This document shows positions 1 through 64,000 of a stretch of 64,000 nucleotides of DNA, one piece after another (positions within the stretch are counted from its first letter, which is position 1; each line of letters starts with the position of its first letter). The translations under genes were made by a program, and so were the position numbers. The notes beneath the pieces are model-generated. The model saw nothing but the letters and a program-made list of their open reading frames with translations. It made no database searches and was not told where the DNA came from. Where the stretch lies: assembly GCF_009862785.1 (NCBI RefSeq), contig NZ_WWHU01000001.1, forward strand, positions 4,402,001-4,466,000, given 5' to 3'. Origin of the DNA: Gordonia sp. SID5947 (GTDB taxonomy: Bacteria > Actinomycetota > Actinomycetes > Mycobacteriales > Mycobacteriaceae).

Positions 1-647
1 GGCGCCACGTCGATGAGTCCGGCCTCGTCGAGCAGATAGCCGGCCAGCGGTTCGGTCTGCGCGACCTTGGTCCCGTCGTGAGCCGCCTTGATGTCGGCCA
101 ACTGCCCACGCAGACCGGTGATCTTCTCGTTGAAGGCCTTCGCGTTGGTGCGGAATGTCTCGGCGTTGGCGGGGTCCTTGTCCGCCAACGCGTCGCCGAC
201 CTCCGTCGCGACCTCCCCGACGACGGCCAGGTCGTAGAAGACGTGCTCGTTCATGTCACCGTGATCGTGACCGTCGCCGGCGTCGTGTCCCTCGCCGGCC
301 AGCAGGTCGAAGGCGTTGATCGCGGTCGCCTCCGAGCCCTTGATGGCGTCCTCCATGTAGGCGTCGTAGTGGCCGCCGTTCAACACGACGACATCGGCGT
401 CGGTGACCTCGGCGGTGTCGGCGGCGGAGGCCTCGAACTCGTGGGGATCACCTTCGGAGTTGGTGTACAGCGAGGTCACGGTGGCCTTGTCGCCTGCCAC
501 CGCCGACGCCACGGAACTCCACACGTTGGTCGAGGTGACCACCGTCGGCGTGCCGGAGTCGGTGCCGTCGTCGGTACCCGAGCACCCGGCCAGGGCCATG
601 GCCCCCGCTCCGAGCAGGGCAACAGTTGCAGCCAGTGTTCGCCTCAT
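1..647 (-). CDS. Metal (probably zinc) ABC transporter substrate-binding lipoprotein, 3' end cut by window edge
   Basis: Reading the minus strand from the ATG at 647 gives an open frame that runs off the window start, so only about 215 N-terminal residues are visible. The start MRRTLAATVALLGAGAMALA is followed by GCS, a lipobox with its lipidation cysteine. The body matches the ZnuA/AdcA cluster A-I family: a TSTNVWSSVA opening strand, a GDPHEFE metal-site motif, and a His/Asp-rich loop (HDAGDGHDHGD near residue 115) typical of zinc-binding members. It would capture Zn2+ (less likely Mn2+) outside the membrane for an ABC permease expected to the left of the window. A Zur-like sequence lies just upstream. 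The metal is inferred from the His-rich loop. Confidence 0.85.
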   Translation of the reverse strand, partial: MRRTLAATVALLGAGAMALAGCSGTDDGTDSGTPTVVTSTNVWSSVASAVAGDKATVTSLYTNSEGDPHEFEASAADTAEVTDADVVVLNGGHYDAYMEDAIKGSEATAINAFDLLAGEGHDAGDGHDHGDMNEHVFYDLAVVGEVATEVGDALADKDPANAETFRTNAKAFNEKITGLRGQLADIKAAHDGTKVAQTEPLAGYLLDEAGLIDVA

Positions 648-668
648 CGTGTTCTCCGCCTCACGCAA

Positions 669-683
669 ATGACAATCGTTACC
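669..683. promoter_or_regulatory. Possible Zur box upstream of the metal-binding lipoprotein
   Basis: ATGACAATCGTTACC lies 22 bp before the lipoprotein start. It agrees at about two thirds of positions with the actinobacterial Zur consensus recalled as TGAAAATCATTTTCA, and its dyad symmetry is poor. The main support is its position before a zinc-type uptake gene. Binding is inferred. Confidence 0.3.
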
Positions 684-848
684 GAAAGGAGTGTAGGGGA
701 GTCCCCGTGCGAGCGGCGAATCGGACCGGCCACACGGGCTCGCGACACCGATAGCCATCAATTCAATCGTGTACTATCGATATCGCCCTGACGGGAAGCG
801 CGGTGACTACCCTCGGGTCGTGGGGCACCGGACATGAGGAGCAGCGAA

Positions 849-893
849 ATGGGTCGGCGTATCCACACGATGCGGCGCGGCGGTGCCGCGTGA
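849..893 (+). CDS. Possible 14-residue leader peptide coupled to the DUF5313 gene
   Basis: A mini-ORF encoding MGRRIHTMRRGGAA has an AGGAG ribosome site at 837-841, 7 nt before its ATG. Its TGA overlaps the GTG of the next gene as GTGA. That GTG has no good ribosome site of its own, so translation of the leader probably delivers ribosomes to it. No homologue is known to me; translation is inferred. Confidence 0.4.
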   Translation: MGRRIHTMRRGGAA

Positions 894-1273
894 CCGAAGA
901 GCGAACCACCCCGACGGCCATGCAATATGTGCGATACGCCTACGGGGCGAAGCTCCCGCCGTCGATGAACGAATGGGTGACGCGTGATCTGGCCGGACCA
1001 GGTGCGACGATTCGGATGGTCGTCCGCTGGGCGATCCCGTGTCTCTTGCTGATCACGCCGATGTTGTTCGTACCGGCGGATCTGGTGGTGCGGCTCAACA
1101 TGACGATCCCGATCATCATCCCGTACATCTTCTTCTCGATCGCGCTCAACCGGGTGTACCGCCGTCACCGATTGAGTCAGCACGGACTCGATCCCGACCT
1201 GGTCAACAAACTCGAGCGGGACCGCAACGCCGACCTCTACGACGAGTACCGGAGGAAGTATCGCGGGCGGTGA
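890..1273 (+). CDS. DUF5313-family membrane protein
   Basis: This 127-residue protein resembles the actinobacterial DUF5313 family: an N-terminal MQYVRYAYGAKLPPSMNEWV block, a DLAGPGA motif, two adjacent membrane segments (about residues 45-85), then a basic tail rich in Arg and Tyr. The frame is open from a GTG at 803, but the family match begins near GTG 890, and that GTG overlaps the stop of a mini-ORF with a strong ribosome site. Function is unknown in the family. It stands alone between the divergent metal-binding lipoprotein and the convergent TetR-P450 pair. Confidence 0.7.
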   Translation: MTEERTTPTAMQYVRYAYGAKLPPSMNEWVTRDLAGPGATIRMVVRWAIPCLLLITPMLFVPADLVVRLNMTIPIIIPYIFFSIALNRVYRRHRLSQHGLDPDLVNKLERDRNADLYDEYRRKYRGR

Positions 1274-1285
1274 GCCCTCGGCGAC

Positions 1286-1891
1286 TCAGCCGCGTGGTAC
1301 GCGTGCCCCGGCGGTCGTCACCACCGGGACGACGAAGCGCTCCAGCATGACTCGCTCGTCTGCCGCGGTCTCGCCCGGACTCGTCAGCAGCGAGAGGATG
1401 ACACGCACCACCCACCGCGCGCGGTCACGTCGTTGCGTGGGGTCGACATCCGGGGCGATGTCGCCCAGGAACTCCACCGCGATCTCCTCGATGGCGGGTG
1501 AGAGCAATGCCAGATTCGCCGACCGTGCCGCAGCGTCGGAGACAAACCAGGCGGATAGGGCTGGATTCGATCGCACACCGTCGACGGCCGTGGTCACCGC
1601 GGCAACCAGCCGGGCGCCCGCATCGGGTTCGTGCCGCACTGCTGCGGCGATCGCTGCGCCCAGCTCGGTCGCGGCGCGATCGACATACGCGGCAAGCACT
1701 TCCGACTTTCCCGGATAGTATCGATAGAGCGTGGCGCGTGAGCATCCCGCGGCGGAGGCGATGTCACGCATGGTCACCATGGACACACCTTTCTCGATGA
1801 ACATCTGCTCGGCGATGTCGAGGATGCGTTGTGCGGCGAGCTCGGCGCGTTCGGGTGCCAGCCAGTCGGCCGTGGCCCGGGTATCAGACAT
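1286..1891 (-). CDS. TetR-family transcriptional regulator
   Basis: The 201-residue protein has an N-terminal TetR helix-turn-helix (VTMRDIASAAGCSRATLYRY, about residues 40-59) and a variable ligand-binding C-terminal half. The ATG at 1891 is chosen because the TetR homology begins soon after it and because it overlaps the upstream P450 stop by 8 bases (ATGTCTGA). The frame is open further up, but that part lies inside the P450 gene. Co-transcription with the P450 suggests that it controls that operon. Its effector is unknown. Confidence 0.85.
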   Translation of the reverse strand: MSDTRATADWLAPERAELAAQRILDIAEQMFIEKGVSMVTMRDIASAAGCSRATLYRYYPGKSEVLAAYVDRAATELGAAIAAAVRHEPDAGARLVAAVTTAVDGVRSNPALSAWFVSDAAARSANLALLSPAIEEIAVEFLGDIAPDVDPTQRRDRARWVVRVILSLLTSPGETAADERVMLERFVVPVVTTAGARVPRG

Positions 1892-3176
1892 GGAACGGCA
1901 CGAAGGTCGGTCGTCGGACGTAATTGCCCTGCGCCCACTCGATCCCGTCGACGTCGACGGTGAAATCGGGGTGTCGCGAGAGCAGTTCGGTGAGGGCGAC
2001 CCGCCCCTGCATCCGGGCCGCCGCAGCGCCGAGGCAGTGATGATTGCCATGGCTGAACGTGAGGATGTTGCGGGGCCGGCGGGTCACGTCGAGGTCGTCG
2101 GCATCGGGACCGTAGACGTCCGCGTCGCGATTGGCCGAACCGTAGCAGAGCAGCACCTTGCGGCCGGCAGGAATGGTCACCGCGCCGTCGTGCGCGTCGG
2201 GCGGGAGATGCCCCGCGCGCCGGGTGTCCGGCGCCGGATACGAGACATCGCGAGTTGTGGTGCGCGCCAGACCTTGTACGGGCGAGGTCAATCGGAGGAA
2301 CTCGTCGATGGCACCCGGGATCAGGTCCGGGTCCGCGACGAGCCGTCGCCGCTGATCGGGGTGCTGATGCAGTAGCGCGACGCTGCCGCCGAGCAGACCC
2401 GTCGTCGTGTCGTTGCCGCCGGCGACCATCGTGAAGGTGAACGCCAGGATGGAGAGGAGCCCGGCGGGATCGTCGGGGTCGTCGGCGAGGCCTGCGGCGA
2501 CGAGCTGCGAGACCGTGTCGTCGGAGGGGTGTCGCCTGCGGTGGTCGACGAGTTCGGTGAAGTACGAGAGCATCTCCATCGTCGCCGCACCGGCCGATTC
2601 GCCCGCCGCCGCCATCCCGCCGACACCCGAGGCGGCGCCGACGATCGCTTGGGTCCAGCCGTCGAACCGGGGCCAATCCTCTTCGGGCACACCGAGATAG
2701 TGGGCCACCACCATACTCGGGAGCGGCTTGAAGAGCTCTCCGACGATGTCGGCTGGGCCGTCGGCGGGCAGTCGGTCGAGGCGTTCGGCGACGAACTCGC
2801 GGACCTTCGGTTCCACCTCGACGACCTGTCGCGGAGTGAAGCCGCGCGCGACCAGCTTGCGGAATTCGGTGTGCACCGGCGGATCCTGCATCACCATCGG
2901 CGGGTGGTCGGCCATGCCGATGGCATCGAGTTCGCCGTAGGTGACGGTGAGCCCCTGCGCGGAGGAGAAGGTCGACGTGTCGTTGGCGGCCGCCATGACG
3001 TCGGCATGCCGGGTCAGGACCCAGAAGTCGCCGCCCTCGGCACCGTCGGCATCGTCGGCCGGCACCCGGTGGACCGGGGAGTGTTGCCGCAGCGCCGCGT
3101 ACATCGGGTACGGGTCCGCCCACGACGGTCCCGATCGTAGGACGTACCGGACAGCGGAAGACACTTTGGATGTCAT
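1884..3176 (-). CDS. Cytochrome P450
   Basis: A bacterial soluble P450 of about 430 residues. Visible hallmarks are the I-helix oxygen-activation motif AGGNDTTT, the K-helix pair within IDEFLR, and the heme-thiolate loop FSHGNHHCLG with its axial cysteine near the C-terminus. It should be a monooxygenase that needs separate ferredoxin and reductase partners, neither of which is adjacent. The start is uncertain: the frame is open to a GTG at 3215, with an ATG at 3197 and another at 3176 (MTSKVSS). I use 3176 because family members start about there. It is divergent from mshA and overlaps the TetR gene downstream. Confidence 0.88.
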   Translation of the reverse strand: MTSKVSSAVRYVLRSGPSWADPYPMYAALRQHSPVHRVPADDADGAEGGDFWVLTRHADVMAAANDTSTFSSAQGLTVTYGELDAIGMADHPPMVMQDPPVHTEFRKLVARGFTPRQVVEVEPKVREFVAERLDRLPADGPADIVGELFKPLPSMVVAHYLGVPEEDWPRFDGWTQAIVGAASGVGGMAAAGESAGAATMEMLSYFTELVDHRRRHPSDDTVSQLVAAGLADDPDDPAGLLSILAFTFTMVAGGNDTTTGLLGGSVALLHQHPDQRRRLVADPDLIPGAIDEFLRLTSPVQGLARTTTRDVSYPAPDTRRAGHLPPDAHDGAVTIPAGRKVLLCYGSANRDADVYGPDADDLDVTRRPRNILTFSHGNHHCLGAAAARMQGRVALTELLSRHPDFTVDVDGIEWAQGNYVRRPTFVPFHV

Positions 3177-3285
3177 GTTTCGAGAGTGAGACACCATCGC
3201 GATTGTGTCAACCACCGCTCGGCGATTGGTCAGGGGAGGTCGGGACGGCGATGCGGCCGGGCCGAGCGGTCCCGCCGACTTTCTC

Positions 3286-3291
3286 TAAGGT
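3286..3291 (+). promoter_or_regulatory. Candidate -10 element of mshA (possible leaderless start)
   Basis: TAAGGT ends 6 nt before the mshA ATG, which would put the transcript 5' end at or next to the start codon. The adjacent GGAGGG is too close to the ATG to be an ideal ribosome site. No clear -35 element is seen. Confidence 0.4.
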
Positions 3292-3297
3292 GGAGGG

Positions 3298-4647
3298 ATG
3301 ACCAGCCCCCCGTTGCCGAGGCGCGTGGCACTCATCTCCGTGCACACGTCACCGCTTGCGCAGCCGGGTACCGGCGATGCCGGGGGTATGAACGTCTACG
3401 TCTGGCAGACGGCGACACGGATGGCGCGCCGTGGCGTCGAGGTCGAGATCTTCACCCGCGCGACGTCGTCGTCGGATGCACCGAGCGTCCAGGCCGCACC
3501 CGGGGTGACCGTCCGCAACGTGGTGGCCGGGCCGTTCGAAGGCCTCGACAAACGTGATCTTCCTGCTCAGCTGTGTGCATTCACCGCGGGCGTCCTGCGG
3601 GCGGAGGCCATGCAGAAGCCCGGGTACTACGACCTGATCCACTCGCACTATTGGTTGTCCGGCCAGGTCGGGTGGCTCGCGCGGGACCGATGGGGCGTGC
3701 CGTTGGTCCACACCGCGCACACGCTGGCCGCGGTGAAGAACGCATCCTTGGCGAAGGGCGACACAGCCGAACCGATGCTCCGGGTGATCGGCGAGCAGCA
3801 GGTGGTCGACGAGGCCGATCGCATGGTGGTGAACACCCAGACCGAAGCGACCGAGCTGGTGTCGATGTACAACGCCGACCGCTCACGGATCGACGTGGTG
3901 ACCCCGGGCGCGGATCTCGACGTGTATTCGCCCGGCCCGCGCGACTGGGCGCGGGCCGAGCTCGGCCTCCGCGACGATGAGACGGTGTTGACCTTCGTCG
4001 GACGCATCCAGCCCCTCAAGGCTCCCGACGTGTTGCTCGCCGCGGCGGCACCCATCGTCGAGCGGTCGCGCAGGCAGGGGCGTGCGGTCCGCGTCCTCAT
4101 CGTCGGCGGGCCGTCGGGTACCGGACTGGCCCAACCCACCTCTCTCATCGATCTGGCCGCTGATCTGGGCATCACCGATGCCGTGACCTTCTTGCCGCCG
4201 CAGTCCGCCGACCGGCTCGCCCAGGTGTACCGGGCGTCGGACCTGGTTGCGGTGCCGAGCTATTCGGAGAGCTTCGGCCTGGTCGCCATCGAGGCGCAGG
4301 CCTGCGGGACACCGGTGGTGGCCGCCGACGTCGGCGGCCTGAGCGTGGCCGTCGCGGACGGTCGGACCGGGGTGCTGGTGGACGGGCACGACGTCGAGGA
4401 CTGGTCCCACGCGATCGGCGGACTCCTCGCCGATCCCGACCGCCTGGGACTGTTCCGGCAGAACGCCCGGGCGCATGCCGAGCAGTTCTCGTGGGAGCAC
4501 ACCGCAACCCAGCTGCTCACCAGCTATTCAGGGGCGATGCAGTCGTTCGCCAGCCGTAACCCGGCGGCTGCGGGCGCGGCCACGGCGCGGCGCGGTTCCC
4601 GGCGCTGGCGCAGGCGCCGGTCCAAGATGAGTGTGGGACAAGGGTGA
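3298..4647 (+). CDS. mshA: D-inositol-3-phosphate glycosyltransferase MshA (mycothiol biosynthesis)
   Basis: The 449-residue protein is a GT4/GT-B glycosyltransferase closely matching MshA, which transfers GlcNAc from UDP-GlcNAc to 1L-myo-inositol 3-phosphate in the first step of mycothiol synthesis in the cytosol. Visible features are the N-terminal acceptor and nucleotide loop [20 protein letters not shown] (residues 16-35), HSHYWLSG, the middle [10 protein letters not shown], and the C-terminal donor-site block [20 protein letters not shown] (from about residue 321). The last 20 residues are a basic Arg-rich tail. The YbjN gene follows after 4 nt, as in mycobacteria. Confidence 0.95.
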
Positions 4648-4651
4648 TCGA

Positions 4652-5269
4652 GTGAACCAGGCAGAGATCGTTGAACTGCTCGAGAACGCATTGACAGAAC
4701 GGGAGATCTCGTTCAGTCGCAAAGACGCGGGCGGTGCCCAAGCCGAGCACATCGTGTTGGAGCTGCCGGGCGAGCGCAAGCTGAAGACCACGGTGCTGCT
4801 CACCGCGGGTCCGCACGGGGTGCGCGTGGAGGCCTTCGTGTGCAGGCGTCCGGACGAGAACCACGAAGGTGTCTACCGGTACCTGCTCCGCCGCAATCGT
4901 CGTCTCTACGGTGTCGCGTACACCATCGACAACACCGGTGACATCTATCTGGTCGGCCGGATCTCGGGTGACGCACTGAGCGCCGACGAGGTGGATCGGG
5001 TGCTCGGGCAGGTCCTCGAGGCCGCCGACGGCGACTTCAACACCCTCTTGGAGATCGGATTCCTGGCCTCGATCCAGCGTGAATGGGCGTGGCGGGTCTC
5101 GCGTGGCGAATCCCTGCGCAACCTCCTCGCCTTCGAGCACCTCATCGACAAGGAGTCGCTCCCGGAGCCGGGCGAACCCCTCGAGGGACGATATGTACCC
5201 GGGGACACCGCAGTGGACCGGGCGGGCGAGCAGCCCGATACCGCCCTGGCCGACGGCAACGAGAACTGA
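4652..5269 (+). CDS. YbjN-domain protein
   Basis: The 205-residue product matches the YbjN family, which has an alpha/beta fold resembling type III secretion chaperones. The start is the GTG at 4652 (VNQAEIVELLENAL), only 4 nt after the mshA stop; earlier in-frame codons would lie within mshA. Conserved blocks include VEAFVCRRPDENHEGVYRYL and a GDIYLVGRI strand. The biochemical role is not established. Conservation next to mshA across mycolata suggests co-expression. The C-terminus is acidic and rich in Pro and Gly. Confidence 0.85.
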   Translation: MNQAEIVELLENALTEREISFSRKDAGGAQAEHIVLELPGERKLKTTVLLTAGPHGVRVEAFVCRRPDENHEGVYRYLLRRNRRLYGVAYTIDNTGDIYLVGRISGDALSADEVDRVLGQVLEAADGDFNTLLEIGFLASIQREWAWRVSRGESLRNLLAFEHLIDKESLPEPGEPLEGRYVPGDTAVDRAGEQPDTALADGNEN

Positions 5270-5296
5270 ACGCGCGCGGCGTCTTCCGGCGGACGG

Positions 5297-5503
5297 TCAT
5301 TCGTCCACATATTCGAGCAGGTCGCCGGGCTGGCAATCGAGCACACGACACATCGCCTCGAGGGTGCTGAACCGGATCGCCTTGGCGCGACCGTTCTTCA
5401 ACACCGAGACGTTCGCCGGGGTGAGGCCGACCCGTTCGGCGAACTCGCCGACACTCATCTTCCGTCTGGCCAGTTCGACGTCGATGCGGACGATGATCGG
5501 CAT
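5297..5503 (-). CDS. XRE/YozG-type small helix-turn-helix regulator
   Basis: The 68-residue protein is almost entirely one Cro/CI helix-turn-helix: ARRKMSVGEFAERVGL then TPANVSVLKNGRAKAIRF, ending CQPGDLLEYVDE. This matches the short YozG-like regulators encoded next to DUF2975 membrane proteins. The start is ATG 5503; it overlaps the TGA of the upstream DUF2975 gene by one base (TGATG), so the two are translationally coupled. It probably represses its own operon, whose promoter region holds repeated ATCGA motifs. Confidence 0.85.
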   Translation of the reverse strand: MPIIVRIDVELARRKMSVGEFAERVGLTPANVSVLKNGRAKAIRFSTLEAMCRVLDCQPGDLLEYVDE

Positions 5504-5982
5504 CAGATCACCGTGTCCATGTCTGCGCGCAGCGCGGTCGCCTGCCGGAGCAGTGCCCGCATCACCACCATCAGGAGTCCGATCACGCCGGCGGCGGTGA
5601 GGCAGACGAACATCAGCAGGGGCAGTCCCGGATCGTCGGCATGCAGGCCGACGTAGAGGAACGCGGCCGCGAAGGCCAGCCAGCCGGCCAGGATCGACCA
5701 CAGGATCACGTCGACCCAGATGAGAGAAGCGGTGGTGAAGATCCGGTCGCCGCGTACCAGGGTCAGCAGGCGCCAGATGCAGACGATCACCACCTCGACG
5801 CACACGATGAGGAACGCGGTGAGGGCCGTGGCGGGCCATCGGAGGTAGGCCATGTCCGGTGACTCCGCGGCCATGTGTGCGAACTGCCCGGGAAAGGACA
5901 GCGTCTGCAGCACGACCATCACGACGAACAGAGCGATCAGCGCCGTCCGTAAGAGTGCGACCACTCGCTTGTCAACGTTCAT
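5503..5982 (-). CDS. DUF2975-family membrane protein
   Basis: The 159-residue protein has four hydrophobic segments (about residues 8-28, 46-68, 85-108 and 118-142) and the central IFTTASLIWVD motif typical of DUF2975. The family is unassigned but is nearly always paired with a YozG-type regulator, as here. The frame is open to 6027, but I choose ATG 5982 because a consensus-like promoter ends 6 nt before it, which implies a leaderless transcript starting at that ATG. Confidence 0.8.
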   Translation of the reverse strand: MNVDKRVVALLRTALIALFVVMVVLQTLSFPGQFAHMAAESPDMAYLRWPATALTAFLIVCVEVVIVCIWRLLTLVRGDRIFTTASLIWVDVILWSILAGWLAFAAAFLYVGLHADDPGLPLLMFVCLTAAGVIGLLMVVMRALLRQATALRADMDTVI

Positions 5983-5988
5983 ATATCG

Positions 5989-6017
5989 ATAATCGATGTA
6001 GGAATATCGAATGTCAA
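5989..6017 (-). promoter_or_regulatory. Promoter of the DUF2975-XRE operon, -35 TTGACA / -10 GATTAT
   Basis: On the minus strand a perfect TTGACA (6017-6012) is followed by a 17-bp spacer and GATTAT (5994-5989), then 6 nt and the ATG at 5982. Transcription would start on or next to the start codon. The spacer and -10 carry ATCGA/TCGAT repeats (5986-6010), which could be the operator for the linked XRE regulator. Confidence 0.6.
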
Positions 6018-6152
6018 TGGGTTTCACGATGTCTGGTGAACGCTGACCTGTCGGATCGCGGTGCGGAAAACCGGCGATGCGGACATGCGTTCTGGTGAAT
6101 CATGACAATGGATGTTGCTACGATTTACCCGGAATCCCCCAACGGAGGTGTC

Positions 6153-7757
6153 ATGAGCTTCACGAGTCCCTTTCCCGACGTCGAGATCCCCGATGTCAGC
6201 GTGTACGACTTCTTGTTCGGGTCGATCGCCGACGACGACCTCGACCGGGTGGCCCTGGTCGATCCGAAGTCGGGAGACGAGACCACCTATCGGCGTCTGA
6301 TCGGCCAGATCGATGCGGCGGCAGGCGCCTTGGCCGCGCGCGGCATCGGTGTCGGAGACGTGGTCGGCGTCCTGTCGCCGAACATCCCGGCCTTTGCGAC
6401 CGTCTTCCACGGGATTCTGCGTGCCGGTGGCACCGCGACGACGATCAATGCGCTGTTCACGGCGCCGGAGATCGCCAAGCAGCTGACCGACTCGAAGGCG
6501 ACGATGCTGATCACGATCTCGCCGATGCTCGAGCAGGCCGCGGCGGCGGCCGCAGAGGTCGGCATCGCCGACGAGAACCTGATCGTCCTCGACGGGGAGG
6601 GACAGGAGAGCTCCGGTCACCCGAACGCGGTCGACCTGCTCGGGCCGGAACTGCCCGCTCCCGACATCGCGATCGACCCGGCCACGCATGTCGCCGCCCT
6701 CCCCTACAGTTCGGGCACCACCGGCAACCCGAAGGGCGTCGCGCTCAGTCATCGCAATCTGGTGGCCAACGTCGCTCAGATCAAACCGCTGCAGGGGATG
6801 ACCCACGACGACGTGGTGATCGCGGTGCTGCCGTTCTTCCACATCTACGGCATGACCGTGTTGCTCAACGCGGCGCTGTACAACCGCGGCCGGCTGGTCA
6901 TCATGCCGCGCTTCGACCTTGTCGAGTTCCTGGAGAACATCCAGACCTACAAGGTCACCAGCGCCTACATCGCGCCGCCGGTCGCGGTCGCGCTGGCGAA
7001 GCATCCGATTGTCGACGACTACGACCTGTCCTCGTTGCAGGTGATGATGTCGGGGGCGGCCCCGCTCGACGGTGAGCTGGGTAAGGCGGTCGCCAAGCGC
7101 CTGGACCTGCACATGCTGCAGGGGTACGGCATGAGCGAACTGTCACCGGTCAGTCATCAGATCCCGGTCGACACGAAAGCCGCACTCGGGCTCGACGAGC
7201 CGCCGCTCTCGTCGACCGGCTGGGCGATCCCCAACACAGAGAACAAGCTCGTCGATCCGGCGACCGGCGATGAGATCCCGCTCCCGTCGGAAGGACTGTC
7301 CGCGCCCGGGGAACTGTGGGTGAAGGGCCCGAACGTGATGCTGGGCTACCTGAACAACCAACAGGCCACCGCCGACACGATCGACGCGGACGGCTACCTG
7401 CACACCGGCGACATGGCGCAGGTCGATCCGACCGGCTGCGTCTACATCGTCGACCGGCTCAAGGAGCTCATCAAGTACAAGGGTTATCAGGTGCCGCCCG
7501 CCGAGCTCGAGGCGTTGTTGCTGACGCATCCGAAGATCGCCGACACCGCGGTGATCGGCGTCGACGACGAGGACGGCGAGGAGATCCCGAAGGCCTTCGT
7601 CGTCAAGCAGCCCGATGCCGAACTGACCGAGGCCGAGGTGGTCGAGTTCGTCGCGGCGAAGGTCGCGCCGCACAAGAAGGTCCGCGCCGTCGAGTTCATC
7701 GAGCAGATCCCGAAATCGGCGTCGGGGAAGATCCTGCGGAAGGACCTGCGGCGCTGA
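6153..7757 (+). CDS. Acyl-CoA / 4-coumarate-CoA ligase-like AMP-forming enzyme
   Basis: The 534-residue ANL-superfamily enzyme activates a carboxylic acid as acyl-AMP and then acyl-CoA. Visible motifs are the P-loop YSSGTTGNPKGV (about residues 184-195), QGYGMSELSP, the TGD motif of HTGDMAQVD, the hinge DRLKELIKYKGYQVPP and the catalytic lysine in PKSASGKILRKDL at the C-terminus. It resembles plant-type 4-coumarate-CoA ligases and mycobacterial FadD proteins; the substrate cannot be told from sequence. ATG 6153 is chosen over the open frame to 6102 because GGAGG (6142-6146) sits at normal spacing. Confidence 0.88.
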   Translation: MSFTSPFPDVEIPDVSVYDFLFGSIADDDLDRVALVDPKSGDETTYRRLIGQIDAAAGALAARGIGVGDVVGVLSPNIPAFATVFHGILRAGGTATTINALFTAPEIAKQLTDSKATMLITISPMLEQAAAAAAEVGIADENLIVLDGEGQESSGHPNAVDLLGPELPAPDIAIDPATHVAALPYSSGTTGNPKGVALSHRNLVANVAQIKPLQGMTHDDVVIAVLPFFHIYGMTVLLNAALYNRGRLVIMPRFDLVEFLENIQTYKVTSAYIAPPVAVALAKHPIVDDYDLSSLQVMMSGAAPLDGELGKAVAKRLDLHMLQGYGMSELSPVSHQIPVDTKAALGLDEPPLSSTGWAIPNTENKLVDPATGDEIPLPSEGLSAPGELWVKGPNVMLGYLNNQQATADTIDADGYLHTGDMAQVDPTGCVYIVDRLKELIKYKGYQVPPAELEALLLTHPKIADTAVIGVDDEDGEEIPKAFVVKQPDAELTEAEVVEFVAAKVAPHKKVRAVEFIEQIPKSASGKILRKDLRR

Positions 7758-7769
7758 GCCGCCGACCCG

Positions 7770-7784
7770 CGGAGCGCCGCTCCG
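7770..7784. terminator. GC-rich palindrome after the acyl-CoA ligase
   Basis: CGGAGCG and CGCTCCG surround one central base 13 nt past the ligase stop, in the gap between two convergent genes. With no T-run and hardly any loop it is only a weak terminator candidate. Confidence 0.25.
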
Positions 7785-7836
7785 TCGTCCGGCTACTCGA
7801 CCGGCGGAGCGGTGCGGCTGCTCGGGGACCGGGCCC

Positions 7837-9270
7837 TCAGTTCACGTCCTCGAGGTGCCCCTCGGGGACGTGACGGCGTCTGTGGTGCCAGTACGTGATC
7901 GCCCATAGGAGCACGCCGAGCAGGAGCAACCATCCGGCGATGACGTACTGCTCGGAGTCTCGGCCGGTCACCGGAAGCGTGAGATACCCGCAGGTGACCG
8001 CGCCGAGGACCGCGAGCGGGGTCCATGTGCGGAAGTGTTTGTGCTGCACTGGTTTACGCCGGAGAACGAGCACCGAGACGTTCACCACGGTGAACACGGC
8101 CAGCAGGAGCAGAGCGGTGGTGCCGCCCAGGAGGCCCACCACTGAACTCTCGGGGTCCGCGCTCACATAGACGAGCAGGCACAGGGCGATGACCGTGGTG
8201 AAGATGATGCCTGCGACCGGCGTCCGTCGTCCGGGGTGAACGTAGGACAGGAACGCGGGGAGCACGCCCTGCTTCGACATGCCATACAGCAGACGGCTGG
8301 CCATCATCATGTTGATCAGCGCGGTGTTGGCGACCGCGAACATCGAGATCCACGGCAGGAGGTCGCCGATGGGGAAGTCGGGTGCCGCAGCCTGGACGAC
8401 GTCGACGAGTGGCGTCTCACTCTCGGCCAGTACGCCGACGGGGACGATCGCGACGGCGGCGATCGAGATGAGCACGTAGACCACCGCGGTGATCGCCAAT
8501 CCGCTGAGCATCACCTTCGGGAAGATGCGCACCGGGTCTTTGCACTCCTCGGCCATGTTCACCGAGTCCTCGAACCCCACGAGAGCGAAGAATGCCAGCG
8601 AGGTGGCGGCCGTGATGGCGACGAAGACGTTCTTGTCGTCCGGTGTCTCGAAGGCGATCACCGCATCCCAGTGCTCGGCGTTGCCGCCGACGATGAACCA
8701 GTAGCCGATGAAGATCACCAGCAGCAGACCGGAGAGTTCGACCAGGGTCAACACCAAATTGGTCCCGACACCCTCGGCGACCCCGCGGAAGTTGATGAAC
8801 ATGACGACGAGCAGGAACGCGATCGCGAAGAACAGCAGGGCCGGGCTGGTGGCGTCCGGCTTGTCGCCACCGCTGAACGCCGTGAGCATGTTCACCGCGA
8901 ACGCCCGTGACGCCGTCGTGGCCGACGTGATGCCCGAACACATCACCGTGAACAGCACGATGAACGTGATGAAGTGGATGCCGAATGCCTTGTGCACGTA
9001 CAGCGCGGCGCCGGCGGCCTGGGGGTATTTGGTCACGAGTTCGAGGTAGGAGAACGCCGTGAGGGTGGCCACGGCAAAGGCGATGAGGAACGGCGCCCAG
9101 GCCGCGCCGCCCACCTCGCCGGCCACCTGGCCCGTGAGCGCGTAGACGCCGGTACCGAGGATGTCGCCGATGATGAACAGCAACAGCAGTTTCCATCCGA
9201 GCACACGCCTGAGTTCGGGCTGTTCGGGTTTTCCGGCGCCGGCCGCCCCGGTCTCCGCGCTGACGGTCAT
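7837..9270 (-). CDS. APC-family amino acid permease
   Basis: The 477-residue protein has about 12 hydrophobic segments and the APC-superfamily signature GDILGTGVYALTG in helix 1 (about residues 35-47), followed by AFSYLELVTKYPQAAGAALY. The FALVGFEDSVNMAEECKDP block in the middle is also typical. It should import amino acids or related amines by proton symport; the substrate is unresolved. A TAGCTT -10-like element (9282-9277) lies 6 nt before the ATG on the minus strand, suggesting a leaderless message. It is divergent from gpmA. Confidence 0.85.
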   Translation of the reverse strand: MTVSAETGAAGAGKPEQPELRRVLGWKLLLLFIIGDILGTGVYALTGQVAGEVGGAAWAPFLIAFAVATLTAFSYLELVTKYPQAAGAALYVHKAFGIHFITFIVLFTVMCSGITSATTASRAFAVNMLTAFSGGDKPDATSPALLFFAIAFLLVVMFINFRGVAEGVGTNLVLTLVELSGLLLVIFIGYWFIVGGNAEHWDAVIAFETPDDKNVFVAITAATSLAFFALVGFEDSVNMAEECKDPVRIFPKVMLSGLAITAVVYVLISIAAVAIVPVGVLAESETPLVDVVQAAAPDFPIGDLLPWISMFAVANTALINMMMASRLLYGMSKQGVLPAFLSYVHPGRRTPVAGIIFTTVIALCLLVYVSADPESSVVGLLGGTTALLLLAVFTVVNVSVLVLRRKPVQHKHFRTWTPLAVLGAVTCGYLTLPVTGRDSEQYVIAGWLLLLGVLLWAITYWHHRRRHVPEGHLEDVN

Positions 9271-9385
9271 GTAGAGAAGCTAGACCCGATTTGACCGGAT
9301 TGCGCGCTCTTGGTGGTTCTGAGGCCGGTTCGTCGCCGTGCGGGCGCAGACGGTGGCGCCGTGGTGGTTATGCGAAACTCTTCCC

Positions 9386-10132
9386 ATGAGCAACGGCACC
9401 TTGATCCTGATGCGGCACGGCGAGAGTGAGTGGAACGCGTCGAACCAGTTCACCGGCTGGGTCGACGTCGCGCTCACCGAGAAGGGGGAAGCCGAGGCGG
9501 TCCGTGCCGGTGAGTTGCTCGTCGAACACGAGGTCCTGCCCGACGTCCTGTACACGTCGCTGCTTCGCCGTGCGATCCAGACCGCGCAGATCGCTCTCGA
9601 CAAGGCGGATCGCCACTGGATCCCGGTCACCCGCGACTGGCGGCTCAACGAGCGTCACTACGGCGCGTTGCAGGGGCTGAACAAGGCGGACACCCTCGAG
9701 AAGTACGGCCAGGAACAGTTCATGCTGTGGCGTCGCAGCTACGACACGCCACCGCCGCCCATCGAGCGAGATGCCCGCTACAGCCAGTCCGACGATCCGC
9801 GGTATGCCGACCTCGCCGAGGTGCCGGTGACCGAATGCCTCAAAGACGTGGTGGCGCGGATGGTCCCGTACTTCACCGAGACGATCGCCGCCGACATCCG
9901 GGCGGGCAAGACAGTCCTGGTCGCGGCGCACGGCAATTCGCTGCGCGCGTTGGTCAAGTACCTCGACGAGATCTCCGATGCCGATATCGCAGGGCTCAAC
10001 ATCCCGACCGGCAACCCGCTGCGCTATGACCTCGACGAGGACCTGAAACCCCTCAACCCCGGGGGCACGTACCTGGACCCGGAGGCCGCCGCGGCCGGCG
10101 CCGCAGCCGTTGCCGCGCAGGGGCAGAAGTAG
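9386..10132 (+). CDS. gpmA: 2,3-bisphosphoglycerate-dependent phosphoglycerate mutase
   Basis: The 248-residue enzyme interconverts 3- and 2-phosphoglycerate in glycolysis and gluconeogenesis. It has the phosphohistidine motif [10 protein letters not shown] (His at residue 11), the substrate segment [27 protein letters not shown] with the catalytic Glu, and [15 protein letters not shown] with the second catalytic His. ATG 9386 matches the family N-terminus; the frame is open upstream to 9338 without homology. An Ala-rich tail extends the C-terminus. It sits two genes upstream of senX3, as in M. tuberculosis gpm1. Confidence 0.95.
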
Positions 10133-10182
10133 CTCGACCAGCTGTAACAAAATCGTCATGGTCCCCAAGGTGTGGCGCGCGC

Positions 10183-10188
10183 TACATT
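10183..10188 (+). promoter_or_regulatory. Candidate -10 element of the GNAT gene
   Basis: TACATT ends 7 nt before ATG 10196, the spacing expected of a leaderless actinobacterial transcript. This supports 10196 over the upstream GTG. No convincing -35 element is present. Confidence 0.35.
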
Positions 10189-10195
10189 GGATGCC

Positions 10196-10528
10196 ATGGC
10201 GAACGTCGGGACCTTGCGTATCAACCATTCCCCTGCTCAGGAGCGGTACGAAGCGATCTTGACGCCGGATCCGGCGGCCGACGGCAGTGGCGACGACGAG
10301 ATGGTCGGCTATCTCGACTATGTCTCGGAGCCCTATCAGGTGGTGCTGACCCACACGGTCGTCCGCGAGCAGTTCAGCGGTCATGGCTATGCGGGACAAC
10401 TGGTTCGGTATGTTCTCGACGACATCCGCGCAACCGGTAAGCAGGTGATGCCGGTCTGCTCGTATGTGCAGCGATTCATCTCCCAGAACCCCGAGTACGC
10501 CGACATGGCGGTCTCCGTACCGCAGTGA
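10196..10528 (+). CDS. Short GNAT-family N-acetyltransferase
   Basis: This 110-residue protein belongs to the minimal GNAT group (YjdJ/NATD1-like). It has a beta-hairpin MVGYLDYVSEPYQVVLTHTV, an acetyl-CoA-binding stretch EQFSGHGYAGQLVRYVL (Q/G-x-x-G/A-like), and the C-terminal PVCSYVQRFISQNPEY that marks the subfamily. It presumably acetylates a small amine or protein lysine using acetyl-CoA; the substrate is unknown. ATG 10196 is chosen from the -10-like hexamer immediately upstream and the family N-terminus. Confidence 0.82.
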   Translation: MANVGTLRINHSPAQERYEAILTPDPAADGSGDDEMVGYLDYVSEPYQVVLTHTVVREQFSGHGYAGQLVRYVLDDIRATGKQVMPVCSYVQRFISQNPEYADMAVSVPQ

Positions 10529-10601
10529 CGGGCGGTCGGGCCATCCGACCGCGACGGGAGCGTCGGGTGTAGCAACCGCCCGTCCGCGGCGTGTCCGGAA
10601 C

Positions 10602-10620
10602 GGTCGAACAACCGGTGAAC
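10602..10620. promoter_or_regulatory. Pho-box-like direct repeat upstream of senX3
   Basis: Read on the minus strand this is GTTCACCGGTTGTTCGACC: two GTTCACC-like heptamers (the second degenerate) offset by 11 bp, the geometry of actinobacterial PHO boxes bound by PhoP/RegX3. It lies about 60 bp before the senX3 GTG, consistent with autoregulation. Binding is inferred from the pattern and position. Confidence 0.45.
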
Positions 10621-10668
10621 AGCCGCGGAACAATGGCCGGGAATGTGCAGTATGCGTTTGGTGCGCCG

Positions 10669-10674
10669 TAAGCT
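10669..10674 (+). promoter_or_regulatory. Candidate -10 element of senX3
   Basis: TAAGCT is followed by 6 nt and then the senX3 GTG, so the mRNA would start at or beside the start codon. No ribosome site is present upstream, which fits a leaderless transcript. Confidence 0.4.
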
Positions 10675-10680
10675 GCAATT

Positions 10681-12087
10681 GTGACCGTTGCATTGTTGGT
10701 CGCGGCTTTCGCGCTCGCGCTGCTCTGCGGAGTGCTCGTCGGACTCGGCTGGCACGGCCGGAGCTGGATCGCCGGCCGTGTGTGGAGACCCGCTCCCAAG
10801 AAGAGTTCGCCCTCGGCGACCTCGGCTCAGGTGGCGACCTCATTGCTGGAAACGCGCCTGCACGCCGCGCACGCACCGCGCGAGGTGGACGACGCGGCGG
10901 AGCTGCGTGACACCGACGTCGACGTGACCACCGACGACGGGCGGATGACCAAGGCCGGACTGCTGAGTCTCATCGTGCGGCACAGCGAGAGTGCCGTGGC
11001 GGTGGTGGACCGGTTCCGCGACGTCGTCCTCTACAACCATCAGGCGGTGGAACTCGGCGTCGTCCGTGATCGGCTGCTCGCCGACGCAGTGTGGGATGCG
11101 GCCAAAGAAGTTCTCGACACCGAGGTCGAGGCGCGGTTCGAGTTCACCCCGACCCAGTCGTCGCTCGGTTTCATCTCCACCGGGCGTACCACGGCGCGCA
11201 ACGTCGAATCGGTGCGATGCCTCGTGCGGCTCGTCGCGCACGAGGACGAGCGCTACGCGGTGGTCTACGGCGTCGACGACACCGAGCATTCCCGCGTGGA
11301 GGCGACCCGGCGCGACTTCGTCGCCAACGTCTCGCACGAGTTGAAGACACCGGTGGGCGCGATCGGCCTGCTCGCCGAGGCTCTCCTCGAGTCCTCCGAC
11401 GACCCGGAGTCGGTCCAGCATTTCGGACGTCGCGTGATGATCGAATCCGGTCGCCTGGGCAACATGGTCAGCGAGCTCATCGCCCTGTCGCGTCTGCAGG
11501 GTGGCGAGACATCGGAGTTCGTCGCGGTCGACGTCGACGAGTTGGTATCCGAAGCGGTCGACACCGCCAGCACCAGCGCCGAAGCCGCCTCCATCACCCT
11601 CCGGGCGGATGAGCCGTCCGGGCTGACGGTGCGCGGCGATCGTCGGCTCCTGCTGACCGCATTGTCCAACCTGGTGGTGAACGCCATCGCGTACTCGCCC
11701 GCCAACACCACGGTCTCCATCAGCCGCCGCATCACCACCACCCAGGGTCGCCCGATGGTGGCGCTGGCGGTGACCGATCGCGGGATCGGCATCGCACCCG
11801 ACAACCAAGAGCGCGTCTTCGAGAGATTCTTCCGCGTGGACAAGGCACGGTCACGCCATACCGGGGGCACCGGTCTCGGTCTGGCCATCGTGAAGCATGT
11901 GGCGGCCAATCACGGCGGCAACATCGGGCTGTGGAGCAAGCCGGGCACCGGATCCACGTTCACCCTCAGCATCCCGCAGGACATGTCCCCGGAAGCCCTC
12001 GACGACGATCTGGAACCGCCCGAACCCCACGATCCGGCGTCGATGCGCCGGATCGGATCACCCGAGTCGACCAAAGGAATTGCATAG
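10681..12087 (+). CDS. senX3: Sensor histidine kinase SenX3
   Basis: The 468-residue kinase has an N-terminal membrane segment (residues 3-23), a PAS-like region (about 80-200), the HisKA box FVANVSHELKTPVGAIGLLA with phospho-accepting His219, and an HATPase domain with N box (NLVVNAIAYS), G1 DRGIGIAPD and G2 GGTGLGLAIVKH. It senses phosphate status in actinobacteria and phosphorylates RegX3. The regX3 GTG follows the stop with no spacer, unlike the MIRU-type repeat spacer I recall from M. tuberculosis. The acidic Pro-rich C-terminal tail is variable. Confidence 0.95.
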   Translation: MTVALLVAAFALALLCGVLVGLGWHGRSWIAGRVWRPAPKKSSPSATSAQVATSLLETRLHAAHAPREVDDAAELRDTDVDVTTDDGRMTKAGLLSLIVRHSESAVAVVDRFRDVVLYNHQAVELGVVRDRLLADAVWDAAKEVLDTEVEARFEFTPTQSSLGFISTGRTTARNVESVRCLVRLVAHEDERYAVVYGVDDTEHSRVEATRRDFVANVSHELKTPVGAIGLLAEALLESSDDPESVQHFGRRVMIESGRLGNMVSELIALSRLQGGETSEFVAVDVDELVSEAVDTASTSAEAASITLRADEPSGLTVRGDRRLLLTALSNLVVNAIAYSPANTTVSISRRITTTQGRPMVALAVTDRGIGIAPDNQERVFERFFRVDKARSRHTGGTGLGLAIVKHVAANHGGNIGLWSKPGTGSTFTLSIPQDMSPEALDDDLEPPEPHDPASMRRIGSPESTKGIA

Positions 12088-12774
12088 GTGACGCACGTAT
12101 TGATCGTCGAGGACGAGGAATCGTTGGCCGACCCGTTGGCCTTCCTGCTCCGCAAAGAGGGATTCGAGGCCAGTGTCGTCACCGATGGGGCGCAGGCGCT
12201 CACCGCGTTCGACCGGGTCAGTCCGGACATCGTCCTCCTCGACGTGATGCTGCCCGGCATGTCGGGGACCGAGATCTGCAAGTCACTGAGGGCGCGCTCT
12301 GGTGTGCCGGTGATCATGGTGACCGCCCGTGACAGCGAGATCGACAAGGTCGTCGGTCTCGAACTGGGCGCAGACGATTACGTCACCAAGCCGTACTCGG
12401 CCCGTGAACTGATCGCGCGCATCCGTGCCGTGCTGCGCCGCGGCGGCGACGTGGGCGACGAGGAGTTGACCATCGGCGTGCTGGAGGAGGGGCCGGTGCG
12501 GATGGACGTGGAGCGCCACACGGTGGCTGTCGCCGGTCAGACGACGACGTTGCCGCTCAAGGAGTTCGACCTCCTCGAGTACCTGTTGCGCAATGCCGGA
12601 CGGGTCCTCACCCGTGGCCAGTTGATCGATCGGGTCTGGGGCGCCGACTACGTCGGTGACACCAAGACCCTCGACGTCCACGTCAAGCGCCTGCGGTCCA
12701 AGATCGAACCCGACCCGGGCACTCCGAAACATCTCGTGACGGTGCGCGGTCTCGGCTACAAGTTCGAACCGTAG
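12088..12774 (+). CDS. regX3: Response regulator RegX3
   Basis: The 228-residue OmpR/PhoB-type regulator has a receiver domain with acidic pocket EDEE, phosphorylation site Asp52 (VLLDVMLPG), the Thr in VTARD and Lys in TKPYSARELIARIRAVLRR. The C-terminal winged helix (TLPLKEFDLLEYLLRNAGRV and HVKRLRSKIEPDP) binds DNA. Phosphorylated by SenX3, it is expected to activate phosphate-starvation genes and its own operon; a Pho-box-like repeat lies before senX3. The start GTG directly abuts the senX3 stop, so translation is coupled. Confidence 0.95.
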   Translation: MTHVLIVEDEESLADPLAFLLRKEGFEASVVTDGAQALTAFDRVSPDIVLLDVMLPGMSGTEICKSLRARSGVPVIMVTARDSEIDKVVGLELGADDYVTKPYSARELIARIRAVLRRGGDVGDEELTIGVLEEGPVRMDVERHTVAVAGQTTTLPLKEFDLLEYLLRNAGRVLTRGQLIDRVWGADYVGDTKTLDVHVKRLRSKIEPDPGTPKHLVTVRGLGYKFEP

Positions 12775-12827
12775 ACCGGCTCCCGCACATCGACGCGATT
12801 CGGTGACCCGTCGCCGAGGCCGACAGG

Positions 12828-13682
12828 TCAGTCTTCGAGGATCTCGTATTTGATGTCGGTCTCCCGGCGGGTCGTCGCGGCGGCGGTCGCCGGATGAATC
12901 GCGATCAGCCCCAGCCCGTTTCGTCGCCGGCACGCGGCGGCGAGCGCGTCGTAGGCGCGTTTGCCGATCAGTTCGGTCAGCTCCGGGCCATAGGACTCCC
13001 AGACCTGCGTGGCGCCGACGTGCGCGTCGGGAGAGCCGGAGCAGTACCACTTGAGGTCGTGGCCGCCCTCGCCCCAGCCGCGTCGGTCGAACTCGGTGAT
13101 GGTGGTCTGGAGGACCTCGGTGCCGTCGGGACGCTCCACCCAGCTCTCCTCGCGACGCATCGGCAATTGCCAGCAGACCTCGGGTTTCACGGTGAGCGGT
13201 TCGAGTCCCCGCCGCAGTGCCATCGAGTGCAATGCGCAACCGGTCCCGCCCTCGAAGCCCGGTCGATTGAGAAAGATGCAGGCGCCCTTGTACTTTCTCG
13301 TCTTGAGTGCCGGCTCGTCGTCGAGTTCGCCCTCTTCGAGGTAGCCGCGCGGCCCGAGCGGATCCTTGCCGGAGCCCTTCTTGTGGAACTGCCAGTCGTC
13401 GGGGGTCAGCATGGCCATACCCTCGGCCAGTTTGCGACGGTCGGCCTTGTCGGACAGGTAGGCGCCGTGACTACAGCAGCCGTCGTGTTCGCGGCCCTCG
13501 ATGATGCCCTGGCAAGCCGGCGTCCCGAACACACAGGTCCAATGCGAGAGCAACCACGTCATATCCGCGCGGATGACGTGTTCGGCATTGTCGGGATCGG
13601 CGAATTCGTACCATTCACGCGGGAAGTCGAGATCCACCTCGGGCGCGGGTCGCATGCGCGTGGATGCTTCGGTGTCGGCCAT
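12828..13682 (-). CDS. Conserved cysteine-rich protein (Rv0495c-like), unknown function
   Basis: The 284-residue soluble protein corresponds by position (between regX3 and ppx, opposite strand) to M. tuberculosis Rv0495c. Cysteines cluster in conserved-looking motifs: [42 protein letters not shown] and [12 protein letters not shown]. The layout resembles YkgJ-type cysteine-cluster proteins and could hold a metal or Fe-S centre; this is inference. No catalytic fold is recognised. ATG 13682 is preferred to the longer frame to 13835, since TACCGT lies 7 nt upstream and the longer part overlaps ppx. Confidence 0.75.
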
Positions 13683-13689
13683 GGTGTCC

Positions 13690-13695
13690 ACGGTA
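13690..13695 (-). promoter_or_regulatory. Candidate -10 element of the Cys-rich protein gene
   Basis: On the minus strand TACCGT is followed by 7 nt and the ATG at 13682, giving a leaderless geometry that supports this start. No clear -35 element is visible. Confidence 0.35.
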
Positions 13696-13786
13696 ACCGC
13701 CTGTGGCGTGTTCGCATGTCGCGCGGGGACGCGCCGGGTTCCGGACCGCTGCGTGGGTCTCCGAGGTGCCGTCGGCGACGACGCAG

Positions 13787-13792
13787 TAGGGT
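13787..13792 (+). promoter_or_regulatory. Candidate -10 element of ppx
   Basis: TAGGGT is followed by 8 nt and the ppx GTG at 13801, compatible with a leaderless or nearly leaderless message. It lies about 90 bp from the divergent candidate at 13690-13695. Confidence 0.35.
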
Positions 13793-13800
13793 TTGAGGAC

Positions 13801-14793
13801 GTGCGTCTAGGAGTGCTCGACGTGGGCAGCAACACGGTTCATCTGCTGGTGGTCGACGCCCACCGCGGCGGCCATCCCACCCCGATGAGTTCGACCAAAT
13901 CCGTGCTGCGCCTCGCCGAGCAGATCGATGACCGCGGCCGCCTGTCCGATCGCGCGTCCGCCAAGCTCATCGAGTCAGTGGACGAGTTCACCCACATCGC
14001 GTCGACGTCGGGCTGTGAGCAGATCATGGCCTTCGCGACGTCGGCGGTACGCGACGCGAGCAACAGCGACGAGGTGCTGGCGGAGGTCGCACGGAAGACC
14101 GGCGTCCAGGTCACCGTGCTCTCCGGCCCCGACGAGGCACGACTGACGTCGTTGGCCGTGCGGCGGTGGTACGGCTGGAGCGCAGGCCGCATCCTCGCCC
14201 TCGACATCGGCGGCGGCTCACTCGAGATGTCCAACGGGGTCGACGAGGAACCCGAGGTGGCGCTGTCGGTGCCGCTCGGTGCCGGCCGGCTCACACGGGA
14301 ATGGCTGCCCGGTGATCCGCCGGACCGGCGCCGCGTGTCGGTACTGCGGGACTGGCTAGACGCCGAGTTGCGGCCCGCGGCGAAGGAACTCATCGATCCG
14401 GGAAAACCCGACCTCGCGGTCGGTACGTCGAAGACATTCCGGAGCCTGGCACGGCTGACCGGCGCCGCGCCGTCGAGCGCAGGGCCCCGCGTGACGCGGC
14501 AGTTGACGTCGAGCGGGCTCCGTCAGCTGATCTCGTTCATCTCGCGGATGACCCGCGACGACCGCGCCGAGCTCGAGGGGGTGAGCGCTGACCGTGCAGG
14601 TCAGCTGGTTGCCGGAGCTCTTGTGGCGGAGGCGGCCATGCGGGCGTTGTCAGTCGATACACTTGAGATCTGTCCGTGGGCGCTGCGCGAGGGGGTCATC
14701 CTGCGTCGGCTCGACTCGGAGCCGGCAGAGTCGGCAGAGTCCATCGGAGACGGAGCCGTGGGAACCAGGGGGGTGGACCGCGGCGTTGGATGA
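13801..14793 (+). CDS. ppx: Ppx/GppA-family exopolyphosphatase
   Basis: The 330-residue protein is a single-module ASKHA phosphatase. It shows the phosphate-1 loop [15 protein letters not shown] at the N-terminus, the catalytic region [17 protein letters not shown], and the phosphate-2 loop [12 protein letters not shown]. It hydrolyses terminal phosphates of polyphosphate and possibly pppGpp. It corresponds to Rv0496 (PPX1). GTG 13801 fits the family start; the frame is open 300 bp further into the divergent gene without homology. Its place next to senX3-regX3 fits a role in phosphate storage. The last 25 residues are low-complexity. Confidence 0.92.
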
Positions 14794-14895
14794 CCGGTGT
14801 GCCCGATCCGCAGTGGCGGAGGACATCGGACACACGTATGACGACGATGTCCCGCGTGGGGGCGGGTTGATCTCGAGGACGGAGAGCGCACTCTG

Positions 14896-16503
14896 ATGGC
14901 GAACGAACCGGATGCACCGGACTCACGACCGATCTCCGTGTCGGAATTGCTGGCACGGAGTCGCGAGGCGGGCGGCGCCACCTCCGGTGGTACCCGCGAG
15001 GGGCGGGGCAGGCGCCGAGTGGGCCGTGAGGGTTCGGTGTCGGTGTCCGAACTGACCGGTGAGATCCCGCGCGTCCGATCGGCCGACGACACCGATGCCG
15101 GTACCGCCGAGCCAGAGACCGACAGCAACCGCCGGCCGGCCCCGGAGCCGCCAGCTGCCGATGGCGGTCGTGACGAGACCGGCTCGTTCCCGCGTTCCGC
15201 GAACCCCGTCGCGCGGCGTTATGCCGAAGACCGGCCGGTCGCCGACCGGTCGCCTTCGCCGTTCCCGCCGGCCAAGTCCGGTCCGACCTCCTCGGCGCCA
15301 CCGTCGAGTCGGCCGTCCGGTCCCACCGCGAGTGGCATGCCCGGATATGCCTCCCCGTCCACGCGTGACTTCAGTGCCTCACCGGGCGCCGGGCGCGGCG
15401 CGCCCGGGACCGGCGCGAACCGGCCGGGTCCGGCGCCGCGTGGTCGTGCATCGGCCGCCGAGGCGGCGAACGCGAACGCGGTGACCGGGATCATCCCGGT
15501 GGTGGGCGACAGCGATGACGACGAACTCGTGGTTGTGGAGCCCGACGACGTCGACGGTTACGACCTGGCCTCTCCGGCCGGGGCGTCGCAGGTCACCGAC
15601 GAGCCGGAAGCCGCGGACGACTTCGAGGCATACCGTGCGTTCGCCGACATCGACGAGGAGCCCGAGCCCCCGAAGCGGCGCTTCGGCTGGCTCAAGAACA
15701 AGCAGAAGAAGACCGACCGGTCGGCCCGCCCGGCGGCGGCTCGCGAGCGTGAGCAGTTCGTCGCCGACGAACCCGAGTTCGACGGCCTGGTCGAGCCCGA
15801 CCACGTCGTCGGCGACACCGATCCGGAACCCGACGTCGAGGATCTGTCGGTGGGCGGCACCGCCGCATTTGCCGCGCCGACCGTTCCCGAGCCGTCGGAT
15901 CCCGCCGACGCCCGGACCGAGTACATCGGCGGGGTCGTCGAGGACGCGGAGACCGAGGCGGATCACACCGACACCGATCCGGGCACCGACGGCCCGGCTC
16001 CCGACGACCTCAGCACCCGCGCCGGTCGCCGTCGGGCTGCGGCGGTCGAGACCGCACGCGCCGAGGCCCTCGACCCGGTCGCGACGACCAGCGACCGTGA
16101 CGTCGCGCCGGCGAACGCGCCTGCGGCGACCGCCGACGAGCAGACCGAAGCCGAGCGGACCGACGCCGCGCGGACCGTTGCCGAGCAGACCGACGACGAG
16201 CAGGCCGACAAGGACACGAAACGGCCGGCCGGGCGGGCTGAGCATTCGCCGGCGGTGGCGTGGCTCCTGGTGATCGGACAGTCGATCGCGGGACTGGTCA
16301 TCGGTGTGGGCCTGTTCTGGGGCTTCACCGAACTGTGGAAGTGGAACGTCTACTTTGCGCTGGTACTGGCTGTATTGGTGATATTCGGGATCGTCACCTT
16401 CGCGCACCTCGTGCGGCGCACCAAGGACCTCACCACCACCCTGCTCGCGCTGGGCGTGGGGCTGATCGTGACGATCGGCCCACTGGTGTTGTTGGCGACC
16501 TGA
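14896..16503 (+). CDS. Rv0497-like protein: long disordered acidic region plus C-terminal membrane helices
   Basis: The 535-residue protein is mostly low-complexity (Pro, Ala, Asp, Glu, Thr) up to about residue 450, followed by three hydrophobic segments ending in VGLIVTIGPLVLLAT. Two copies of a short motif, ISVSELLARS and VSVSELTGEIPRV, occur at about residues 11-20 and 49-61. Around residue 258 is KRRFGWLKNKQKKTD, a basic patch that could lie near the membrane. It lies between ppx and a TIM-barrel gene, like Rv0497. Function is unknown; the form suggests an inner-membrane protein with a long cytosolic tail. Confidence 0.7.
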   Translation: MANEPDAPDSRPISVSELLARSREAGGATSGGTREGRGRRRVGREGSVSVSELTGEIPRVRSADDTDAGTAEPETDSNRRPAPEPPAADGGRDETGSFPRSANPVARRYAEDRPVADRSPSPFPPAKSGPTSSAPPSSRPSGPTASGMPGYASPSTRDFSASPGAGRGAPGTGANRPGPAPRGRASAAEAANANAVTGIIPVVGDSDDDELVVVEPDDVDGYDLASPAGASQVTDEPEAADDFEAYRAFADIDEEPEPPKRRFGWLKNKQKKTDRSARPAAAREREQFVADEPEFDGLVEPDHVVGDTDPEPDVEDLSVGGTAAFAAPTVPEPSDPADARTEYIGGVVEDAETEADHTDTDPGTDGPAPDDLSTRAGRRRAAAVETARAEALDPVATTSDRDVAPANAPAATADEQTEAERTDAARTVAEQTDDEQADKDTKRPAGRAEHSPAVAWLLVIGQSIAGLVIGVGLFWGFTELWKWNVYFALVLAVLVIFGIVTFAHLVRRTKDLTTTLLALGVGLIVTIGPLVLLAT

Positions 16504-16511
16504 GCCGTCCC

Positions 16512-17435
16512 GTGACCGACTCCGTGCCATCGCAAACACGTCCCGGGACGCGCGAGATCCCGATCGGGTTGTCCACGGCCTCGGTGTATCCGCAGAACAC
16601 CGAGGCCGCGTTCGCCTACGCCGCGGATCTCGGTTTCGACGGTGTCGAACTCATGGTGTGGGGCGAGGCGGTCAGTCAGGACATCCGCCACGTCGAATAC
16701 CTCTCGGAGCGCTACCAGGTGCCCGTCCTGTCGATCCACGCTCCCTGTCTGCTGATCTCCCAGCGCGTCTGGGGTCGTGACCCGCTGGTCAAACTGGCGC
16801 GGTCGGTGCAGGCCGCCGAGGATCTGGGCGCGCAGACCGTGGTGGTGCATCCGCCGTTTCGCTGGCAGCGGGCCTATGTCGAGGGGTTCGACGATCTCGT
16901 CGCCGAACTCGAGGAGGACAGCGGTATCGCGGTCGCCGTGGAGAACATGTTCCCGATGCGTGCCGACCGGATCTTCGGCGCGGGGGAGCGGTCGGCGAAA
17001 CGACTCGCCGGCCGCGGGGGCGGCCCCGGGCTCGCGGCGTCGGCGTTCGGCAAGTCGATCGACCCGACCGACGACGGCTACGCCAACTACACCCTGGACC
17101 TGTCCCACACGGCGACCGCGGGAGTGGACGCCCTCGCGATGTTCGAGCGGATGGGATCACAGCTCAACCACCTCCATCTCGCCGACGGCGACGGCGCCGC
17201 GACCGATGAGCACCTGCTCCCCGGGGACGGCAATCAGCCTTGTGCGCAGGTGTGTCGCCGTCTGGCCGAGAGCGACTTCGACGGTGCGGTTGTGCTGGAG
17301 GTCACCACGAGTTCGGCCCGGAACAAACCCGAACGCAGTGCACTGTTGGCCCGTTCGCTAGATTTTGCGCGGCAGCATCTCCGACGGGAGCTGCCGTCCG
17401 GCAAGCCCGATCGGGTCCGAACCGACCACGCGTGA
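16512..17435 (+). CDS. Sugar-phosphate isomerase/epimerase-like TIM-barrel protein (Rv0498-like)
   Basis: The 307-residue protein matches the xylose isomerase-like/AP endonuclease 2 fold: IGLSTASVYPQNTEAAFAYA, FDGVELMVWGE, VLSIHAPCLL, TVVVHPPFRWQ, VAVENMFPM and HLHLADGDG give the usual barrel-strand motifs, with His, Glu and Asp positioned for a divalent metal. The substrate is unknown. GTG 16512 lies 8 nt past the upstream stop. The gene is in the conserved ppx-proC cluster and is probably co-transcribed with its neighbours. Confidence 0.82.
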   Translation: MTDSVPSQTRPGTREIPIGLSTASVYPQNTEAAFAYAADLGFDGVELMVWGEAVSQDIRHVEYLSERYQVPVLSIHAPCLLISQRVWGRDPLVKLARSVQAAEDLGAQTVVVHPPFRWQRAYVEGFDDLVAELEEDSGIAVAVENMFPMRADRIFGAGERSAKRLAGRGGGPGLAASAFGKSIDPTDDGYANYTLDLSHTATAGVDALAMFERMGSQLNHLHLADGDGAATDEHLLPGDGNQPCAQVCRRLAESDFDGAVVLEVTTSSARNKPERSALLARSLDFARQHLRRELPSGKPDRVRTDHA

Positions 17436-17472
17436 GCGCGTCGGGTCCGGTCCCAGTCAAGAGAGCGGATCG

Positions 17473-18330
17473 ATGACCCAGAAATTGGCCGATGTCCTGG
17501 CACTCACCGAGGTGGGCAGATCAGGAGACGACCGGATCACCTACCGCACGGTGATGGACCCCGTGTTCACCATCGGACCCAAGGTGCACGGCGGAAGTCT
17601 GCAGATGGTGGTGGCGCACGCGGCCCGGCTGGCGCTGAGCGATCTCGCCCCGCAGGGAGGCTCCGCCGACGACGCGGAGGACGCGAAGATCCCGGTCGCC
17701 ATCAGCAGCGATTACCTCGCCGCCCCGGATGCCGCGGCGATCGATCTCGAGGTGCTCGTGCGCAAGCGCGGCCGGACGGTCACCGTGATGACCGTCGACG
17801 CCGTGCAGGGAGGTCGGACGATGGTGTCGTCGTCGATCACGTGTGCGCGTCCCGACACCGGCGCTCCGCATCACACGGCTCCGACGCCGCTCGACGGAAC
17901 TCCTGTCGAACCACCGCCCAGCGGCATCGGGCTCGACGATTCGCCGATGGCCGAGGTGAACCACCTCGGGCCTGCGCTCGATGTCGTGCTCGATGCCGAC
18001 ACCTTCCCGATCGCACGCGGCGAGACCGGCGAGCCCGTCGTGCGCGGATGGGTGCGCCCCAAGGGCGGGGAACCGGACACGAACTTCGCCGTACTGGTGT
18101 GCGACATCTCGCCGCCGGTGGTGATGAACCTCGCGCTGTTCGGCTGGGCTCCCACCGTCCAGCTCACCACCTACGTCCGCCGTCATCCGGCGCCCGGGTG
18201 GCTACGGTTCGCCGCGACCAGTACCGAGGTGGGACCCGGGATGTTCGAAGAGGACCACCTCGTGGTGGACTCGACCGGGACGGTCGTCGCGCAGTCGCGA
18301 CAGCTCGCCCTCATCCCACAACGTTCATAG
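17473..18330 (+). CDS. Acyl-CoA thioesterase-like double hotdog protein (Rv0499-like)
   Basis: The 285-residue protein has the two-hotdog layout of TesB-like thioesterases: an N-terminal half with VHGGSLQMVVAHAARLALSD and the long strand VLVRKRGRTVTVMTVDAVQGG, and a C-terminal half containing EPVVRGWVRPKGG, FGWAPTVQLTTYVRRHPAPG and VAQSRQLALIPQ. It probably hydrolyses acyl-CoA esters; the substrate is not known. ATG 17473 is used because upstream codons of the open frame overlap the preceding gene. Confidence 0.78.
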   Translation: MTQKLADVLALTEVGRSGDDRITYRTVMDPVFTIGPKVHGGSLQMVVAHAARLALSDLAPQGGSADDAEDAKIPVAISSDYLAAPDAAAIDLEVLVRKRGRTVTVMTVDAVQGGRTMVSSSITCARPDTGAPHHTAPTPLDGTPVEPPPSGIGLDDSPMAEVNHLGPALDVVLDADTFPIARGETGEPVVRGWVRPKGGEPDTNFAVLVCDISPPVVMNLALFGWAPTVQLTTYVRRHPAPGWLRFAATSTEVGPGMFEEDHLVVDSTGTVVAQSRQLALIPQRS

Positions 18331-18393
18331 CGGGACCTGCCCGTCGCGGGCCGCGCCCGTACCGGCATCAGACTTCACCGAAAGGCATCACTC

Positions 18394-19263
18394 GTGACCG
18401 AACGCATCGCCATCGTGGGCGGCGGAAAGATCGGCGAGGCACTACTGGCCGGCTTGATCCAGTCCGGCAAGCAGACCAAGAACCTCGTCGTCGCCGAGAA
18501 GATGTCGAGTCGGGCCAAGGAGATCGCCGACGAGTACGGCGTCCTCGTGACCGACGTGACGTCGGCCGCCGAAGGCGCGCACTATGTGTTCCTGGCGATC
18601 AAGCCTGACGATGTCGACTCGGTGCTCCGGCAACTGGCCACTGCCGACGACAGCGCAGACTCCGAGCGGGTCACGGTGTCACTCGTGGCAGGCATTCCGA
18701 TCTCGCGGTACGAGAACGCCCTGCAGGCCGGGACCCCGGTGGTCCGGGTGATGCCCAATACCCCGATGCTGGTCAACGAGGCGATGTCGGCGGTGTCGGC
18801 GGGACGCTACGTCGGCGACGACCAACTGGCCGCGGTCGTGGCGCTTCTCGAGTCTGTCGGCAAGGTCGCGGTGGTGCCCGAGAAGCAGATGGACGCGGTG
18901 ACCGCTGTCTCGGGATCCGGGCCCGCCTACGTGTTCCTGATGGCCGAGGCGATGATCGACGCCGGTGTCGCGCTCGGTTTGAGCAGGCCGCAGGCCAGCG
19001 AGATGGCCGTGCAGACCATCCGGGGAGCCGGACTGCTCCTCAGCGAATCCGGGCTGTCGCCGGTCGATCTCCGCGCCGCGGTGACATCGCCCGGTGGCAC
19101 GACGGCGGCAGCGATCCGTGAGTTCGAGGCCAACGGTTTCCGGCACGGCGTGTACGAGGCGACCAGGGCGTGCGCACAGGCGAGTGCGAAGGCCGGACAT
19201 CGACCCGACGTTGAGGGTTTGTCGGGCTCGAACGGGCGTCGAGCGGATTCCGACACCCCCTGA
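18394..19263 (+). CDS. proC: Pyrroline-5-carboxylate reductase
   Basis: The 289-residue enzyme reduces 1-pyrroline-5-carboxylate to L-proline with NAD(P)H, the last step of proline synthesis. It has the N-terminal Rossmann motif IAIVGGGKIGEALLAGL, the central VVRVMPNTPMLV, and the C-terminal substrate and dimer region SGSGPAYVFLMAEAM with LRAAVTSPGGTTAAAI. Length and motifs are normal, with about 20 extra residues at the C-terminus. It corresponds to Rv0500. Confidence 0.95.
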   Translation: MTERIAIVGGGKIGEALLAGLIQSGKQTKNLVVAEKMSSRAKEIADEYGVLVTDVTSAAEGAHYVFLAIKPDDVDSVLRQLATADDSADSERVTVSLVAGIPISRYENALQAGTPVVRVMPNTPMLVNEAMSAVSAGRYVGDDQLAAVVALLESVGKVAVVPEKQMDAVTAVSGSGPAYVFLMAEAMIDAGVALGLSRPQASEMAVQTIRGAGLLLSESGLSPVDLRAAVTSPGGTTAAAIREFEANGFRHGVYEATRACAQASAKAGHRPDVEGLSGSNGRRADSDTP

Positions 19264-19365
19264 ATTTGTGGTCGCCGGGGTGTGAAACCCCAGGATGTAG
19301 GGGTTCACGCGAAAATTGCCCCAACATTCACACAACTCACGTCGCTTTTTTCACATCAGCCACGC

Positions 19366-19371
19366 TAAGCT
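19366..19371 (+). promoter_or_regulatory. Candidate -10 element before the excisionase-like gene
   Basis: TAAGCT follows an AT-rich stretch with a T-run (19346-19351) in the 190-bp gap after proC. A 7-bp hairpin (19398-19419, CCGCCGG/CCGGCGG) lies in the resulting leader. The -35 region is not recognisable. Confidence 0.28.
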
Positions 19372-19452
19372 CCTTTAAGCACGTGCGTGTCTGATGTCCG
19401 CCGGAGGGGAAGCCGGCGGCCGCGACGCGTGCACCGGAGGTATGAGTAATTC

Positions 19453-19686
19453 ATGGCACCTGCAGAAAAGCCTGGTGACAGGACCGGCGCGGTGAGCAAT
19501 GCGGCCTCGGGCTCGCAATTCCTCACAGTCGCCGAGGTCGCATCGCTGATGCGCGTATCGAAGATGACGGTGTACCGGCTCGTGCACAGCGGCGAACTGC
19601 CGGCCGTGCGCGTCGGTCGTTCGTTCCGGGTGCACGCCAAGGCCGTGCACGATTACCTGGAGACCTCGTACTTCGACGTCGGCTAG
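19453..19686 (+). CDS. Excisionase/MerR-type DNA-binding domain protein (Rv0500A-like)
   Basis: The 77-residue protein is one HTH_17-type domain: FLTVAEVASLMRVSKMTVYRLVHSGELPAVRVGRSFRVHAK, in which a recognition helix and a wing bind DNA. It matches the small regulator following proC in mycobacteria (Rv0500A). The start is uncertain: ATG 19453 has GGAGG 12 nt upstream, whereas the in-frame GTG at 19492 overlaps the stop of a 17-codon ORF starting at 19442 (GTGA), so coupled initiation there would give a 64-residue protein. Targets are unknown. Confidence 0.82.
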   Translation: MAPAEKPGDRTGAVSNAASGSQFLTVAEVASLMRVSKMTVYRLVHSGELPAVRVGRSFRVHAKAVHDYLETSYFDVG

Positions 19687-19826
19687 AAGCCGTCCCTCGG
19701 TGCCGGGCCGTCACACGGTCCGATCGGCATCTCCACTCCCTCGGCTGAGGGCGCCACATCGCGCGTCTCGGCCGGGGGAGTTGTGGCATCTGGCGACCTG
19801 ATTTTCGCTTGACCACCACGGACCGG

Positions 19827-19832
19827 TAATGT
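19827..19832 (+). promoter_or_regulatory. Candidate -10 element for the bS22 gene
   Basis: TAATGT lies about 97 nt before the bS22 ATG in a 242-bp gap. A weak TTCGCT sits 17 bp upstream of it. The transcript would carry a leader and the GAGGAA ribosome site near 19915. Confidence 0.3.
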
Positions 19833-19928
19833 GGGACTTCGCGTGCTGATGCCTACGCGCTGCGCCACGCATGGCTGGGCACACCAGACTGTCAGAAATA
19901 GAAGCGTCAACCGTGAGGAAGCACCCCG

Positions 19929-20030
19929 ATGGGTTCTGTGATCAAGAAGCGCCGCAAGCGCATGTCGAAGAAGAAGCACCGCAAATTGCTGCGGCGGACC
20001 CGGGTGCAGCGTCGTAAACTCGGCAAATAG
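19929..20030 (+). CDS. Small ribosomal protein bS22 (33 residues, AURKAIP1/COX24-like)
   Basis: A 33-residue highly basic peptide begins [20 protein letters not shown] and ends VQRRKLGK, matching the actinobacterial small-subunit protein known as bS22 (Rv0500B in M. tuberculosis). Such proteins bind rRNA in the 30S subunit. The AUG is preceded by GAGGAA at good spacing. It lies between the excisionase-like gene and galE2, as in mycobacteria, and is followed by a strong hairpin. It is shorter than usual gene-calling limits. Confidence 0.92.
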
Positions 20031-20060
20031 TCGTCGGAGCCCTACCCGGCGACCTGCCGA

Positions 20061-20094
20061 GAAGAACCCGCCCATGGCGGGTTCTTCGTGTTTC
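20061..20094 (+). terminator. Intrinsic terminator after bS22
   Basis: A perfect 12-bp stem, GAAGAACCCGCC paired with GGCGGGTTCTTC, with a 3-nt loop (CAT), followed by GTGTTT. It lies 30 nt past the bS22 stop and isolates this highly expressed short gene from galE2. Confidence 0.85.
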
Positions 20095-20157
20095 TCCGAG
20101 GAGTTCCTCCCGCATGCGGTTCATCGCGTGCGCCGAGCGCGGCACGTGAGCGCCCGC

Positions 20158-20163
20158 TAGCCT
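20158..20163 (+). promoter_or_regulatory. Candidate -10 element of galE2
   Basis: TAGCCT is followed by 7 nt and the ATG at 20171, consistent with a leaderless transcript starting after the bS22 terminator. No ribosome site is seen. Confidence 0.38.
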
Positions 20164-20170
20164 TGGTGGC

Positions 20171-21226
20171 ATGTCAGACGAGCGGGACACCGCGACGCCG
20201 CGGACGGTGCTGGTCACCGGTGCCTCGACCTTTCTCGGCGGCTACCTCGTCGCGAGGCTGGCGGCCAACCCCGACATCGAGCGGGTGCTCGCGGTCGACT
20301 CGCGCCTGCCGCGAAAAGATCTGATGCGCCGCATGGGCCGTGCCGAGTTCCTGCGTCTCGACATCCGTCGGCCTGCGATCGCCAAGGCGATCGCGAGCTA
20401 CGAGGTGGACACCGTGGTCCATGCGGCGACGTCGATCATGGAGACCGCGCCGCACTCGGCGGCCATCAAGGAATTCAACGTCGTCGGTGCGATGCAGGTC
20501 TGCGCCGCTTGCCAGCGCAGCCCGTCGGTGAAGCGGTTGATCTTGCGTTCTACCGCGATGGTCTACGGCGCCAGCGCGCACGATCCGTCGCATTTCTCCG
20601 AGGAGACGCCTGCGCGGCGTGAGCCCAAGCGTGGGTACGGCCGCGACCTGCTCGACATCGAGGGTTATGTCCGCGGGCTCGGTCGCCGCCGGCAGGACAT
20701 CGAGGTCACCATCGTCAGGCCGCAGGCGATGCTCGGGCCGCGGATCAACACCCGCATGGGTTCGTATCTCTCGCTGCCGGTGGTCCCGACCGTGATCGGA
20801 TATCAGCCGCGCCTGCAGTTCCTGCACGAGGAGGACGCCCTGGCGGCGATGGAGCACGTGACGCTCACCAGCAGGCCCGGCACCTTCAACGTGTCCGGGG
20901 AGGGCGTGGTGACGCTGACCCAGGCGATCCGACGTATCGGCCACATCGAGCTGCCGGTGCCGAGTGGACTGTTGGCGCCGATCAGCGGGGTCTTCCAAGA
21001 CCTGCGGTCCGCCAAACTCCGGTCGAGCCAAACCGAGTTCCTGACCTACGGTCGTGTCCTCGACACCACCAGGATGCGCTCGGAACTCGGGTTCGTGCCG
21101 CGGTTTTCGACGTTGGAGACCCTCGACGACTTCATCGAACGCGGCGGATCGTCGGCAGTGGTCGCCCCCGACGCCTGGCGGTCACTCGAACGGCGGGTCG
21201 TCGATGCGGCGCATCAGCTGCAATGA
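20171..21226 (+). CDS. galE2: NAD-dependent epimerase/dehydratase (GalE2-like)
   Basis: The 351-residue extended short-chain dehydrogenase has the NAD motif VTGASTFLGGYLVARL (TGxxxxxG) near residues 15-30, LRLDIRRPAIAKAI, VDTVVHAATS, and an active-site region around STAMVYGA with a later YGRDLLDIEGYV in place of a plain YxxxK. It corresponds to Rv0501, named galE2, but the true sugar nucleotide substrate is not established. It precedes a PlsC-type acyltransferase, as in mycobacteria, which could suggest a cell-envelope role. Confidence 0.82.
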   Translation: MSDERDTATPRTVLVTGASTFLGGYLVARLAANPDIERVLAVDSRLPRKDLMRRMGRAEFLRLDIRRPAIAKAIASYEVDTVVHAATSIMETAPHSAAIKEFNVVGAMQVCAACQRSPSVKRLILRSTAMVYGASAHDPSHFSEETPARREPKRGYGRDLLDIEGYVRGLGRRRQDIEVTIVRPQAMLGPRINTRMGSYLSLPVVPTVIGYQPRLQFLHEEDALAAMEHVTLTSRPGTFNVSGEGVVTLTQAIRRIGHIELPVPSGLLAPISGVFQDLRSAKLRSSQTEFLTYGRVLDTTRMRSELGFVPRFSTLETLDDFIERGGSSAVVAPDAWRSLERRVVDAAHQLQ

Positions 21227-21250
21227 GGCTGCCGGTCGGTGGTGTTACTT

Positions 21251-21266
21251 CGCACACACCTGTGCG
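21251..21266 (+). terminator. Weak hairpin after galE2
   Basis: CGCACA and TGTGCG enclose a 4-nt loop 24 nt past the galE2 stop. The stem is short with no T-run, so it is at best a weak terminator or pause site. Confidence 0.25.
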
Positions 21267-21382
21267 TGATCGAGACCTAGGCCTTAGACTTGGACACCAG
21301 ACCCAGTCCGATGAGCGCGTAGCATAATCGCTGAGATGCCATTGTGGCCGTCGGGGTCCGAACGCAAACGTTGAACGTAGGG

Positions 21383-22582
21383 GTGAGACTCTTGGCAGCT
21401 GGCGCCGATGACGCACGTACTGCAAAGGTGATCCAGCTCTACGCGACGCCCGGTGGCGGGTTCGAGCCACCGCAGACGAGCCGTCGTGCCGCGCGTGAAC
21501 AGGGGCGCGCCCGCCATCCCAGTCAGCAGCCCGCCGGTTCCCATCCCGTGAAAAGTGGCGCAACACAACGGAATTCCGGACAAGCCGTACAACCCGGACA
21601 TCCCAATACCGACGGCTTCGGCGTGCCGCCCGCGCGGGTCATGCCGATCAACGATGACGTGCGGCTGCCCGCGGAGCCGCTCGTCGAGCACCTGGGGCCG
21701 TCACGCTCGAGCCCGCTGTTCTCGCTCTCCGGCATCCGTGGAGCGGTTGCGGACTCGCTGACCGCGACCGCCGGATTCATCCGCGAACGGATGACCGGTG
21801 AGTACGAGGTGGACGAGTTCGGGTTCGATCCGCACTTCACCGAGTCGGTGTGGTTCCCGGCGCTGCGGCAGGTCTACGAGAAGTGGTTCCGCGTCGAGGT
21901 GAGCGGGATCGAGAATCTCCCGGTCGAGGGCGGTGCGCTGCTGGTGGCAAACCACGCCGGCACGCTGCCCGTCGACGCGATCATGACGTCGCTGGCCGTC
22001 CGGGACAATCATCCGGCCGGGCGCTATCTACGAGTCCTGGCTGCTGACATGGCATTTGACGCCCCGGGCGTCGGTGAGGTCGCCCGCCGGATCGGCGCCA
22101 CCCTCGCCTGCAACCACGACGCGGACCGGCTGCTGCGGGCCGGTGAGCTGACGGCGGTGTGGCCGGAGGGTTACAAGGGCATCGGCAAGCTGTACAAGGA
22201 CCGCTACAAGCTGCAGCGGTTCGGGCGTGGCGGCTTCGTGACCACCGCGCTGCGCAACGCCTCCCCGATCGTGCCGGTCTCCATCGTCGGTTCCGAAGAG
22301 ATCTATCCCATGATCGCCGACCTCAAGCCGCTCGCGAAAGTTCTTGGGCTACCGTATTTCCCGGTGACGCCAACCTTTCCGTGGCTCGGTCCGCTCGGGG
22401 TGGTGCCGCTGCCGTCCAAATGGCATATCCACTTCGGTCGCCCGATCGACACCGCCTCCTACGGCGAGAGTTCCGCCGACGATCCGATGGTGGTCTTCGA
22501 CCTCACCGATCATGTCCGTGAGGAAATTCAGCAGACCTTGTTCCGTATGCTCAGCCGTCGCGGTAGCGTCTATTTCGGCTGA
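21383..22582 (+). CDS. PlsC-type acyltransferase (Rv0502-like)
   Basis: The 399-residue protein has a variable, probably disordered N-terminal 130 residues and then a glycerolipid acyltransferase domain: the catalytic NHxxxxD motif is NHAGTLPVD (about residue 192), and the second acceptor motif is WPEGYKGIGK (about residue 259). The family acylates glycerol phosphate or other lipid precursors from acyl-CoA at the membrane. GTG 21383 (VRLLAAG) is a tentative start; the open frame reaches 21344. Confidence 0.82.
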   Translation: MRLLAAGADDARTAKVIQLYATPGGGFEPPQTSRRAAREQGRARHPSQQPAGSHPVKSGATQRNSGQAVQPGHPNTDGFGVPPARVMPINDDVRLPAEPLVEHLGPSRSSPLFSLSGIRGAVADSLTATAGFIRERMTGEYEVDEFGFDPHFTESVWFPALRQVYEKWFRVEVSGIENLPVEGGALLVANHAGTLPVDAIMTSLAVRDNHPAGRYLRVLAADMAFDAPGVGEVARRIGATLACNHDADRLLRAGELTAVWPEGYKGIGKLYKDRYKLQRFGRGGFVTTALRNASPIVPVSIVGSEEIYPMIADLKPLAKVLGLPYFPVTPTFPWLGPLGVVPLPSKWHIHFGRPIDTASYGESSADDPMVVFDLTDHVREEIQQTLFRMLSRRGSVYFG

Positions 22583-22636
22583 TCGAACCCGGCCGTCGCC
22601 GGAAGACAGCGAGGCGACGAAGGGCGGGGATCGACG

Positions 22637-23800
22637 ATGAAGGCTGTGGCGTGTAGCGACGGTGAGCTGTCGGTGGTGGAACTCCCGACGCCCACCCCCG
22701 GTCCGGGGCAGGTGCTCATCCGCGTCATCCGTGCTGGGATCTGCGGCTCCGACCTCCACGCCCGGACGCAGTGCGACGCGACCGCCGCTGTCGCCGACGA
22801 GGTCGGCTACAGCGGATTCATGCGGTCCACGGACTCGGTGGTGATGGGCCACGAGTTCACCGGGGACGTGGTTGCCTACGGGCCGGGTTGTCGTAGGCGC
22901 TGGGCGCCGGGCACCTCGGTGGTGGCACTGCCGATGATCAAGCATGGCGACGACGTCCATCTGACCGGTCTGTCGGTCCACGCGCCGGGGGCCTACGCCG
23001 ATCTGGTGCTCGTGTCCGAGGATCTGACGATGCCGGTGCCCGACAACGTCAGCGCAGACCTCGCAGCTCTCACCGAGCCGATGGCCGTCGCGCACCATGC
23101 CGTGCGGCGTGGTGATGTGAGCAAGCGTGACGTCGCGGTGGTGATCGGCTGCGGCCCGATCGGGCTCGCGGTGATCCTGATGCTGAAGGCGGCGGGTGTT
23201 CGCTCGGTGGTGGCCAGTGACCTGTCGGCCGGAAGGCGTGCTCTCGCGCGGCGTTGTGGTGCCGATGTGGTGGTCGATCCGACGACCGACTCGCCATGGG
23301 ACGCGTGCACCGAGAGGCGCAAGTATCTGACCCGCGCGAGCGACCTGTTCGAGACGGCCTTCGGCGCCATGCACGAGTTGCAGCGCATCCCCGGGGTGCC
23401 GTGGTGGAAGGTGATGCGTCTCGCCGAACGCGTCGGTGCGACGCCGAAGGGGCCGGTCGTGTTCGAATGTGTCGGCGTCCCCGGCATCATCGAGGACATC
23501 GTTTCCCACGCGCCGTTCCGGTCGCGAGTCGTGGTGGTCGGTGTGTGCATGCAGCCCGACACGTTCCGGCCGGCGATGACGATCAACAAAGAGATCGATC
23601 TGCGCTTCGCCTTCGGTTACGACCCAGGCGAATTCCGGGACACTCTGCACATGATCTCCGACGGACAGGTGGACCCGAGTCCGTTGATCACCGCAACCGT
23701 CGGGCTCGGCGGGGTGCCGGCCGCCTTCGACGCACTGGGCGCTGCCGAACACCACGCGAAGGTCCTGATCGATCCGATGTCGGACACCACCACCCTCTAA
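22637..23800 (+). CDS. Zinc-type alcohol dehydrogenase-like MDR protein
   Basis: The 387-residue medium-chain dehydrogenase has the GroES-like domain with catalytic zinc ligands in AGICGSDLHAR and MGHEFTGDVV, and a nucleotide-binding domain with VVIGCGPIGLAVILML. The four-cysteine structural zinc lobe is not visible; instead this region has a longer loop. It probably oxidises an alcohol or polyol with NAD(P)+; the substrate is unknown. In M. tuberculosis the equivalent place holds cmaA2, so this is a lineage difference. A long palindromic repeat follows the stop. Confidence 0.82.
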   Translation: MKAVACSDGELSVVELPTPTPGPGQVLIRVIRAGICGSDLHARTQCDATAAVADEVGYSGFMRSTDSVVMGHEFTGDVVAYGPGCRRRWAPGTSVVALPMIKHGDDVHLTGLSVHAPGAYADLVLVSEDLTMPVPDNVSADLAALTEPMAVAHHAVRRGDVSKRDVAVVIGCGPIGLAVILMLKAAGVRSVVASDLSAGRRALARRCGADVVVDPTTDSPWDACTERRKYLTRASDLFETAFGAMHELQRIPGVPWWKVMRLAERVGATPKGPVVFECVGVPGIIEDIVSHAPFRSRVVVVGVCMQPDTFRPAMTINKEIDLRFAFGYDPGEFRDTLHMISDGQVDPSPLITATVGLGGVPAAFDALGAAEHHAKVLIDPMSDTTTL

Positions 23801-23830
23801 CCCCCTCGTACCCTCCCCACCGCCCCCGTC

Positions 23831-23905
23831 CCGCAGCCGCGACGGTTCCCGTCATCCGCGACGGGTAAATGGGGGCGCGGCTGCCGGAAACCGTCGCGGG
23901 TGCGG
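23831..23905. repeat. 75-bp palindromic intergenic repeat, copy A
   Basis: Two 30-bp arms (23831-23860 and 23876-23905) are inverted repeats with 26 of 30 positions matching, around a 15-bp centre. The left arm is identical over 30 bp to 62096-62125 in copy B. C-rich and G-rich flanks extend the stem so that nearly the whole gap between two convergent genes is palindromic. It probably acts as a bidirectional terminator and looks like a dispersed REP-type element. Confidence 0.8.
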
Positions 23906-23938
23906 AGGAGGGCAGAGGGGGTGCGGGAGGGGTGGGGT

Positions 23939-25201
23939 TCAGTTTCGGGACTGCCGCCAGAAGCGCGTCGCGGTCGCCGCTCCGGCTCCCGCCGCGCCGA
24001 GAACGAGTGCCGTGGTCGCGCCGTACTTCGCCGCCTTGCGGGCGGTGCGGAAGTCGTACATCTCCCAGCCGCGCACCTTCGCGACGTCGCGAAGGTCGGC
24101 GTCCGGGTTGATCGCCACCGCCGTGCCCACCAGGGACAGCATGGGCACATCGTTGTGTGAGTCCGAATATGCCGTGCAGCGCTTGAGATTCAGGCCTTCG
24201 CGGATTGCCAGCGCGCGCACGGCGTGCGCCTTTCCGGGACCGTGCAGGATGTCGCCGACGAGCCGGCCGGTGAACACACCGTCGACGCTCTCGGCGACCG
24301 TGCCGAGCGCCCCGGTCAGCCCCAGACGCTCGGCGATGGTCTGCGCGAGTTCCACCGGGGTGGCCGTCACCAGCCACACCTGTTGACCCGCGTCCAGATG
24401 GCGCTGCGCCAGAGCCCTTGTGCCGGGCCAGATCTTGTCGGCGATGTACTCGTCGTAGATCTCCTCGCCGAGCTGTGCCAGCTCCGAGGTCTGGCGACCG
24501 GCGATGAAGGAGAGTGCCTTTTCGCGGCCCTCCGCTACATCGTCGGGGTTCTCCTTGCCGGTGATCTGAAACTTCGCCTGAGTCCACGCGAAATCGAAGA
24601 TGTCGCCGTAGGTGAAGTACTTGTGCGCGGCAAGGCCACGCGCGAAATGGATGATCGACGCGCCCTGGACAAGGGTGTTGTCGACGTCGAAGAACGCGGC
24701 AGCGGTCAGATCGAGTTGTGTCTGCGGCGGCGTCTCGTCCGATGGCGGGCGTGCCCGCAGGGTGTCGACGGCGACCCGGGCGCTCGCCTCGCCGGCCAGG
24801 GCCTGACGGAGCTCATGAGCGGTCTGTCGGAAACGTCCGCTGGTCGCACGGGCGCGTTCGGAGATCCAGGTGGCCACCCGGGAGGCGTCCTCGTCGTCCT
24901 CGTCGTCGTCGTCGACGATGTCGTCGTCGCCCGAGTCGTCGAGTCCGTCGTCACCGCCGGTGCCGGACGGGTCGATGGTGTCTGCGTGGGTCTCCCAGTC
25001 GTCACCGTCGAGCACGGTGTCGTCGACGGCATCGACGGCATCGCTCTCTGGCCCGCTCGGTTCGCTCCCGGCGCCGTGCTGACGTGGCCCGCTCGCTTCG
25101 CTCCCGGCGCCGTCGACATGTGGCCCGCTCGCTTCGCTCCCGGCGCCGTCGACATGTGGCCCGCTCGCTTCGCTCCCGGCGCCGTCCGGAGCTTCGCCCA
25201 C
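23939..25201 (-). CDS. serB1: HAD-family phosphatase SerB1-like with repeat-bearing acidic N-terminus
   Basis: The 420-residue protein carries a HAD domain from about residue 165: catalytic motif [13 protein letters not shown], motif [13 protein letters not shown], and [15 protein letters not shown] with the metal aspartates. It is close to the SerB/HAD-IB group (Rv0505c). The first 130 residues are unusual: four 12-residue repeats with core GAGSEASGP, then an Asp/Glu run ([14 protein letters not shown]). A hydrophobic stretch ([20 protein letters not shown]) at the C-terminus could anchor it. GTG 25201 has GGGAGG at good spacing. Phosphoserine specificity is not proven. Confidence 0.82.
25050..25193. 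repeat. Four 36-bp tandem repeats inside serB1
   Basis: On the plus strand GGCCCGCTCGCTTCGCTCCC and its continuation recur at 25050, 25086, 25122 and 25158, a strict 36-bp period that keeps the reading frame. The encoded unit is [12 protein letters not shown]. The core matches repeat DNA in the amine oxidase gene at 42617-42685. Confidence 0.9.
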
Positions 25202-25283
25202 AGGTCAACCTCCCACGCCTTCGGTTCCGTCTCCGGATGTCCACAGTAGCCACGGTCCAGACTAGTCGGGCTCCGCAGCGAGA

Positions 25284-25298
25284 GTGCCACACTGGCAC
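25284..25298. promoter_or_regulatory. Palindrome upstream of the glutaredoxin-like gene
   Basis: GTGCCACACTGGCAC is a perfect 6-3-6 palindrome in the gap between divergent serB1 and the glutaredoxin-like gene, about 40 bp before the latter. It could be an operator. The binder is unknown and it does not fit the Rex consensus I recall. Confidence 0.35.
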
Positions 25299-25338
25299 TG
25301 TGACAAGGCCGACCACACGGCCACGATGGAGGTGATCG

Positions 25339-25608
25339 ATGGCAGACACCATGCCCTTGACCTTGCTCACCAGAGCGGACTGTTCTGCGTGCGCCACCGC
25401 GCGTGCCGACCTGGCCAGGATCTGTGCGGAGATCGGCATCGACTACGCCGAGGTGGATGTCGATCGGGCCGCCGACGACGGGGATCCCACCGTGCGAGCC
25501 GAGTTCGGTGACCGCTTGCCGGTCCTGCTCCTCGACGGAGAGGAACACAGCTACTGGGAGATCGACGAGCCACGCCTGCGTGCCGATCTCGGGCAGCGTG
25601 ACGGCTGA
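25339..25608 (+). CDS. Glutaredoxin-like thiol-disulfide protein (Rv0508-like)
   Basis: The 89-residue protein has a thioredoxin fold of the small glutaredoxin-like type (DUF836): LTLLTRADCSACATARADLA carries a CSAC redox motif at about residues 15-18, and RLPVLLLDGEEHSYWEI holds the cis-proline strand. It could reduce disulfides or mixed mycothiol disulfides in the cytosol. GGAGG lies before ATG 25339. It precedes rex and the hem genes, a placement seen in mycobacteria for Rv0508. Confidence 0.82.
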   Translation: MADTMPLTLLTRADCSACATARADLARICAEIGIDYAEVDVDRAADDGDPTVRAEFGDRLPVLLLDGEEHSYWEIDEPRLRADLGQRDG

Positions 25609-25734
25609 GACCAGTGGGGTGGGCGGGACCCGGTGGGCGCGGGTGGAACCGGTTGTCGTGCGGTATACGCTGAGGTCCGGTACGGGGATCTGGATGGGGG
25701 ATGGCGGGTGGTTTCCGCCGACGGCCGGAGGAGG

Positions 25735-25826
25735 ATGACCAGACCGTGAGCGGCAGCGCGACAGGCTCTGGGGCCCCCGCATCCGACAAGTCGGGATCCC
25801 CTCCGAAGACTCCTCCTCCGCGGTGA
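25735..25826 (+). promoter_or_regulatory. rex leader: two overlapping mini-ORFs and a ribosome-site/anti-ribosome-site pair
   Basis: A short frame MTRP (25735-25749) ends in a TGA overlapping a GTG that opens a 26-codon frame (25746-25826). That frame's TGA overlaps the rex GTG at 25823. CGGAGGAGG just before (25726-25734) can pair with CCTCCTCCG (25812-25820) next to the rex start. Coupled or structure-controlled translation is inferred. Confidence 0.35.
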
Positions 25827-26581
25827 GCGCGGACATCCCCGGACCGGCGGTGACCCGGCTTGCGACCTATCTGCATGTGTTGCGGTCCTTCAGCGAGCAG
25901 GGTGTGCTGGTGGCCTCGAGCCTGCAACTCGCCACCGCCGCCGGCGTCAACTCGGCGATCCTCCGCAAAGACCTGTCCCATGTGGGCGCCAACGGCGTCC
26001 GCGGGGTCGGCTACGACGTGGGGCGCCTCACGGCGCGGATCTCGCTCGCCCTCCACACCGACAGCGCGCACGCGGTAGCGCTCGCCGGGGCGGGACGTCT
26101 GGGACGTGCACTGCTCGAGCACGCCGGGTCCGGCCGGGGCTTCCGCGTCGCCGCGATGTTCGACGCGGACCCCGACCTCATCGGCAGCAGTATCGAGCCC
26201 GGTGGCCCGGTGATCGCTCCGCTGTCGGCCATCGGAGATGTCTGTGCAGATCAGGGCGTCGGCACCATCGAGATCGGGGTGATCGCCACCGACGACGCGA
26301 CCGCCCAGTCCGCCTGTGACGCGTTCACCGGGGCCGGCGTCCGTCAGCTCCTCAACGTCACTCAGATGACACTGAGGACAGACTCCGATGTCGTCGTCCG
26401 GCAGGTTGATCTAGCCTTGGAGCTACAGGTATTGGCGTTCAACGCGACGCGACCGCGTGCCGGATCGGCCTCGACCGGCCGGACCGCGGGTGTGCGTGCG
26501 TCGAACAGGGAACCCGCGATGGGTGCGGACCGCATGGATCGAATGGGGTCGCCCACGGGTGAGGAAACGGTGACGGCGTGA
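25823..26581 (+). CDS. rex: Redox-sensing transcriptional repressor Rex
   Basis: The 252-residue protein has the Rex winged helix ([18 protein letters not shown], then [20 protein letters not shown]) and a Rossmann NAD(H) domain with [18 protein letters not shown] (about residue 89) and [16 protein letters not shown]. Rex binds DNA when NADH is low and releases it when NADH rises, typically controlling respiratory and heme genes. Its TGA overlaps the hemA GTG, matching the rex-hemA order of streptomycetes. The C-terminal 40 residues are an extra low-complexity tail. GTG 25823 lacks its own ribosome site; the leader probably feeds it. Confidence 0.92.
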
Positions 26582-27939
26582 GTGTTTTGTTGTTCGGGGT
26601 CTCGCACCGCAGTGCACCCGTAGAGGTGCTCGAGCGATTGGCGGTCTCCGACCACGATCGGCCCAAGCTCGTCGACGAACTGCTGTCGTCGCGGGCGATC
26701 TCCGAGGCGATGCTCGTCTCCACGTGCAACCGCGTGGAGATCTATGCGGTCGTCGATGCGTTCCACCCCGCACTCGAGGCGGTCGGCGCTGTCCTCGGTG
26801 ACCACTCGGGGATGACCGTCACCGAGATGACCCGCCACGCCTACGTCCGCTACTCGGAGGCGGCCGTCGAACACCTCTTCACCGTCGCGGCCGGACTCGA
26901 CTCGCTCGTCGTCGGCGAGCAACAGATCCTCGGACAGATCCGCAACGCCTACCTCGACGCCGATGCCAATCAGTCCACCGGCCGGGTCATGCACGAGCTC
27001 GCGCAGCAGGCGCTGCGCGTGGGCAAACGTGTCCACACCGAAACGGGGATCGATCGCGCGGGCGCCTCTGTGGTGTCGGTGGCCCTTCATCGCGCCCAGG
27101 CCGTCCTGTCGAGCTCCGAGCGCGCCGATACCACCGCCGGCCTGCGTTCGGCCGTCGTCGTCGGTGCGGGGGCGATGGGCGGCCTCGCGACCGCGCAGCT
27201 GGCCCGAGAGGGCGTGCGCGATCTCGTGGTGGTCAACCGCACCGTGGCCAACGCCGAACATCTCGCCGGCAACATCGCCGCCAATCACGGCATCACGGTC
27301 CGCGGTGCGGGCCTCGACGAACTGCCGGCCGCGATGGCCGTTGCCGATGTGGTGGTGACCTGCACCGGATCGGTCGGCACAGTGGTGAGCGTCGGAGAGG
27401 TGCACTCGGCACTCGCCGCGCGGACCGACGCCCGCCCGCTCGTCATCTGCGACCTCGGACTGCCCCGCAACGTCGACCCGGCGGCCGGGCGGCTCCCCGG
27501 GGTCCACGTGGTCGACATCGAGGGCCTGCGCGGTGACTCCGAGACCCAGGCTGCCGAGAACGACGCCAGCGCTGCTCGCTCGATCGTGGCCGCCGAGCTG
27601 GCCGACTACCTCACCCATCAACGTCAGGCCGAGGTGACCCCGACGGTCGCCGCGCTGCGCCAGCGCGCCGCCGACGTCGTGGAGGCGGAGATCCTGCGCC
27701 TCGAGACCCGCCTCCCGGGTCTCGACGACCCGCAGCGTGACGAGGTCGCGAAAACCGTGCGACGCGTCGTGGACAAGTTGCTGCACGCCCCGACGGTCCG
27801 GGTGAAGCAACTGGCCTCGACGCCGAACGGCGACCACTACGCCGAGGCGCTGCGTGAACTTTTCGAGCTCAGGCCGGGTGCCGCCGAATCGGTTTCGGCT
27901 CCGGAGATGGGCGACGCCGGCCGGACCGAGCAGAAGTGA
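26578..27939 (+). CDS. hemA: Glutamyl-tRNA reductase
   Basis: The 453-residue enzyme reduces glutamyl-tRNA(Glu) to glutamate-1-semialdehyde with NADPH, the first committed step of C5-type heme synthesis. It shows [16 protein letters not shown], the catalytic cysteine in [13 protein letters not shown] (Cys50), [13 protein letters not shown], the NADPH motif [16 protein letters not shown], and [10 protein letters not shown]. The C-terminal helical dimerisation domain is intact. The start overlaps the rex stop and the stop overlaps the hemC start, giving a tightly coupled rex-hemA-hemC run. Confidence 0.96.
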
Positions 27940-28922
27940 CCGCCGAACAGACCCGCAGCGCAGACGATCGGCCCGCTCCCTCGGAGGGAGTGATCCGTAT
28001 CGGTACACGCGGTTCGTTGCTGGCCACCACCCAGGCGCAGACGGTCGCCGACGCCCTGATCGCCGCCGGGCATCCGACCGAACTCGTGATCATCCGCACC
28101 GCCGGAGACGCGTCGCAGGCCCCGGTCGCCGAGATCGGCGTCGGGGTGTTCACCACGGCGATCCGCGTGGCGCTGCACAACGACGAGATCGACGTCGCGA
28201 TCCACTCGTACAAAGATCTGCCGACAGCACCCGAAGCCGGACTCACCATCGCTGCCGTGCCACCCCGCGAGGATCCCAGAGATGCACTGGTCAGCAGGGA
28301 TGGAATGGTCCTCGGGGAGCTGCCGCCGGGGTCCACTGTCGGCACCTCGGCACCGCGACGGGCGGCACAGCTTAGAGCATTGGGTCTCGGTTTGGAAATC
28401 CGCCCCCTACGAGGCAACCTTGACTCTCGGTTGGGCAAAGTCGCCAGCGGTGAACTCGACGCAGTCGTGGTCGCCAGGGCCGGTCTGGTACGCATCGGCA
28501 GGGTCGATGCAGTCACCGAGTCGTTGGACCCGGTGGTGTTGCTACCGGCACCGGCACAGGGGGCCTTGGCCGTGGAGTGCCGCTCCGACGATGCCGAACT
28601 GGTGAGAATACTCGCCGAGTTGGACGACGCGTCCACACGTACGGCGATCGACGCCGAGCGATCGGTGCTCGCGGCTCTCGAAGCCGGGTGCACCGCCCCG
28701 GTCGGAGCGATTGCCGAGGTGGTCGAGTCGATCGACGACGACGGGCGCATCTTCGCCGAACTGTCGCTTCGCGCGGCAGTGGCGGCCGAGGACGGATCGG
28801 ACGTGATCCGGGCCTCGGTGGTGGGGCCGATCGATCGTGCGGAACAACTCGGCAAGGATCTCGCCGCCGAACTGCTGGAGCTGGGAGCGGGCGTGCTCGT
28901 CAGCCGCGGTTCGCAAGCCTAG
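27936..28922 (+). CDS. hemC: Porphobilinogen deaminase (hydroxymethylbilane synthase)
   Basis: The 328-residue enzyme joins four porphobilinogens into hydroxymethylbilane. Visible features are [20 protein letters not shown], the basic substrate cleft with [14 protein letters not shown] and [15 protein letters not shown], and the dipyrromethane cofactor cysteine in [10 protein letters not shown] (Cys252). It starts at a GTG overlapping the hemA stop. The N-terminal 17 residues are a variable acidic extension. Confidence 0.96.
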
Positions 28923-29034
28923 CGGCGCCCTCGGCGCCCATGGTGAGCGGGTCGCGACAAACGAGCCCCTCACCCCCGCGACTCCGGTAGCAGAGAGAAC
29001 TGCAGCTCCGACAGGGGCAGGAGAGTGCGAACTC

Positions 29035-30744
29035 ATGAGCCGTACGAAAAAGGTCAATCCGGGACGGATCCTGTTCGTCGGGTCGGGACCAGGTGACCCC
29101 GACCTGCTGACCGTGCGCGCCCGAAACGTCATCGAGAAGGCCACCACGGCCTACATCGACCCCGACGTCCCCGCCGGTGTCGTCGACATGATCGGTGCCG
29201 CCACGCGCGTCGAGACCGAGTCGTCGGCGCGGTCGGGCAAGAACACGGGCAAGGACACCGCGAAGGACGCCACGCCGAAGGATGCGGGCAAGGACGACGC
29301 GGGCAAATCCGCTCCGGCCGACGCCGAGTCCGCGAAGGCCGCCGACGTCGTCGAGGGTGACTCCGACGAGACATCGGTGGTGCATCCGGCCCTCGGCGAT
29401 CCAGCCGAGGTCGCCAAGACGCTGGTGGCCGCTGCCAGGGCGGGCGACGACGTGGTGCGCGTGGTCTCGGGTGATCCTCTGACCACCGACTCGGTCCTCG
29501 CCGAGGTGAACGCCGTCTCGCGGTCGTCGGTGCAGTTCGAGGTTCTGCCCGGACTCCCCGCCGCATCGGTGGTACCGAGCTACGCGGGCATGCCGCTCGG
29601 ATCGAGTCACACCGAGGCCGACGTCCGGTCCGAGGGTGTCGACTGGGCCGCGCTGGCCGCCGCGCCCGGGCCGCTGGTGCTGCACGCCACCGCCGGACAT
29701 CTCGCCGAGACCGCCAGCGCGCTGACCGAACACGGCATGGCCGCGCAGACCCCAGTCGCGATCACCGTCAACGGCACCACCTGCGCCCAGCGGACCATCG
29801 AGTCGACCCTGGCCTCGCTCAACGAGCAGGGCAATGCGCTGGTCGGGCCGCTGATCCTGACCATCGGCAAGGTCGTCGGACACCGCGGAAAGCTCTCCTG
29901 GTGGGAATCGCGGGCGCTGTACGGCTGGACCGTGCTGGTGCCGCGTACCAAGGACCAGGCCGGCGACATGAGCGAGCGGCTGCAATCGCACGGTGCCATC
30001 CCCAAGGAGGTGCCGACGATCGCGGTCGAGCCGCCGCGGAGCCCGGCCCAGATGGAACGGGCCGTCAAGGGTCTGGTCGACGGCCGCTACCAGTGGGTGG
30101 TCTTCACCTCGACCAACGCGGTGCGTGCCGTGTGGGAGAAGTTCGCCGAGTTCGGTCTCGACGCCCGGGCCTTCTCGGGTGTCAAGATCGCCTGCGTCGG
30201 CGAGGCCACCGCGGAGAAGGTGCGCACCTTCGGCATCCAGCCCGAGCTCATCCCTTCCGGGGAGCAGAGTTCGCTGGGACTGCTCGACGACTTCCCGCCG
30301 TACGACGACGTCTTCGACCCGGTCAACCGCATCCTGTTGCCCCGTGCCGACATCGCCACCGAGACCCTCTCCGAGGGGCTGCGTGAGCGCGGGTGGGAGA
30401 TCGACGACGTCACCGCCTACCGCACCGTCCGGGCGGCACCGCCGCCCGCCGAGACGCGCGAGATGATCAAGACCGGTGGCTTCGACGCCGTGTGCTTCAC
30501 CTCCAGCTCCACGGTGCGCAACCTCGTCGGTATCGCAGGAAAGCCGCACGCGCGCACCATTGTCGCGTGCATCGGCCCCAAGACTGCGGAGACCGCAACG
30601 GAATTCGGATTGCGCGTGGACGTGCAGCCGGAGAGCGCCGCGGTGACCGATCTGGTGGACGCGCTGGCCGAGCACGCCGCCCGGCTGCGCGCCGAGGGTG
30701 CACTGCCGCCTCCGCGGAAGAAGTCGCGGCGGTCGCGCTCGTAG
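29035..30744 (+). CDS. hemD: Fused uroporphyrinogen-III C-methyltransferase-like / uroporphyrinogen-III synthase (HemD)
   Basis: The 569-residue protein has an N-terminal SUMT-like domain (RILFVGSGPGDPDLLTVRA at about residues 11-29, PSYAGMPLGSSHTEADVR, GPLILTIGKVV) and a C-terminal HemD domain (from about residue 300: GWTVLVPRTKDQAGDMSERL, VVFTSTNAVRAVWEKF, ACVGEATAEKVRTFGI). HemD cyclises hydroxymethylbilane; the methyltransferase half resembles CobA and could start the siroheme/cobalamin branch. A Lys/Ala/Asp-rich insert (about residues 62-112) interrupts the SUMT half, so its activity is uncertain; mycobacterial HemD has a similar insert. ATG 29035 is preferred to earlier codons overlapping hemC. 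Confidence 0.92.
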   Translation: MSRTKKVNPGRILFVGSGPGDPDLLTVRARNVIEKATTAYIDPDVPAGVVDMIGAATRVETESSARSGKNTGKDTAKDATPKDAGKDDAGKSAPADAESAKAADVVEGDSDETSVVHPALGDPAEVAKTLVAAARAGDDVVRVVSGDPLTTDSVLAEVNAVSRSSVQFEVLPGLPAASVVPSYAGMPLGSSHTEADVRSEGVDWAALAAAPGPLVLHATAGHLAETASALTEHGMAAQTPVAITVNGTTCAQRTIESTLASLNEQGNALVGPLILTIGKVVGHRGKLSWWESRALYGWTVLVPRTKDQAGDMSERLQSHGAIPKEVPTIAVEPPRSPAQMERAVKGLVDGRYQWVVFTSTNAVRAVWEKFAEFGLDARAFSGVKIACVGEATAEKVRTFGIQPELIPSGEQSSLGLLDDFPPYDDVFDPVNRILLPRADIATETLSEGLRERGWEIDDVTAYRTVRAAPPPAETREMIKTGGFDAVCFTSSSTVRNLVGIAGKPHARTIVACIGPKTAETATEFGLRVDVQPESAAVTDLVDALAEHAARLRAEGALPPPRKKSRRSRS

Positions 30745-30754
30745 CCCCACCCGT

Positions 30755-30836
30755 TCCCTGGGGAGCGAAGTCTCCACCTGCTCCCTCGGGAGCGAAGTCT
30801 CCACCTGCTCCCTGAGGAGCGAAGCGTCTCGAAGGG
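30755..30836. repeat. Three 27-bp repeats between hemD and hemB
   Basis: Units begin TCCCTGGGGAGCGAAGTCTC at 30755, a near-identical copy at 30782, and a divergent TCCCTGAGGAGCGAAGCGTC at 30809 ending TCGAAGGG. The third unit matches the element at 58727-58761. It occupies most of the hemD-hemB gap. Confidence 0.85.
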
Positions 30837-30861
30837 CACGTCAGCGAAGGAGAGTGCGTCC

Positions 30862-31839
30862 ATGGCTCCGGTGATCCGTCCACGCCGACTGCGATCCACC
30901 CGCGCGATGCGGCGTCTCGTGGCCGAGACGGTCGTGGCGCCCCAGGATCTCGTGCTCCCGATGTTCGTCGCCGACGGCATCGACGAGCCGCGGGAGATCT
31001 CGTCGATGCCGGGCGTCGTCCAGCACACGCCGGATTCGCTGCGCCGGGCAGCCGAGCAGGCGGTTCGTGCCGGTGTCGGCGGCCTGATGCTGTTCGGGGT
31101 CCCGGCCCCTGCGGACAAGGATGCCGTCGGCTCGGGTGCCGACCACCCCGACGGCGTGCTCAACCGGGCACTGCGGGCGTTGTCGGCCGACCTCGGCGAC
31201 GACACCGTGCTCATGGCCGACACCTGCCTCGACGAGTTCACCGATCACGGACACTGCGGTGTGCTCGACGATCAGGGGCGGGTCGACAACGACGCCACCC
31301 TCGACCGGTATGTGTCCATGGCGTCGGCACAGGCCCACGCGGGAGCGCATCTGCTCGGCCCGAGCGGCATGATGGACGGTCAGGTCGCCGCAATCCGCGC
31401 AGGCCTCGACGCCGAGGGGCTCACGGACACGGGCATCTTGGCCTACGCAGCCAAGTACGCATCGGCGTTCTACGGGCCGTTCCGTGAGGCCGTCGGGTCG
31501 TCGCTGGAGGGCGATCGCCGGACCTACCAGCAGGACGCGTCGAACCGGATCGAGGCGTTGCGAGAGATCCGCCTCGACCTCGACGAGGGGGCCGACCTGG
31601 TGATGGTCAAGCCCGCGATGAGCTACCTCGACATCGTCCGGGATGCCGCCGAGATCGCCGACGTACCGGTGGCCGCCTATCAGATCAGCGGCGAGTACGC
31701 GATGATCACGGCCGCCGCCGAACGCGGCTGGATCGATCGCGACGGGGCGATTCTCGAATCACTCACATCCATCAAGCGGGCCGGCGCCTCGATCATCCTC
31801 ACCTATTGGGCAACCGAGGTGGCCAACCGTCTGAGGTAG
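30862..31839 (+). CDS. hemB: Delta-aminolevulinic acid dehydratase (porphobilinogen synthase)
   Basis: The 325-residue enzyme condenses two 5-aminolevulinates to porphobilinogen. The Schiff-base lysine is in [11 protein letters not shown] (Lys250) and the second active-site lysine in [15 protein letters not shown] (Lys198). The metal loop reads [15 protein letters not shown]: one of the three zinc cysteines of typical enzymes is replaced by Asp, as I recall for mycobacterial HemB, suggesting altered metal use. AAGGAG precedes ATG 30862. Confidence 0.95.
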
Positions 31840-31887
31840 GCGCAGGTGCGCCCGGCTCGGCCCGTGCGGTCGGATTCCACCATTCAT

Positions 31888-31893
31888 TACGCT
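31888..31893 (+). promoter_or_regulatory. Candidate -10 element for the membrane-protein trio
   Basis: TACGCT is followed by 6 nt and ATG 31900, a leaderless-type arrangement opening a three-gene run that ends at 33756. The GGAG in between is too close to the ATG to be a normal ribosome site. Confidence 0.38.
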
Positions 31894-31899
31894 GGAGCC

Positions 31900-32685
31900 A
31901 TGACCGCACCGACCCAGCCGGCGCCGCTCGATCGGGGTACCCGTCCCGATCGCCCGGACGCCATGTCCATCGCCACCGAGTTGTGGGCGGTGGTGATCAT
32001 CGGTCAGATCGTCGCCTTCGTGGGCCAGTACCCGGCGCTGCGTGATGCGTGGAACCGGCAGGTACGGACCTTGCCCGCGGATACGCCGCGTGAGCAGGTC
32101 GACCTGCTCACATCGAGCGGAACCCTCATCGCCGTGCTCGCGGTCTTCGGACTGGCACTCACCGCCGTCTCCGCGACCCTGGTGTTGTTCACCCGTAACG
32201 GTTACAACTGGGCGCGTCTGATCGTGGCCGCGATGGGCGTGTTCATCACGGTCAATCTGGTCTTCAGCGTGTTCGGCGATGTCGAGCCACGATGGGTGAT
32301 GGTCCCGATGATCATCAGCGGCGTCGCGGCCGTGGGTGCGTCCGTGCTGCTGCTCCGTCGCGAATCCGAGCAGTACTGCCGGGACATGGCCGATCATCGC
32401 AAGCGGCCGCCGCAGATTCCCGAGTACCCGCAGTTTGCTCAGCACCCGCAATATCCCCAGCACCCCCAGTATCCCCAGCACCCGCAGTATCCCCAGTACT
32501 CCCATCACCCCCAGTACCCGCCGGGGCCTCCCACGGATGGGTCAACGCGGGCGCCGGGTGCCGCTGACGATCGCAGCGCGGCCCCGCAGTCGTGGCCGTA
32601 TGGTGGCGGGCAGCAATCTCCTCCGGATGGCCAGCCCACGCGTCCGCAGTCGAACGAAGGAAACGAATCCCGTGGTGAGTCCTGA
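31900..32685 (+). CDS. Membrane protein with Pro/Tyr/His/Gln-rich tail
   Basis: The 261-residue protein has four predicted membrane segments (about residues 25-42, 78-98, 107-128 and 132-150) followed by a long hydrophilic tail. The tail contains hexapeptide repeats QHPQYP from about residue 183, then a Pro/Gly/Ser-rich end. No enzymatic motif is seen and I do not recognise a named family. Its place after hemB matches small membrane proteins at Rv0513/Rv0514. The next gene starts inside its 3' end. Confidence 0.7.
   Translation: MTAPTQPAPLDRGTRPDRPDAMSIATELWAVVIIGQIVAFVGQYPALRDAWNRQVRTLPADTPREQVDLLTSSGTLIAVLAVFGLALTAVSATLVLFTRNGYNWARLIVAAMGVFITVNLVFSVFGDVEPRWVMVPMIISGVAAVGASVLLLRRESEQYCRDMADHRKRPPQIPEYPQFAQHPQYPQHPQYPQHPQYPQYSHHPQYPPGPPTDGSTRAPGAADDRSAAPQSWPYGGGQQSPPDGQPTRPQSNEGNESRGES
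32433..32519. repeat. 18-bp tandem repeats encoding QHPQYP
   Basis: About four and a half 18-bp units, CAGCACCCGCAATATCCC and variants, are in tandem within the preceding gene. Third-position differences between units show that it is an old, coding-maintained repeat. Confidence 0.85.
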
Positions 32686-33088
32686 TCCCGCCCAGCGACC
32701 GAAACTCGTCGTCTGGGCTTACCGATGCTGGACCATCTCGGGCGGCCTTCTCGCGGCGCTCGGGGTCCTGTTCATCGTGCTGGGCATCGTCTCGTCGGGT
32801 CCCACACTGCTGCCCATCGGCGTCGGCGTCATCGTGGTGATCATCGGTGTCTGCTACATCCTCATCGGCAGCAAGGCCTTCGTCGGTGACGCGCGATGGC
32901 GGTCGTCGCTCTCGGCCCTCACGCTGGTGGTGGTCATCATGCTGCTGATCGTCAGTTTCGGTCTCCCCATCCTCGCGTTCGCGCTGGTGGCGGCCCTGGT
33001 CGGGCTGTTCGGTTCCTTGCTGGCATACCGGCCGGAAGCCGAGAGCTGGTACGCCGCCGCCACCCCGCCGACGCCAGGCCTGAAGTGA
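32672..33088 (+). CDS. Small hydrophobic membrane protein, unknown function
   Basis: The 138-residue protein is mainly hydrophobic, with about four membrane segments (residues 19-40, 47-64, 78-98 and 100-115) and a short polar C-terminus. Two adjacent GTG codons (32672 and 32675) can start it; AAGGAA at 32657-32662 favours 32672. It overlaps the preceding stop by 14 bases, and the next gene overlaps its own stop, so the three are one operon. Family unknown to me. Confidence 0.68.
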   Translation: MVSPDPAQRPKLVVWAYRCWTISGGLLAALGVLFIVLGIVSSGPTLLPIGVGVIVVIIGVCYILIGSKAFVGDARWRSSLSALTLVVVIMLLIVSFGLPILAFALVAALVGLFGSLLAYRPEAESWYAAATPPTPGLK

Positions 33089-33756
33089 GCCGCCCCGACG
33101 TGACCGAACCGGACGAGCGCCCCGACGACGAGGCGAACGACATGCCCGAGGACGCAGAGGCCGCCGCTGACGAGCCCCGTCCCGACGACACCGAAACCTC
33201 CGACGGCACCGAAACCGACGACGACACCGAAACCGACGACGGCCCACTCCCGGAGCCGATCGACGAAGGGGAGCTCCTCTTCTCCGAGCCGGGTGGCAGC
33301 TGGTGGGTGGTGGCGATCGGGCCGGTCCTGATCGGCGCCGTGCTCGCGTTGGAGATCGCCGGACCCGGGCAGGTCCACTGGCCGGTGATGATGATCTTCG
33401 CGGTGATCCTCGTCGGGTTCTCGGTCGTCCAGGTCCATGCGGCCCGTACCCACGTCAGCGTCCGGCTCACCGAGGCGACCCTGCAGCAGGGCACCCGAAC
33501 GCTCCCGCTGACCGATATCGCCAAGATCTACCCCGAGAACAACGGTCCCGAGCACCAGACCTGGGAGAGTGCTCGTGCGCTGGGTGAACTGCCCGCCGTG
33601 CCCCGCCGCCGCAAAGGTGTGGGTGTGAAGCTCGTCGACGGCGGGATCGCTCAGGCGTGGGCGCGCGACGTCGGACGGTTTCGCGACGAACTGACCGTCG
33701 CGCACCAGGCCGCGCAGATGGGGCTGCCGCCGCGCGGCAGACGCGACGACAGCTGA
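33085..33756 (+). CDS. DUF3093-like membrane protein with acidic N-terminus
   Basis: The 223-residue protein opens with about 65 residues rich in Asp, Glu and Thr (with TETDDDTETDD repeats), followed by two membrane segments (WWVVAIGPVLIGAVLALEI and VMMIFAVILVGFSVVQV) and a cytosolic domain with VRLTEATLQQGTRTLPLTDI. The layout resembles DUF3093 proteins, whose function is unknown. GTG 33085 overlaps the preceding stop (GTGA). It converges on the acyl-CoA oxidase gene with 2 nt between the stops. Confidence 0.68.
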   Translation: MSRPDVTEPDERPDDEANDMPEDAEAAADEPRPDDTETSDGTETDDDTETDDGPLPEPIDEGELLFSEPGGSWWVVAIGPVLIGAVLALEIAGPGQVHWPVMMIFAVILVGFSVVQVHAARTHVSVRLTEATLQQGTRTLPLTDIAKIYPENNGPEHQTWESARALGELPAVPRRRKGVGVKLVDGGIAQAWARDVGRFRDELTVAHQAAQMGLPPRGRRDDS

Positions 33757-33758
33757 GT

Positions 33759-35795
33759 TCAGTCGTCTGCCAGCATGGCTGCGGTGAGCAGTTCCTCCGG
33801 CACTCCGAACGCGTCGACAAGGCTGCGCGCGTGCGGCCGTAGTTCCATGCACAACTCGTTGACTCCGCGACGGATCGCCTTCGCGCGTTCCACGGACACA
33901 TGGCGGTGCATCAGGAACCACGAGAGGTCGTTCTCGAGTGCCGAGTAGACGAACAGGTCGCAGACCTTGCCCAGGACCTCTGCCGCCGATCGTGAGTCGC
34001 AGTCGTTGATGGCCTGGATGAACGCCTCGAGCACGACGCGTTCGGTCCGGGCGCGCCCGACCTTGAGCAGGTGATCCTGGGCGTTGTTGAAGACCTCGAA
34101 GGCGTCGTTGCCGTCGTCGAGGGCGACGCGCAGACGCTGGGCACACGTTCGGGTCAGGTGATCCTCCCGGTTGCGCAACAGACGGATCTGAGTGCCGCGG
34201 TTGGTCAGGTTCGACTTCTCGGTGTCCTCGTCGGAGCCCTCGATCAGGGTTTGCACGACCTGTCGCGCGGCGGTCTTCTCGACCACCACGTCGCGTGCCA
34301 TCCCGACGACGAACCGGACCCACCCGGCCGTCGACAGGCCTTGCACGTCATCGGCGTACGCCGACAGCAGCTCCTTGCCGACGAGCTGGGTCAGAACCGT
34401 GTTGTCACCCTCGAAGGTGGTGAAGACGTCGATGTCGCCACGCATTATCGAGAGTTGGTTCTCGTCGAGATAGCCCGCACCGCCACACGCCTCGCGGCAC
34501 ACATTGATGGTGTGCGAGGCATGCCAGGTGGCATACGCCTTGAGCCCCGCGGCGTCACTCTCCAGCTGGCGCTGACGACCGGCATCGGAGTCGTCGGCGG
34601 CACCGGACTGCACCTCGTGGAGCTCGGAGGTGAGCTCGTTCTGCGCGCACGCGACCGCAAACGACTTGGCGATGAGGGGCAGCAGTTTGCGCTGATGCGC
34701 CAGGTAATCCATCACGACGATCTCGTCGGTGCCCTCAGGCGCCTCGAACTGCTTGCGGACCAACCCATAACGGGTCGCCAGTGCAAGCGCCTTGCGGCCC
34801 GCGGCGCCCGCGGTGGCGGCGACGCTGACGCGACCGCGGATCAACGTGCCGAGCATGGTGAAGAAGCGCCGGTTCGGGTTCTCGATCGGCGATGTGTAGG
34901 TGCCGTCGGCCTCCACATCGGCGTAGCGGTTGAGCAGGTTCTCCGCCGGGACGCGGACCTGATCGAAGGTGATCCGGCCGTTGTCCACGCCGGCGAGCCC
35001 GCCCTTGTATCCGCAGTCGCTGGTGGTGACGCCCGGCAGATCGTTGCCGTTCTCGTCGCGGATCGGCACCACAAAGCAGTGCACGCCGCGGCTCGACGGC
35101 TCCTCACCTGGGCCGCCGGTGACGAGCTGAGCGAACACGGCGGCCACCTGTGCGTGCTCAGCGGCACCCCCGATGTAGTCCTTGCGCGCCGACGGCGTCG
35201 GCGAGTGGATGACGAATTCCTGGGTGTCGGCGTCGTAGGTCGCGGTGGTCTCCAACGCCTGCACGTTGGATCCGTGCCCGGTCTCGGTCATCGCGAAACA
35301 GCCGAGAAGATCCAGGTTGATGATGTCGGTGACGTAGCGGTCATGGTGACGCGCGGTGCCCAGGTTCTCGACGGCCCCGCCGAACAGCCCCCACTGAACG
35401 CCTGCCTTGACCATCAGCGACAGATCGGCGTACCCGAGCATCTCGATGGCCGTGATGGACGCGCCGACGTCGCCCGATCCGCCGTGGTCGGATGCGAAAC
35501 CGGCTGCGGCGAAACCGTTCTGCGCCAGTTCGCGCATCTCGTCGAGGATGCGGGCGCGGGCCTCGTCGAGGGTTCGAGACGGATCGGGGAGCAGGTCGGA
35601 CCGATTGGCGCTCTCGCGCACCAGATCGCGGGTGGCCCGCCAGCGCCCGTCGAGGACGTACCGGAGGTTGTCGACGAGCAACGCCCGCTCGTCGTCGGTC
35701 AGATCGTCGGTGGGCGGTGCGACGGCGTCGGGATCGTCGGTGACCCGCGCCTGCGCGGTGGTGGAATGCTCCGGACTCTCGATGGGAGTTGCCAT
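33759..35795 (-). CDS. Acyl-CoA dehydrogenase/oxidase family protein
   Basis: The 678-residue protein is longer than ordinary acyl-CoA dehydrogenases and matches the acyl-CoA oxidase-like layout. Motifs include CFAMTETGHGSNVQALETTA (FAD and substrate binding), FDQVRVPAENLLNRYADV, the helical domain RVSVAATAGAAGRKALALAT, and REACGGAGYLDENQLSIMRG followed by TTFEGDNTVLTQLVGKELL. It should catalyse the first step of fatty acyl-CoA beta-oxidation. TAACGT lies 6 nt before the ATG on the minus strand. It is divergent from a TetR gene that may control it. Confidence 0.88.
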   Translation of the reverse strand: MATPIESPEHSTTAQARVTDDPDAVAPPTDDLTDDERALLVDNLRYVLDGRWRATRDLVRESANRSDLLPDPSRTLDEARARILDEMRELAQNGFAAAGFASDHGGSGDVGASITAIEMLGYADLSLMVKAGVQWGLFGGAVENLGTARHHDRYVTDIINLDLLGCFAMTETGHGSNVQALETTATYDADTQEFVIHSPTPSARKDYIGGAAEHAQVAAVFAQLVTGGPGEEPSSRGVHCFVVPIRDENGNDLPGVTTSDCGYKGGLAGVDNGRITFDQVRVPAENLLNRYADVEADGTYTSPIENPNRRFFTMLGTLIRGRVSVAATAGAAGRKALALATRYGLVRKQFEAPEGTDEIVVMDYLAHQRKLLPLIAKSFAVACAQNELTSELHEVQSGAADDSDAGRQRQLESDAAGLKAYATWHASHTINVCREACGGAGYLDENQLSIMRGDIDVFTTFEGDNTVLTQLVGKELLSAYADDVQGLSTAGWVRFVVGMARDVVVEKTAARQVVQTLIEGSDEDTEKSNLTNRGTQIRLLRNREDHLTRTCAQRLRVALDDGNDAFEVFNNAQDHLLKVGRARTERVVLEAFIQAINDCDSRSAAEVLGKVCDLFVYSALENDLSWFLMHRHVSVERAKAIRRGVNELCMELRPHARSLVDAFGVPEELLTAAMLADD

Positions 35796-35979
35796 GCCCC
35801 CACGTTACGTACTGGAGCGGCGCGAGTTGAGGCGTTTGTGGCGGCTGCGACGGGCAGTGGGCAGTGTGTTCCGGGACGCACACCGGGTTCCCTGCCGCAC
35901 GATCGGCTTCCGGCTGCGGTCTCACGACGTGCCCGTGGTGAAAGGTGTGGCCAGAAGCAGAAAAGTCGTGCCCGTCGGT

Positions 35980-35985
35980 GATACT
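35980..35985 (+). promoter_or_regulatory. Candidate -10 element of the TetR gene
   Basis: GATACT is followed by 6 nt and ATG 35992, again a leaderless geometry. The divergent TAACGT element of the acyl-CoA oxidase gene is at 35802-35807. Confidence 0.35.
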
Positions 35986-35991
35986 GAACCC

Positions 35992-36714
35992 ATGCCGACC
36001 GCAATCGATGCGTTGACCCCCGACCCGGCGGACTTCCGCGTCCATGTGGTCGCCGAGTCGATCCGGTTGTTCTCCGACCAGGGCTACGAATCGACGACGG
36101 TGGAGCAGATCGCGGCGGCCGCCGGCATCTCGAGGCGCACGTTCTTCCGACAGTTCGGTGCCAAGGAAGACGTCATCTTTGCCGACCACGAAGCACTGCT
36201 GGCCCAGGTCGCCGTCCATCTCGACGCATCCGAGGGAGATCCGTGGATCGTGGTGTGCTCGGCCGCCGAATTGGTGTTCGCGCACTTCCGGGACACGCAT
36301 GAGCTTGCCGTCCGCCGGTTTCAGGTGGTGCAGGAGGTTCCTGCCCTCCGCGACCGTGAGTTGGTGACCACGTACCGCTATCAACGCCTGTTCGAGGATT
36401 TCCTGCGCACGCGACTTCCCGGCGAATCACCGGTCCGGGTGGTCGCCTATGCCGCGGCGGTCACCGGAGCGCACAACTATCTCCTACGGTCGATGGTCCG
36501 TGGCGACCACGACGCCACGATGGAGCGACTGCGGGTCGAACTCGCACGCGTGCGCGCCGGTTTCGCCCCGGCCGGGACTGTCGTCGAGCACACCTGGGAC
36601 GAGGTCCGCGACGTGGTGTCGGTCGTGACCTACCCGCACGGGACGTCGCCGGATGAGATCGCCCGGCAGGTCGGCGAACAACTGCGTGCGCAGCAGCGGC
36701 ATCACGGACAATGA
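35992..36714 (+). CDS. TetR-family transcriptional regulator
   Basis: The 240-residue protein has a TetR DNA-binding domain (ESTTVEQIAAAAGISRRTFF, about residues 28-47, then RQFGAKEDVIFADHE) and an effector domain of usual size. It lies between an acyl-CoA oxidase-like gene and a FadE25-like gene, so a fatty-acyl-CoA-responsive role is likely. Two TGGCAC half-site palindromes lie just downstream, before the FadE25 gene, and could be its operators. Confidence 0.87.
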   Translation: MPTAIDALTPDPADFRVHVVAESIRLFSDQGYESTTVEQIAAAAGISRRTFFRQFGAKEDVIFADHEALLAQVAVHLDASEGDPWIVVCSAAELVFAHFRDTHELAVRRFQVVQEVPALRDRELVTTYRYQRLFEDFLRTRLPGESPVRVVAYAAAVTGAHNYLLRSMVRGDHDATMERLRVELARVRAGFAPAGTVVEHTWDEVRDVVSVVTYPHGTSPDEIARQVGEQLRAQQRHHGQ

Positions 36715-36735
36715 AGCAAACCCTCCGAACAGGGT

Positions 36736-36791
36736 TGGCACTGAGTGCCGCAGTACGTTAGCCTGGACGTATCGGATGGCACGCAGTGTCA
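36736..36791. promoter_or_regulatory. Two operator-like palindromes upstream of the FadE25-like gene
   Basis: TGGCACTGAGTGCCG (36736-36750) and TGGCACGCAGTGTCA (36777-36791) share a TGGCAC-N3-GTG(C/T)C(A/G) form and are spaced 41 bp, about four helical turns. They flank the likely promoter of the acyl-CoA dehydrogenase gene. The adjacent TetR protein is the obvious candidate binder; this is inferred. Confidence 0.45.
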
Positions 36792-36818
36792 TATTGCACG
36801 GTCTCGTAAGGAGTGATC

Positions 36819-37982
36819 ATGGGATTCGGTAACCCGGAATTCAACGTCTTCGCATTGCCCGAGGAGCATGTGGCGCTCCGCGAGGCGATTCGCGCGCTGT
36901 CCGAGAAGGAGATCGAGCCACACGCCGCGGACGTCGACGAGAACTCGCGCTTCCCGCAGGAGGCACTCGATGCCCTGGTGGCGTCGGGGTTCAACGCCAT
37001 CCACGTGCCCGAGGAGTACGACGGCCAGGGTGCCGACTCGGTCGCCGCCTGCATCGTCATCGAGGAGGTCGCCCGGGTGTGCGCGTCGTCGTCGCTGATC
37101 CCGGCCGTCAACAAGCTCGGCACCATGGGCCTGATCCTCAACGGCTCCGACGAACTCAAGAAGCAGGTGCTGCCGTCGATCGCGTCCGGCGAGGCGATGG
37201 CGTCCTATGCACTCTCCGAGCGGGAGGCCGGCTCCGACGCCGGGTCGATGAAGACCCGTGCCCGCAAGGACGGCAGCAACTGGGTGCTCAACGGCTCCAA
37301 GTGCTGGATCACCAACGGCGGCAAGTCGACCTGGTACACGGTGATGGCGGTGACCGATCCGGAGAAGGGCGCCAACGGGATCTCTTCGTTCATGGTGCAC
37401 AAGGATGATCCGGGCTTCACCGTCGGACCGTTGGAGAAGAAGCTCGGTATCAAGGGTTCGCCGACCGCCGAGCTCTACTTCGAGGACTGCACCATCCCCG
37501 AGGACCGCATCGTCGGCGACGAGGGCACCGGCTTCAAGACCGCGCTGCAGACCCTCGACCACACCCGACCGACGATCGGTGCGCAGGCCGTGGGCATCGC
37601 CCAGGGCGCGCTCGACAAGGCCATCGAATACGTCAAGGACCGCAAGCAGTTCGGGCAGTCGATCAGCAAGTTCCAGGGCGTCGAGTTCATGATCGCCGAC
37701 ATGGCGATGAAGGTGGAGGCCGCGCGATTGATGGTCTACACCTCGGCGGCCCGCGCGGAGCGTGGCGAGAAGAACCTCGGGTTCATCTCCGCGGCGTCGA
37801 AGTGCTTCGCCTCCGATGTGGCCATGGAGGTGACCACCGACGCCGTGCAGCTGTTCGGCGGCGCCGGCTACACCCGTGACTTCCCCGTCGAGCGCATGAT
37901 GCGCGACGCGAAGATCACCCAGATCTATGAGGGCACCAACCAGATCCAGCGCGTCGTCATGAGCCGCGCCCTGCTGCGCTGA
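36819..37982 (+). CDS. Acyl-CoA dehydrogenase, FadE25-like
   Basis: The 387-residue flavoenzyme has the family motifs YALSEREAGSDAGSMKTRA, WITNGGKSTWYTVMAV, FEDCTIPEDRIVGDEGTGFK, DRKQFGQSISKFQGVEFM, and the catalytic glutamate in QIYEGTNQIQRVVMSRALL. It closely resembles mycobacterial FadE25 and short/medium-chain dehydrogenases. It oxidises acyl-CoA to enoyl-CoA and passes electrons to ETF. AAGGAG at 36808-36813 supports ATG 36819. A strong inverted repeat follows the stop. Confidence 0.92.
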   Translation: MGFGNPEFNVFALPEEHVALREAIRALSEKEIEPHAADVDENSRFPQEALDALVASGFNAIHVPEEYDGQGADSVAACIVIEEVARVCASSSLIPAVNKLGTMGLILNGSDELKKQVLPSIASGEAMASYALSEREAGSDAGSMKTRARKDGSNWVLNGSKCWITNGGKSTWYTVMAVTDPEKGANGISSFMVHKDDPGFTVGPLEKKLGIKGSPTAELYFEDCTIPEDRIVGDEGTGFKTALQTLDHTRPTIGAQAVGIAQGALDKAIEYVKDRKQFGQSISKFQGVEFMIADMAMKVEAARLMVYTSAARAERGEKNLGFISAASKCFASDVAMEVTTDAVQLFGGAGYTRDFPVERMMRDAKITQIYEGTNQIQRVVMSRALLR

Positions 37983-38002
37983 CTCTTACGTCCCCGTCCG
38001 AC

Positions 38003-38069
38003 AAACCTCACCTGTCGTCACCGACCGCCGTCGCGCGGAAGGTCCCCGGCGACAGGTGAGGTTTTTCGT
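38003..38069. terminator. Bidirectional terminator-like inverted repeat
   Basis: AAACCTCACCTGTCG (38003-38017) and its perfect complement (38050-38064) form a 15-bp stem with a 32-nt loop. The right arm runs into TTTTT on the plus strand and the left arm gives an A-run, so it can end transcription from both convergent genes. Confidence 0.7.
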
Positions 38070-38072
38070 GTG

Positions 38073-39029
38073 TCACGCGGCATCCGAGGCCGACAGCATC
38101 GTCGTGAGACGCGCGATCAGACGCGCACGCTGGTCGACCTCGCTCCAGCCCCAGTGGATCACGCGGTTGCCGAGTTCGACGAGCCCGTCCGTGCGACCCT
38201 TCTCGTGGAGAAGCCGGTCGTTGCCCTCGCTGCCCGAGTATTTCGACTTCCCGTCGCTCTCTCCGACGACCCGATGGAGGCGCCAGTAGAAGTCCACTCG
38301 CGCCACCCAGTTGCCCCACGCGTCGTAGAGGTCCACCTGCAGTTCCGGCGCGGGCAGCCCGGCGTCGAGGATCTCGATCCGACTCCGCGATTCCAGAACC
38401 GATTCGGCAGCGCCGTCGAGTTCACCGATGACCCGCCGGGCGCGGGCGGCGCCGGCCATCCCCGTGATGAGATCGAGTTCGTTCGCCAATTCGGCTGTGC
38501 TGCACAAGCCGGCATGGAGCGCAGCATCTCCGACCGCGATCGCCGGAATACGTGGTGCGTGCCGGGCGATGTCGACGACGACGCGAGCCGGCGAGAGCAC
38601 CTCGGCGCCGCCGCCGACGACCGTCGAGGCGGGCCGCCGACCCGACACCACGCGCATGACACCGGTCGACCTCGACCGTGATCTGGTGCCGAACTCGGCA
38701 ACCACGACACGGCTGGTGTCGAGTCCCCACGCCGGGAGTCCGAGCACCGAGGCGGCCGACGTGCCGGCCAGCGCACGGCCGGGGGTCGCGCTTCGACGTG
38801 CCCACGCGAGCGACAGCTCACGGTGCTGCTGCTCCGGTGTGCCGTCGAGCAGCTCTGCCGGGATGACCACCCCGGCGGCGAGCACGTTCAGCACGCCCGA
38901 CCGGACCGCTGCCCGTATCTCGTGGTCGGCAAAACCGGCCGAGAGGAGTTCAGCGCGGTTTGCCGCGCCCTGCAGAGATGCGAAAGCCTCCATGGGAATC
39001 AGACGCACCGGACCGGCAACCGGTTTCAT
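38073..39029 (-). CDS. AbiEi-antitoxin-like / DUF559-type protein
   Basis: The 318-residue protein has an N-terminal winged-helix-like region (NRAELLSAGFADHEIRAAVR, then SGVLNVLAAGVVIPAELL) and a C-terminal half resembling Vsr/DUF559 endonuclease-fold proteins (VARVDFYWRLHRVVGESDGK with a candidate D/E-x-D/K core). This architecture is common and multicopy in mycolata; no toxin partner is adjacent, so an active toxin-antitoxin role is doubtful. The start is uncertain between ATG 39029 (MKPVAGP) and ATG 38993 (MEAFASL). Confidence 0.72.
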   Translation of the reverse strand: MKPVAGPVRLIPMEAFASLQGAANRAELLSAGFADHEIRAAVRSGVLNVLAAGVVIPAELLDGTPEQQHRELSLAWARRSATPGRALAGTSAASVLGLPAWGLDTSRVVVAEFGTRSRSRSTGVMRVVSGRRPASTVVGGGAEVLSPARVVVDIARHAPRIPAIAVGDAALHAGLCSTAELANELDLITGMAGAARARRVIGELDGAAESVLESRSRIEILDAGLPAPELQVDLYDAWGNWVARVDFYWRLHRVVGESDGKSKYSGSEGNDRLLHEKGRTDGLVELGNRVIHWGWSEVDQRARLIARLTTMLSASDAA

Positions 39030-39118
39030 CTGCGGGTTGCTTGCCGCAGACACCCTTCTTGTCGCGAGAGACCTTTCGCGTGGCAGAGGTTGTTCGCGAG
39101 AGATGCGGTCTCTGGTTG

Positions 39119-39667
39119 TCAGGCGTAAGCCGGACGGAACTCGAGACGAGCGTGCTGCTTGGTGGCCGCGGCGCGGAAGTCGTTCATGGCGCGCGGCATG
39201 TGGAAGCCGTTGGTGACGATCAACGCACCCGAGGCGCCCATCGCCTTGAGCATGCCGACCGTGTTGCTGGCGTTCTGAACAGTGCTGGTGGACGCGCCCT
39301 CGTTGACCATCTGCCACACCGGCACACCGCGTTTGATCAGGCCCACATTCATGAACTGTGCCTCCGACACCGGAAGCCACCAGGTGTTCCCGCCGGAGAC
39401 GATCATGCGGTTGAACGGATGTGAGCGGCCGAGGCTCGCGGCGACGTTCATCCGTTGCTGAAGCACACCCGGCGTCTGACCGAACGTTCCCATCTTGGCG
39501 CCGAGCACCACGATGTATCGCGTCGGAGGGCTCTGCCAGAGGAACAGGCTGTTGGGCGACAACAGGTCGGAACTGCCGGGACCCGGCGCGGCTTGCGCGG
39601 GTGCGGCGACCGTGAGGCCCAGAGCGGCGATGAGTGAGACGAGAACGGCGGTGACCCTGACACGCAT
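39119..39667 (-). CDS. Secreted DUF218/YdcF-family protein
   Basis: The 182-residue protein has a signal peptide (MRVRVTAVLVSLIAALGLTV, then AAPAQAAPG with a likely AQA cleavage site). The mature part matches the DUF218 fold: RYIVVLGAKMG, a conserved MIVSGGNTWW, VNEGASTSTVQNA and IVTNGFHMPRAMNDF. The family includes SanA/YdcF proteins linked to envelope functions; its activity is unknown. TACACT at 39680-39675 lies 7 nt before ATG 39667, a leaderless arrangement that fixes the start after the longer open frame. Confidence 0.82.
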   Translation of the reverse strand: MRVRVTAVLVSLIAALGLTVAAPAQAAPGPGSSDLLSPNSLFLWQSPPTRYIVVLGAKMGTFGQTPGVLQQRMNVAASLGRSHPFNRMIVSGGNTWWLPVSEAQFMNVGLIKRGVPVWQMVNEGASTSTVQNASNTVGMLKAMGASGALIVTNGFHMPRAMNDFRAAATKQHARLEFRPAYA

Positions 39668-39734
39668 GTGCACGAGTGTACAAAATTCACCGGATCCTGC
39701 AGGGAATGCAGGTGAACGGCACGGCACCCACCCG

Positions 39735-41204
39735 TCAGGTGAGCGCGATGTACTTCACCGTCAGGTACTCCTCGATGCCCTCACTGCCGCCTTCGCGGCC
39801 GATGCCCGATTGCTTGACACCGCCGAACGGCGCGGCCGGATCGGAGACCACACCGCGGTTGACACCCACGATGCCGGAATCGAGAGCCTCCGCGACGCGC
39901 ATCGTGCGGTCGAGGTCGCGCGTGTAGAAATACGCGGCCAGACCGTATTCGGTGGAGTTGGCTGCCTTCACGGCGTCGGACTCGGATTCGAAGGTGCTGA
40001 TCACCGCGACCGGACCGAAGATCTCGCCGCGGGTCACCGGTGCATACGGATCGACCTGATCGAGGACGGTGGCCGGATAGAAGAATCCCTTGCCCTCGGG
40101 TACCTTGCCGCCCAAGCGGACTCGGGCGCCGTCGGCGATGGCGCCGTCGACCGCCTCGGCGACCTTGTCGCGTTGTTTGGCGCTGACCAGCGGCCCGAGC
40201 GTGACCCCGGACTCGTAACCCGGGCCGAGGCGGGCCGCCGACATCTTCTCGGTCAGCTTGGCGGTGAACTCCTCGGCGACGCCCGACTGCACGAGGAACC
40301 GGTTGGCCGCGGTGCACGCCTCGCCGCCGTTGCGCATCTTGGCGGCGAACGCGCCCTCCACGGCGGCGTCGACGTCGGCGTCGTCGAACACCAGGAACGG
40401 GGCGTTGCCACCGAGTTCCATCGACGTCCGCTGAACTCGTTCGGCCGCCTGCCCCAACAGGTTCCGACCGACAGGGGTGGACCCGGTGAAGCTGATCTTG
40501 CGGATGCGGTCGTCGGTGATGATGGCCGTCGACAGGTCACCGGAGCTGCTCGTCGGCAGCACCGACAACACGCCGCCGGGCAGTCCGGCCTCGGCGAACA
40601 CCTCGGCGAGGGCCAGCATCGTCAACGGTGTCTCGTGCGCGGGTTTGACCAGCATCACGTTCCCGGCGGCCAGCGCGGGCCCGATCTTGCGCGTCCCCAT
40701 CGCGAGCGGGAAGTTCCAGGGAGTGATCGCCAGGCACGGCCCCACCGGCGCATGCGAGACCAGGATGCGTCCGGTGCCCGCCGGAGACTTGGTGAACCGG
40801 CCGTCGATGCGCACCGCCTCCTCGGCGAACCAGCGCAGGAACTCCGTGCCGTACTTCGTCTCGGCGACGCTGTCGGGGAGCGCCCGGCCGAGTTCCAGTG
40901 TCATCAGCATCGCGAGATCGTCGGCGCGATCGGTGAGGATCTCGAATGCCCGGCGGAGGATCTCACCACGCTCGCGCGGCGGCGTGGCCGCCCAGTCGTC
41001 TGCCGCCGCCACCGCCTTGTCGAGCGCCAGGCGTGCATCCTCGACGGTCGCATCGGCGACCGACACGAGCTCCTCCTCGGTGGCGGCGTCGTACACCGCG
41101 AACGTCCCACCGCCCGTCGACGGTACCGACGCTCCGTCGATCCAGAGTCCGGTCGGGACGCCGTCGAGCACGGCCTGTGGGTCGACAACCTCGTTGTTGC
41201 TCAT
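39735..41204 (-). CDS. gabD: Succinate-semialdehyde dehydrogenase
   Basis: The 489-residue aldehyde dehydrogenase shows the NAD(P) fold FTGSTPVGRNLL, the general-base glutamate in LELGGNAPFLVF and the catalytic cysteine in NGGEACTAANR (Cys297). Length and motifs fit GabD-type enzymes that oxidise succinate semialdehyde to succinate. As the last gene of the amine/GABA operon it would complete putrescine breakdown into the TCA cycle. A 48-bp gap separates it from the amine oxidase. Confidence 0.92.
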   Translation of the reverse strand: MSNNEVVDPQAVLDGVPTGLWIDGASVPSTGGGTFAVYDAATEEELVSVADATVEDARLALDKAVAAADDWAATPPRERGEILRRAFEILTDRADDLAMLMTLELGRALPDSVAETKYGTEFLRWFAEEAVRIDGRFTKSPAGTGRILVSHAPVGPCLAITPWNFPLAMGTRKIGPALAAGNVMLVKPAHETPLTMLALAEVFAEAGLPGGVLSVLPTSSSGDLSTAIITDDRIRKISFTGSTPVGRNLLGQAAERVQRTSMELGGNAPFLVFDDADVDAAVEGAFAAKMRNGGEACTAANRFLVQSGVAEEFTAKLTEKMSAARLGPGYESGVTLGPLVSAKQRDKVAEAVDGAIADGARVRLGGKVPEGKGFFYPATVLDQVDPYAPVTRGEIFGPVAVISTFESESDAVKAANSTEYGLAAYFYTRDLDRTMRVAEALDSGIVGVNRGVVSDPAAPFGGVKQSGIGREGGSEGIEEYLTVKYIALT

Positions 41205-41252
41205 TCGATCTCACATCCTTGTCAGTTGCGCGCGAGCAGGTGGGCACGGGAC

Positions 41253-43298
41253 TCAGCCATCGTGGTGACAACTGTGCGATCCCGGTGAGGGTTCGACGTC
41301 GAGCGCCGGATTCCGGTCGAAGAAGCCGAAAGGCTTGAGCCAGAACGACACCGTATCGGCAGGCATCACCGGCCAGTCCTCCGGGCGGGTGATGTGATGG
41401 ATGCCGAACGTGTACCACAGCACGACGTCGGTGTCGAGGATGGGGCGATCGGCCTTTGTCCACTCGCCGAGGCCGGTGTCGTGGTCCGATTGATTCACGA
41501 ATTCACCCGCCGGCCAACGTTCGTCGGGATTGTTCGGGGTCACCCACAGGGTGTGTCCGATCACAGTTGCCCGACGGAAGATGGGCGACGCGGGATCGAA
41601 CATCGACGGCAGGGCGCCGGTCGGCACCAGTTTGTAGGCGGGGTGATGTCCGAGAGCTGTGGTGACGTTGGTGTTGGCCACCTTCCACGTACGTTGCGTG
41701 GCGAAGTTCATGTTCTGCATGCCCTCCGACTCGGTCCGCAACGCGATGTTCTGCTGGATCAGCGACAGCCCGAGTGGGTTTCCGGGGCCCATCGGTTCTG
41801 CAACGGTCTCCGACGAGAACACGGTGTTGTCGGTACCGTCGATGTCGAGGTCGAGCCGGGCGACCAGGAAATGCTGGTGGAACGGCGCGTAGGTGCGATC
41901 GTCGACGGTGGTGCCGTGTGGGTTCGACGTCACGCCTGGTGGCATCGGGGTGGTGACCATGATGCCGGTGGCCCGCACCTCGCACTCGATGTTGCCGTCC
42001 TGATAGAAGCGCCAATAGATCAGGTACTCGTAATTGGCCACCGTGACATGGGAACTCACTGTGAGACGTCGCATCCGGCGGACCTCGGCGCCGGCGTCGT
42101 GGTCGACGTGTTTCCAGAGGACCGCGTTGTCCTCTTCGTGGATGCAGATCGCGTTGGTGATGGTGAAGGGTTCGCCGGCGCTGTCGTGCAGTACCGCATC
42201 GAGGTAGCGGATCTCGCCGAGGCAGTCGCAGCCCAGTTCCAGGGACGTGGTCATGAAGCCGAGGCCCCACTCGCCGATGTCGAAGGCGGTACGGCGATAG
42301 TGGTCCTCACAGTGGTCGCGGTAGGGGACCATCATCTCGGCGAACGAGAGACGATGCGCGACACTGCGTTCCCGTCCGGCGTCGTGGTAGCTCACGGTGT
42401 GCAGCGTCATGCCCTCGCGGTAGTTGAAGCCGACCCGCAGCGACCAGTTCTGCCAGGTGAGCAGGTTTCCCTCGAGTGTGAACGACGGCCCGTCGGGCTG
42501 GGTGATCTCGAGCGGCTTCAACGGCGGACGACGGGACTCGTCACGGATGCGCTGTGGGATGTGCCGGGGCACATACTCGCCCATCACCTCGGGACGCTCG
42601 AACCAGCCGGCGGGTGCATTCGCCCCGCTCGCTGCGCTCCCGGCGGCGGGTTCATTCGCCCCGCTCGCTGCGCTCCCGGCGGCGGCATCCTCGATGCGCA
42701 ACAACTCCATAGTGTTCACATCGATCACACAGTGCAGGCCCGCAACCGGGTTGGCATACGGGTTCGCGCCGTCGGCATTGCGCACCCAGGTGTCCGACCA
42801 GCCGAGTCGGCGCCCCTCGAACTCCTCGGGGATCACCACGCCGCCGTAGGTCCACGTGTCCATGAACACCTTGTCGAGGTCGGTGATACCGCGTCGCGCG
42901 AGTGCCGCCTGGACATCCGGATGGGCACGCAGGACACGATCGCATTCCTCGAACTCGTCGACCGTGAAGTTCGCCTGGACACCCGGGAGATGCTCGAAGG
43001 AGTCCACCGTGCCCGACGATTCGGGATCCCCGCCGAGGGTCACGAACGACTTGTAGGTGGCGTTCTCGCCGGAGTCCAGGCAGATGACGACGGCCCGGCG
43101 CGACGGGACGACGCCGTCCGCGGCGTAGGTCGCGAGTTGTGCCTTCGACGGTTCGGCGAGCTCGATCGAGGCGATCCGCCAGCCCTCGCCGACGCCGTGC
43201 TCACGAGCGAGAAGGGCGGTCACCGCCCGGAACTCATCGGCGTCCAGTGGATCGAGAGGATGTCCGAAATCGGTGACCTGAGCTGCCGTGTCCGTCAT
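41253..43298 (-). CDS. Copper-containing primary amine oxidase
   Basis: The 681-residue protein matches quinone-copper amine oxidases. The topaquinone precursor tyrosine is in VANYEYLIYW (Tyr423), and the C-terminal copper and substrate region includes LWYTFGIHHITRPEDWPVMP with the paired histidines. It oxidises primary amines with O2 to aldehydes, NH3 and H2O2. With the adjacent aminobutyraldehyde dehydrogenase and GabT, putrescine is a likely substrate, though tyramine or phenethylamine cannot be excluded. A 36-bp in-frame duplication (42617-42685) adds an Ala/Ser/Gly-rich loop. Its ATG overlaps the gabT stop. Confidence 0.92.
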   Translation of the reverse strand: MTDTAAQVTDFGHPLDPLDADEFRAVTALLAREHGVGEGWRIASIELAEPSKAQLATYAADGVVPSRRAVVICLDSGENATYKSFVTLGGDPESSGTVDSFEHLPGVQANFTVDEFEECDRVLRAHPDVQAALARRGITDLDKVFMDTWTYGGVVIPEEFEGRRLGWSDTWVRNADGANPYANPVAGLHCVIDVNTMELLRIEDAAAGSAASGANEPAAGSAASGANAPAGWFERPEVMGEYVPRHIPQRIRDESRRPPLKPLEITQPDGPSFTLEGNLLTWQNWSLRVGFNYREGMTLHTVSYHDAGRERSVAHRLSFAEMMVPYRDHCEDHYRRTAFDIGEWGLGFMTTSLELGCDCLGEIRYLDAVLHDSAGEPFTITNAICIHEEDNAVLWKHVDHDAGAEVRRMRRLTVSSHVTVANYEYLIYWRFYQDGNIECEVRATGIMVTTPMPPGVTSNPHGTTVDDRTYAPFHQHFLVARLDLDIDGTDNTVFSSETVAEPMGPGNPLGLSLIQQNIALRTESEGMQNMNFATQRTWKVANTNVTTALGHHPAYKLVPTGALPSMFDPASPIFRRATVIGHTLWVTPNNPDERWPAGEFVNQSDHDTGLGEWTKADRPILDTDVVLWYTFGIHHITRPEDWPVMPADTVSFWLKPFGFFDRNPALDVEPSPGSHSCHHDG
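42617..42685. repeat. 36-bp tandem duplication inside the amine oxidase gene
   Basis: CATTCGCCCCGCTCGCTGCG and its continuation occur at 42617 and again at 42653, with one mismatch at most over the 33-bp core. The encoded segment is AAGSAASGAN in tandem. Period and core resemble the serB1 repeats at 25050-25193. Confidence 0.88.
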
Positions 43299-44665
43299 GC
43301 GCGGTCTCCTTGCTGATCGGCGGAGAGGGCCTCGGCGATGATGTCGAGTCCCTCGCGGAGCAATTCGTCGTCGATGGCCAAAGGCGGCAGCAGCCGCAGG
43401 ATGTTACCGAAGGTGCCGCAGGTGAGCACGATGACACCGCGTGAGAGGGCTTGTGCGGCTGCGTATTTGGCCAGTTCGGCATCGGGTTCGGTGGTGCCGG
43501 GCCGGACGAGTTCGATGGCGATCATGCCCCCTCGGCCGCGGATGTCGCCGATCACCTCGCGTCCGTTTTCGGCGAGCGATGCCGCGGTGGCCGACAACGA
43601 CGACAGGATCAGGTCACCGATGTGGCGGGCGCGTGCCGGGAGGTCGAGGGTGATCATCTGGTCGATGGCAGCGAGCGCGCCGGCGCACGCCACCGGATTT
43701 CCGCCGTAGGTGCCGCCGAGCCCGCCCGGGTGCACGGCGTCCATCAACTCGGCGCGTCCGGTGACGGCCGACAGCGGCATCCCGCCCGCGATGCCCTTGG
43801 CCATCGTGACCAGGTCGGGGATCACCCCTTCATGGTCGCAGGCGAACCAGTCGCCGGTGCGGCAGAAGCCGCTCTGCACCTCGTCGGCGACGAACACCAC
43901 CCCGTTGGCCCGACACCACCCCGCCAGGGTGGGAAGGAATCCCGGTGCGGGGACTATGAATCCGCCTTCGCCCTGGATGGGCTCGACGATCACCGCCGCC
44001 AGGCTGTCGGCGCTGATCTGTTTGTCCATCATGCTGATGGCGCGGTTCGCGGCGGCCACGCCGTCGACACCCAGCTCGTCGCGGTAGGGGTAGCTCATCG
44101 GCATGCGGTAGACCTCGGGGGCGAACGGTCCGAAGCTGTGTTTGTACGGCATCGTCTTGGCGGTCAGCGCCATCGTGAGGTTCGTGCGGCCATGATAGGC
44201 GTGGTCGAAGGCGACCACCGCGTTTCGGCCGGTGGCGAGCCGTGCGATCTTGACCGCGTTCTCCACCGCTTCGGCGCCGGAGTTGAACAGCGCAGTGCGC
44301 TTCTCGTGGTCGCCCGGCGTGAGCTCGTTGAGCTTCTCGGCCACCGCGACGTAGCCCTCGTACGGCGTGACCATGAAGCAGGTGTGGGTGAACCGATGAG
44401 CCTGTGCGGCAACGGCGTCGGCCACCGCCGGATTGCTCGCGCCCACGGTGGTCACGGCGATACCGGACCCGAGGTCGATGAGCGAGTTGCCGTCGACATC
44501 GATGATCACGCCACCATCGGCGTCGACCGCGTACACCGGGGCGGCCGAACCCACGGCGGGCGCCACCGCGGCCCGCCGGCGGACGGTCAACTCGGCCGAC
44601 CGTGGTCCGGGCAGCTCGGTGACCAGGTGCCGCTTCTGCGGCAGCCGGTGGGCCATGGTGGTCAT
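43295..44665 (-). CDS. gabT: 4-aminobutyrate aminotransferase
   Basis: The 456-residue class-III PLP aminotransferase has FNSGAEAVENAVKIAR, AFDHAYHGRTNLTMAL, FVADEVQSGFCRTGDWFA and the PLP lysine in LVTMAKGIAGGMPLSAV. It transfers the amino group of GABA to 2-oxoglutarate, giving succinate semialdehyde. ATG 44665 (MTTMAHR) is preferred because GAGGTG sits 6 nt upstream; the open frame begins at a GTG at 44674 next to the upstream stop. It is the second gene of the operon. Confidence 0.93.
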   Translation of the reverse strand: MTTMAHRLPQKRHLVTELPGPRSAELTVRRRAAVAPAVGSAAPVYAVDADGGVIIDVDGNSLIDLGSGIAVTTVGASNPAVADAVAAQAHRFTHTCFMVTPYEGYVAVAEKLNELTPGDHEKRTALFNSGAEAVENAVKIARLATGRNAVVAFDHAYHGRTNLTMALTAKTMPYKHSFGPFAPEVYRMPMSYPYRDELGVDGVAAANRAISMMDKQISADSLAAVIVEPIQGEGGFIVPAPGFLPTLAGWCRANGVVFVADEVQSGFCRTGDWFACDHEGVIPDLVTMAKGIAGGMPLSAVTGRAELMDAVHPGGLGGTYGGNPVACAGALAAIDQMITLDLPARARHIGDLILSSLSATAASLAENGREVIGDIRGRGGMIAIELVRPGTTEPDAELAKYAAAQALSRGVIVLTCGTFGNILRLLPPLAIDDELLREGLDIIAEALSADQQGDRA

Positions 44666-44675
44666 CCCGTTCACC

Positions 44676-46070
44676 TCACTCGATGTTGCTCATCACGTGC
44701 TTGACGCGGGTGTAGTCCTCGATACCGTAGAGCGACAGGTCTTTTCCGTGGCCGGAATGTTTGAATCCGCCGTGCGGCATCTCGGCGACCAGCGGGATGT
44801 GGCAGTTGACCCAGACGCAGCCGAAGTCGAGGGCGGCCGACATCCGCATGGCCGTCCCGTGGTCGGTGGTCCAGACGCTCGACGCCAGACCATAGGCCAC
44901 ATCGTTGGACATCTCGATCGCCTGCTGCTCGTCGGAGAACGGCTGAACGGTGATGACCGGGCCGAAGGTCTCCTCCTGGACCAGCTTGTCGTCTTGTCGC
45001 ACGCCGGTGATGATCGTCGGCTCGACGAAGAATCCCTTGTCGCCCTTGCGTTTTCCTCCAGTCGCCACTGTTGCGTGCGGTGGGATTCCGTCCAGGATGG
45101 CGGTGACCTTGGAGAAGTGGTTGATGTTGTTGAGGGGCGGGACGGTCGCCTTCTCGGCCTCCGCGACGAGGCGGTCGACGACCTGGTCGTGGATGGACTC
45201 GTGTACCAGCACGCGGGTGACCGCTGTGCAGTCCTGCCCGGCGTTGAAGAACGCGGCCTCCGCCAGCGGCTCGATGGTCTTGTCGAGGTCGGCATCGGCG
45301 AACACCACCGCCGGTGCCTTGCCGCCGAGTTCGAGGTGCGCGGTCTTCAACTGCTGCGCGGCCGACACCGCGACCGCGATCCCGGCCCGCACGGAACCGG
45401 TGATCGACACCATCCGCGGGGTGGGGTGACCGACCACGGCAGCCCCGGTCTCGCCGTTGCCGAGGACCACGTTGAGCACTCCCGGCGGGAGGATGCCCTG
45501 ACTGATCTCGGCCAGCACGAGGGTCGATTCCGGCGTCGTGTCCGAGGGCTTGAGGACCACGGTGTTGCCGGCCGCGATGGCCGGCGCGATTTTCCAGATG
45601 GCCATCATGAGCGGGTAGTTCCAGGGCGTCACCTGGCCGATCACGCCGACCGGCTCCCGTCGGACGAACGACGTGTGGCCTGCCATGTACTCGCCCGCTG
45701 ACTTGCCCTCGAGCATGCGGGCCGCGCCTGCGAAGAACCGCACCTGGTCGGCGCCGACGGTCACCTCCTCGGCGGCGATCTGCTCCTTGGGCTGGCCGGT
45801 GTTGCGGGCCTGCGCGGCGACGAGCTTGTCGGACCCGGCCTCGATCGCATCGGCGAGCTTCAGCAGTGCCTTCTGGCGCTCGGCCGGGGTGGTGGTGCTC
45901 CAGGTGGCGAAGGCCGAGGTGGCGGCGGCCATCGCGGAGTCGACGTCGGCGGGCGTGGAGACCGGCGACACGGCGACCACGGACTCATCGACGGGGTTGA
46001 CGATGTCGATGGTCTCGGTGGACGTGGACGCCACGAACTCGCCGTTGATGAAATTCTGCAGTACGGACAT
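44676..46070 (-). CDS. Gamma-aminobutyraldehyde dehydrogenase-like enzyme
   Basis: The 464-residue aldehyde dehydrogenase has VIGQVTPWNYPLMMAIWKIA, the NAD motif ITGSVRAGIAVA, the glutamate in LELGGKAPAVVF and the catalytic cysteine in NAGQDCTAVTRV (Cys281). It resembles PatD/YdcW-type enzymes that oxidise 4-aminobutanal to GABA. It leads the operon, supplying GABA to GabT. ATG 46070 (MSVLQNF) fits the family; the frame extends to 46139 into the divergent promoter region. Confidence 0.88.
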   Translation of the reverse strand: MSVLQNFINGEFVASTSTETIDIVNPVDESVVAVSPVSTPADVDSAMAAATSAFATWSTTTPAERQKALLKLADAIEAGSDKLVAAQARNTGQPKEQIAAEEVTVGADQVRFFAGAARMLEGKSAGEYMAGHTSFVRREPVGVIGQVTPWNYPLMMAIWKIAPAIAAGNTVVLKPSDTTPESTLVLAEISQGILPPGVLNVVLGNGETGAAVVGHPTPRMVSITGSVRAGIAVAVSAAQQLKTAHLELGGKAPAVVFADADLDKTIEPLAEAAFFNAGQDCTAVTRVLVHESIHDQVVDRLVAEAEKATVPPLNNINHFSKVTAILDGIPPHATVATGGKRKGDKGFFVEPTIITGVRQDDKLVQEETFGPVITVQPFSDEQQAIEMSNDVAYGLASSVWTTDHGTAMRMSAALDFGCVWVNCHIPLVAEMPHGGFKHSGHGKDLSLYGIEDYTRVKHVMSNIE

Positions 46071-46160
46071 GGGTCCAGTGTTCGCCTCCACGCGACGCGA
46101 CGTGGCCTGACATTCTGTACAGGCACCGGCTGAGTTCACTCCAACATGTCCATTCGTCGC

Positions 46161-46166
46161 TAGGGT
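46161..46166 (+). promoter_or_regulatory. Candidate -10 element of the PucR gene
   Basis: TAGGGT lies 7 nt before GTG 46174, a leaderless-type position. The 103-bp region between 46071 and 46173 must hold both this promoter and that of the catabolic operon. Confidence 0.35.
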
Positions 46167-46173
46167 TATCTGT

Positions 46174-47676
46174 GTGACGACCGTCCGATGGCTGTTGGCG
46201 CAGCGCAGGCTTCAGCTGGCGCTTCGTGGTGGCGCGGCCGGGCTGGGCCGCTCGCTCGACTGCGCGGTGTCGTCGGAGCTGGCGAACGCGGGCGAATGGT
46301 TGTCGGGTGGGGAGGTTCTGCTCACCACCGGGCTTCGCCTCGGTGACGACGCGGTCGCCCGCCGGGCGTATCTGGCAGGTCTGGACCGGGTAGGGGTCGC
46401 GGCGGTCGGCCTGGGCGTGGGATTCGGATTCGACGAGGTGCCGGCAGATATGGCCGAGGCCGCCGACCACCTCGGGTTGCCGTTGTTCGAGGTTCCGCTG
46501 CCGGTCCCGTTCTCGGCGGTGACCCGAGCAGTGCTCGATCAGATCGCGGCGCAACGGTCGGCGCGGTTGGTCACGGCCACCAAGGCGCAGCCTCGGATGA
46601 CCCGGGCTGCGGCGTCGGGAGGTTCTTCGGCGCTGATCCGCGAGCTGGCGGAGGCCATCGACCAGCACGTGGTGCTCCTCGACACCGGCCTGTCGGTGGT
46701 GGCGTCGGCACCGCGCGCCGTTCCGTCGGCCGATCTCAACCGGATTCGCGACCTGGTGGTGCGCGACCCCGCGTCCGCGGGCGCGGTGTGGCTGACCGAC
46801 GACGCGACGATCACGGTGGCCCGCGTGGGGTCGGGTGGTCGCACCTACGGACATCTCGGGGTGGTCGGTCCGTCCTCCCTCGACGACGTCGCGCGCATGC
46901 TCGTCGGGCACGCCACCTCGCTGCTCGCGATCGAACACGCCAAGCCGCGACAGGTCACCCGCGACATCGTGGACCTGCACGACGATGCGCTCGCCCTCGT
47001 GTGCGACGGGACCGTCGCGGGACCGGGCCTGCACCGGATACTCGGGCGTGCGGCAGATCCGGCCGGACGGGTACGCGCGGCGGTCTTCACCTTCGCCGAC
47101 CCCGACGCGGCCACGCAGGGACGTCGCAGGCTCGTCGACGAACTCGACCATCGCTGGCGACCGGTGTTCGTCCACCGGGACGATGCCGAGTTGATCGCCC
47201 TGTTGCGCGGCGACGATCACGTGGAGTTCGCCGTCGGCCTGCTGGCCATGATGAACCGCAGCGGTCCCGTGGCGGGCGGGATCGGACCGGCAGCCGAACT
47301 GCGTGACGTGGGCGAATCGGTACGGCAGGCGCGGCTGGCGTGCCGTTCGGCCGCGGTCGGGCAGCTCGTCGACCTGTGCGGCAACCGATCGCTGCTGACG
47401 ATGAACCCGGTCCGGCAGGCGCTCGCCGACGCGTCGGCACAACGCCTCTCACCCGTGATCGCCCACGACGATGAGCACGGCACGGATCTGCGTGCGAGTC
47501 TGCTGGCATTCCTCGAGGCGAACGGGAACTGGGGCGTCGCGGCCGCCGCGCAGGGGGTGCACCGGCACACCCTGCGGCACCGGATCGAGAGGATCGAGGA
47601 CATGCTGGAGGTGGACCTGGCCGATGCGCGGACCCGGGCGGAGTTGTTGTTGATGCTGCTGGGGGCCGACGCATGA
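46174..47676 (+). CDS. PucR-family transcriptional regulator
   Basis: The 500-residue protein has the N-terminal PucR sensory domain (LANAGEWLSGGEVLLTTGLR, about residues 33-52), a central region, and the C-terminal HTH_30 (NWGVAAAAQGVHRHTLRHRI, then ERIEDMLEVDLADARTRAEL). PucR proteins often sense purine or amine/amino-acid metabolites and control adjacent catabolic genes. It is divergent from the amine/GABA operon, making it the likely activator. Its TGA overlaps the ATG of the SGNH lipoprotein gene. Confidence 0.87.
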   Translation: MTTVRWLLAQRRLQLALRGGAAGLGRSLDCAVSSELANAGEWLSGGEVLLTTGLRLGDDAVARRAYLAGLDRVGVAAVGLGVGFGFDEVPADMAEAADHLGLPLFEVPLPVPFSAVTRAVLDQIAAQRSARLVTATKAQPRMTRAAASGGSSALIRELAEAIDQHVVLLDTGLSVVASAPRAVPSADLNRIRDLVVRDPASAGAVWLTDDATITVARVGSGGRTYGHLGVVGPSSLDDVARMLVGHATSLLAIEHAKPRQVTRDIVDLHDDALALVCDGTVAGPGLHRILGRAADPAGRVRAAVFTFADPDAATQGRRRLVDELDHRWRPVFVHRDDAELIALLRGDDHVEFAVGLLAMMNRSGPVAGGIGPAAELRDVGESVRQARLACRSAAVGQLVDLCGNRSLLTMNPVRQALADASAQRLSPVIAHDDEHGTDLRASLLAFLEANGNWGVAAAAQGVHRHTLRHRIERIEDMLEVDLADARTRAELLLMLLGADA

Positions 47677-48536
47677 GCAAGTTCGCCGGTCTGCTGCTGG
47701 TGCTCGCACTGATGGTGGCCGGCTGCGCCGCCGACCAAACCGATGGCGCGGACACGTCGACATCGGTGCCGCCCCAGCTGCGGCAGGTCAACCTCGGCGA
47801 CAGCTACAGCGCAGCGGCGGGAGTACAACCGCTGGTGGAGGATTCACCGGTGTTGTGCCTGCGGTCGGCGCGCAACTTCGCACATCTGCTCGCGTCCGCC
47901 CGCGGATACCGGCTCGACGACGTCAGTTGCAGCGGCGCCGACACCGCCGACTTCTTCACCGCCCAGTATGCCGGTGTCCCTGCGCAATTGGAGGCGCTCT
48001 CCGGTGACGACGATGTGGTGACGGTGATGGTCGGCGGCAACGACAGTGCGGTGTACACCACCGCCATCCGTGCCTGCTCCGACGTGGCGCCCACCGATCC
48101 GGGTGGTTCGCCGTGCCGGGCAGCGCATGGTGCGGAGTACCTCGACATCGTCCGCGAGCGCACCTATCCGTCACTCGTGCGTGCCTACGCGGCGGTCCGG
48201 GCCAAGGCGCCGGACGCGCAGGTGCTGGCAGTGGGATACCCATGGATCCTTCCGGCGCAGACCGGTTGCTATCCGACGATGCGCGTCGCGGCCGGCGACG
48301 TCCCGTATCTCCGTGAGCTGCAGGCGGTTCTCAACCGGTCGGTGCAGCGCGCCGCCGAACAGGCGGGCGCGACCTTCGTCGACATGTCCGAGGTGTCGGA
48401 AGGCCATGACGCCTGCGCCCCGGCCGGTACGCGGTGGATCGAGCCGCAGGCCGGTGCGACCGGCGCGGCCCCCGCCCATCCGAACGAGCTGGGGCAGCAG
48501 GCGATAGCCGAACAGGTGGCCGGGGCAATCAGCTAG
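47673..48536 (+). CDS. SGNH/GDSL hydrolase lipoprotein
   Basis: The 287-residue protein has a lipoprotein signal (MSKFAGLLLVLALMVAGC with lipobox VAGC) and an SGNH hydrolase domain: block I NLGDSYSAAAG with the catalytic Ser, block III VMVGGNDSAV, and block V AHPNELGQQAIAE with the catalytic His. It should be an extracytoplasmic esterase or lipase resembling the GDSL proteins of mycolata. Its ATG overlaps the PucR stop. The first copy of a flanking palindromic repeat begins 14 bp past its stop. Confidence 0.88.
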   Translation: MSKFAGLLLVLALMVAGCAADQTDGADTSTSVPPQLRQVNLGDSYSAAAGVQPLVEDSPVLCLRSARNFAHLLASARGYRLDDVSCSGADTADFFTAQYAGVPAQLEALSGDDDVVTVMVGGNDSAVYTTAIRACSDVAPTDPGGSPCRAAHGAEYLDIVRERTYPSLVRAYAAVRAKAPDAQVLAVGYPWILPAQTGCYPTMRVAAGDVPYLRELQAVLNRSVQRAAEQAGATFVDMSEVSEGHDACAPAGTRWIEPQAGATGAAPAHPNELGQQAIAEQVAGAIS

Positions 48537-48550
48537 TCGCAGGCGGTGGA

Positions 48551-48621
48551 TATCGATGCGGCGTCAGCGAGGCGCCGCATCAATGATCGTCGCGACGACC
48601 CGCTGACACCGCACTCATGTC
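48551..48621. repeat. Palindromic repeat, left copy flanking the AbiEi-DUF559 gene
   Basis: This 71-bp sequence aligns without gaps to 49571-49641 (55 of 71 identical). Its outer arms GCGTCAGCG and CGCTGACAC are complementary around their cores, and an inner hairpin GATGCGGCG/CGCCGCATC is perfect over 9 bp. It begins 14 bp past the SGNH hydrolase stop. Confidence 0.8.
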
Positions 48622-48718
48622 ACCCCTCGCTCGTCCACAGTCACGAAACACTCCACAGATCCGGGATCGCCCCGGGCACAACCGGTTTCTGTGAGCAGTT
48701 ATGCGCCACGCTCACGGC

Positions 48719-49570
48719 ATGGATCTGACCGACCTCCACATCCCGTACGGCGTGGCATCCTGGGCGCAGCTGCGAAGCCTCGGTGTCACGCAGACCGATC
48801 TTCGCCGGGCCCGCAAAGACGGCGATCTCCGGTTGTTGCGGCGCGGCTGGTATGCGACCCGGACGGCGGATACGTCGGTGGCAGCCGCGGTGACCTCGGG
48901 CGGGGTGGTCAGTTGCGTGTCGGCGCTGAGACTCCATGGGGTCTGGACTCCGCCCGGGCCGAGCACGATGCACATCCGTGGCCGCGAAGCGGCCCATCGA
49001 TCCGGCAAGCGCCGCTATTGCAAGCAGTACGCGCCGCCGGAGCGCGAGGTGGACGCCGTCGACGAGATCCGGATCGCCCTGCGGCATGCGCTCAAGTGCC
49101 TGGACGACGAGGGCATCGTCGTGGTGCGCGACTCGATCCTGCATCAGGACCTGTTGGAGAGGTGCGACATCGATGCGGAGTTCGTCGGTGCCCCTCGCCG
49201 CATCCGCCGCCTGCTCGACCGATGCGACGCGAAGGCCGAGTCCGGCACCGAGTCGATGGTGCGGCTCCGACTCCGGGCGCTGGGCATCCGGGTACGCACG
49301 CAGTATCAGATCGCCGGTGTGGGTCGTGTCGATCTGTTGGTGGGTGACCGCCTCATCATCGAGATCGACAGCGTGGAGTACCACGATCGCTCGCCGGATC
49401 AGATCGAGAAGGACCGCCGCCGGGACGAGGAGGCCACCCGCCTCGGCTATGTGACACTGCGGTTCAGCTATCAGCGGGTGGTGCACGAGTGGGAGCACGC
49501 CGAGGCGACCGTGCTCGATCTGGTTCGTCGGCGTGAGCACCTCAAGCAGCGGGTCGTGAGCCATCGTTGA
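48719..49570 (+). CDS. AbiEi-antitoxin-domain / DUF559 (Vsr-like) endonuclease-fold protein
   Basis: The 283-residue protein starts with a winged helix resembling AbiEi antitoxins (HIPYGVASWAQLRSLGVTQT, then DLRRARKDGDLRLLRRGWYA) and ends in a DUF559/Vsr-like nuclease fold: GVGRVDLLVGDRLIIEIDSV has the D-x(n)-E-x-D pattern, followed by KDRRRDEEATRLGYVTLRFS. No toxin gene is adjacent. It is the only gene between two related palindromic repeats exactly 1020 bp apart, suggesting that it moved or is maintained as a unit. ATG 48719 is preferred to ATG 48701. Confidence 0.8.
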   Translation: MDLTDLHIPYGVASWAQLRSLGVTQTDLRRARKDGDLRLLRRGWYATRTADTSVAAAVTSGGVVSCVSALRLHGVWTPPGPSTMHIRGREAAHRSGKRRYCKQYAPPEREVDAVDEIRIALRHALKCLDDEGIVVVRDSILHQDLLERCDIDAEFVGAPRRIRRLLDRCDAKAESGTESMVRLRLRALGIRVRTQYQIAGVGRVDLLVGDRLIIEIDSVEYHDRSPDQIEKDRRRDEEATRLGYVTLRFSYQRVVHEWEHAEATVLDLVRRREHLKQRVVSHR

Positions 49571-49641
49571 CATGGATGCGGCGTGAGCGGGTCTCCGCAT
49601 CAACAGTCGTTTCGACGGCCCGCTCACACCGCATCCATATC
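49571..49641. repeat. Palindromic repeat, right copy flanking the AbiEi-DUF559 gene
   Basis: Arms ATGGATGCGGCGTGAGCGGG (49572-49591) and CCCGCTCACACCGCATCCAT (49619-49638) pair at 19 of 20 positions, with an inner GATGCGG/CCGCATC hairpin. It starts at the stop region of the AbiEi-DUF559 gene and ends about 105 bp before hemL. Confidence 0.85.
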
Positions 49642-49709
49642 GGCCTCGGCCGAATCGGTGACCGGCGTCACGGGACCTGTCACCGCAGGCTGAGAGCAGC
49701 CTGAACGAT

Positions 49710-49739
49710 TTGGGCCAGGTCGGCGCCGTTTGGAACACT
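49710..49739 (+). promoter_or_regulatory. Candidate hemL promoter
   Basis: TTGGGC (49710-49715) and AACACT (49734-49739) are 18 bp apart, with 7 nt from the -10-like element to GTG 49747. Each hexamer is a partial match, so support is moderate at best. Confidence 0.3.
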
Positions 49740-49746
49740 GGAGGCC

Positions 49747-51084
49747 GTGACCCCATCCGCTGATGCCGCCGCGAAGTCCGCAGAACTCTTTCGCCGCGCC
49801 ACCGCGGCCACGCCAGGCGGTGTCAATTCGCCGGTCCGCGCCTTCTCCGCGGTGGGTGGCGACCCGCGCTTCATCGCGTCGGCCAAGGGCTGCCACCTCA
49901 CCGATGTCGACGGAAACGACTACATCGACCTGGTCAGCTCATGGGGGCCGATGATCCTCGGCCACGCCCACCCCGCCGTCGTCGAGGCGGTCCAGAAGGC
50001 GGCCGCCGGTGGCCTCTCCTTCGGCGCCCCGACCGAGGGTGAGATCGAACTGGCCGAGGAGATCATCGACCGCGTCGACCCGGTCGAACGCGTGCGGCTG
50101 GTCAACTCCGGCACCGAGGCGACCATGTCGGCGATCCGGCTGGCCCGCGGATTCACCGGTCGAACCAAGATCATCAAGTTCGCCGGCTGCTATCACGGGC
50201 ACGTCGATGCGCTGCTCGCCGACGCCGGCTCCGGCGTCGCGACCCTCGGACTGCCCACCTCGCCCGGCGTCACCGGCGCCTCCGCGCACGACACCCTCGT
50301 GTTGCCCTACAACGACCTCAAGGCCGTCGCGAAGGCCTTCGAGGAATTCGGTCACGAGATCGCCGCGGTGATCACCGAGGCGGCCGCGGGCAACATGGGC
50401 GCGATCGCCCCGCACGACGGATTCAACGCAGGGCTGCGGGAACTGACCCGACGGCACGGCGCCCTGCTGATCATCGACGAGGTCATGACCGGGTTCCGGG
50501 TGAGCCCGGCCGGCTGGTACGGCATCGAGGGCGTGGCAGGCGACGTCTACACCTTCGGCAAGGTGATGAGCGGCGGTCTGCCCGCGGCGGCCTTCGGCGG
50601 CCGCACCGACATCATGGAGTACCTCGCCCCGACCGGGCCCGTCTATCAGGCAGGCACGCTCTCGGGGAACCCGGTCGCGGTGGCGGCGGGCCTGGCGACC
50701 CTCCGGCACGCCGACGCGCAGGCCTACACCGCGCTCGACGCCAACGCCGACCGCCTGGCGGAGCTGTTCACCGAGGCGCTGACCGCCGAGGGCGTTGCGC
50801 ACCGGGTGCAGAAGGCAGGCAACCTCCTCAGCATCTTCTTCACCGATCAGACCGAACCGATCACCGACTACGACGGCGTCAAGGCCACCGAGACCTGGCG
50901 GTTCGCGCCGTTCTTCCACGCGCTGCTCGAACGCGGTGTCTACGCACCGCCGAGTGCGTTCGAGGCCTGGTTTGTCAGCGCCGCGCTCGACGAGGATGCT
51001 TTCTCACGAATCGCCGATGCGCTGCCGGCCGCGGCGCGGGCCGCCGCACGCGCAGCGGCCAATCCGACGGGGGAGTCCCAGTGA
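49747..51084 (+). CDS. hemL: Glutamate-1-semialdehyde 2,1-aminomutase
   Basis: The 445-residue PLP enzyme converts glutamate-1-semialdehyde to 5-aminolevulinate, the step after HemA. Features include [60 protein letters not shown] and the PLP lysine in [16 protein letters not shown] (Lys272). Length is normal with an Ala-rich tail. It heads the hemL-phosphatase-tlpA-ccdA-resB-ccsB run, linking heme synthesis with cytochrome c maturation; the next GTG overlaps its stop. Confidence 0.96.
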
Positions 51085-51710
51085 CCAACACGATCGTCCA
51101 CATGATGCGGCACGGTGAGGTGCACAATCCCGACGGCATCCTCTACGGGCGCCTGCCGGGGTTCCGGCTGTCCGACAGCGGGCGCGCGCAGGCCAACAAG
51201 GTCGCCGACACTCTCGCCGACCACGACGTGACCGCCGTGTTCGCGTCGCCGCTGCAGCGCGCGCAGGAGACGGCGACACCGATCGCCGGCGCCCACGGGC
51301 TGACCATCGTCACCAACGACGAACTCATCGAGGCCGACAACGTCTTCGAGGGGCTCAAGGTCTCGGTCGGCGACGGCGCGCTCAGCAAGCCCCGGCACTG
51401 GCCCAAGATGCGCGACCCGTTCACCCCGTCGTGGGGTGAGCCATACATCCAGCTCGCGCACCGGATGCTGGCCGCGGCCAACAAGGCGCGCGACGCCGCC
51501 CGCGGTCACGAAGCCGTCTGTGTCAGCCATCAGCTGCCGGTCTACACACTGCGCCGCTTCCTGGAAGGCCAGCGTCTCTGGCACGACCCGCGTCGCCGGC
51601 AGTGCTCGCTGGCCTCGCTGACCAGCTTGATCTACGAGGGCGACGCTCTCGTCGACATCATCTACTCCGAGCCGGCCGGCGCGTCGGACCCGTTGGCAAC
51701 GGGAGCGTAA
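51081..51710 (+). CDS. Histidine phosphatase family protein (Rv0525-like)
   Basis: The 209-residue protein has the phosphoglycerate mutase-like motif [11 protein letters not shown] with the catalytic His (residue 11), the second arginine in [12 protein letters not shown], and the later His in [16 protein letters not shown]. It is a cytosolic phosphatase of unknown substrate. In mycobacteria the same gene lies between hemL and the thioredoxin-like gene. GTG 51081 overlaps the hemL stop, and the next gene starts 8 nt after its own stop. Confidence 0.88.
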
Positions 51711-51718
51711 GGACGAAC

Positions 51719-52366
51719 GTGCGAAGGTTCTGTCTGCTGGTCGCGGTACTGGCCGCCCTGATCGGGGTGGTCAGTGGCTGCGGCACCGGCGACGACGCGG
51801 TGGCCCAGGGGGACACCTTCCAATTCGTCTCCCCGGGTGGGCAGACCGTGATCAACTATCCGCCCGCCGAGCGCAAGAAGGTCGCCGACCTGTCGGGGCC
51901 GGATCTCGTCACCGACGAGCCACTCTCGCTGTCCGACGAACGGTTCCGCGACAAGGTCGTCGTCATCAACGTGTGGGGTTCGTGGTGTGGGCCCTGCCGC
52001 GGTGAGGCCGACGACCTCGAGCGCGTCTACGACCAGACCAAGGATCTCGGCGTCGACTTCCTCGGCATCAACCTGCGCGACGACCGCCAGTCGGCGAAGG
52101 ATTTCGTGGCCGACCGTCAGGTCGGTTACCCGTCCATCTACGACTACGGCGGCATGACGCTGTCGAGCCTCACCACACCCACCGCCGTGGTGCCGACCAC
52201 CGTGGTGCTCGATCGGCAGCACCGTCCGGCCACGGTGCTGCTGAAGGCGGTCACGGCCGACGAACTCGACGCCATCGTCCGCAAGGTGGCGGCGGAGCCG
52301 GTCGCCTCCTCGAGCCGGTCGGCCCCGGTGTCGTCGTCAGCTCCATCCGCACCGGGCCGACCATGA
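51719..52366 (+). CDS. TlpA/ResA-type thioredoxin lipoprotein for cytochrome c maturation
   Basis: The 215-residue protein has a lipoprotein signal (CLLVAVLAALIGVVSGCG) and a TlpA-like thioredoxin domain with VVINVWGSWCGPCRGEAD (CGPC redox site at about residues 94-97) and cis-proline region TPTAVVPTTVVLD. Outside the membrane it would reduce apocytochrome c CXXCH cysteines, receiving electrons from CcdA. It matches Rv0526. The Ser/Pro-rich tail is variable. Its TGA overlaps the ccdA ATG. Confidence 0.92.
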   Translation: MRRFCLLVAVLAALIGVVSGCGTGDDAVAQGDTFQFVSPGGQTVINYPPAERKKVADLSGPDLVTDEPLSLSDERFRDKVVVINVWGSWCGPCRGEADDLERVYDQTKDLGVDFLGINLRDDRQSAKDFVADRQVGYPSIYDYGGMTLSSLTTPTAVVPTTVVLDRQHRPATVLLKAVTADELDAIVRKVAAEPVASSSRSAPVSSSAPSAPGRP

Positions 52367-53173
52367 CGATGATCGAACTCGCCCCCCAGGCCGCCATCGG
52401 CGACACGTTCGCCACCACGGTGTCGAGCGGACCGCTGCTCCTCGCACTCGCTGCGTGTGTCGTCGCCGGTCTGGTCTCCTTCGCCTCGCCATGCGTGGTG
52501 CCCTGGTGCCCGGATATCTCTCCTACCTCGCCGGACTCGTCGGGGCCGAAGCCCCGCGGTCACCGTCGGGGAGCCCGCCAAGCGTGGCCGCTCGCGCGTT
52601 GCGGTCGCCGCCGGACTCTTCGTCCTCGGATTCACCGTCATCTTTGTCGCGGCCACCGCGACCGTGCTCGGCATCACCAACACGTTCGTCGTGAATCGTG
52701 AAGTGCTGCAACGCATCGGTGGCGTCGTGACCATCCTCATGGGTCTGGTGTTCATCGGTCTCGTGCCGATGGCCCAGCACGAGTTCCGGTTCGCGCCCCG
52801 TCAGATGTCGAATCTCGTCGGTGCGCCCCTGCTGGGCGCCGTGTTCGCCCTCGGCTGGACACCCTGCCTCGGACCGACCCTCGCTGCCGTGATCGCCACC
52901 GCCAGCGGAACCGAAGGCGCGACCGCCGCCAAGGGTGTCGCACTCATCGTCGCCTACTGCGCGGGCCTCGGCATCCCGTTCGTCGTGCTCGCGTTCTCGT
53001 CGGCCTGGGCCCTGCGCAGCCTCGGCTGGCTGCGCAATCATGCACGCGCGATCCAGATCTTCGGCGGGATGATGCTCATCGCCGTCGGCATCGCGCTGGT
53101 CACCGGGCTCTGGGATCAGTTCATCGTGTGGGTGCGCGAAGCTTTCATCACCGACACGGAGCTGCCCGTATGA
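52363..53173 (+). pseudogene. ccdA: ccdA (cytochrome c biogenesis thiol transporter), disrupted by two -1 frameshifts
   Basis: CcdA carries reducing power across the membrane to TlpA-like proteins. The frame starts well ([11 protein letters not shown], first cysteine), but at about 52502 one base is missing: [17 protein letters not shown] continues in a second frame. At about 52557 another base is missing, and [11 protein letters not shown] to the end (including [13 protein letters not shown] with the second cysteine) reads in a third frame. Adding the two bases gives 813 nt, 270 residues, a normal CcdA. As read, the protein would be truncated. Two single-base losses within 60 bp of GC-rich sequence could equally be sequencing errors. 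Confidence 0.85.
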
Positions 53174-54873
53174 CCGAGACCGACGTGACCCCCGACGCCG
53201 AGGTGTCCGGACCGACGCCCGGCCCGTCCCGCCCGCACTGGATCTTCCGCCGTGTGCTCTGGCCGGCCCGCAACCTGTGGCGGTCGCTCACCTCGATGCG
53301 GACCGCGCTGGTCCTGCTGTTCCTGCTCGCCCTCGCCGCGATCCCCGGCGCACTGCTCCCGCAACGGCCGCTGAACGAGCAGAAGACGCTCGCCTACATC
53401 GACGAGCACGGCTGGCTCGGCGAGTGGATGGACAGACTCCAGCTGTTCGACGTGTTCGCGAGCGCCTGGTTCACCGCCATCTACGTGCTGTTGTTCATCT
53501 CACTCGTCGGGTGTCTCACCCCGCGGATGATCGAGCATTTTCACAGCCTGCGTGCCAAACCCGTTGCCGCCCCGCGGAACCTGAAGCGACTTCCGCGCCA
53601 CGTGGAGCACGAGGTGGACGGCGATCCCGAGGGTTTGGCGCAGCGCATCTCCGGCAATCTCCGCGGGTGGCGACGTACCACCGTCGTCAAGGATGACGGC
53701 GTGGTGGAGATCTCCGCGGAGAAGGGTTACCTGCGTGAGTTCGGCAACCTGGTCTTCCACTTCGCACTGCTCGCGCTGCTCGTGTCGATCGCCTTCGGCA
53801 AGCTGTACGGCTACGAGGGCACCCGCAGCCTGGTGGCGGACGGCGAGCAGGGACTCTGCAACACCTCGACCGCCGTCTACGACTCCTTCCGCGCCGGCAA
53901 CCTCGTCGACGGCACAGACCTCAACCCGTTCTGCTTCCGCGTCGACAGCTTCGATGCGACCTTCCTGCCCAACGGACAGCCGGACATGTACACGGCGAAG
54001 GTGCGCTACACCGAGGGCACGCAGCGCACCGATCCGTCGACCTGGGTGTCGACGACGATCCGGGTGAACGACCCGCTGCGGGTGGCCGGGGACCGTGTCT
54101 ACGTGCTCGGCAACGGATACGCCCCGACGTTCACGGTGACCTTCCCGAACGGTGAACAGCGCCGGCAGACGGCACTGTTCATCCCGGAGGAGATGCAGAC
54201 GATGATGTCGTCGGGGGCGGCGCGTTTCGACACCCCGGCCGGGCTCTACCCGAACGAAGACGAGCGCCGTTCGCATCAGGTGGCCCTCGAAGGCCTGTTC
54301 GCCCCGACCGCCAACTACCACGGCACGCTGCTGACCTCGTCGTCGCCGGTGCCCGACGATCCGGCCGTGGCGATTCGCATCTACGAGGGCGACACCGGCC
54401 TCGACACCGGTAAACCCCAGAACGCGTACTCGCTCGACCAGACGCTCATCGAACAGGGACGTCTGCAGCAGCGGGCGCAGGTGAACCTCTCGCAGGGGCA
54501 GAGCCACACCCTCGCCGACGGCACCTCGGTGCGGTTCGACGGTTATCAGCGATGGGTGTCGGTGCAGGTCTCCCATGATCCCGCGCAGGTCTGGGTCCTG
54601 GTCTCGGCGATCGTGATGCTCGGCGGACTGCTGGTGTCGCTGCTGATCCGGCGCCGGCGCATCTGGGTCCGGCTCGTGCCCGCGCCCGGATCGGTTTCCG
54701 GTGACCACGGCGAACGACGTACTGTAGTAGAAATTGCCGGCCTGGCTCGCACCGACCAGGCGGGCTGGGGCGAGGGATTCGAGGAGCAGGCCCACGACCT
54801 GGTTCGCGATCCGGGCGACCCTGACGCCGAGCGCACCTCGCGGGTTCGTCGGATACGCGGGCGGCGACTGTAG
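53170..54873 (+). CDS. resB: Cytochrome c biogenesis protein ResB
   Basis: The 567-residue membrane protein has the Ccs1/ResB layout: two early membrane segments ([20 protein letters not shown] and [17 protein letters not shown]), a third after [19 protein letters not shown], a large extracytoplasmic domain, and a final segment ([20 protein letters not shown]). With CcsB it delivers heme and joins it to apocytochrome c in system II. ATG 53170 overlaps the ccdA stop in the third ccdA frame, which supports that frame as the true ccdA 3' end. The C-terminal 65 residues are a polar tail. Confidence 0.93.
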
Positions 54874-54905
54874 CGGGATCGACAGGAACTGAGAGGACGA
54901 GTGCG

Positions 54906-55922
54906 ATGAACACCGGTTCGATGCACGTCGACGAGACACTGGCGCGGTATTCCGACCTTCTTTTCGGTACTGCCATCACCATCTACGTGCTCGCGATGCT
55001 CCTGTTCCTCGCGGCGCTCGCGGGGGCACGTAGTCGCAAACTCTCGTCGGCGGCCCAGCTGGTCACCGCCGGTGGGTCCGGCGTCGCCGTGGACGACCGC
55101 GCGCCCGGCAAGGTCGCCGACACTCCTCGTCGCAGTCTTGGCGACCGACTCGGCAACATGGCCTATCCGGTGGTCGTCGTCGGGCTGATCGCCCACGTGG
55201 CGTCCATTGTGCTGCGCGGCATGGCCACCGGCCGCGCGCCGTGGGGCAACATGTACGAGTTCATCTCGCTGACGTGTGCCGCATGTGTCATCGCCGGTCT
55301 GGTCGTACTACGCAAACCCGCGCATCGGCCGTTGCTGACCTTCGTGCTGCTGCCGGTCGCGCTGCTGATGTTCATCGGGGGTCGCTGGCTCTACACGCAG
55401 GCCGCGCCGGTGGTCCCTGCACTGAAGTCCTACTGGCTCGCCATCCACGTCTCGATCATCTCGGTGTCCTCGGGTGTGCTGCTGGTCTCGGGCGTGGCCA
55501 GTGCGCTCTATCTGATCAAGATGCGTTGGGGGCGGCCGGAGAGCGACGATCCGGCGGCGACCGGGTCGGGTTTCGTTGCCGGCGTGCGGCGGGTGATCGA
55601 TCGAATCCCCAACGCCGACACCCTCGACCGGCTTGCCTACAAGTGCGTCGTGTTCGGCTTCCCGCTCTTCGGTCTCGGCGTGATCTGCGGGGCGATCTGG
55701 GCCGAGTCGGCATGGGGCCGGTTCTGGGGCTGGGACCCCAAGGAGACGGTGTCGTTCATCGCCTGGGTGATCTATGCGGCCTATCTGCACGCCCGCGCGA
55801 CGGCCGGGTGGCGCAGCAATGCCGCTGCCTGGATCAACGTCGCGGGCTTTGTCGCCCTGCTGTTCAATCTCTTCATCATCAACCTGGTGGTGTCCGGGTT
55901 GCACTCCTACGCGGGACTCTGA
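54906..55922 (+). CDS. ccsB: Cytochrome c biogenesis protein CcsB/ResC (heme handling)
   Basis: The 338-residue polytopic protein has about eight membrane segments and the tryptophan-rich WWD heme-binding motif WGRFWGWDPKETVSFIAWVI at about residues 270-289, with conserved histidines in AIHVSIISVSSG and AAYLHARATAGW. It works with ResB to export and attach heme. GAGAGGACG precedes ATG 54906. The last 16 bp of the gene are duplicated 26 bp downstream, at the end of the convergent XRE gene. Confidence 0.93.
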   Translation: MNTGSMHVDETLARYSDLLFGTAITIYVLAMLLFLAALAGARSRKLSSAAQLVTAGGSGVAVDDRAPGKVADTPRRSLGDRLGNMAYPVVVVGLIAHVASIVLRGMATGRAPWGNMYEFISLTCAACVIAGLVVLRKPAHRPLLTFVLLPVALLMFIGGRWLYTQAAPVVPALKSYWLAIHVSIISVSSGVLLVSGVASALYLIKMRWGRPESDDPAATGSGFVAGVRRVIDRIPNADTLDRLAYKCVVFGFPLFGLGVICGAIWAESAWGRFWGWDPKETVSFIAWVIYAAYLHARATAGWRSNAAAWINVAGFVALLFNLFIINLVVSGLHSYAGL

Positions 55923-55932
55923 GAACCGTCCG

Positions 55933-56388
55933 CTACGCGGGACTCTGACCACTGTCCGCGCCGGGTGGCGCTTCCTTGCTCTCCAGCGCCTGGGCCTTGA
56001 CCATCTTCAGCAGAGCGATCACCACGTCGATGGTGTCCGGGCAGATCGACTGGACGTCGATCCCGGACAGGTGGGTGCCGGTGGTGGCCAGCATCTCCAC
56101 GTAGTCGCGCTGCTGGCGGACGCGCTCGAGGTCTTCGTCGGGATTGGCCAGGAAGTACGTGACGCTGACCTCGAATGCTCGCGCAATGGCCTCGACGGTC
56201 CGGAAGGACGGTGTGCGGGCCTTCCCGGTGCGGAGCTGGGAGATGTAGGCATCCGACAGCGAGTATCCGAGGTTGTTGGCGCGCTCGGCGATCTTCTTGC
56301 CGGTGTAGGGCGCGCCGTTCTCGTCGCGTGAATGCTCGAAGAGGTGCCCCAACTTCTCCGCGAAGCTTGGGTCATCGCCCTGTGTCAT
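55933..56388 (-). CDS. XRE-family regulator with C-terminal dimerisation region
   Basis: The 151-residue protein has an N-terminal helix-turn-helix (KKIAERANNLGYSLSDAYIS, then QLRTGKARTPSFRTVEAIAR) and a helical C-terminus. The layout resembles the EspR-like regulators of mycobacteria, with which it shares the SQLR motif, but it is not a clear orthologue. ATG 56388 (MTQGDD) fits the domain; the open frame extends to 56463. A 22-bp perfect palindrome about 110 bp upstream may be its operator. It converges on ccsB. Confidence 0.8.
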   Translation of the reverse strand: MTQGDDPSFAEKLGHLFEHSRDENGAPYTGKKIAERANNLGYSLSDAYISQLRTGKARTPSFRTVEAIARAFEVSVTYFLANPDEDLERVRQQRDYVEMLATTGTHLSGIDVQSICPDTIDVVIALLKMVKAQALESKEAPPGADSGQSPA

Positions 56389-56494
56389 GCGCAGTTCTCG
56401 GGGGCTCAACGTAGAACATCCCCGCGTTGTTCGTTGATCTCCGGCACCTTTCGCCCGACCCACCTGGTGGGCGGCCTGCGTGATGGAAAGAGAC

Positions 56495-56516
56495 TACCCT
56501 ACCTGCGGGTAGGGTA
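56495..56516. promoter_or_regulatory. 22-bp palindrome upstream of the XRE gene
   Basis: TACCCTACC-TGCG-GGTAGGGTA is a perfect 9-4-9 inverted repeat between the XRE gene and the small membrane protein gene (both on the minus strand). It contains TAGGGT, a possible -10 hexamer. It could be an operator for XRE autorepression or a terminator for the upstream small gene; the short loop allows either. Confidence 0.5.
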
Positions 56517-56541
56517 CGCGTCGGTCAGGTGAGTGGATACG

Positions 56542-56751
56542 TCAGACGTCGTCGGCGTCGGAACCGTTGGGCCCCCGCGTGCGACGGTCGAGATCGAGGA
56601 GGAAATCGGGATCGTCGTCGGGACCGACCGGGCCGATCGGCCGGGTCGGTCGGTCGTCATGATCCTCGCGATCGGCGAGTTGAGGGCCGAAGGCGCGCCA
56701 CAGCAGAAAACCGATCGCTGCAATGCCGATCAAGGCGAACAGAAACGTCAT
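56542..56751 (-). CDS. Small single-pass membrane protein
   Basis: The 69-residue protein has one N-terminal membrane segment (MTFLFALIGIAAIGFLLWRA) followed by an acidic, Asp/Arg/Pro-rich cytosolic tail. No family is recognised. GGGAGG lies before the ATG but falls within an inverted repeat that could hide it, and the ATG overlaps the stop of a 13-residue mini-ORF. It lies between BldC and the XRE gene. Confidence 0.6.
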   Translation of the reverse strand: MTFLFALIGIAAIGFLLWRAFGPQLADREDHDDRPTRPIGPVGPDDDPDFLLDLDRRTRGPNGSDADDV

Positions 56752-56789
56752 GGCAACCTCCCGTCTACAAGCGTACGTGAGGTTGCCAT
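56748..56789 (-). promoter_or_regulatory. Hairpin and 13-residue mini-ORF controlling the small membrane protein
   Basis: ATGGCAACCTC (56789-56779) and GAGGTTGCCAT (56760-56750) form a perfect 11-bp inverted repeat. The 3' arm holds the ribosome site and the AU of the start codon. The 5' arm begins an ATG for MATSRTLVDGRLP, whose TGA overlaps the main ATG (ATGA). No ribosome site precedes the mini-ORF. A TACGCT in the loop (56775-56770) is an alternative promoter reading. Confidence 0.45.
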
Positions 56790-56820
56790 GCGACGGGGTC
56801 GACCCAGTCGGTCAAAACGG

Positions 56821-57042
56821 TCAGTGAGTGCGGCGGTTCAGCAGTTCGACGACGTCGGCCTCACGGAAGCGACGGTGACCGCCCGGGGTACGGATGGAAC
56901 CGAGCAGTCCGGAGCTGGCCCAGCGGGCCACCGTCTTCGGGTTGACGTTGAACATGGACGCGACCTGGCCGGGGGTCAGGGTGTGCTGACTCGCAAGACC
57001 AGGGGTGATGATGCCGGGGGTGGCTGAGTCGATGACAGTCAT
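56821..57042 (-). CDS. bldC: BldC-family MerR-like DNA-binding protein
   Basis: The 73-residue protein is one MerR-type winged helix: LTPGQVASMFNVNPKTVARW, then ASSGLLGSIRTPGGHRRFRE and ADVVELLNRRTH. The GGHRRFRE wing is the hallmark of BldC, which binds direct repeats cooperatively and controls development and stress genes in streptomycetes. In rods and cocci of this group its regulon is unknown. AGAAGAGG lies before ATG 57042. Confidence 0.88.
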   Translation of the reverse strand: MTVIDSATPGIITPGLASQHTLTPGQVASMFNVNPKTVARWASSGLLGSIRTPGGHRRFREADVVELLNRRTH

Positions 57043-57204
57043 GTCGATACCTCTTCTCTCGCCTGCAACGATGTGAACGCGGGGTCTGGTTCATGGATAC
57101 ACGCCGGGTGGCCGGGTACTCGAACGGTCAGCAATTGGTAAAGAGAGTGCAAAACCGACATTCGCGACGTCCCGATCGCCGCAATTGGGCGACCTCACGC
57201 GCAG

Positions 57205-57210
57205 TACCCT
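57205..57210 (+). promoter_or_regulatory. Candidate -10 element of the DUF4229 gene
   Basis: TACCCT is followed by 7 nt and GTG 57218, consistent with leaderless transcription. No standard -35 hexamer is visible at the right spacing. Confidence 0.35.
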
Positions 57211-57217
57211 TGACACC

Positions 57218-57574
57218 GTGAGTGAAGACAAGGCAGTGGACACCAGTGGCGTTGACACCAGTACCCCGGACACCAGTACCGACCGCGAGGCGACCGCAGG
57301 CAGTGTTGCGCTGTCGCTGGTGCTCTATACCCTCGCGCGGCTCGCGCTGGTCGTCGCGGTCGCGGCGATCATCATCGGTGGTGGTGCGCTCGCCGGGGTC
57401 GAGGTGCCGTTGTTGGTGGCCGCGGTGTTCGGCGTCCTGATCGCGCTGCCGCTGGGGATGGTCCTGTTCAAGTCCCTGCGTCTGCGCGTGAACCGGCAGA
57501 TCGCGGCCGTCGATGCGGCTCGGCGGCGCCGGCACGACGATCTGCAATCACGCCTGCGCGGCCAGGCCGACTGA
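57218..57574 (+). CDS. DUF4229-like small membrane protein
   Basis: The 118-residue protein has a Thr/Asp-rich N-terminus with three short VDTS/PDTS-type repeats, two membrane segments ([20 protein letters not shown] and [20 protein letters not shown]) and a basic C-terminal helix. It resembles DUF4229 proteins such as Rv0531, in a matching location after the cytochrome c genes. Function is unknown. GTG 57218 is chosen for the -10-like hexamer 7 nt upstream. Confidence 0.75.
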
Positions 57575-57581
57575 GTCGTTG

Positions 57582-58715
57582 ATGAGGCCGACCAGGATCG
57601 TCGACCATCGCGGCGACCGCACGTGGTCGGAGAACGCGGTACGCCTGATCGAGGCGGACGGTCGACGCAGCGCCGATACCCACCTGCACCGCGTCCTGCT
57701 GCCGGAGTGGTCGCGGTGGACCGCCGAAGACGGAAGTGAGGTCGGCGTCGACCTCTATCTGAAGGACGAGAGCACCCACCCGACCGGTTCGCTCAAGCAT
57801 CGCCTGGCTCGCTCACTGTTTCTCTACGCACTCTGCAACGGCTGGGTCCGGGAGGGCACCACCGTCATCGAGGCGTCGTCCGGGTCGACCGCGGTCAGTG
57901 AGGCATATTTCGCGAAGTTGATCGGCGTCCCGTTCATCGCGGTGATGGCCTCGAGTACCTCCCCGTCGAAAACCGCGCTCATCGAGCGGGAGGGTGGTCG
58001 CTGCCACTTCGTGGAACGCGCCGGCGACGTGTACGCCGAGGCTCTCCGGCTCGAAGCCGAACTCGGCGGGCATTTCATCGATCAGTTCACCATGGCCGAG
58101 CGCGCCACGGACTGGCGCGGCAACAACAACATCGCCGAATCGATCTTCGCGCAGATGTCCGACGAGGATCATCCGATCCCCACCTGGATCGTGGTCGGGG
58201 CGGGCACCGGCGGCACGTCGGCGACGCTCGGACGTTATGTGCGCTACCGGCGCCATCCCACATGGCTGGCCGTGGTGGATCCGGAGAACTCGGTGTTCCT
58301 GCCTGCCTACGACACCGGCGACGGAACGCTCACCTCCGAGGTGGGTTCGCGGATCGAGGGCATCGGCCGACCGCGCGTGGAGCCGTCGTTCGTCTCCCAG
58401 GTGATCGACCGGATGATCGGTGTCCCCGACGACGCGTCCATCGCGACCGCCCGGCGCTTCAGCGACCGCCTCGGTCGACGCGTCGGCGCCTCTACCGGGA
58501 CCAACCTGTGGGGCGCATTGCAGATCGTCGCCGAGATGGTGGCCGCGAGGCAGCCCGGCAGCGTGGTGAGCCTGCTGTGCGATTCGGGTGACCGGTACGG
58601 CAACACCTATTTCGACGACGGCTGGCTCGACGAGCACGGCTTCGACCTGACCGAGGCGACCGCCGTGGTCGACGAGTTCTTCACCTCCGGGACGTGGACC
58701 GCCGCAGTCTCCTGA
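57582..58715 (+). CDS. PLP-dependent cysteine synthase / cysteine desulfhydrase family protein
   Basis: The 377-residue fold-type II PLP enzyme carries the lysine in [15 protein letters not shown] (about residue 73), the substrate-binding [14 protein letters not shown], and the PLP-phosphate loop [14 protein letters not shown]. It is closest in my reading to the cysteine synthase-like proteins that include mycobacterial Cds1 (Rv3684), a cysteine desulfhydrase; whether it makes or breaks cysteine is unresolved. ATG 57582 follows the upstream stop by 7 nt. A palindromic repeat begins 11 bp after its stop. Confidence 0.82.
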
Positions 58716-58726
58716 CCCGACCCTGT

Positions 58727-58761
58727 TCCCTGAGGAGCGAGCTTGCGAGCGTCTCGAAGGG
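58727..58761. repeat. 35-bp GAGCGAGC-type palindromic repeat
   Basis: TCCCTGAGGAGCGAGCTTGC continuing to TCTCGAAGGG is an imperfect palindrome just after a stop codon. Its ends match the third unit of the hemD-hemB repeat at 30809-30836. It looks like a dispersed extragenic repeat and may aid termination. Confidence 0.75.
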
Positions 58762-58793
58762 TCGCCACTTAGGGTCACCTCATCACCGTGGGA

Positions 58794-58799
58794 TAGCAT
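58794..58799 (+). promoter_or_regulatory. Candidate -10 element of the ABC exporter operon
   Basis: TAGCAT is followed by 6 nt and GTG 58806, a leaderless-type arrangement downstream of the extragenic repeat. Confidence 0.35.
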
Positions 58800-58805
58800 G
58801 CGCGT

Positions 58806-59495
58806 GTGGACGATCTCGAGCGTGAACCGCTGGTCAGGGCCGTTGATCTGGTGCGGGAGTACCGGATGGGTGATCAGGTGGTGCGGGCGTTGGACGGCGT
58901 CGATCTGAGTCTCGCCGGTGGGCAGTTCGCCTCGGTGGTGGGTCCGTCCGGAGCGGGGAAGAGCACGTTGCTCCATGTTCTGGGTGCGCTCGACACCCCG
59001 ACGTCGGGGTCGATCTCGGTGGACGGGGTCGATCTGGGGTCGCTCGATGACGAGGGGGCGTCGGCATTTCGGCGGCATCGGGTGGGATTTGTCTTCCAGT
59101 TCTTCAACCTGGTGCCGACGATGTCGGCGTGGGAGAACGTGGCGTTGCCGCGACTGCTGGACAGTCAGTCGTTGCGGAAGGCCAAGCCGCGGGCGATCGA
59201 ACTGCTCGAGCGGGTCGGTCTCGGTGGGCGCGTAGACCATCGGCCGTCGGAGTTGTCGGGCGGTCAGATGCAGCGGGTGGCGATCGCCCGGTCGCTGATC
59301 ATGGATCCGACGATTCTGTTGGCCGACGAGCCGACCGGGAATCTCGATTCGAAGACGGGGGACTCGGTTCTCGAGTTGCTGTCGGAGGTCGCGCACGACA
59401 CCGCGGATCGCCTGGTGGTGATGGTGACGCATGATGCCCATGCCGCCGACGTCGCCGACACGACCATCACGGTGCGCGACGGGAAGATCGCGTGA
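58806..59495 (+). CDS. ABC transporter ATP-binding protein, LolD/MacB type
   Basis: The 229-residue ATPase has Walker A GPSGAGKST (about residues 46-54), Q-loop FQFFNLVPTMSAWENV, signature LSGGQMQRVAIARSL, Walker B ILLADEPTGNLD and H-loop MVTHDAHAADV. The sequence is typical of the MacB/LolD/FtsE group that pairs with FtsX-type permeases for lipid, lipoprotein or peptide export or mechanical signalling. Its stop overlaps the start of the permease gene. Confidence 0.92.
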   Translation: MDDLEREPLVRAVDLVREYRMGDQVVRALDGVDLSLAGGQFASVVGPSGAGKSTLLHVLGALDTPTSGSISVDGVDLGSLDDEGASAFRRHRVGFVFQFFNLVPTMSAWENVALPRLLDSQSLRKAKPRAIELLERVGLGGRVDHRPSELSGGQMQRVAIARSLIMDPTILLADEPTGNLDSKTGDSVLELLSEVAHDTADRLVVMVTHDAHAADVADTTITVRDGKIA

Positions 59496-62059
59496 GCGAT
59501 CTCCGGACCACCGGCCCGACGAACCCTGTTCGTTCGGTCGCCTCCGGACTCTCGCGGATCCGCGTGCTGAATCTGCGCGAGATCCGCTCCCACCGACTGC
59601 GGGTGGCCACATCGCTGTTGGTGGTGGTCGTCGCGTCGGCGTTGTTGATCTCGGTGCTCGGTCTGTACGGATCGCTCACCGAGTCGGTCCGGCAGGTCAA
59701 TGCGGCGATCACCGGGACGGCTCAGGTGGAGGTCGCATCCATCGCGGACTCGGGCATCGACGAAGACCTGGCCGGCGAGATCCGCGCGAACGTCCCGGAG
59801 GCGAAGTCGGTGGTACCGCTGATCCGCGACTCCGTGGTGATCGACGACCGCAAGATCGCCTTGCTCGGTTCGGATTTCCGCGTCACCGCGTTGTCCAGTG
59901 AACTGCGACAGGCTGTTTCGGTGCAGCAGTCGTCGGGGTTGGGGGAGCAGGACCTCGAGGACGGCATCGTCGCCGGTGCCGGGACCGGCCTGCGCAAGGG
60001 TCAGCAACTGAACCTCAACGGCGTTTCGGTGCGTGTCATCTCGGTGGTCGAGGGCGAGCAGGCCGCGGTGCTCAACAAGGGCAACTTCATCTTCGCCTAT
60101 CTCGGTCTCGCACAACGTCTGGCGACGCGGACGGGCAAGCTCGACTCGATCCTCATCGTCGCGAAACCGGGAGCAGACATCCCGGCCCTCAAGGCCGGTG
60201 TAGCGCAGGTCGTCGACGGTCGTGCGGTGGTGGTCGACCCGGATTTCCGTGCGAAACAGGCAGAGGTCGCCAGCTCGATCACCCGCGACGCCACCCTCCT
60301 CGTCTCGCTCATCTCGCTGGTGATCGCCGGGTTCCTCGTCTTCAACACCATGAACATGGCCGTCGCGTCGCGAAGGCAGTCGCTTGCGATGATGCGCGCT
60401 CTCGGCGCCCGGCGCGGACACCTCGTCGGCGACCTGCTCGGCGAGTCCGCGATCTTCGGTTTCGCCGGCGGGTTGATCGGTGTACCGATCGGCATCCTCG
60501 CCGGGCGATGGGCGATCAGCCGTATTCCGGACGCGGAGTCGGACACGTTGGCGACCGCGGTGAGCTACCACCTGCCCTGGTACGCCCCGATGATCGCGAT
60601 CGTCGCCTGCGTGGTGGCCTGTGTCGCGGCGACGTCGCTTGCCGCGCGGTCGGTGTTCGCGGTGTCGCCGGTGGAGGCGATGATCGCCGGCGAGGTCGCC
60701 GACGGTACATCCAAACGCCGGCGCTCGGTGTGGATCGCCGCCATCGTCGGGGTCGGGTTGCTGATCGCCTCCTGGTTCGTCGCGACCACCGTGCCCGACC
60801 GGCCAGCGATCCTCGCGGGTGCCGTGTACGCGGTGGGAGCGTTGCTCGTCTGCTACGCGCTGACCACCCCGCTGGTGGGACTCGTCGTCGCGCTGTGTCG
60901 CAGATTTCGCGGGCCCGGTCAGCTCGCGGCGGTCAACACCGAACGCGCGCCGCGGCGGGCCTGGGCAACCCTGATGACGGTGGCCGTGGCTGTGGCGGTG
61001 GGAATGGGAACGTCGGGTGCGCTGGACAATCTGGTCGGCTCGATCTCGAATTCGCTCGACGGGCTGGCAGATCCGGACTTCTACGTGTCGTCGACCGACG
61101 AAGGTGGGATCCCGACCGGCCCGCCGCTCCCGACGGCGGTGAAGGGCGAGGTGGAGCAGGTCCCCGGCGTCACGCAGGTGGTGGGCGCCCAGTGGGCGAA
61201 CATCAACGTCGGCGAGGACCGCATCTTGGTGCAGGGTCTGGAACCCGACTCGTTGGCCCCGTTCATGAAGAAGGCGGACCCGCAAGCGCTGCAGCAGGTA
61301 CTGGCGGGCAACGGCATCCTGCTGTCGAATGTGCTCGCCCGGACGCTCGACGTCGGGAGCGGCGACACACTCAGGATGGCGACGCCCAGCGGTTACCGCG
61401 ACGTGGTGGTTCGCGACACCGTCGACTACATCTCGATCGGATCGGGCACCGCGGCCATGGCCAACTCGCTACTGGCCGACTGGTTCGACCGGCCCGGCGA
61501 CACCTACCTGCAGGTGTCCACCGACCCGGATGTCGACCAGGAGCAGATCCGCGAACGTCTCGAGGCGATCGCTGCGGCGAACCCGTCGGTCGGCGGCCGT
61601 TCGGTGTACGTGCACTCCGGTGAGCAGGCACTGCAGGCCGCGCAGGATCAGGCGGAGCAGGCCGGTGCGTTCACGGTGGCGATCCAGTGGATCGTCGCGC
61701 TCGCGGCGGCGGTCGCGTTGTTGAACACCTTGTTGCTCTCGGTGATCGAGCGTCGCCGCGAACTCGGGGTGCTGCGTGCGATGGGCGCGTCGCGTCGTTT
61801 CATCTCACGGATGGTGGTGGCCGAGGCGGCCGGGATCGCGCTGATCGGATCGTTCACCGGTCTGGTGCTCGGCGGTGCGCTCCACTTCCTGTCGGACAAG
61901 ATCCTCTCCGCCACAACATCTGTCGACATCGCGTACTCGCCGCGACCGTCGACGCTGCTGTTCATCGGGGTGGCCTGTGCGCTCTGTGTTGTCGGGTCGC
62001 TGGTGCCGGCCATGCGGGCGTCCCGGATGAACATCAGCGAGTCGATCCTCACCGAGTAA
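59492..62059 (+). CDS. FtsX-type ABC transporter permease
   Basis: The 855-residue permease has the duplicated layout of large MacB/FtsX proteins: an N-terminal membrane segment (about residues 31-52), an extracytoplasmic domain, a first FtsX domain (about 260-395), further central helices (about 415-470), a second extracytoplasmic domain and a C-terminal FtsX domain (about 720-850) containing ERRRELGVLRAMGASRRFIS. Both FtsX domains share an ALGA/AMGA-type coupling motif. The substrate is unknown; cell-envelope export is likely. GTG 59492 overlaps the ATPase stop. Confidence 0.9.
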   Translation: MSDLRTTGPTNPVRSVASGLSRIRVLNLREIRSHRLRVATSLLVVVVASALLISVLGLYGSLTESVRQVNAAITGTAQVEVASIADSGIDEDLAGEIRANVPEAKSVVPLIRDSVVIDDRKIALLGSDFRVTALSSELRQAVSVQQSSGLGEQDLEDGIVAGAGTGLRKGQQLNLNGVSVRVISVVEGEQAAVLNKGNFIFAYLGLAQRLATRTGKLDSILIVAKPGADIPALKAGVAQVVDGRAVVVDPDFRAKQAEVASSITRDATLLVSLISLVIAGFLVFNTMNMAVASRRQSLAMMRALGARRGHLVGDLLGESAIFGFAGGLIGVPIGILAGRWAISRIPDAESDTLATAVSYHLPWYAPMIAIVACVVACVAATSLAARSVFAVSPVEAMIAGEVADGTSKRRRSVWIAAIVGVGLLIASWFVATTVPDRPAILAGAVYAVGALLVCYALTTPLVGLVVALCRRFRGPGQLAAVNTERAPRRAWATLMTVAVAVAVGMGTSGALDNLVGSISNSLDGLADPDFYVSSTDEGGIPTGPPLPTAVKGEVEQVPGVTQVVGAQWANINVGEDRILVQGLEPDSLAPFMKKADPQALQQVLAGNGILLSNVLARTLDVGSGDTLRMATPSGYRDVVVRDTVDYISIGSGTAAMANSLLADWFDRPGDTYLQVSTDPDVDQEQIRERLEAIAAANPSVGGRSVYVHSGEQALQAAQDQAEQAGAFTVAIQWIVALAAAVALLNTLLLSVIERRRELGVLRAMGASRRFISRMVVAEAAGIALIGSFTGLVLGGALHFLSDKILSATTSVDIAYSPRPSTLLFIGVACALCVVGSLVPAMRASRMNISESILTE

Positions 62060-62095
62060 CCCACCCAACCCAACCCACCCCCACCGCACCCCCTT

Positions 62096-62170
62096 CCGCA
62101 GCCGCGACGGTTCCCGTCATCCGCGCCCCCTGAATGCCGTCGCGGATGAGAGGAACCGTCGCGGCTGCGG
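62096..62170. repeat. 75-bp palindromic intergenic repeat, copy B
   Basis: Arms at 62096-62125 and 62141-62170 are inverted repeats with 28 of 30 positions matching, around a 15-bp centre. The left arm is identical to copy A at 23831-23860. It lies in the 161-bp gap between the FtsX gene and the EspC-like gene. Confidence 0.85.
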
Positions 62171-62220
62171 AAGGGGAAGGCGCGGGGGAACCCCGACGGC
62201 CCGCCTTGCGTCGTATCCCC

Positions 62221-62523
62221 GTGACCAGTTCACCAGCCGGCTTCGGTCTCCGGCCCGATCAGATCGCGCGGACGGCGGCCACGTGGCGTGCTCAGTCGGA
62301 CGTCATACGGTCCATCGACGTCGCTGCGCTGGAACATGTTCCGTGTCCGTCGAGTCGGGTGGCGTCGGCGTTGCGCGCCGCGGCCGCGGCGACGCGAACC
62401 ACCACAGCAGCGGTGGCAGACCGGCTGGAGTCGATGGGTGTCCTCCTGCATCGCCTGGGGGTCGACGCCGACCTCGACGACCGGTCCGCTGCCGAGGCCT
62501 TCACAGACGGCGTCCGGCGTTGA
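62221..62523 (+). CDS. EspC-like (ESX secretion-associated) small helical protein
   Basis: The 100-residue protein is helical and Ala-rich, resembling the type VII 'excreted virulence factor EspC-like' family: LRPDQIARTAATWRAQSDVI followed by a second helix RVASALRAAAAATRTTTAAV and a C-terminal third helix. Such proteins usually pair with a downstream WXG100-like fusion. Its TGA overlaps a TTG start of the next gene (TTGA). No ESX core genes are in the window. GTG 62221 is the likely start; the open frame runs back to 62134. Confidence 0.65.
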   Translation: MTSSPAGFGLRPDQIARTAATWRAQSDVIRSIDVAALEHVPCPSSRVASALRAAAAATRTTTAAVADRLESMGVLLHRLGVDADLDDRSAAEAFTDGVRR

Positions 62524-64000
62524 CACGTCCGACGATCGCCGAACTCCGTGAATGGGACATCAGCCGTGTCACCGCCGCGAGTGCGGCCGCCGCCGACGGT
62601 GCGGCATCCCTGGACGGCGCGCTTGACGCCGCGATCCGGGCATTCGACGCCGCCTCCGACTGGCGCGGCGACAGCCGGGCGTCGGCCGAGCAGGCCATCG
62701 CCCGGGGACGCGACCAAGCGAACGAGATCCGCAACGTCCTGAACCAGATCGCCGACGAGGCCAACGACGCCGGCGCCGACCTGACCCATGCGCGGGAACT
62801 GGTATTGCGGCAGGTGGATGCCGCCATCACCGGTGGATTCGTGGTCACTGACGTCGGCACGGTTGCGCACGCGGATTCGTCGAAAGCGGGCGACGCCACG
62901 ATGTTCGAGGCGGCGATCGCCAGTGGCCTCGATGCGGTGGCCCGACTCGACGATGAGCACGGCGCGCGCCTGGACGGTCTCGCCGACGACCTCGTCGCGG
63001 CGCGGCGAGGTGGCGACCCGGACGTCCCTCGTCCCGCCGCGCCCAGCGTGAATCCTGAAGGGACGGTGTCGATCCTGCGGTCGATGACGCCGGTCCAACG
63101 ACACGATTTGTGGTCCCGGATACCTGCCGACGAGCGCCGACGCATCATGCACGCCGACCCGCAGACCATCGGCAACCTCGACGGCGTCGACTTCGACACC
63201 CGGGCCGACGCCAACGAGATCAACATCCGGAACGCGCTGATCGAGGAGCGCCAGGCCGGGCGGGCGGCAGGCCCGCGTGCGGCAGTGCTCGAGGACTTCT
63301 TGCGCCGAGTCCGGGACCCGGACGGCGCCGACGACACCGCAGAACGTCGATTCATCGTCTTCGAGAACACTGCCGGCGGTCGTTCCGTCGAGATGGTCGG
63401 CACCATCGGTCCGGGCATCCGCACCGCAACCGTGTACGTTCCGGGGACGCACAGCAACATGAACCGATCTTCCGAGACTGCCGATATAGCAAGGGATCTC
63501 GCGCAAAGAACCGATGGCCCGGTGTTCGTCTACCTCGATGGCGACCTGCCCCAGAAGGCCGGCTTCGAGGGGTTGACCGATGCGCTCGGCAGGGGCGCGG
63601 GGGCCGGGCCCATCGGGCGGCTGTTCGGCATGGGTTCGGCGCTGGTCGAGTCGATCGACGGCTCCGCGGTCGAAACCGGTTTCGCCCGCATCATGGCGCC
63701 GCGTCTCGTCGGCTTCGGGGCCGCGCTCGACGCCGAACTCGCGCGGTACACCCCGGACGCGAAGACCACGTTCATCGGACACTCCTACGGTGGCTCGGTG
63801 GTCGGTTCGGCCGAGCAACTCGGCTTGCGCGCCGACCGGGTCGTCTACGCGTCGTCGGCGGGCACCGGGGTGTTCGACGGTCCGTGGCGCAATGCGAACC
63901 CCCACGTCGAGCGCTACTCGCTGACCGCTCCGGGCGATCCGATCCAGTATGTGCAGTCGGTGCCCGGCAACCCGCATGGTGCCGACCCCGACGTCGCGCC
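62520..64000 (+). CDS. DUF1023-type alpha/beta hydrolase with N-terminal WXG-like helical domain, 3' end cut by window edge
   Basis: The frame is open from a TTG at 62520 (LTRPTIAELREWDISRV) to the window end, at least 493 residues. Residues 1-150 are helical and Ala-rich with DWRGDSRASAEQAIARG, a WxG motif between helices as in type VII substrates. From about residue 280 a hydrolase domain appears: TVYVPGTHSN, then the nucleophile elbow TTFIGHSYGGSVVGSAE (about residue 425) and VVYASSAGTGVFDGPW. It is probably secreted or surface-linked with its EspC-like partner and acts as an esterase or lipase. The TTG overlaps the upstream stop. Confidence 0.8.
   Translation, partial: MTRPTIAELREWDISRVTAASAAAADGAASLDGALDAAIRAFDAASDWRGDSRASAEQAIARGRDQANEIRNVLNQIADEANDAGADLTHARELVLRQVDAAITGGFVVTDVGTVAHADSSKAGDATMFEAAIASGLDAVARLDDEHGARLDGLADDLVAARRGGDPDVPRPAAPSVNPEGTVSILRSMTPVQRHDLWSRIPADERRRIMHADPQTIGNLDGVDFDTRADANEINIRNALIEERQAGRAAGPRAAVLEDFLRRVRDPDGADDTAERRFIVFENTAGGRSVEMVGTIGPGIRTATVYVPGTHSNMNRSSETADIARDLAQRTDGPVFVYLDGDLPQKAGFEGLTDALGRGAGAGPIGRLFGMGSALVESIDGSAVETGFARIMAPRLVGFGAALDAELARYTPDAKTTFIGHSYGGSVVGSAEQLGLRADRVVYASSAGTGVFDGPWRNANPHVERYSLTAPGDPIQYVQSVPGNPHGADPDVA

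Follow-up and report, generated by a model that had tools for sequence, protein, structure and literature searches.

What is a single gene for a nuclease-like protein doing between two copies of a long palindromic repeat? The question is raised by Gordonia sp. SID5947, from which a stretch of 64,000 nt (the window) was analysed; G-numbers below are genome labels and L-numbers are locus labels. The initial annotation had compared the unit to REP/RAYT arrangements with an unrelated nuclease-fold protein, and this part of its interpretation is well supported far beyond the window locus, by paralogs, by cognate pairs of gene and palindrome and by dispersal. We lean towards reading the locus as part of a REP/RAYT-like class in which a gene is paired with its repeat, and which would be run by an unrelated nuclease.

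The window locus and its protein

Two 71-bp sequences in the window, 48551-48621 and 49571-49641, align without gaps at a spacing of 1,020 bp and are identical at 55 of 71 positions, as originally described, whereas none of 100 shuffles of the 1.6 kb region in three-base blocks gave more than 42 of 71. Each belongs to a single imperfect palindrome that is slightly longer (Table 1). In single-stranded DNA folding the right copy performed much better than its own shuffles (z of -6.6 and -7.9 for the two strands), and the left copy was weaker in this respect (-1.4 and -3.4). The window palindromes matched no Rfam family at the gathering score; the sub-threshold matches were to three microRNA precursor families, in the right palindrome (best 38.2 bits vs 90). 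A search of the right repeat against plasmids gave no match.

Table 1. Coordinates of the gene and its two flanking palindromes in the window
Feature	Position	Strand	Description
Left palindrome (R family)	48548..48622	no strand	~75 bp; 97 bp upstream of the gene's start codon; symmetry axis and stem covariation
AbiEi-DUF559 gene	48719..49570	+	283 aa; DNA-binding part resembling AbiEi, followed by a DUF559 / Vsr-like nuclease domain
Right palindrome (R family)	49568..49642	no strand	~75 bp; overlaps the gene's stop codon; symmetry axis and stem covariation

The genome of the window holds 11 full-length places of this R family (E <= 1e-9), found with each repeat as query and then with a covariance model, weaker and mostly shorter matches being left out. 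Two of them flank the gene and nine lie elsewhere, so that the repeats do occur mostly without the gene, an outcome that had been named as contrary to the first interpretation and that a REP-like system predicts as well. Two shorter hairpins (G000:C1:1867235-1867288 and 2566523-2566572) carry the R-family core without the R ends and may be ordinary terminators or decayed copies.

The pair C48565-G48605 of the left stem is G49585-C49625 on the right, the compensatory change on which selection for the stem had been argued, and this single pair understated the covariation. Among 12 copies (ten from the window's genome and two from G. hankookensis) 14 of 30 stem pairs have changed on both sides somewhere (shuffle mean 9.4; 5/500 shuffles equally high), and in a set of 37 copies taken from 12 Gordonia genomes the figure is 24 of 30 (shuffle mean 16.4; 0/500), the structure having been derived from the same sequences as those tested, which favours it; slid versions of the stem paired 23-45% of cells vs 82%. 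An inner GATGCGG/CCGCATC hairpin, which had been proposed to compete for the same arm, was dismissed as a competing structure, since among the aligned copies it is peculiar to the two in the window. In most other R-family copies, which fit a single long hairpin, the core resembles TCGCGACAATNATTGTCGCGA, and by inspection no end tetranucleotide is constant in the 37 aligned copies.

The start codon at 48719 was picked from similarity to relatives within a full reading frame of 289 aa. Residues 184-272 of that frame match PF04480 above its cut-off (27.9 bits, cut-off 20.6) and PF18741 below it (33.7 bits, cut-off 38.2), and the match to AbiEi_4 is weak (20.7, cut-off 25). The proposed AbiEi plus Vsr/DUF559 protein is thus recovered above cut-off through PF04480, with the other two models falling short; NCBIfam matched nothing in the four proteins tried. 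An AbiEi-like N-terminal part is followed by a DUF559/MTES_1575 domain with a predicted EDxHD/Vsr-like nuclease fold, in which E215 and D217 are invariant, and the predicted structure joins the AbiEi-like part to a nuclease of the Vsr/I-Bth0305I type, the nearest fold being that of the EDxHD homing endonuclease I-Bth0305I. At E <= 1e-12 relatives of the protein occur in at least 57 of the 59 Gordonia genomes, and at E <= 1e-25 in 93 of 401 family genomes; among phages a single match turned up, with 34% identity across 67% of the query, and its record is unannotated.

The four neighbouring genes match PucR, GDSL lipase, aminotransferase III and histidine phosphatase in Pfam, which bears out the reported location, with a GDSL/SGNH hydrolase gene on one side and a class-III aminotransferase gene, hemL, on the other. 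No AbiEii toxin gene was found among these four neighbours by Pfam. The protein thus differs from the AbiEi antitoxin of type IV AbiE systems in that no toxin gene adjoins it and in that it carries a nuclease domain of its own.

Palindromes beside the paralogous genes

The idea of a general link between gene and palindrome arose from the loci L179-L206, i.e., 27 paralogs and the hemL-site gene of G001. Relatives were found with alignment A3; 36 loci (L171-L206) were inspected first and then 60 paralog loci, 40 from Gordonia and 20 from other genera of the same family, Williamsia among them, with 5 kb per side where the contig allowed. A palindrome was counted if it spanned 56-96 bp within 450 bp of the gene, and 280 genes of the same loci, more than 1 kb from the paralog, served as controls.

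Palindromes are associated with AbiEi-DUF559 genes. One lies near 42 of the 60 paralogs (28/40 in Gordonia, 14/20 in other genera) and near 12 of the 280 controls, and palindromes on both sides were found at 18/60 (15/40 and 3/20) vs 0/280, where the 60 are mostly the top-scoring matches and no random draw, and the gene calls behind the tallies, as for the hemL loci of G049 and G038 and for the placement of solo copies, are heuristic (frame and third-position G+C). Of the 42, 24 have the palindrome on one side only, and 18 of the 60 have none by this criterion. Counted by DNA length, 61 such palindromes fall in 54 kb beside the genes vs 12 in 540 kb elsewhere, and one of those 12 (L263) matches the family of another gene in the same genome. 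Among the 27 paralogs that gave rise to the idea, 26 are within the 60, and 16 of these 26 have a palindrome near; the proportion is 26/34 among the genes new to the idea. When loci that share flanking synteny are merged, 26 independent ones remain; at least one member has a palindrome in 25 of them and palindromes on both sides in 11. A trait of DUF559 genes in general was rejected, since a palindrome is near 4/20 DUF559 genes that are not listed as A3 matches and on both sides of 0/20. Long palindromes away from any gene of the family were seen in L238 (1866-1944) and L312 (4527-4621).

Gene and palindrome also go together in kind. At 17 of the 18 both-sided loci the paired palindromes match, with one pair unmatched; the median score is 35.5 within pairs vs 2 against palindromes of other genes (95th percentile 10, n = 909). 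Palindromes are alike in 21/23 locus pairs at a protein identity of at least 65% and in 10/838 below it, the close pairs being for the most part orthologous loci, whose likeness is partly due to descent. In G057 and G058 the gene stands at the same site with palindromes that are unlike between the genomes and matched within each, which suggests that the two flanks evolve together. As proteins below about 65% identity have unlike palindromes at nearly all loci surveyed, the family would constitute a natural set of nucleases paired with long target sites.

Dispersal in the genome of the cognate gene was found for four of four families tested, with the Gordonia hemL type counted once. The G048 family has four places, all in G048 among 59 genomes. 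The G038 family has 27 places, 23 of them distinct ones in G038, with several clusters about 120-160 bp apart, and a single weak partial match in each of four other genomes (E 0.003-0.009). Both families are thus wholly or nearly confined to the genome that carries their gene. In G069, a single genome of another genus, there are 11 places that extend over almost all of the query, including the two beside the gene, and one further match of 19 bp. The palindrome families are not all cleanly separate, since one place in G038 (C27:109640) is hit by the R model as well as by the other G038 family.

Such copies could be miniature repeats that are independent of the DUF559 gene and mobilised by a different transposase, the gene being a passenger or a favoured insertion neighbourhood. 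Most R-family copies are indeed solitary and some occur in genomes where no hemL-site gene was detected, but paired palindromes match gene-specifically, G050 and G069 each contain several unlike families, each beside its own gene, and palindrome likeness tracks protein likeness, with the reservation on orthology made above. We regard this explanation as very improbable. A RAYT as the mobiliser was discarded: the RAYT-type Y1 (HUH) transposase PF01797 was found in 0/59 Gordonia genomes at E <= 0.001, with the control positive in 5/14 named genomes.

Inheritance of the gene and dispersal of solo palindromes

hemL was found in 58/59 Gordonia genomes, and the best 30 hemL loci were read. A DUF559 gene occupies the site between the SGNH hydrolase gene and hemL in 11 genomes (G000, G013, G054, G050, G041, G020, G028, G053, G001, G049 and G038). 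The description of a gene enclosed by two repeats holds for seven of them, whereas in four (G020, G028, G053 and G001) repeats were seen on the downstream side only; the contig of G053 starts within the gene. The gene is frameshifted in G049, is without part of the nuclease core in G001, and has a shortened or rearranged N terminus in G038. The first R model, run with stricter filters that lost weak matches, hit 17/59 Gordonia genomes at E <= 0.001. Repeat matches were present in 11/11 genomes with the hemL-site gene vs 6/48 others, a comparison that ignores phylogeny and judges unread hemL loci among the matches listed. Five genomes without a detected hemL-site gene (G004, G011, G012, G018 and G034) have one to three match rows each, and the hemL locus of G034 runs out at a contig edge. 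G025 retains about ten repeat places despite loss of its hemL-site gene, and the repeat pair persists there 154 bp apart. In this genome two other genes separate hemL from the gene-less pair (L131, G025:C1:1215000-1230000, 3208-5426), and in G049 a gene pair read as TetR/MFS-type lies between the right repeat and hemL (L082, G049:C1:1327000-1336000, 2009-4116 and 4215-5058).

Empty sites exist as well. In G018, whose hemL is 94-95% identical to that of G000, the hydrolase gene stands beside hemL with neither DUF559 gene nor repeat, and the same holds for 17/17 further species read (L114-L130), so the second outcome named beforehand as adverse, the gene at this locus in all relatives with no empty site, does not hold. 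The gene's presence at the same site in 11 genomes, with a divergence roughly tracking that of hemL, makes the unit look old and vertically inherited, with losses; it does not look like a fresh mobile cassette, and the initial annotation is supported in part. Exact boundaries of the gene unit were sought at two sites, and at both the relatives proved too diverged: the hemL site, and a site where G013 has a palindrome-DUF559-palindrome unit and G000 (C1:1982236-1983798, L337) a gene read as nitrilase-like. The two hemL-site repeats of G013 are 91% alike and their G000 orthologs are 76% like them; as the G013-G049 orthologs are 82-93% alike, concerted evolution of the flanking repeats is only suggestive.

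Solo palindromes differ between close relatives. A copy in G000, between an aldehyde dehydrogenase gene and a gene read as TetR-type, is absent in G013, where both flanks are about 91% identical; at a second site G000 and G013 have the palindrome and G018 does not, and G000 and G020 have reciprocal filled and empty gaps one gene apart. These sites show gain or loss of the palindrome alone, at a resolution short of its exact ends. Clean empty sites were few and relatives too diverged, and no exact insertion end was established at them, nor a target-site duplication of the kind left by a MITE of a DDE transposase.

The gene-less pair of G025 resembles the remnant expected of a free-standing homing gene. 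The palindrome would then be the long recognition site of the nuclease, cutting of a solo palindrome with repair from a palindrome-gene-palindrome copy would install the gene, and recombination between the flanks would remove it and leave the palindromes. The nuclease domain is nearest in fold to I-Bth0305I, which dimerises on a target of nearly 60 bp according to PMC3943268. However, the G025 remnant consists of two palindromes and not one, most solo palindromes contain no gene, and in two checked cases the empty site is without a palindrome too, which makes homing rather unlikely.

Placement bears on a second alternative, in which the palindromes are operators, terminators or other sites bound by the AbiEi-like part, so that the protein would control its own expression along with other genes and the repeats would be immobile. 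In favour of this, AbiEi antitoxins recognise inverted repeats close to their own promoter, the gene here has the left palindrome 97 bp upstream, and many solo copies are found within 20 bp or so of the 3' end of a gene, where their hairpin might serve as a terminator. Yet of 68 dispersed places, which are part of the known ones and in some cases orthologous between genomes, 65 could be classified, with 28 in convergent, 31 in tandem and only 6 in divergent gaps, where operators would be expected; operators were rejected on this count. Since, moreover, full-length families vary by genome, close relatives have empty sites, and copies cluster about 120-160 bp apart, we consider a regulatory or structural role improbable.

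One repeat pair of G020 results from a tandemly duplicated segment, about 364 bp long, that also covers flanking DNA (L088, G020:C4:20000-25000, 2300-2740), and similar close pairs occur at further places in G020, G028 and G053. A further repeat of G020 lies within a 170-aa frame whose end matches the DUF559-type family, possibly a remnant of another paralog (L132, G020:C4:96500-101500, 2224-2736).

Relation to REP systems and significance

Shared with REP/RAYT systems (REPtrons) is the dispersal of extragenic palindromes mostly to convergent and tandem gaps near 3' ends, as PMC3733652 describes for REPs between convergent and unidirectional genes. Shared as well is a dedicated gene flanked by the same repeat, here at 18/60 paralogs and 7/11 hemL-site genomes; RAYT genes are bordered by REPs or long inverted repeats (PMC3733652). 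In contrast, the protein here is an AbiEi/Vsr-like nuclease and RAYT is a Y1 HUH transposase, the element has about 75 bp and not the 20-40 bp given for REP in PMC3733652, a constant GTAG or CGTC end is missing, and the palindrome families are specific to one gene. IS200/IS605 elements are one-gene units with a hairpin near each end (cf. PMC6006769), and hairpins close to both unit ends are likewise found in the window and at 18/60 paralogs; unlike these elements, the unit encodes no Y1 transposase, its family match being to DUF559, and it has full-length palindromes and no recent gene movement that we could see. Compared with I-Bth0305I and the Vsr endonuclease, the nuclease is joined to an AbiEi-like part, and its gene is outside an intron and bordered by palindromes. 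No earlier report linking DUF559 or AbiEi to such repeats was found by title or opening of the abstract in the open-access PMC literature, the scope of that search. Because the arrangement falls short on defining traits of REP/RAYT (transposase, element size and end tag), is no AbiE system in the window, is rather unlikely to be a homing gene and had no description among these papers, we call this kind new, with an inferred mechanism.

We hypothesize that each AbiEi-DUF559 protein pairs with its own palindrome of about 75 bp, a copy of which stands on one side of the gene or on each, while solo copies, variable in number, lie mostly just past the ends of other genes. In a protein dimer, the AbiEi-like part may recognise the palindrome or its extruded hairpin, the Vsr-like nuclease may nick or cut the palindrome or a target, and repair or replication could then copy the palindrome into new extragenic sites. 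The gene would stay in one or few places, selfish or semi-domesticated, while the solo palindromes spread. Cutting and spreading by the protein would thus account for the dispersal. Against the REP/RAYT-like reading speak the 18/60 paralogs without a palindrome and the 24/42 with one on a single side, the four hemL-site genomes with downstream repeats only, the G025 repeats without a gene, the five further genomes with repeat matches but no detected hemL-site gene, the G038 place shared by two families and the vertical inheritance of the gene. Whether these genes make up a second, independently evolved bacterial REP-type class, in which AbiEi-Vsr-fold nucleases each recognise and, without RAYT, multiply their own cruciform-forming palindrome of about 75 bp, appears to us evenly balanced.

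Proteins of the AbiEi-DUF559 kind are common yet unexplained in these actinobacteria. If each nuclease is indeed paired with its own long palindrome, the role of the protein becomes directly testable. REP-like dispersal would then have evolved twice, the second time from an unrelated enzyme; a class of repeats in genomes that lack RAYT would be accounted for, and many natural pairs of a nuclease and a long, specific target would become available.
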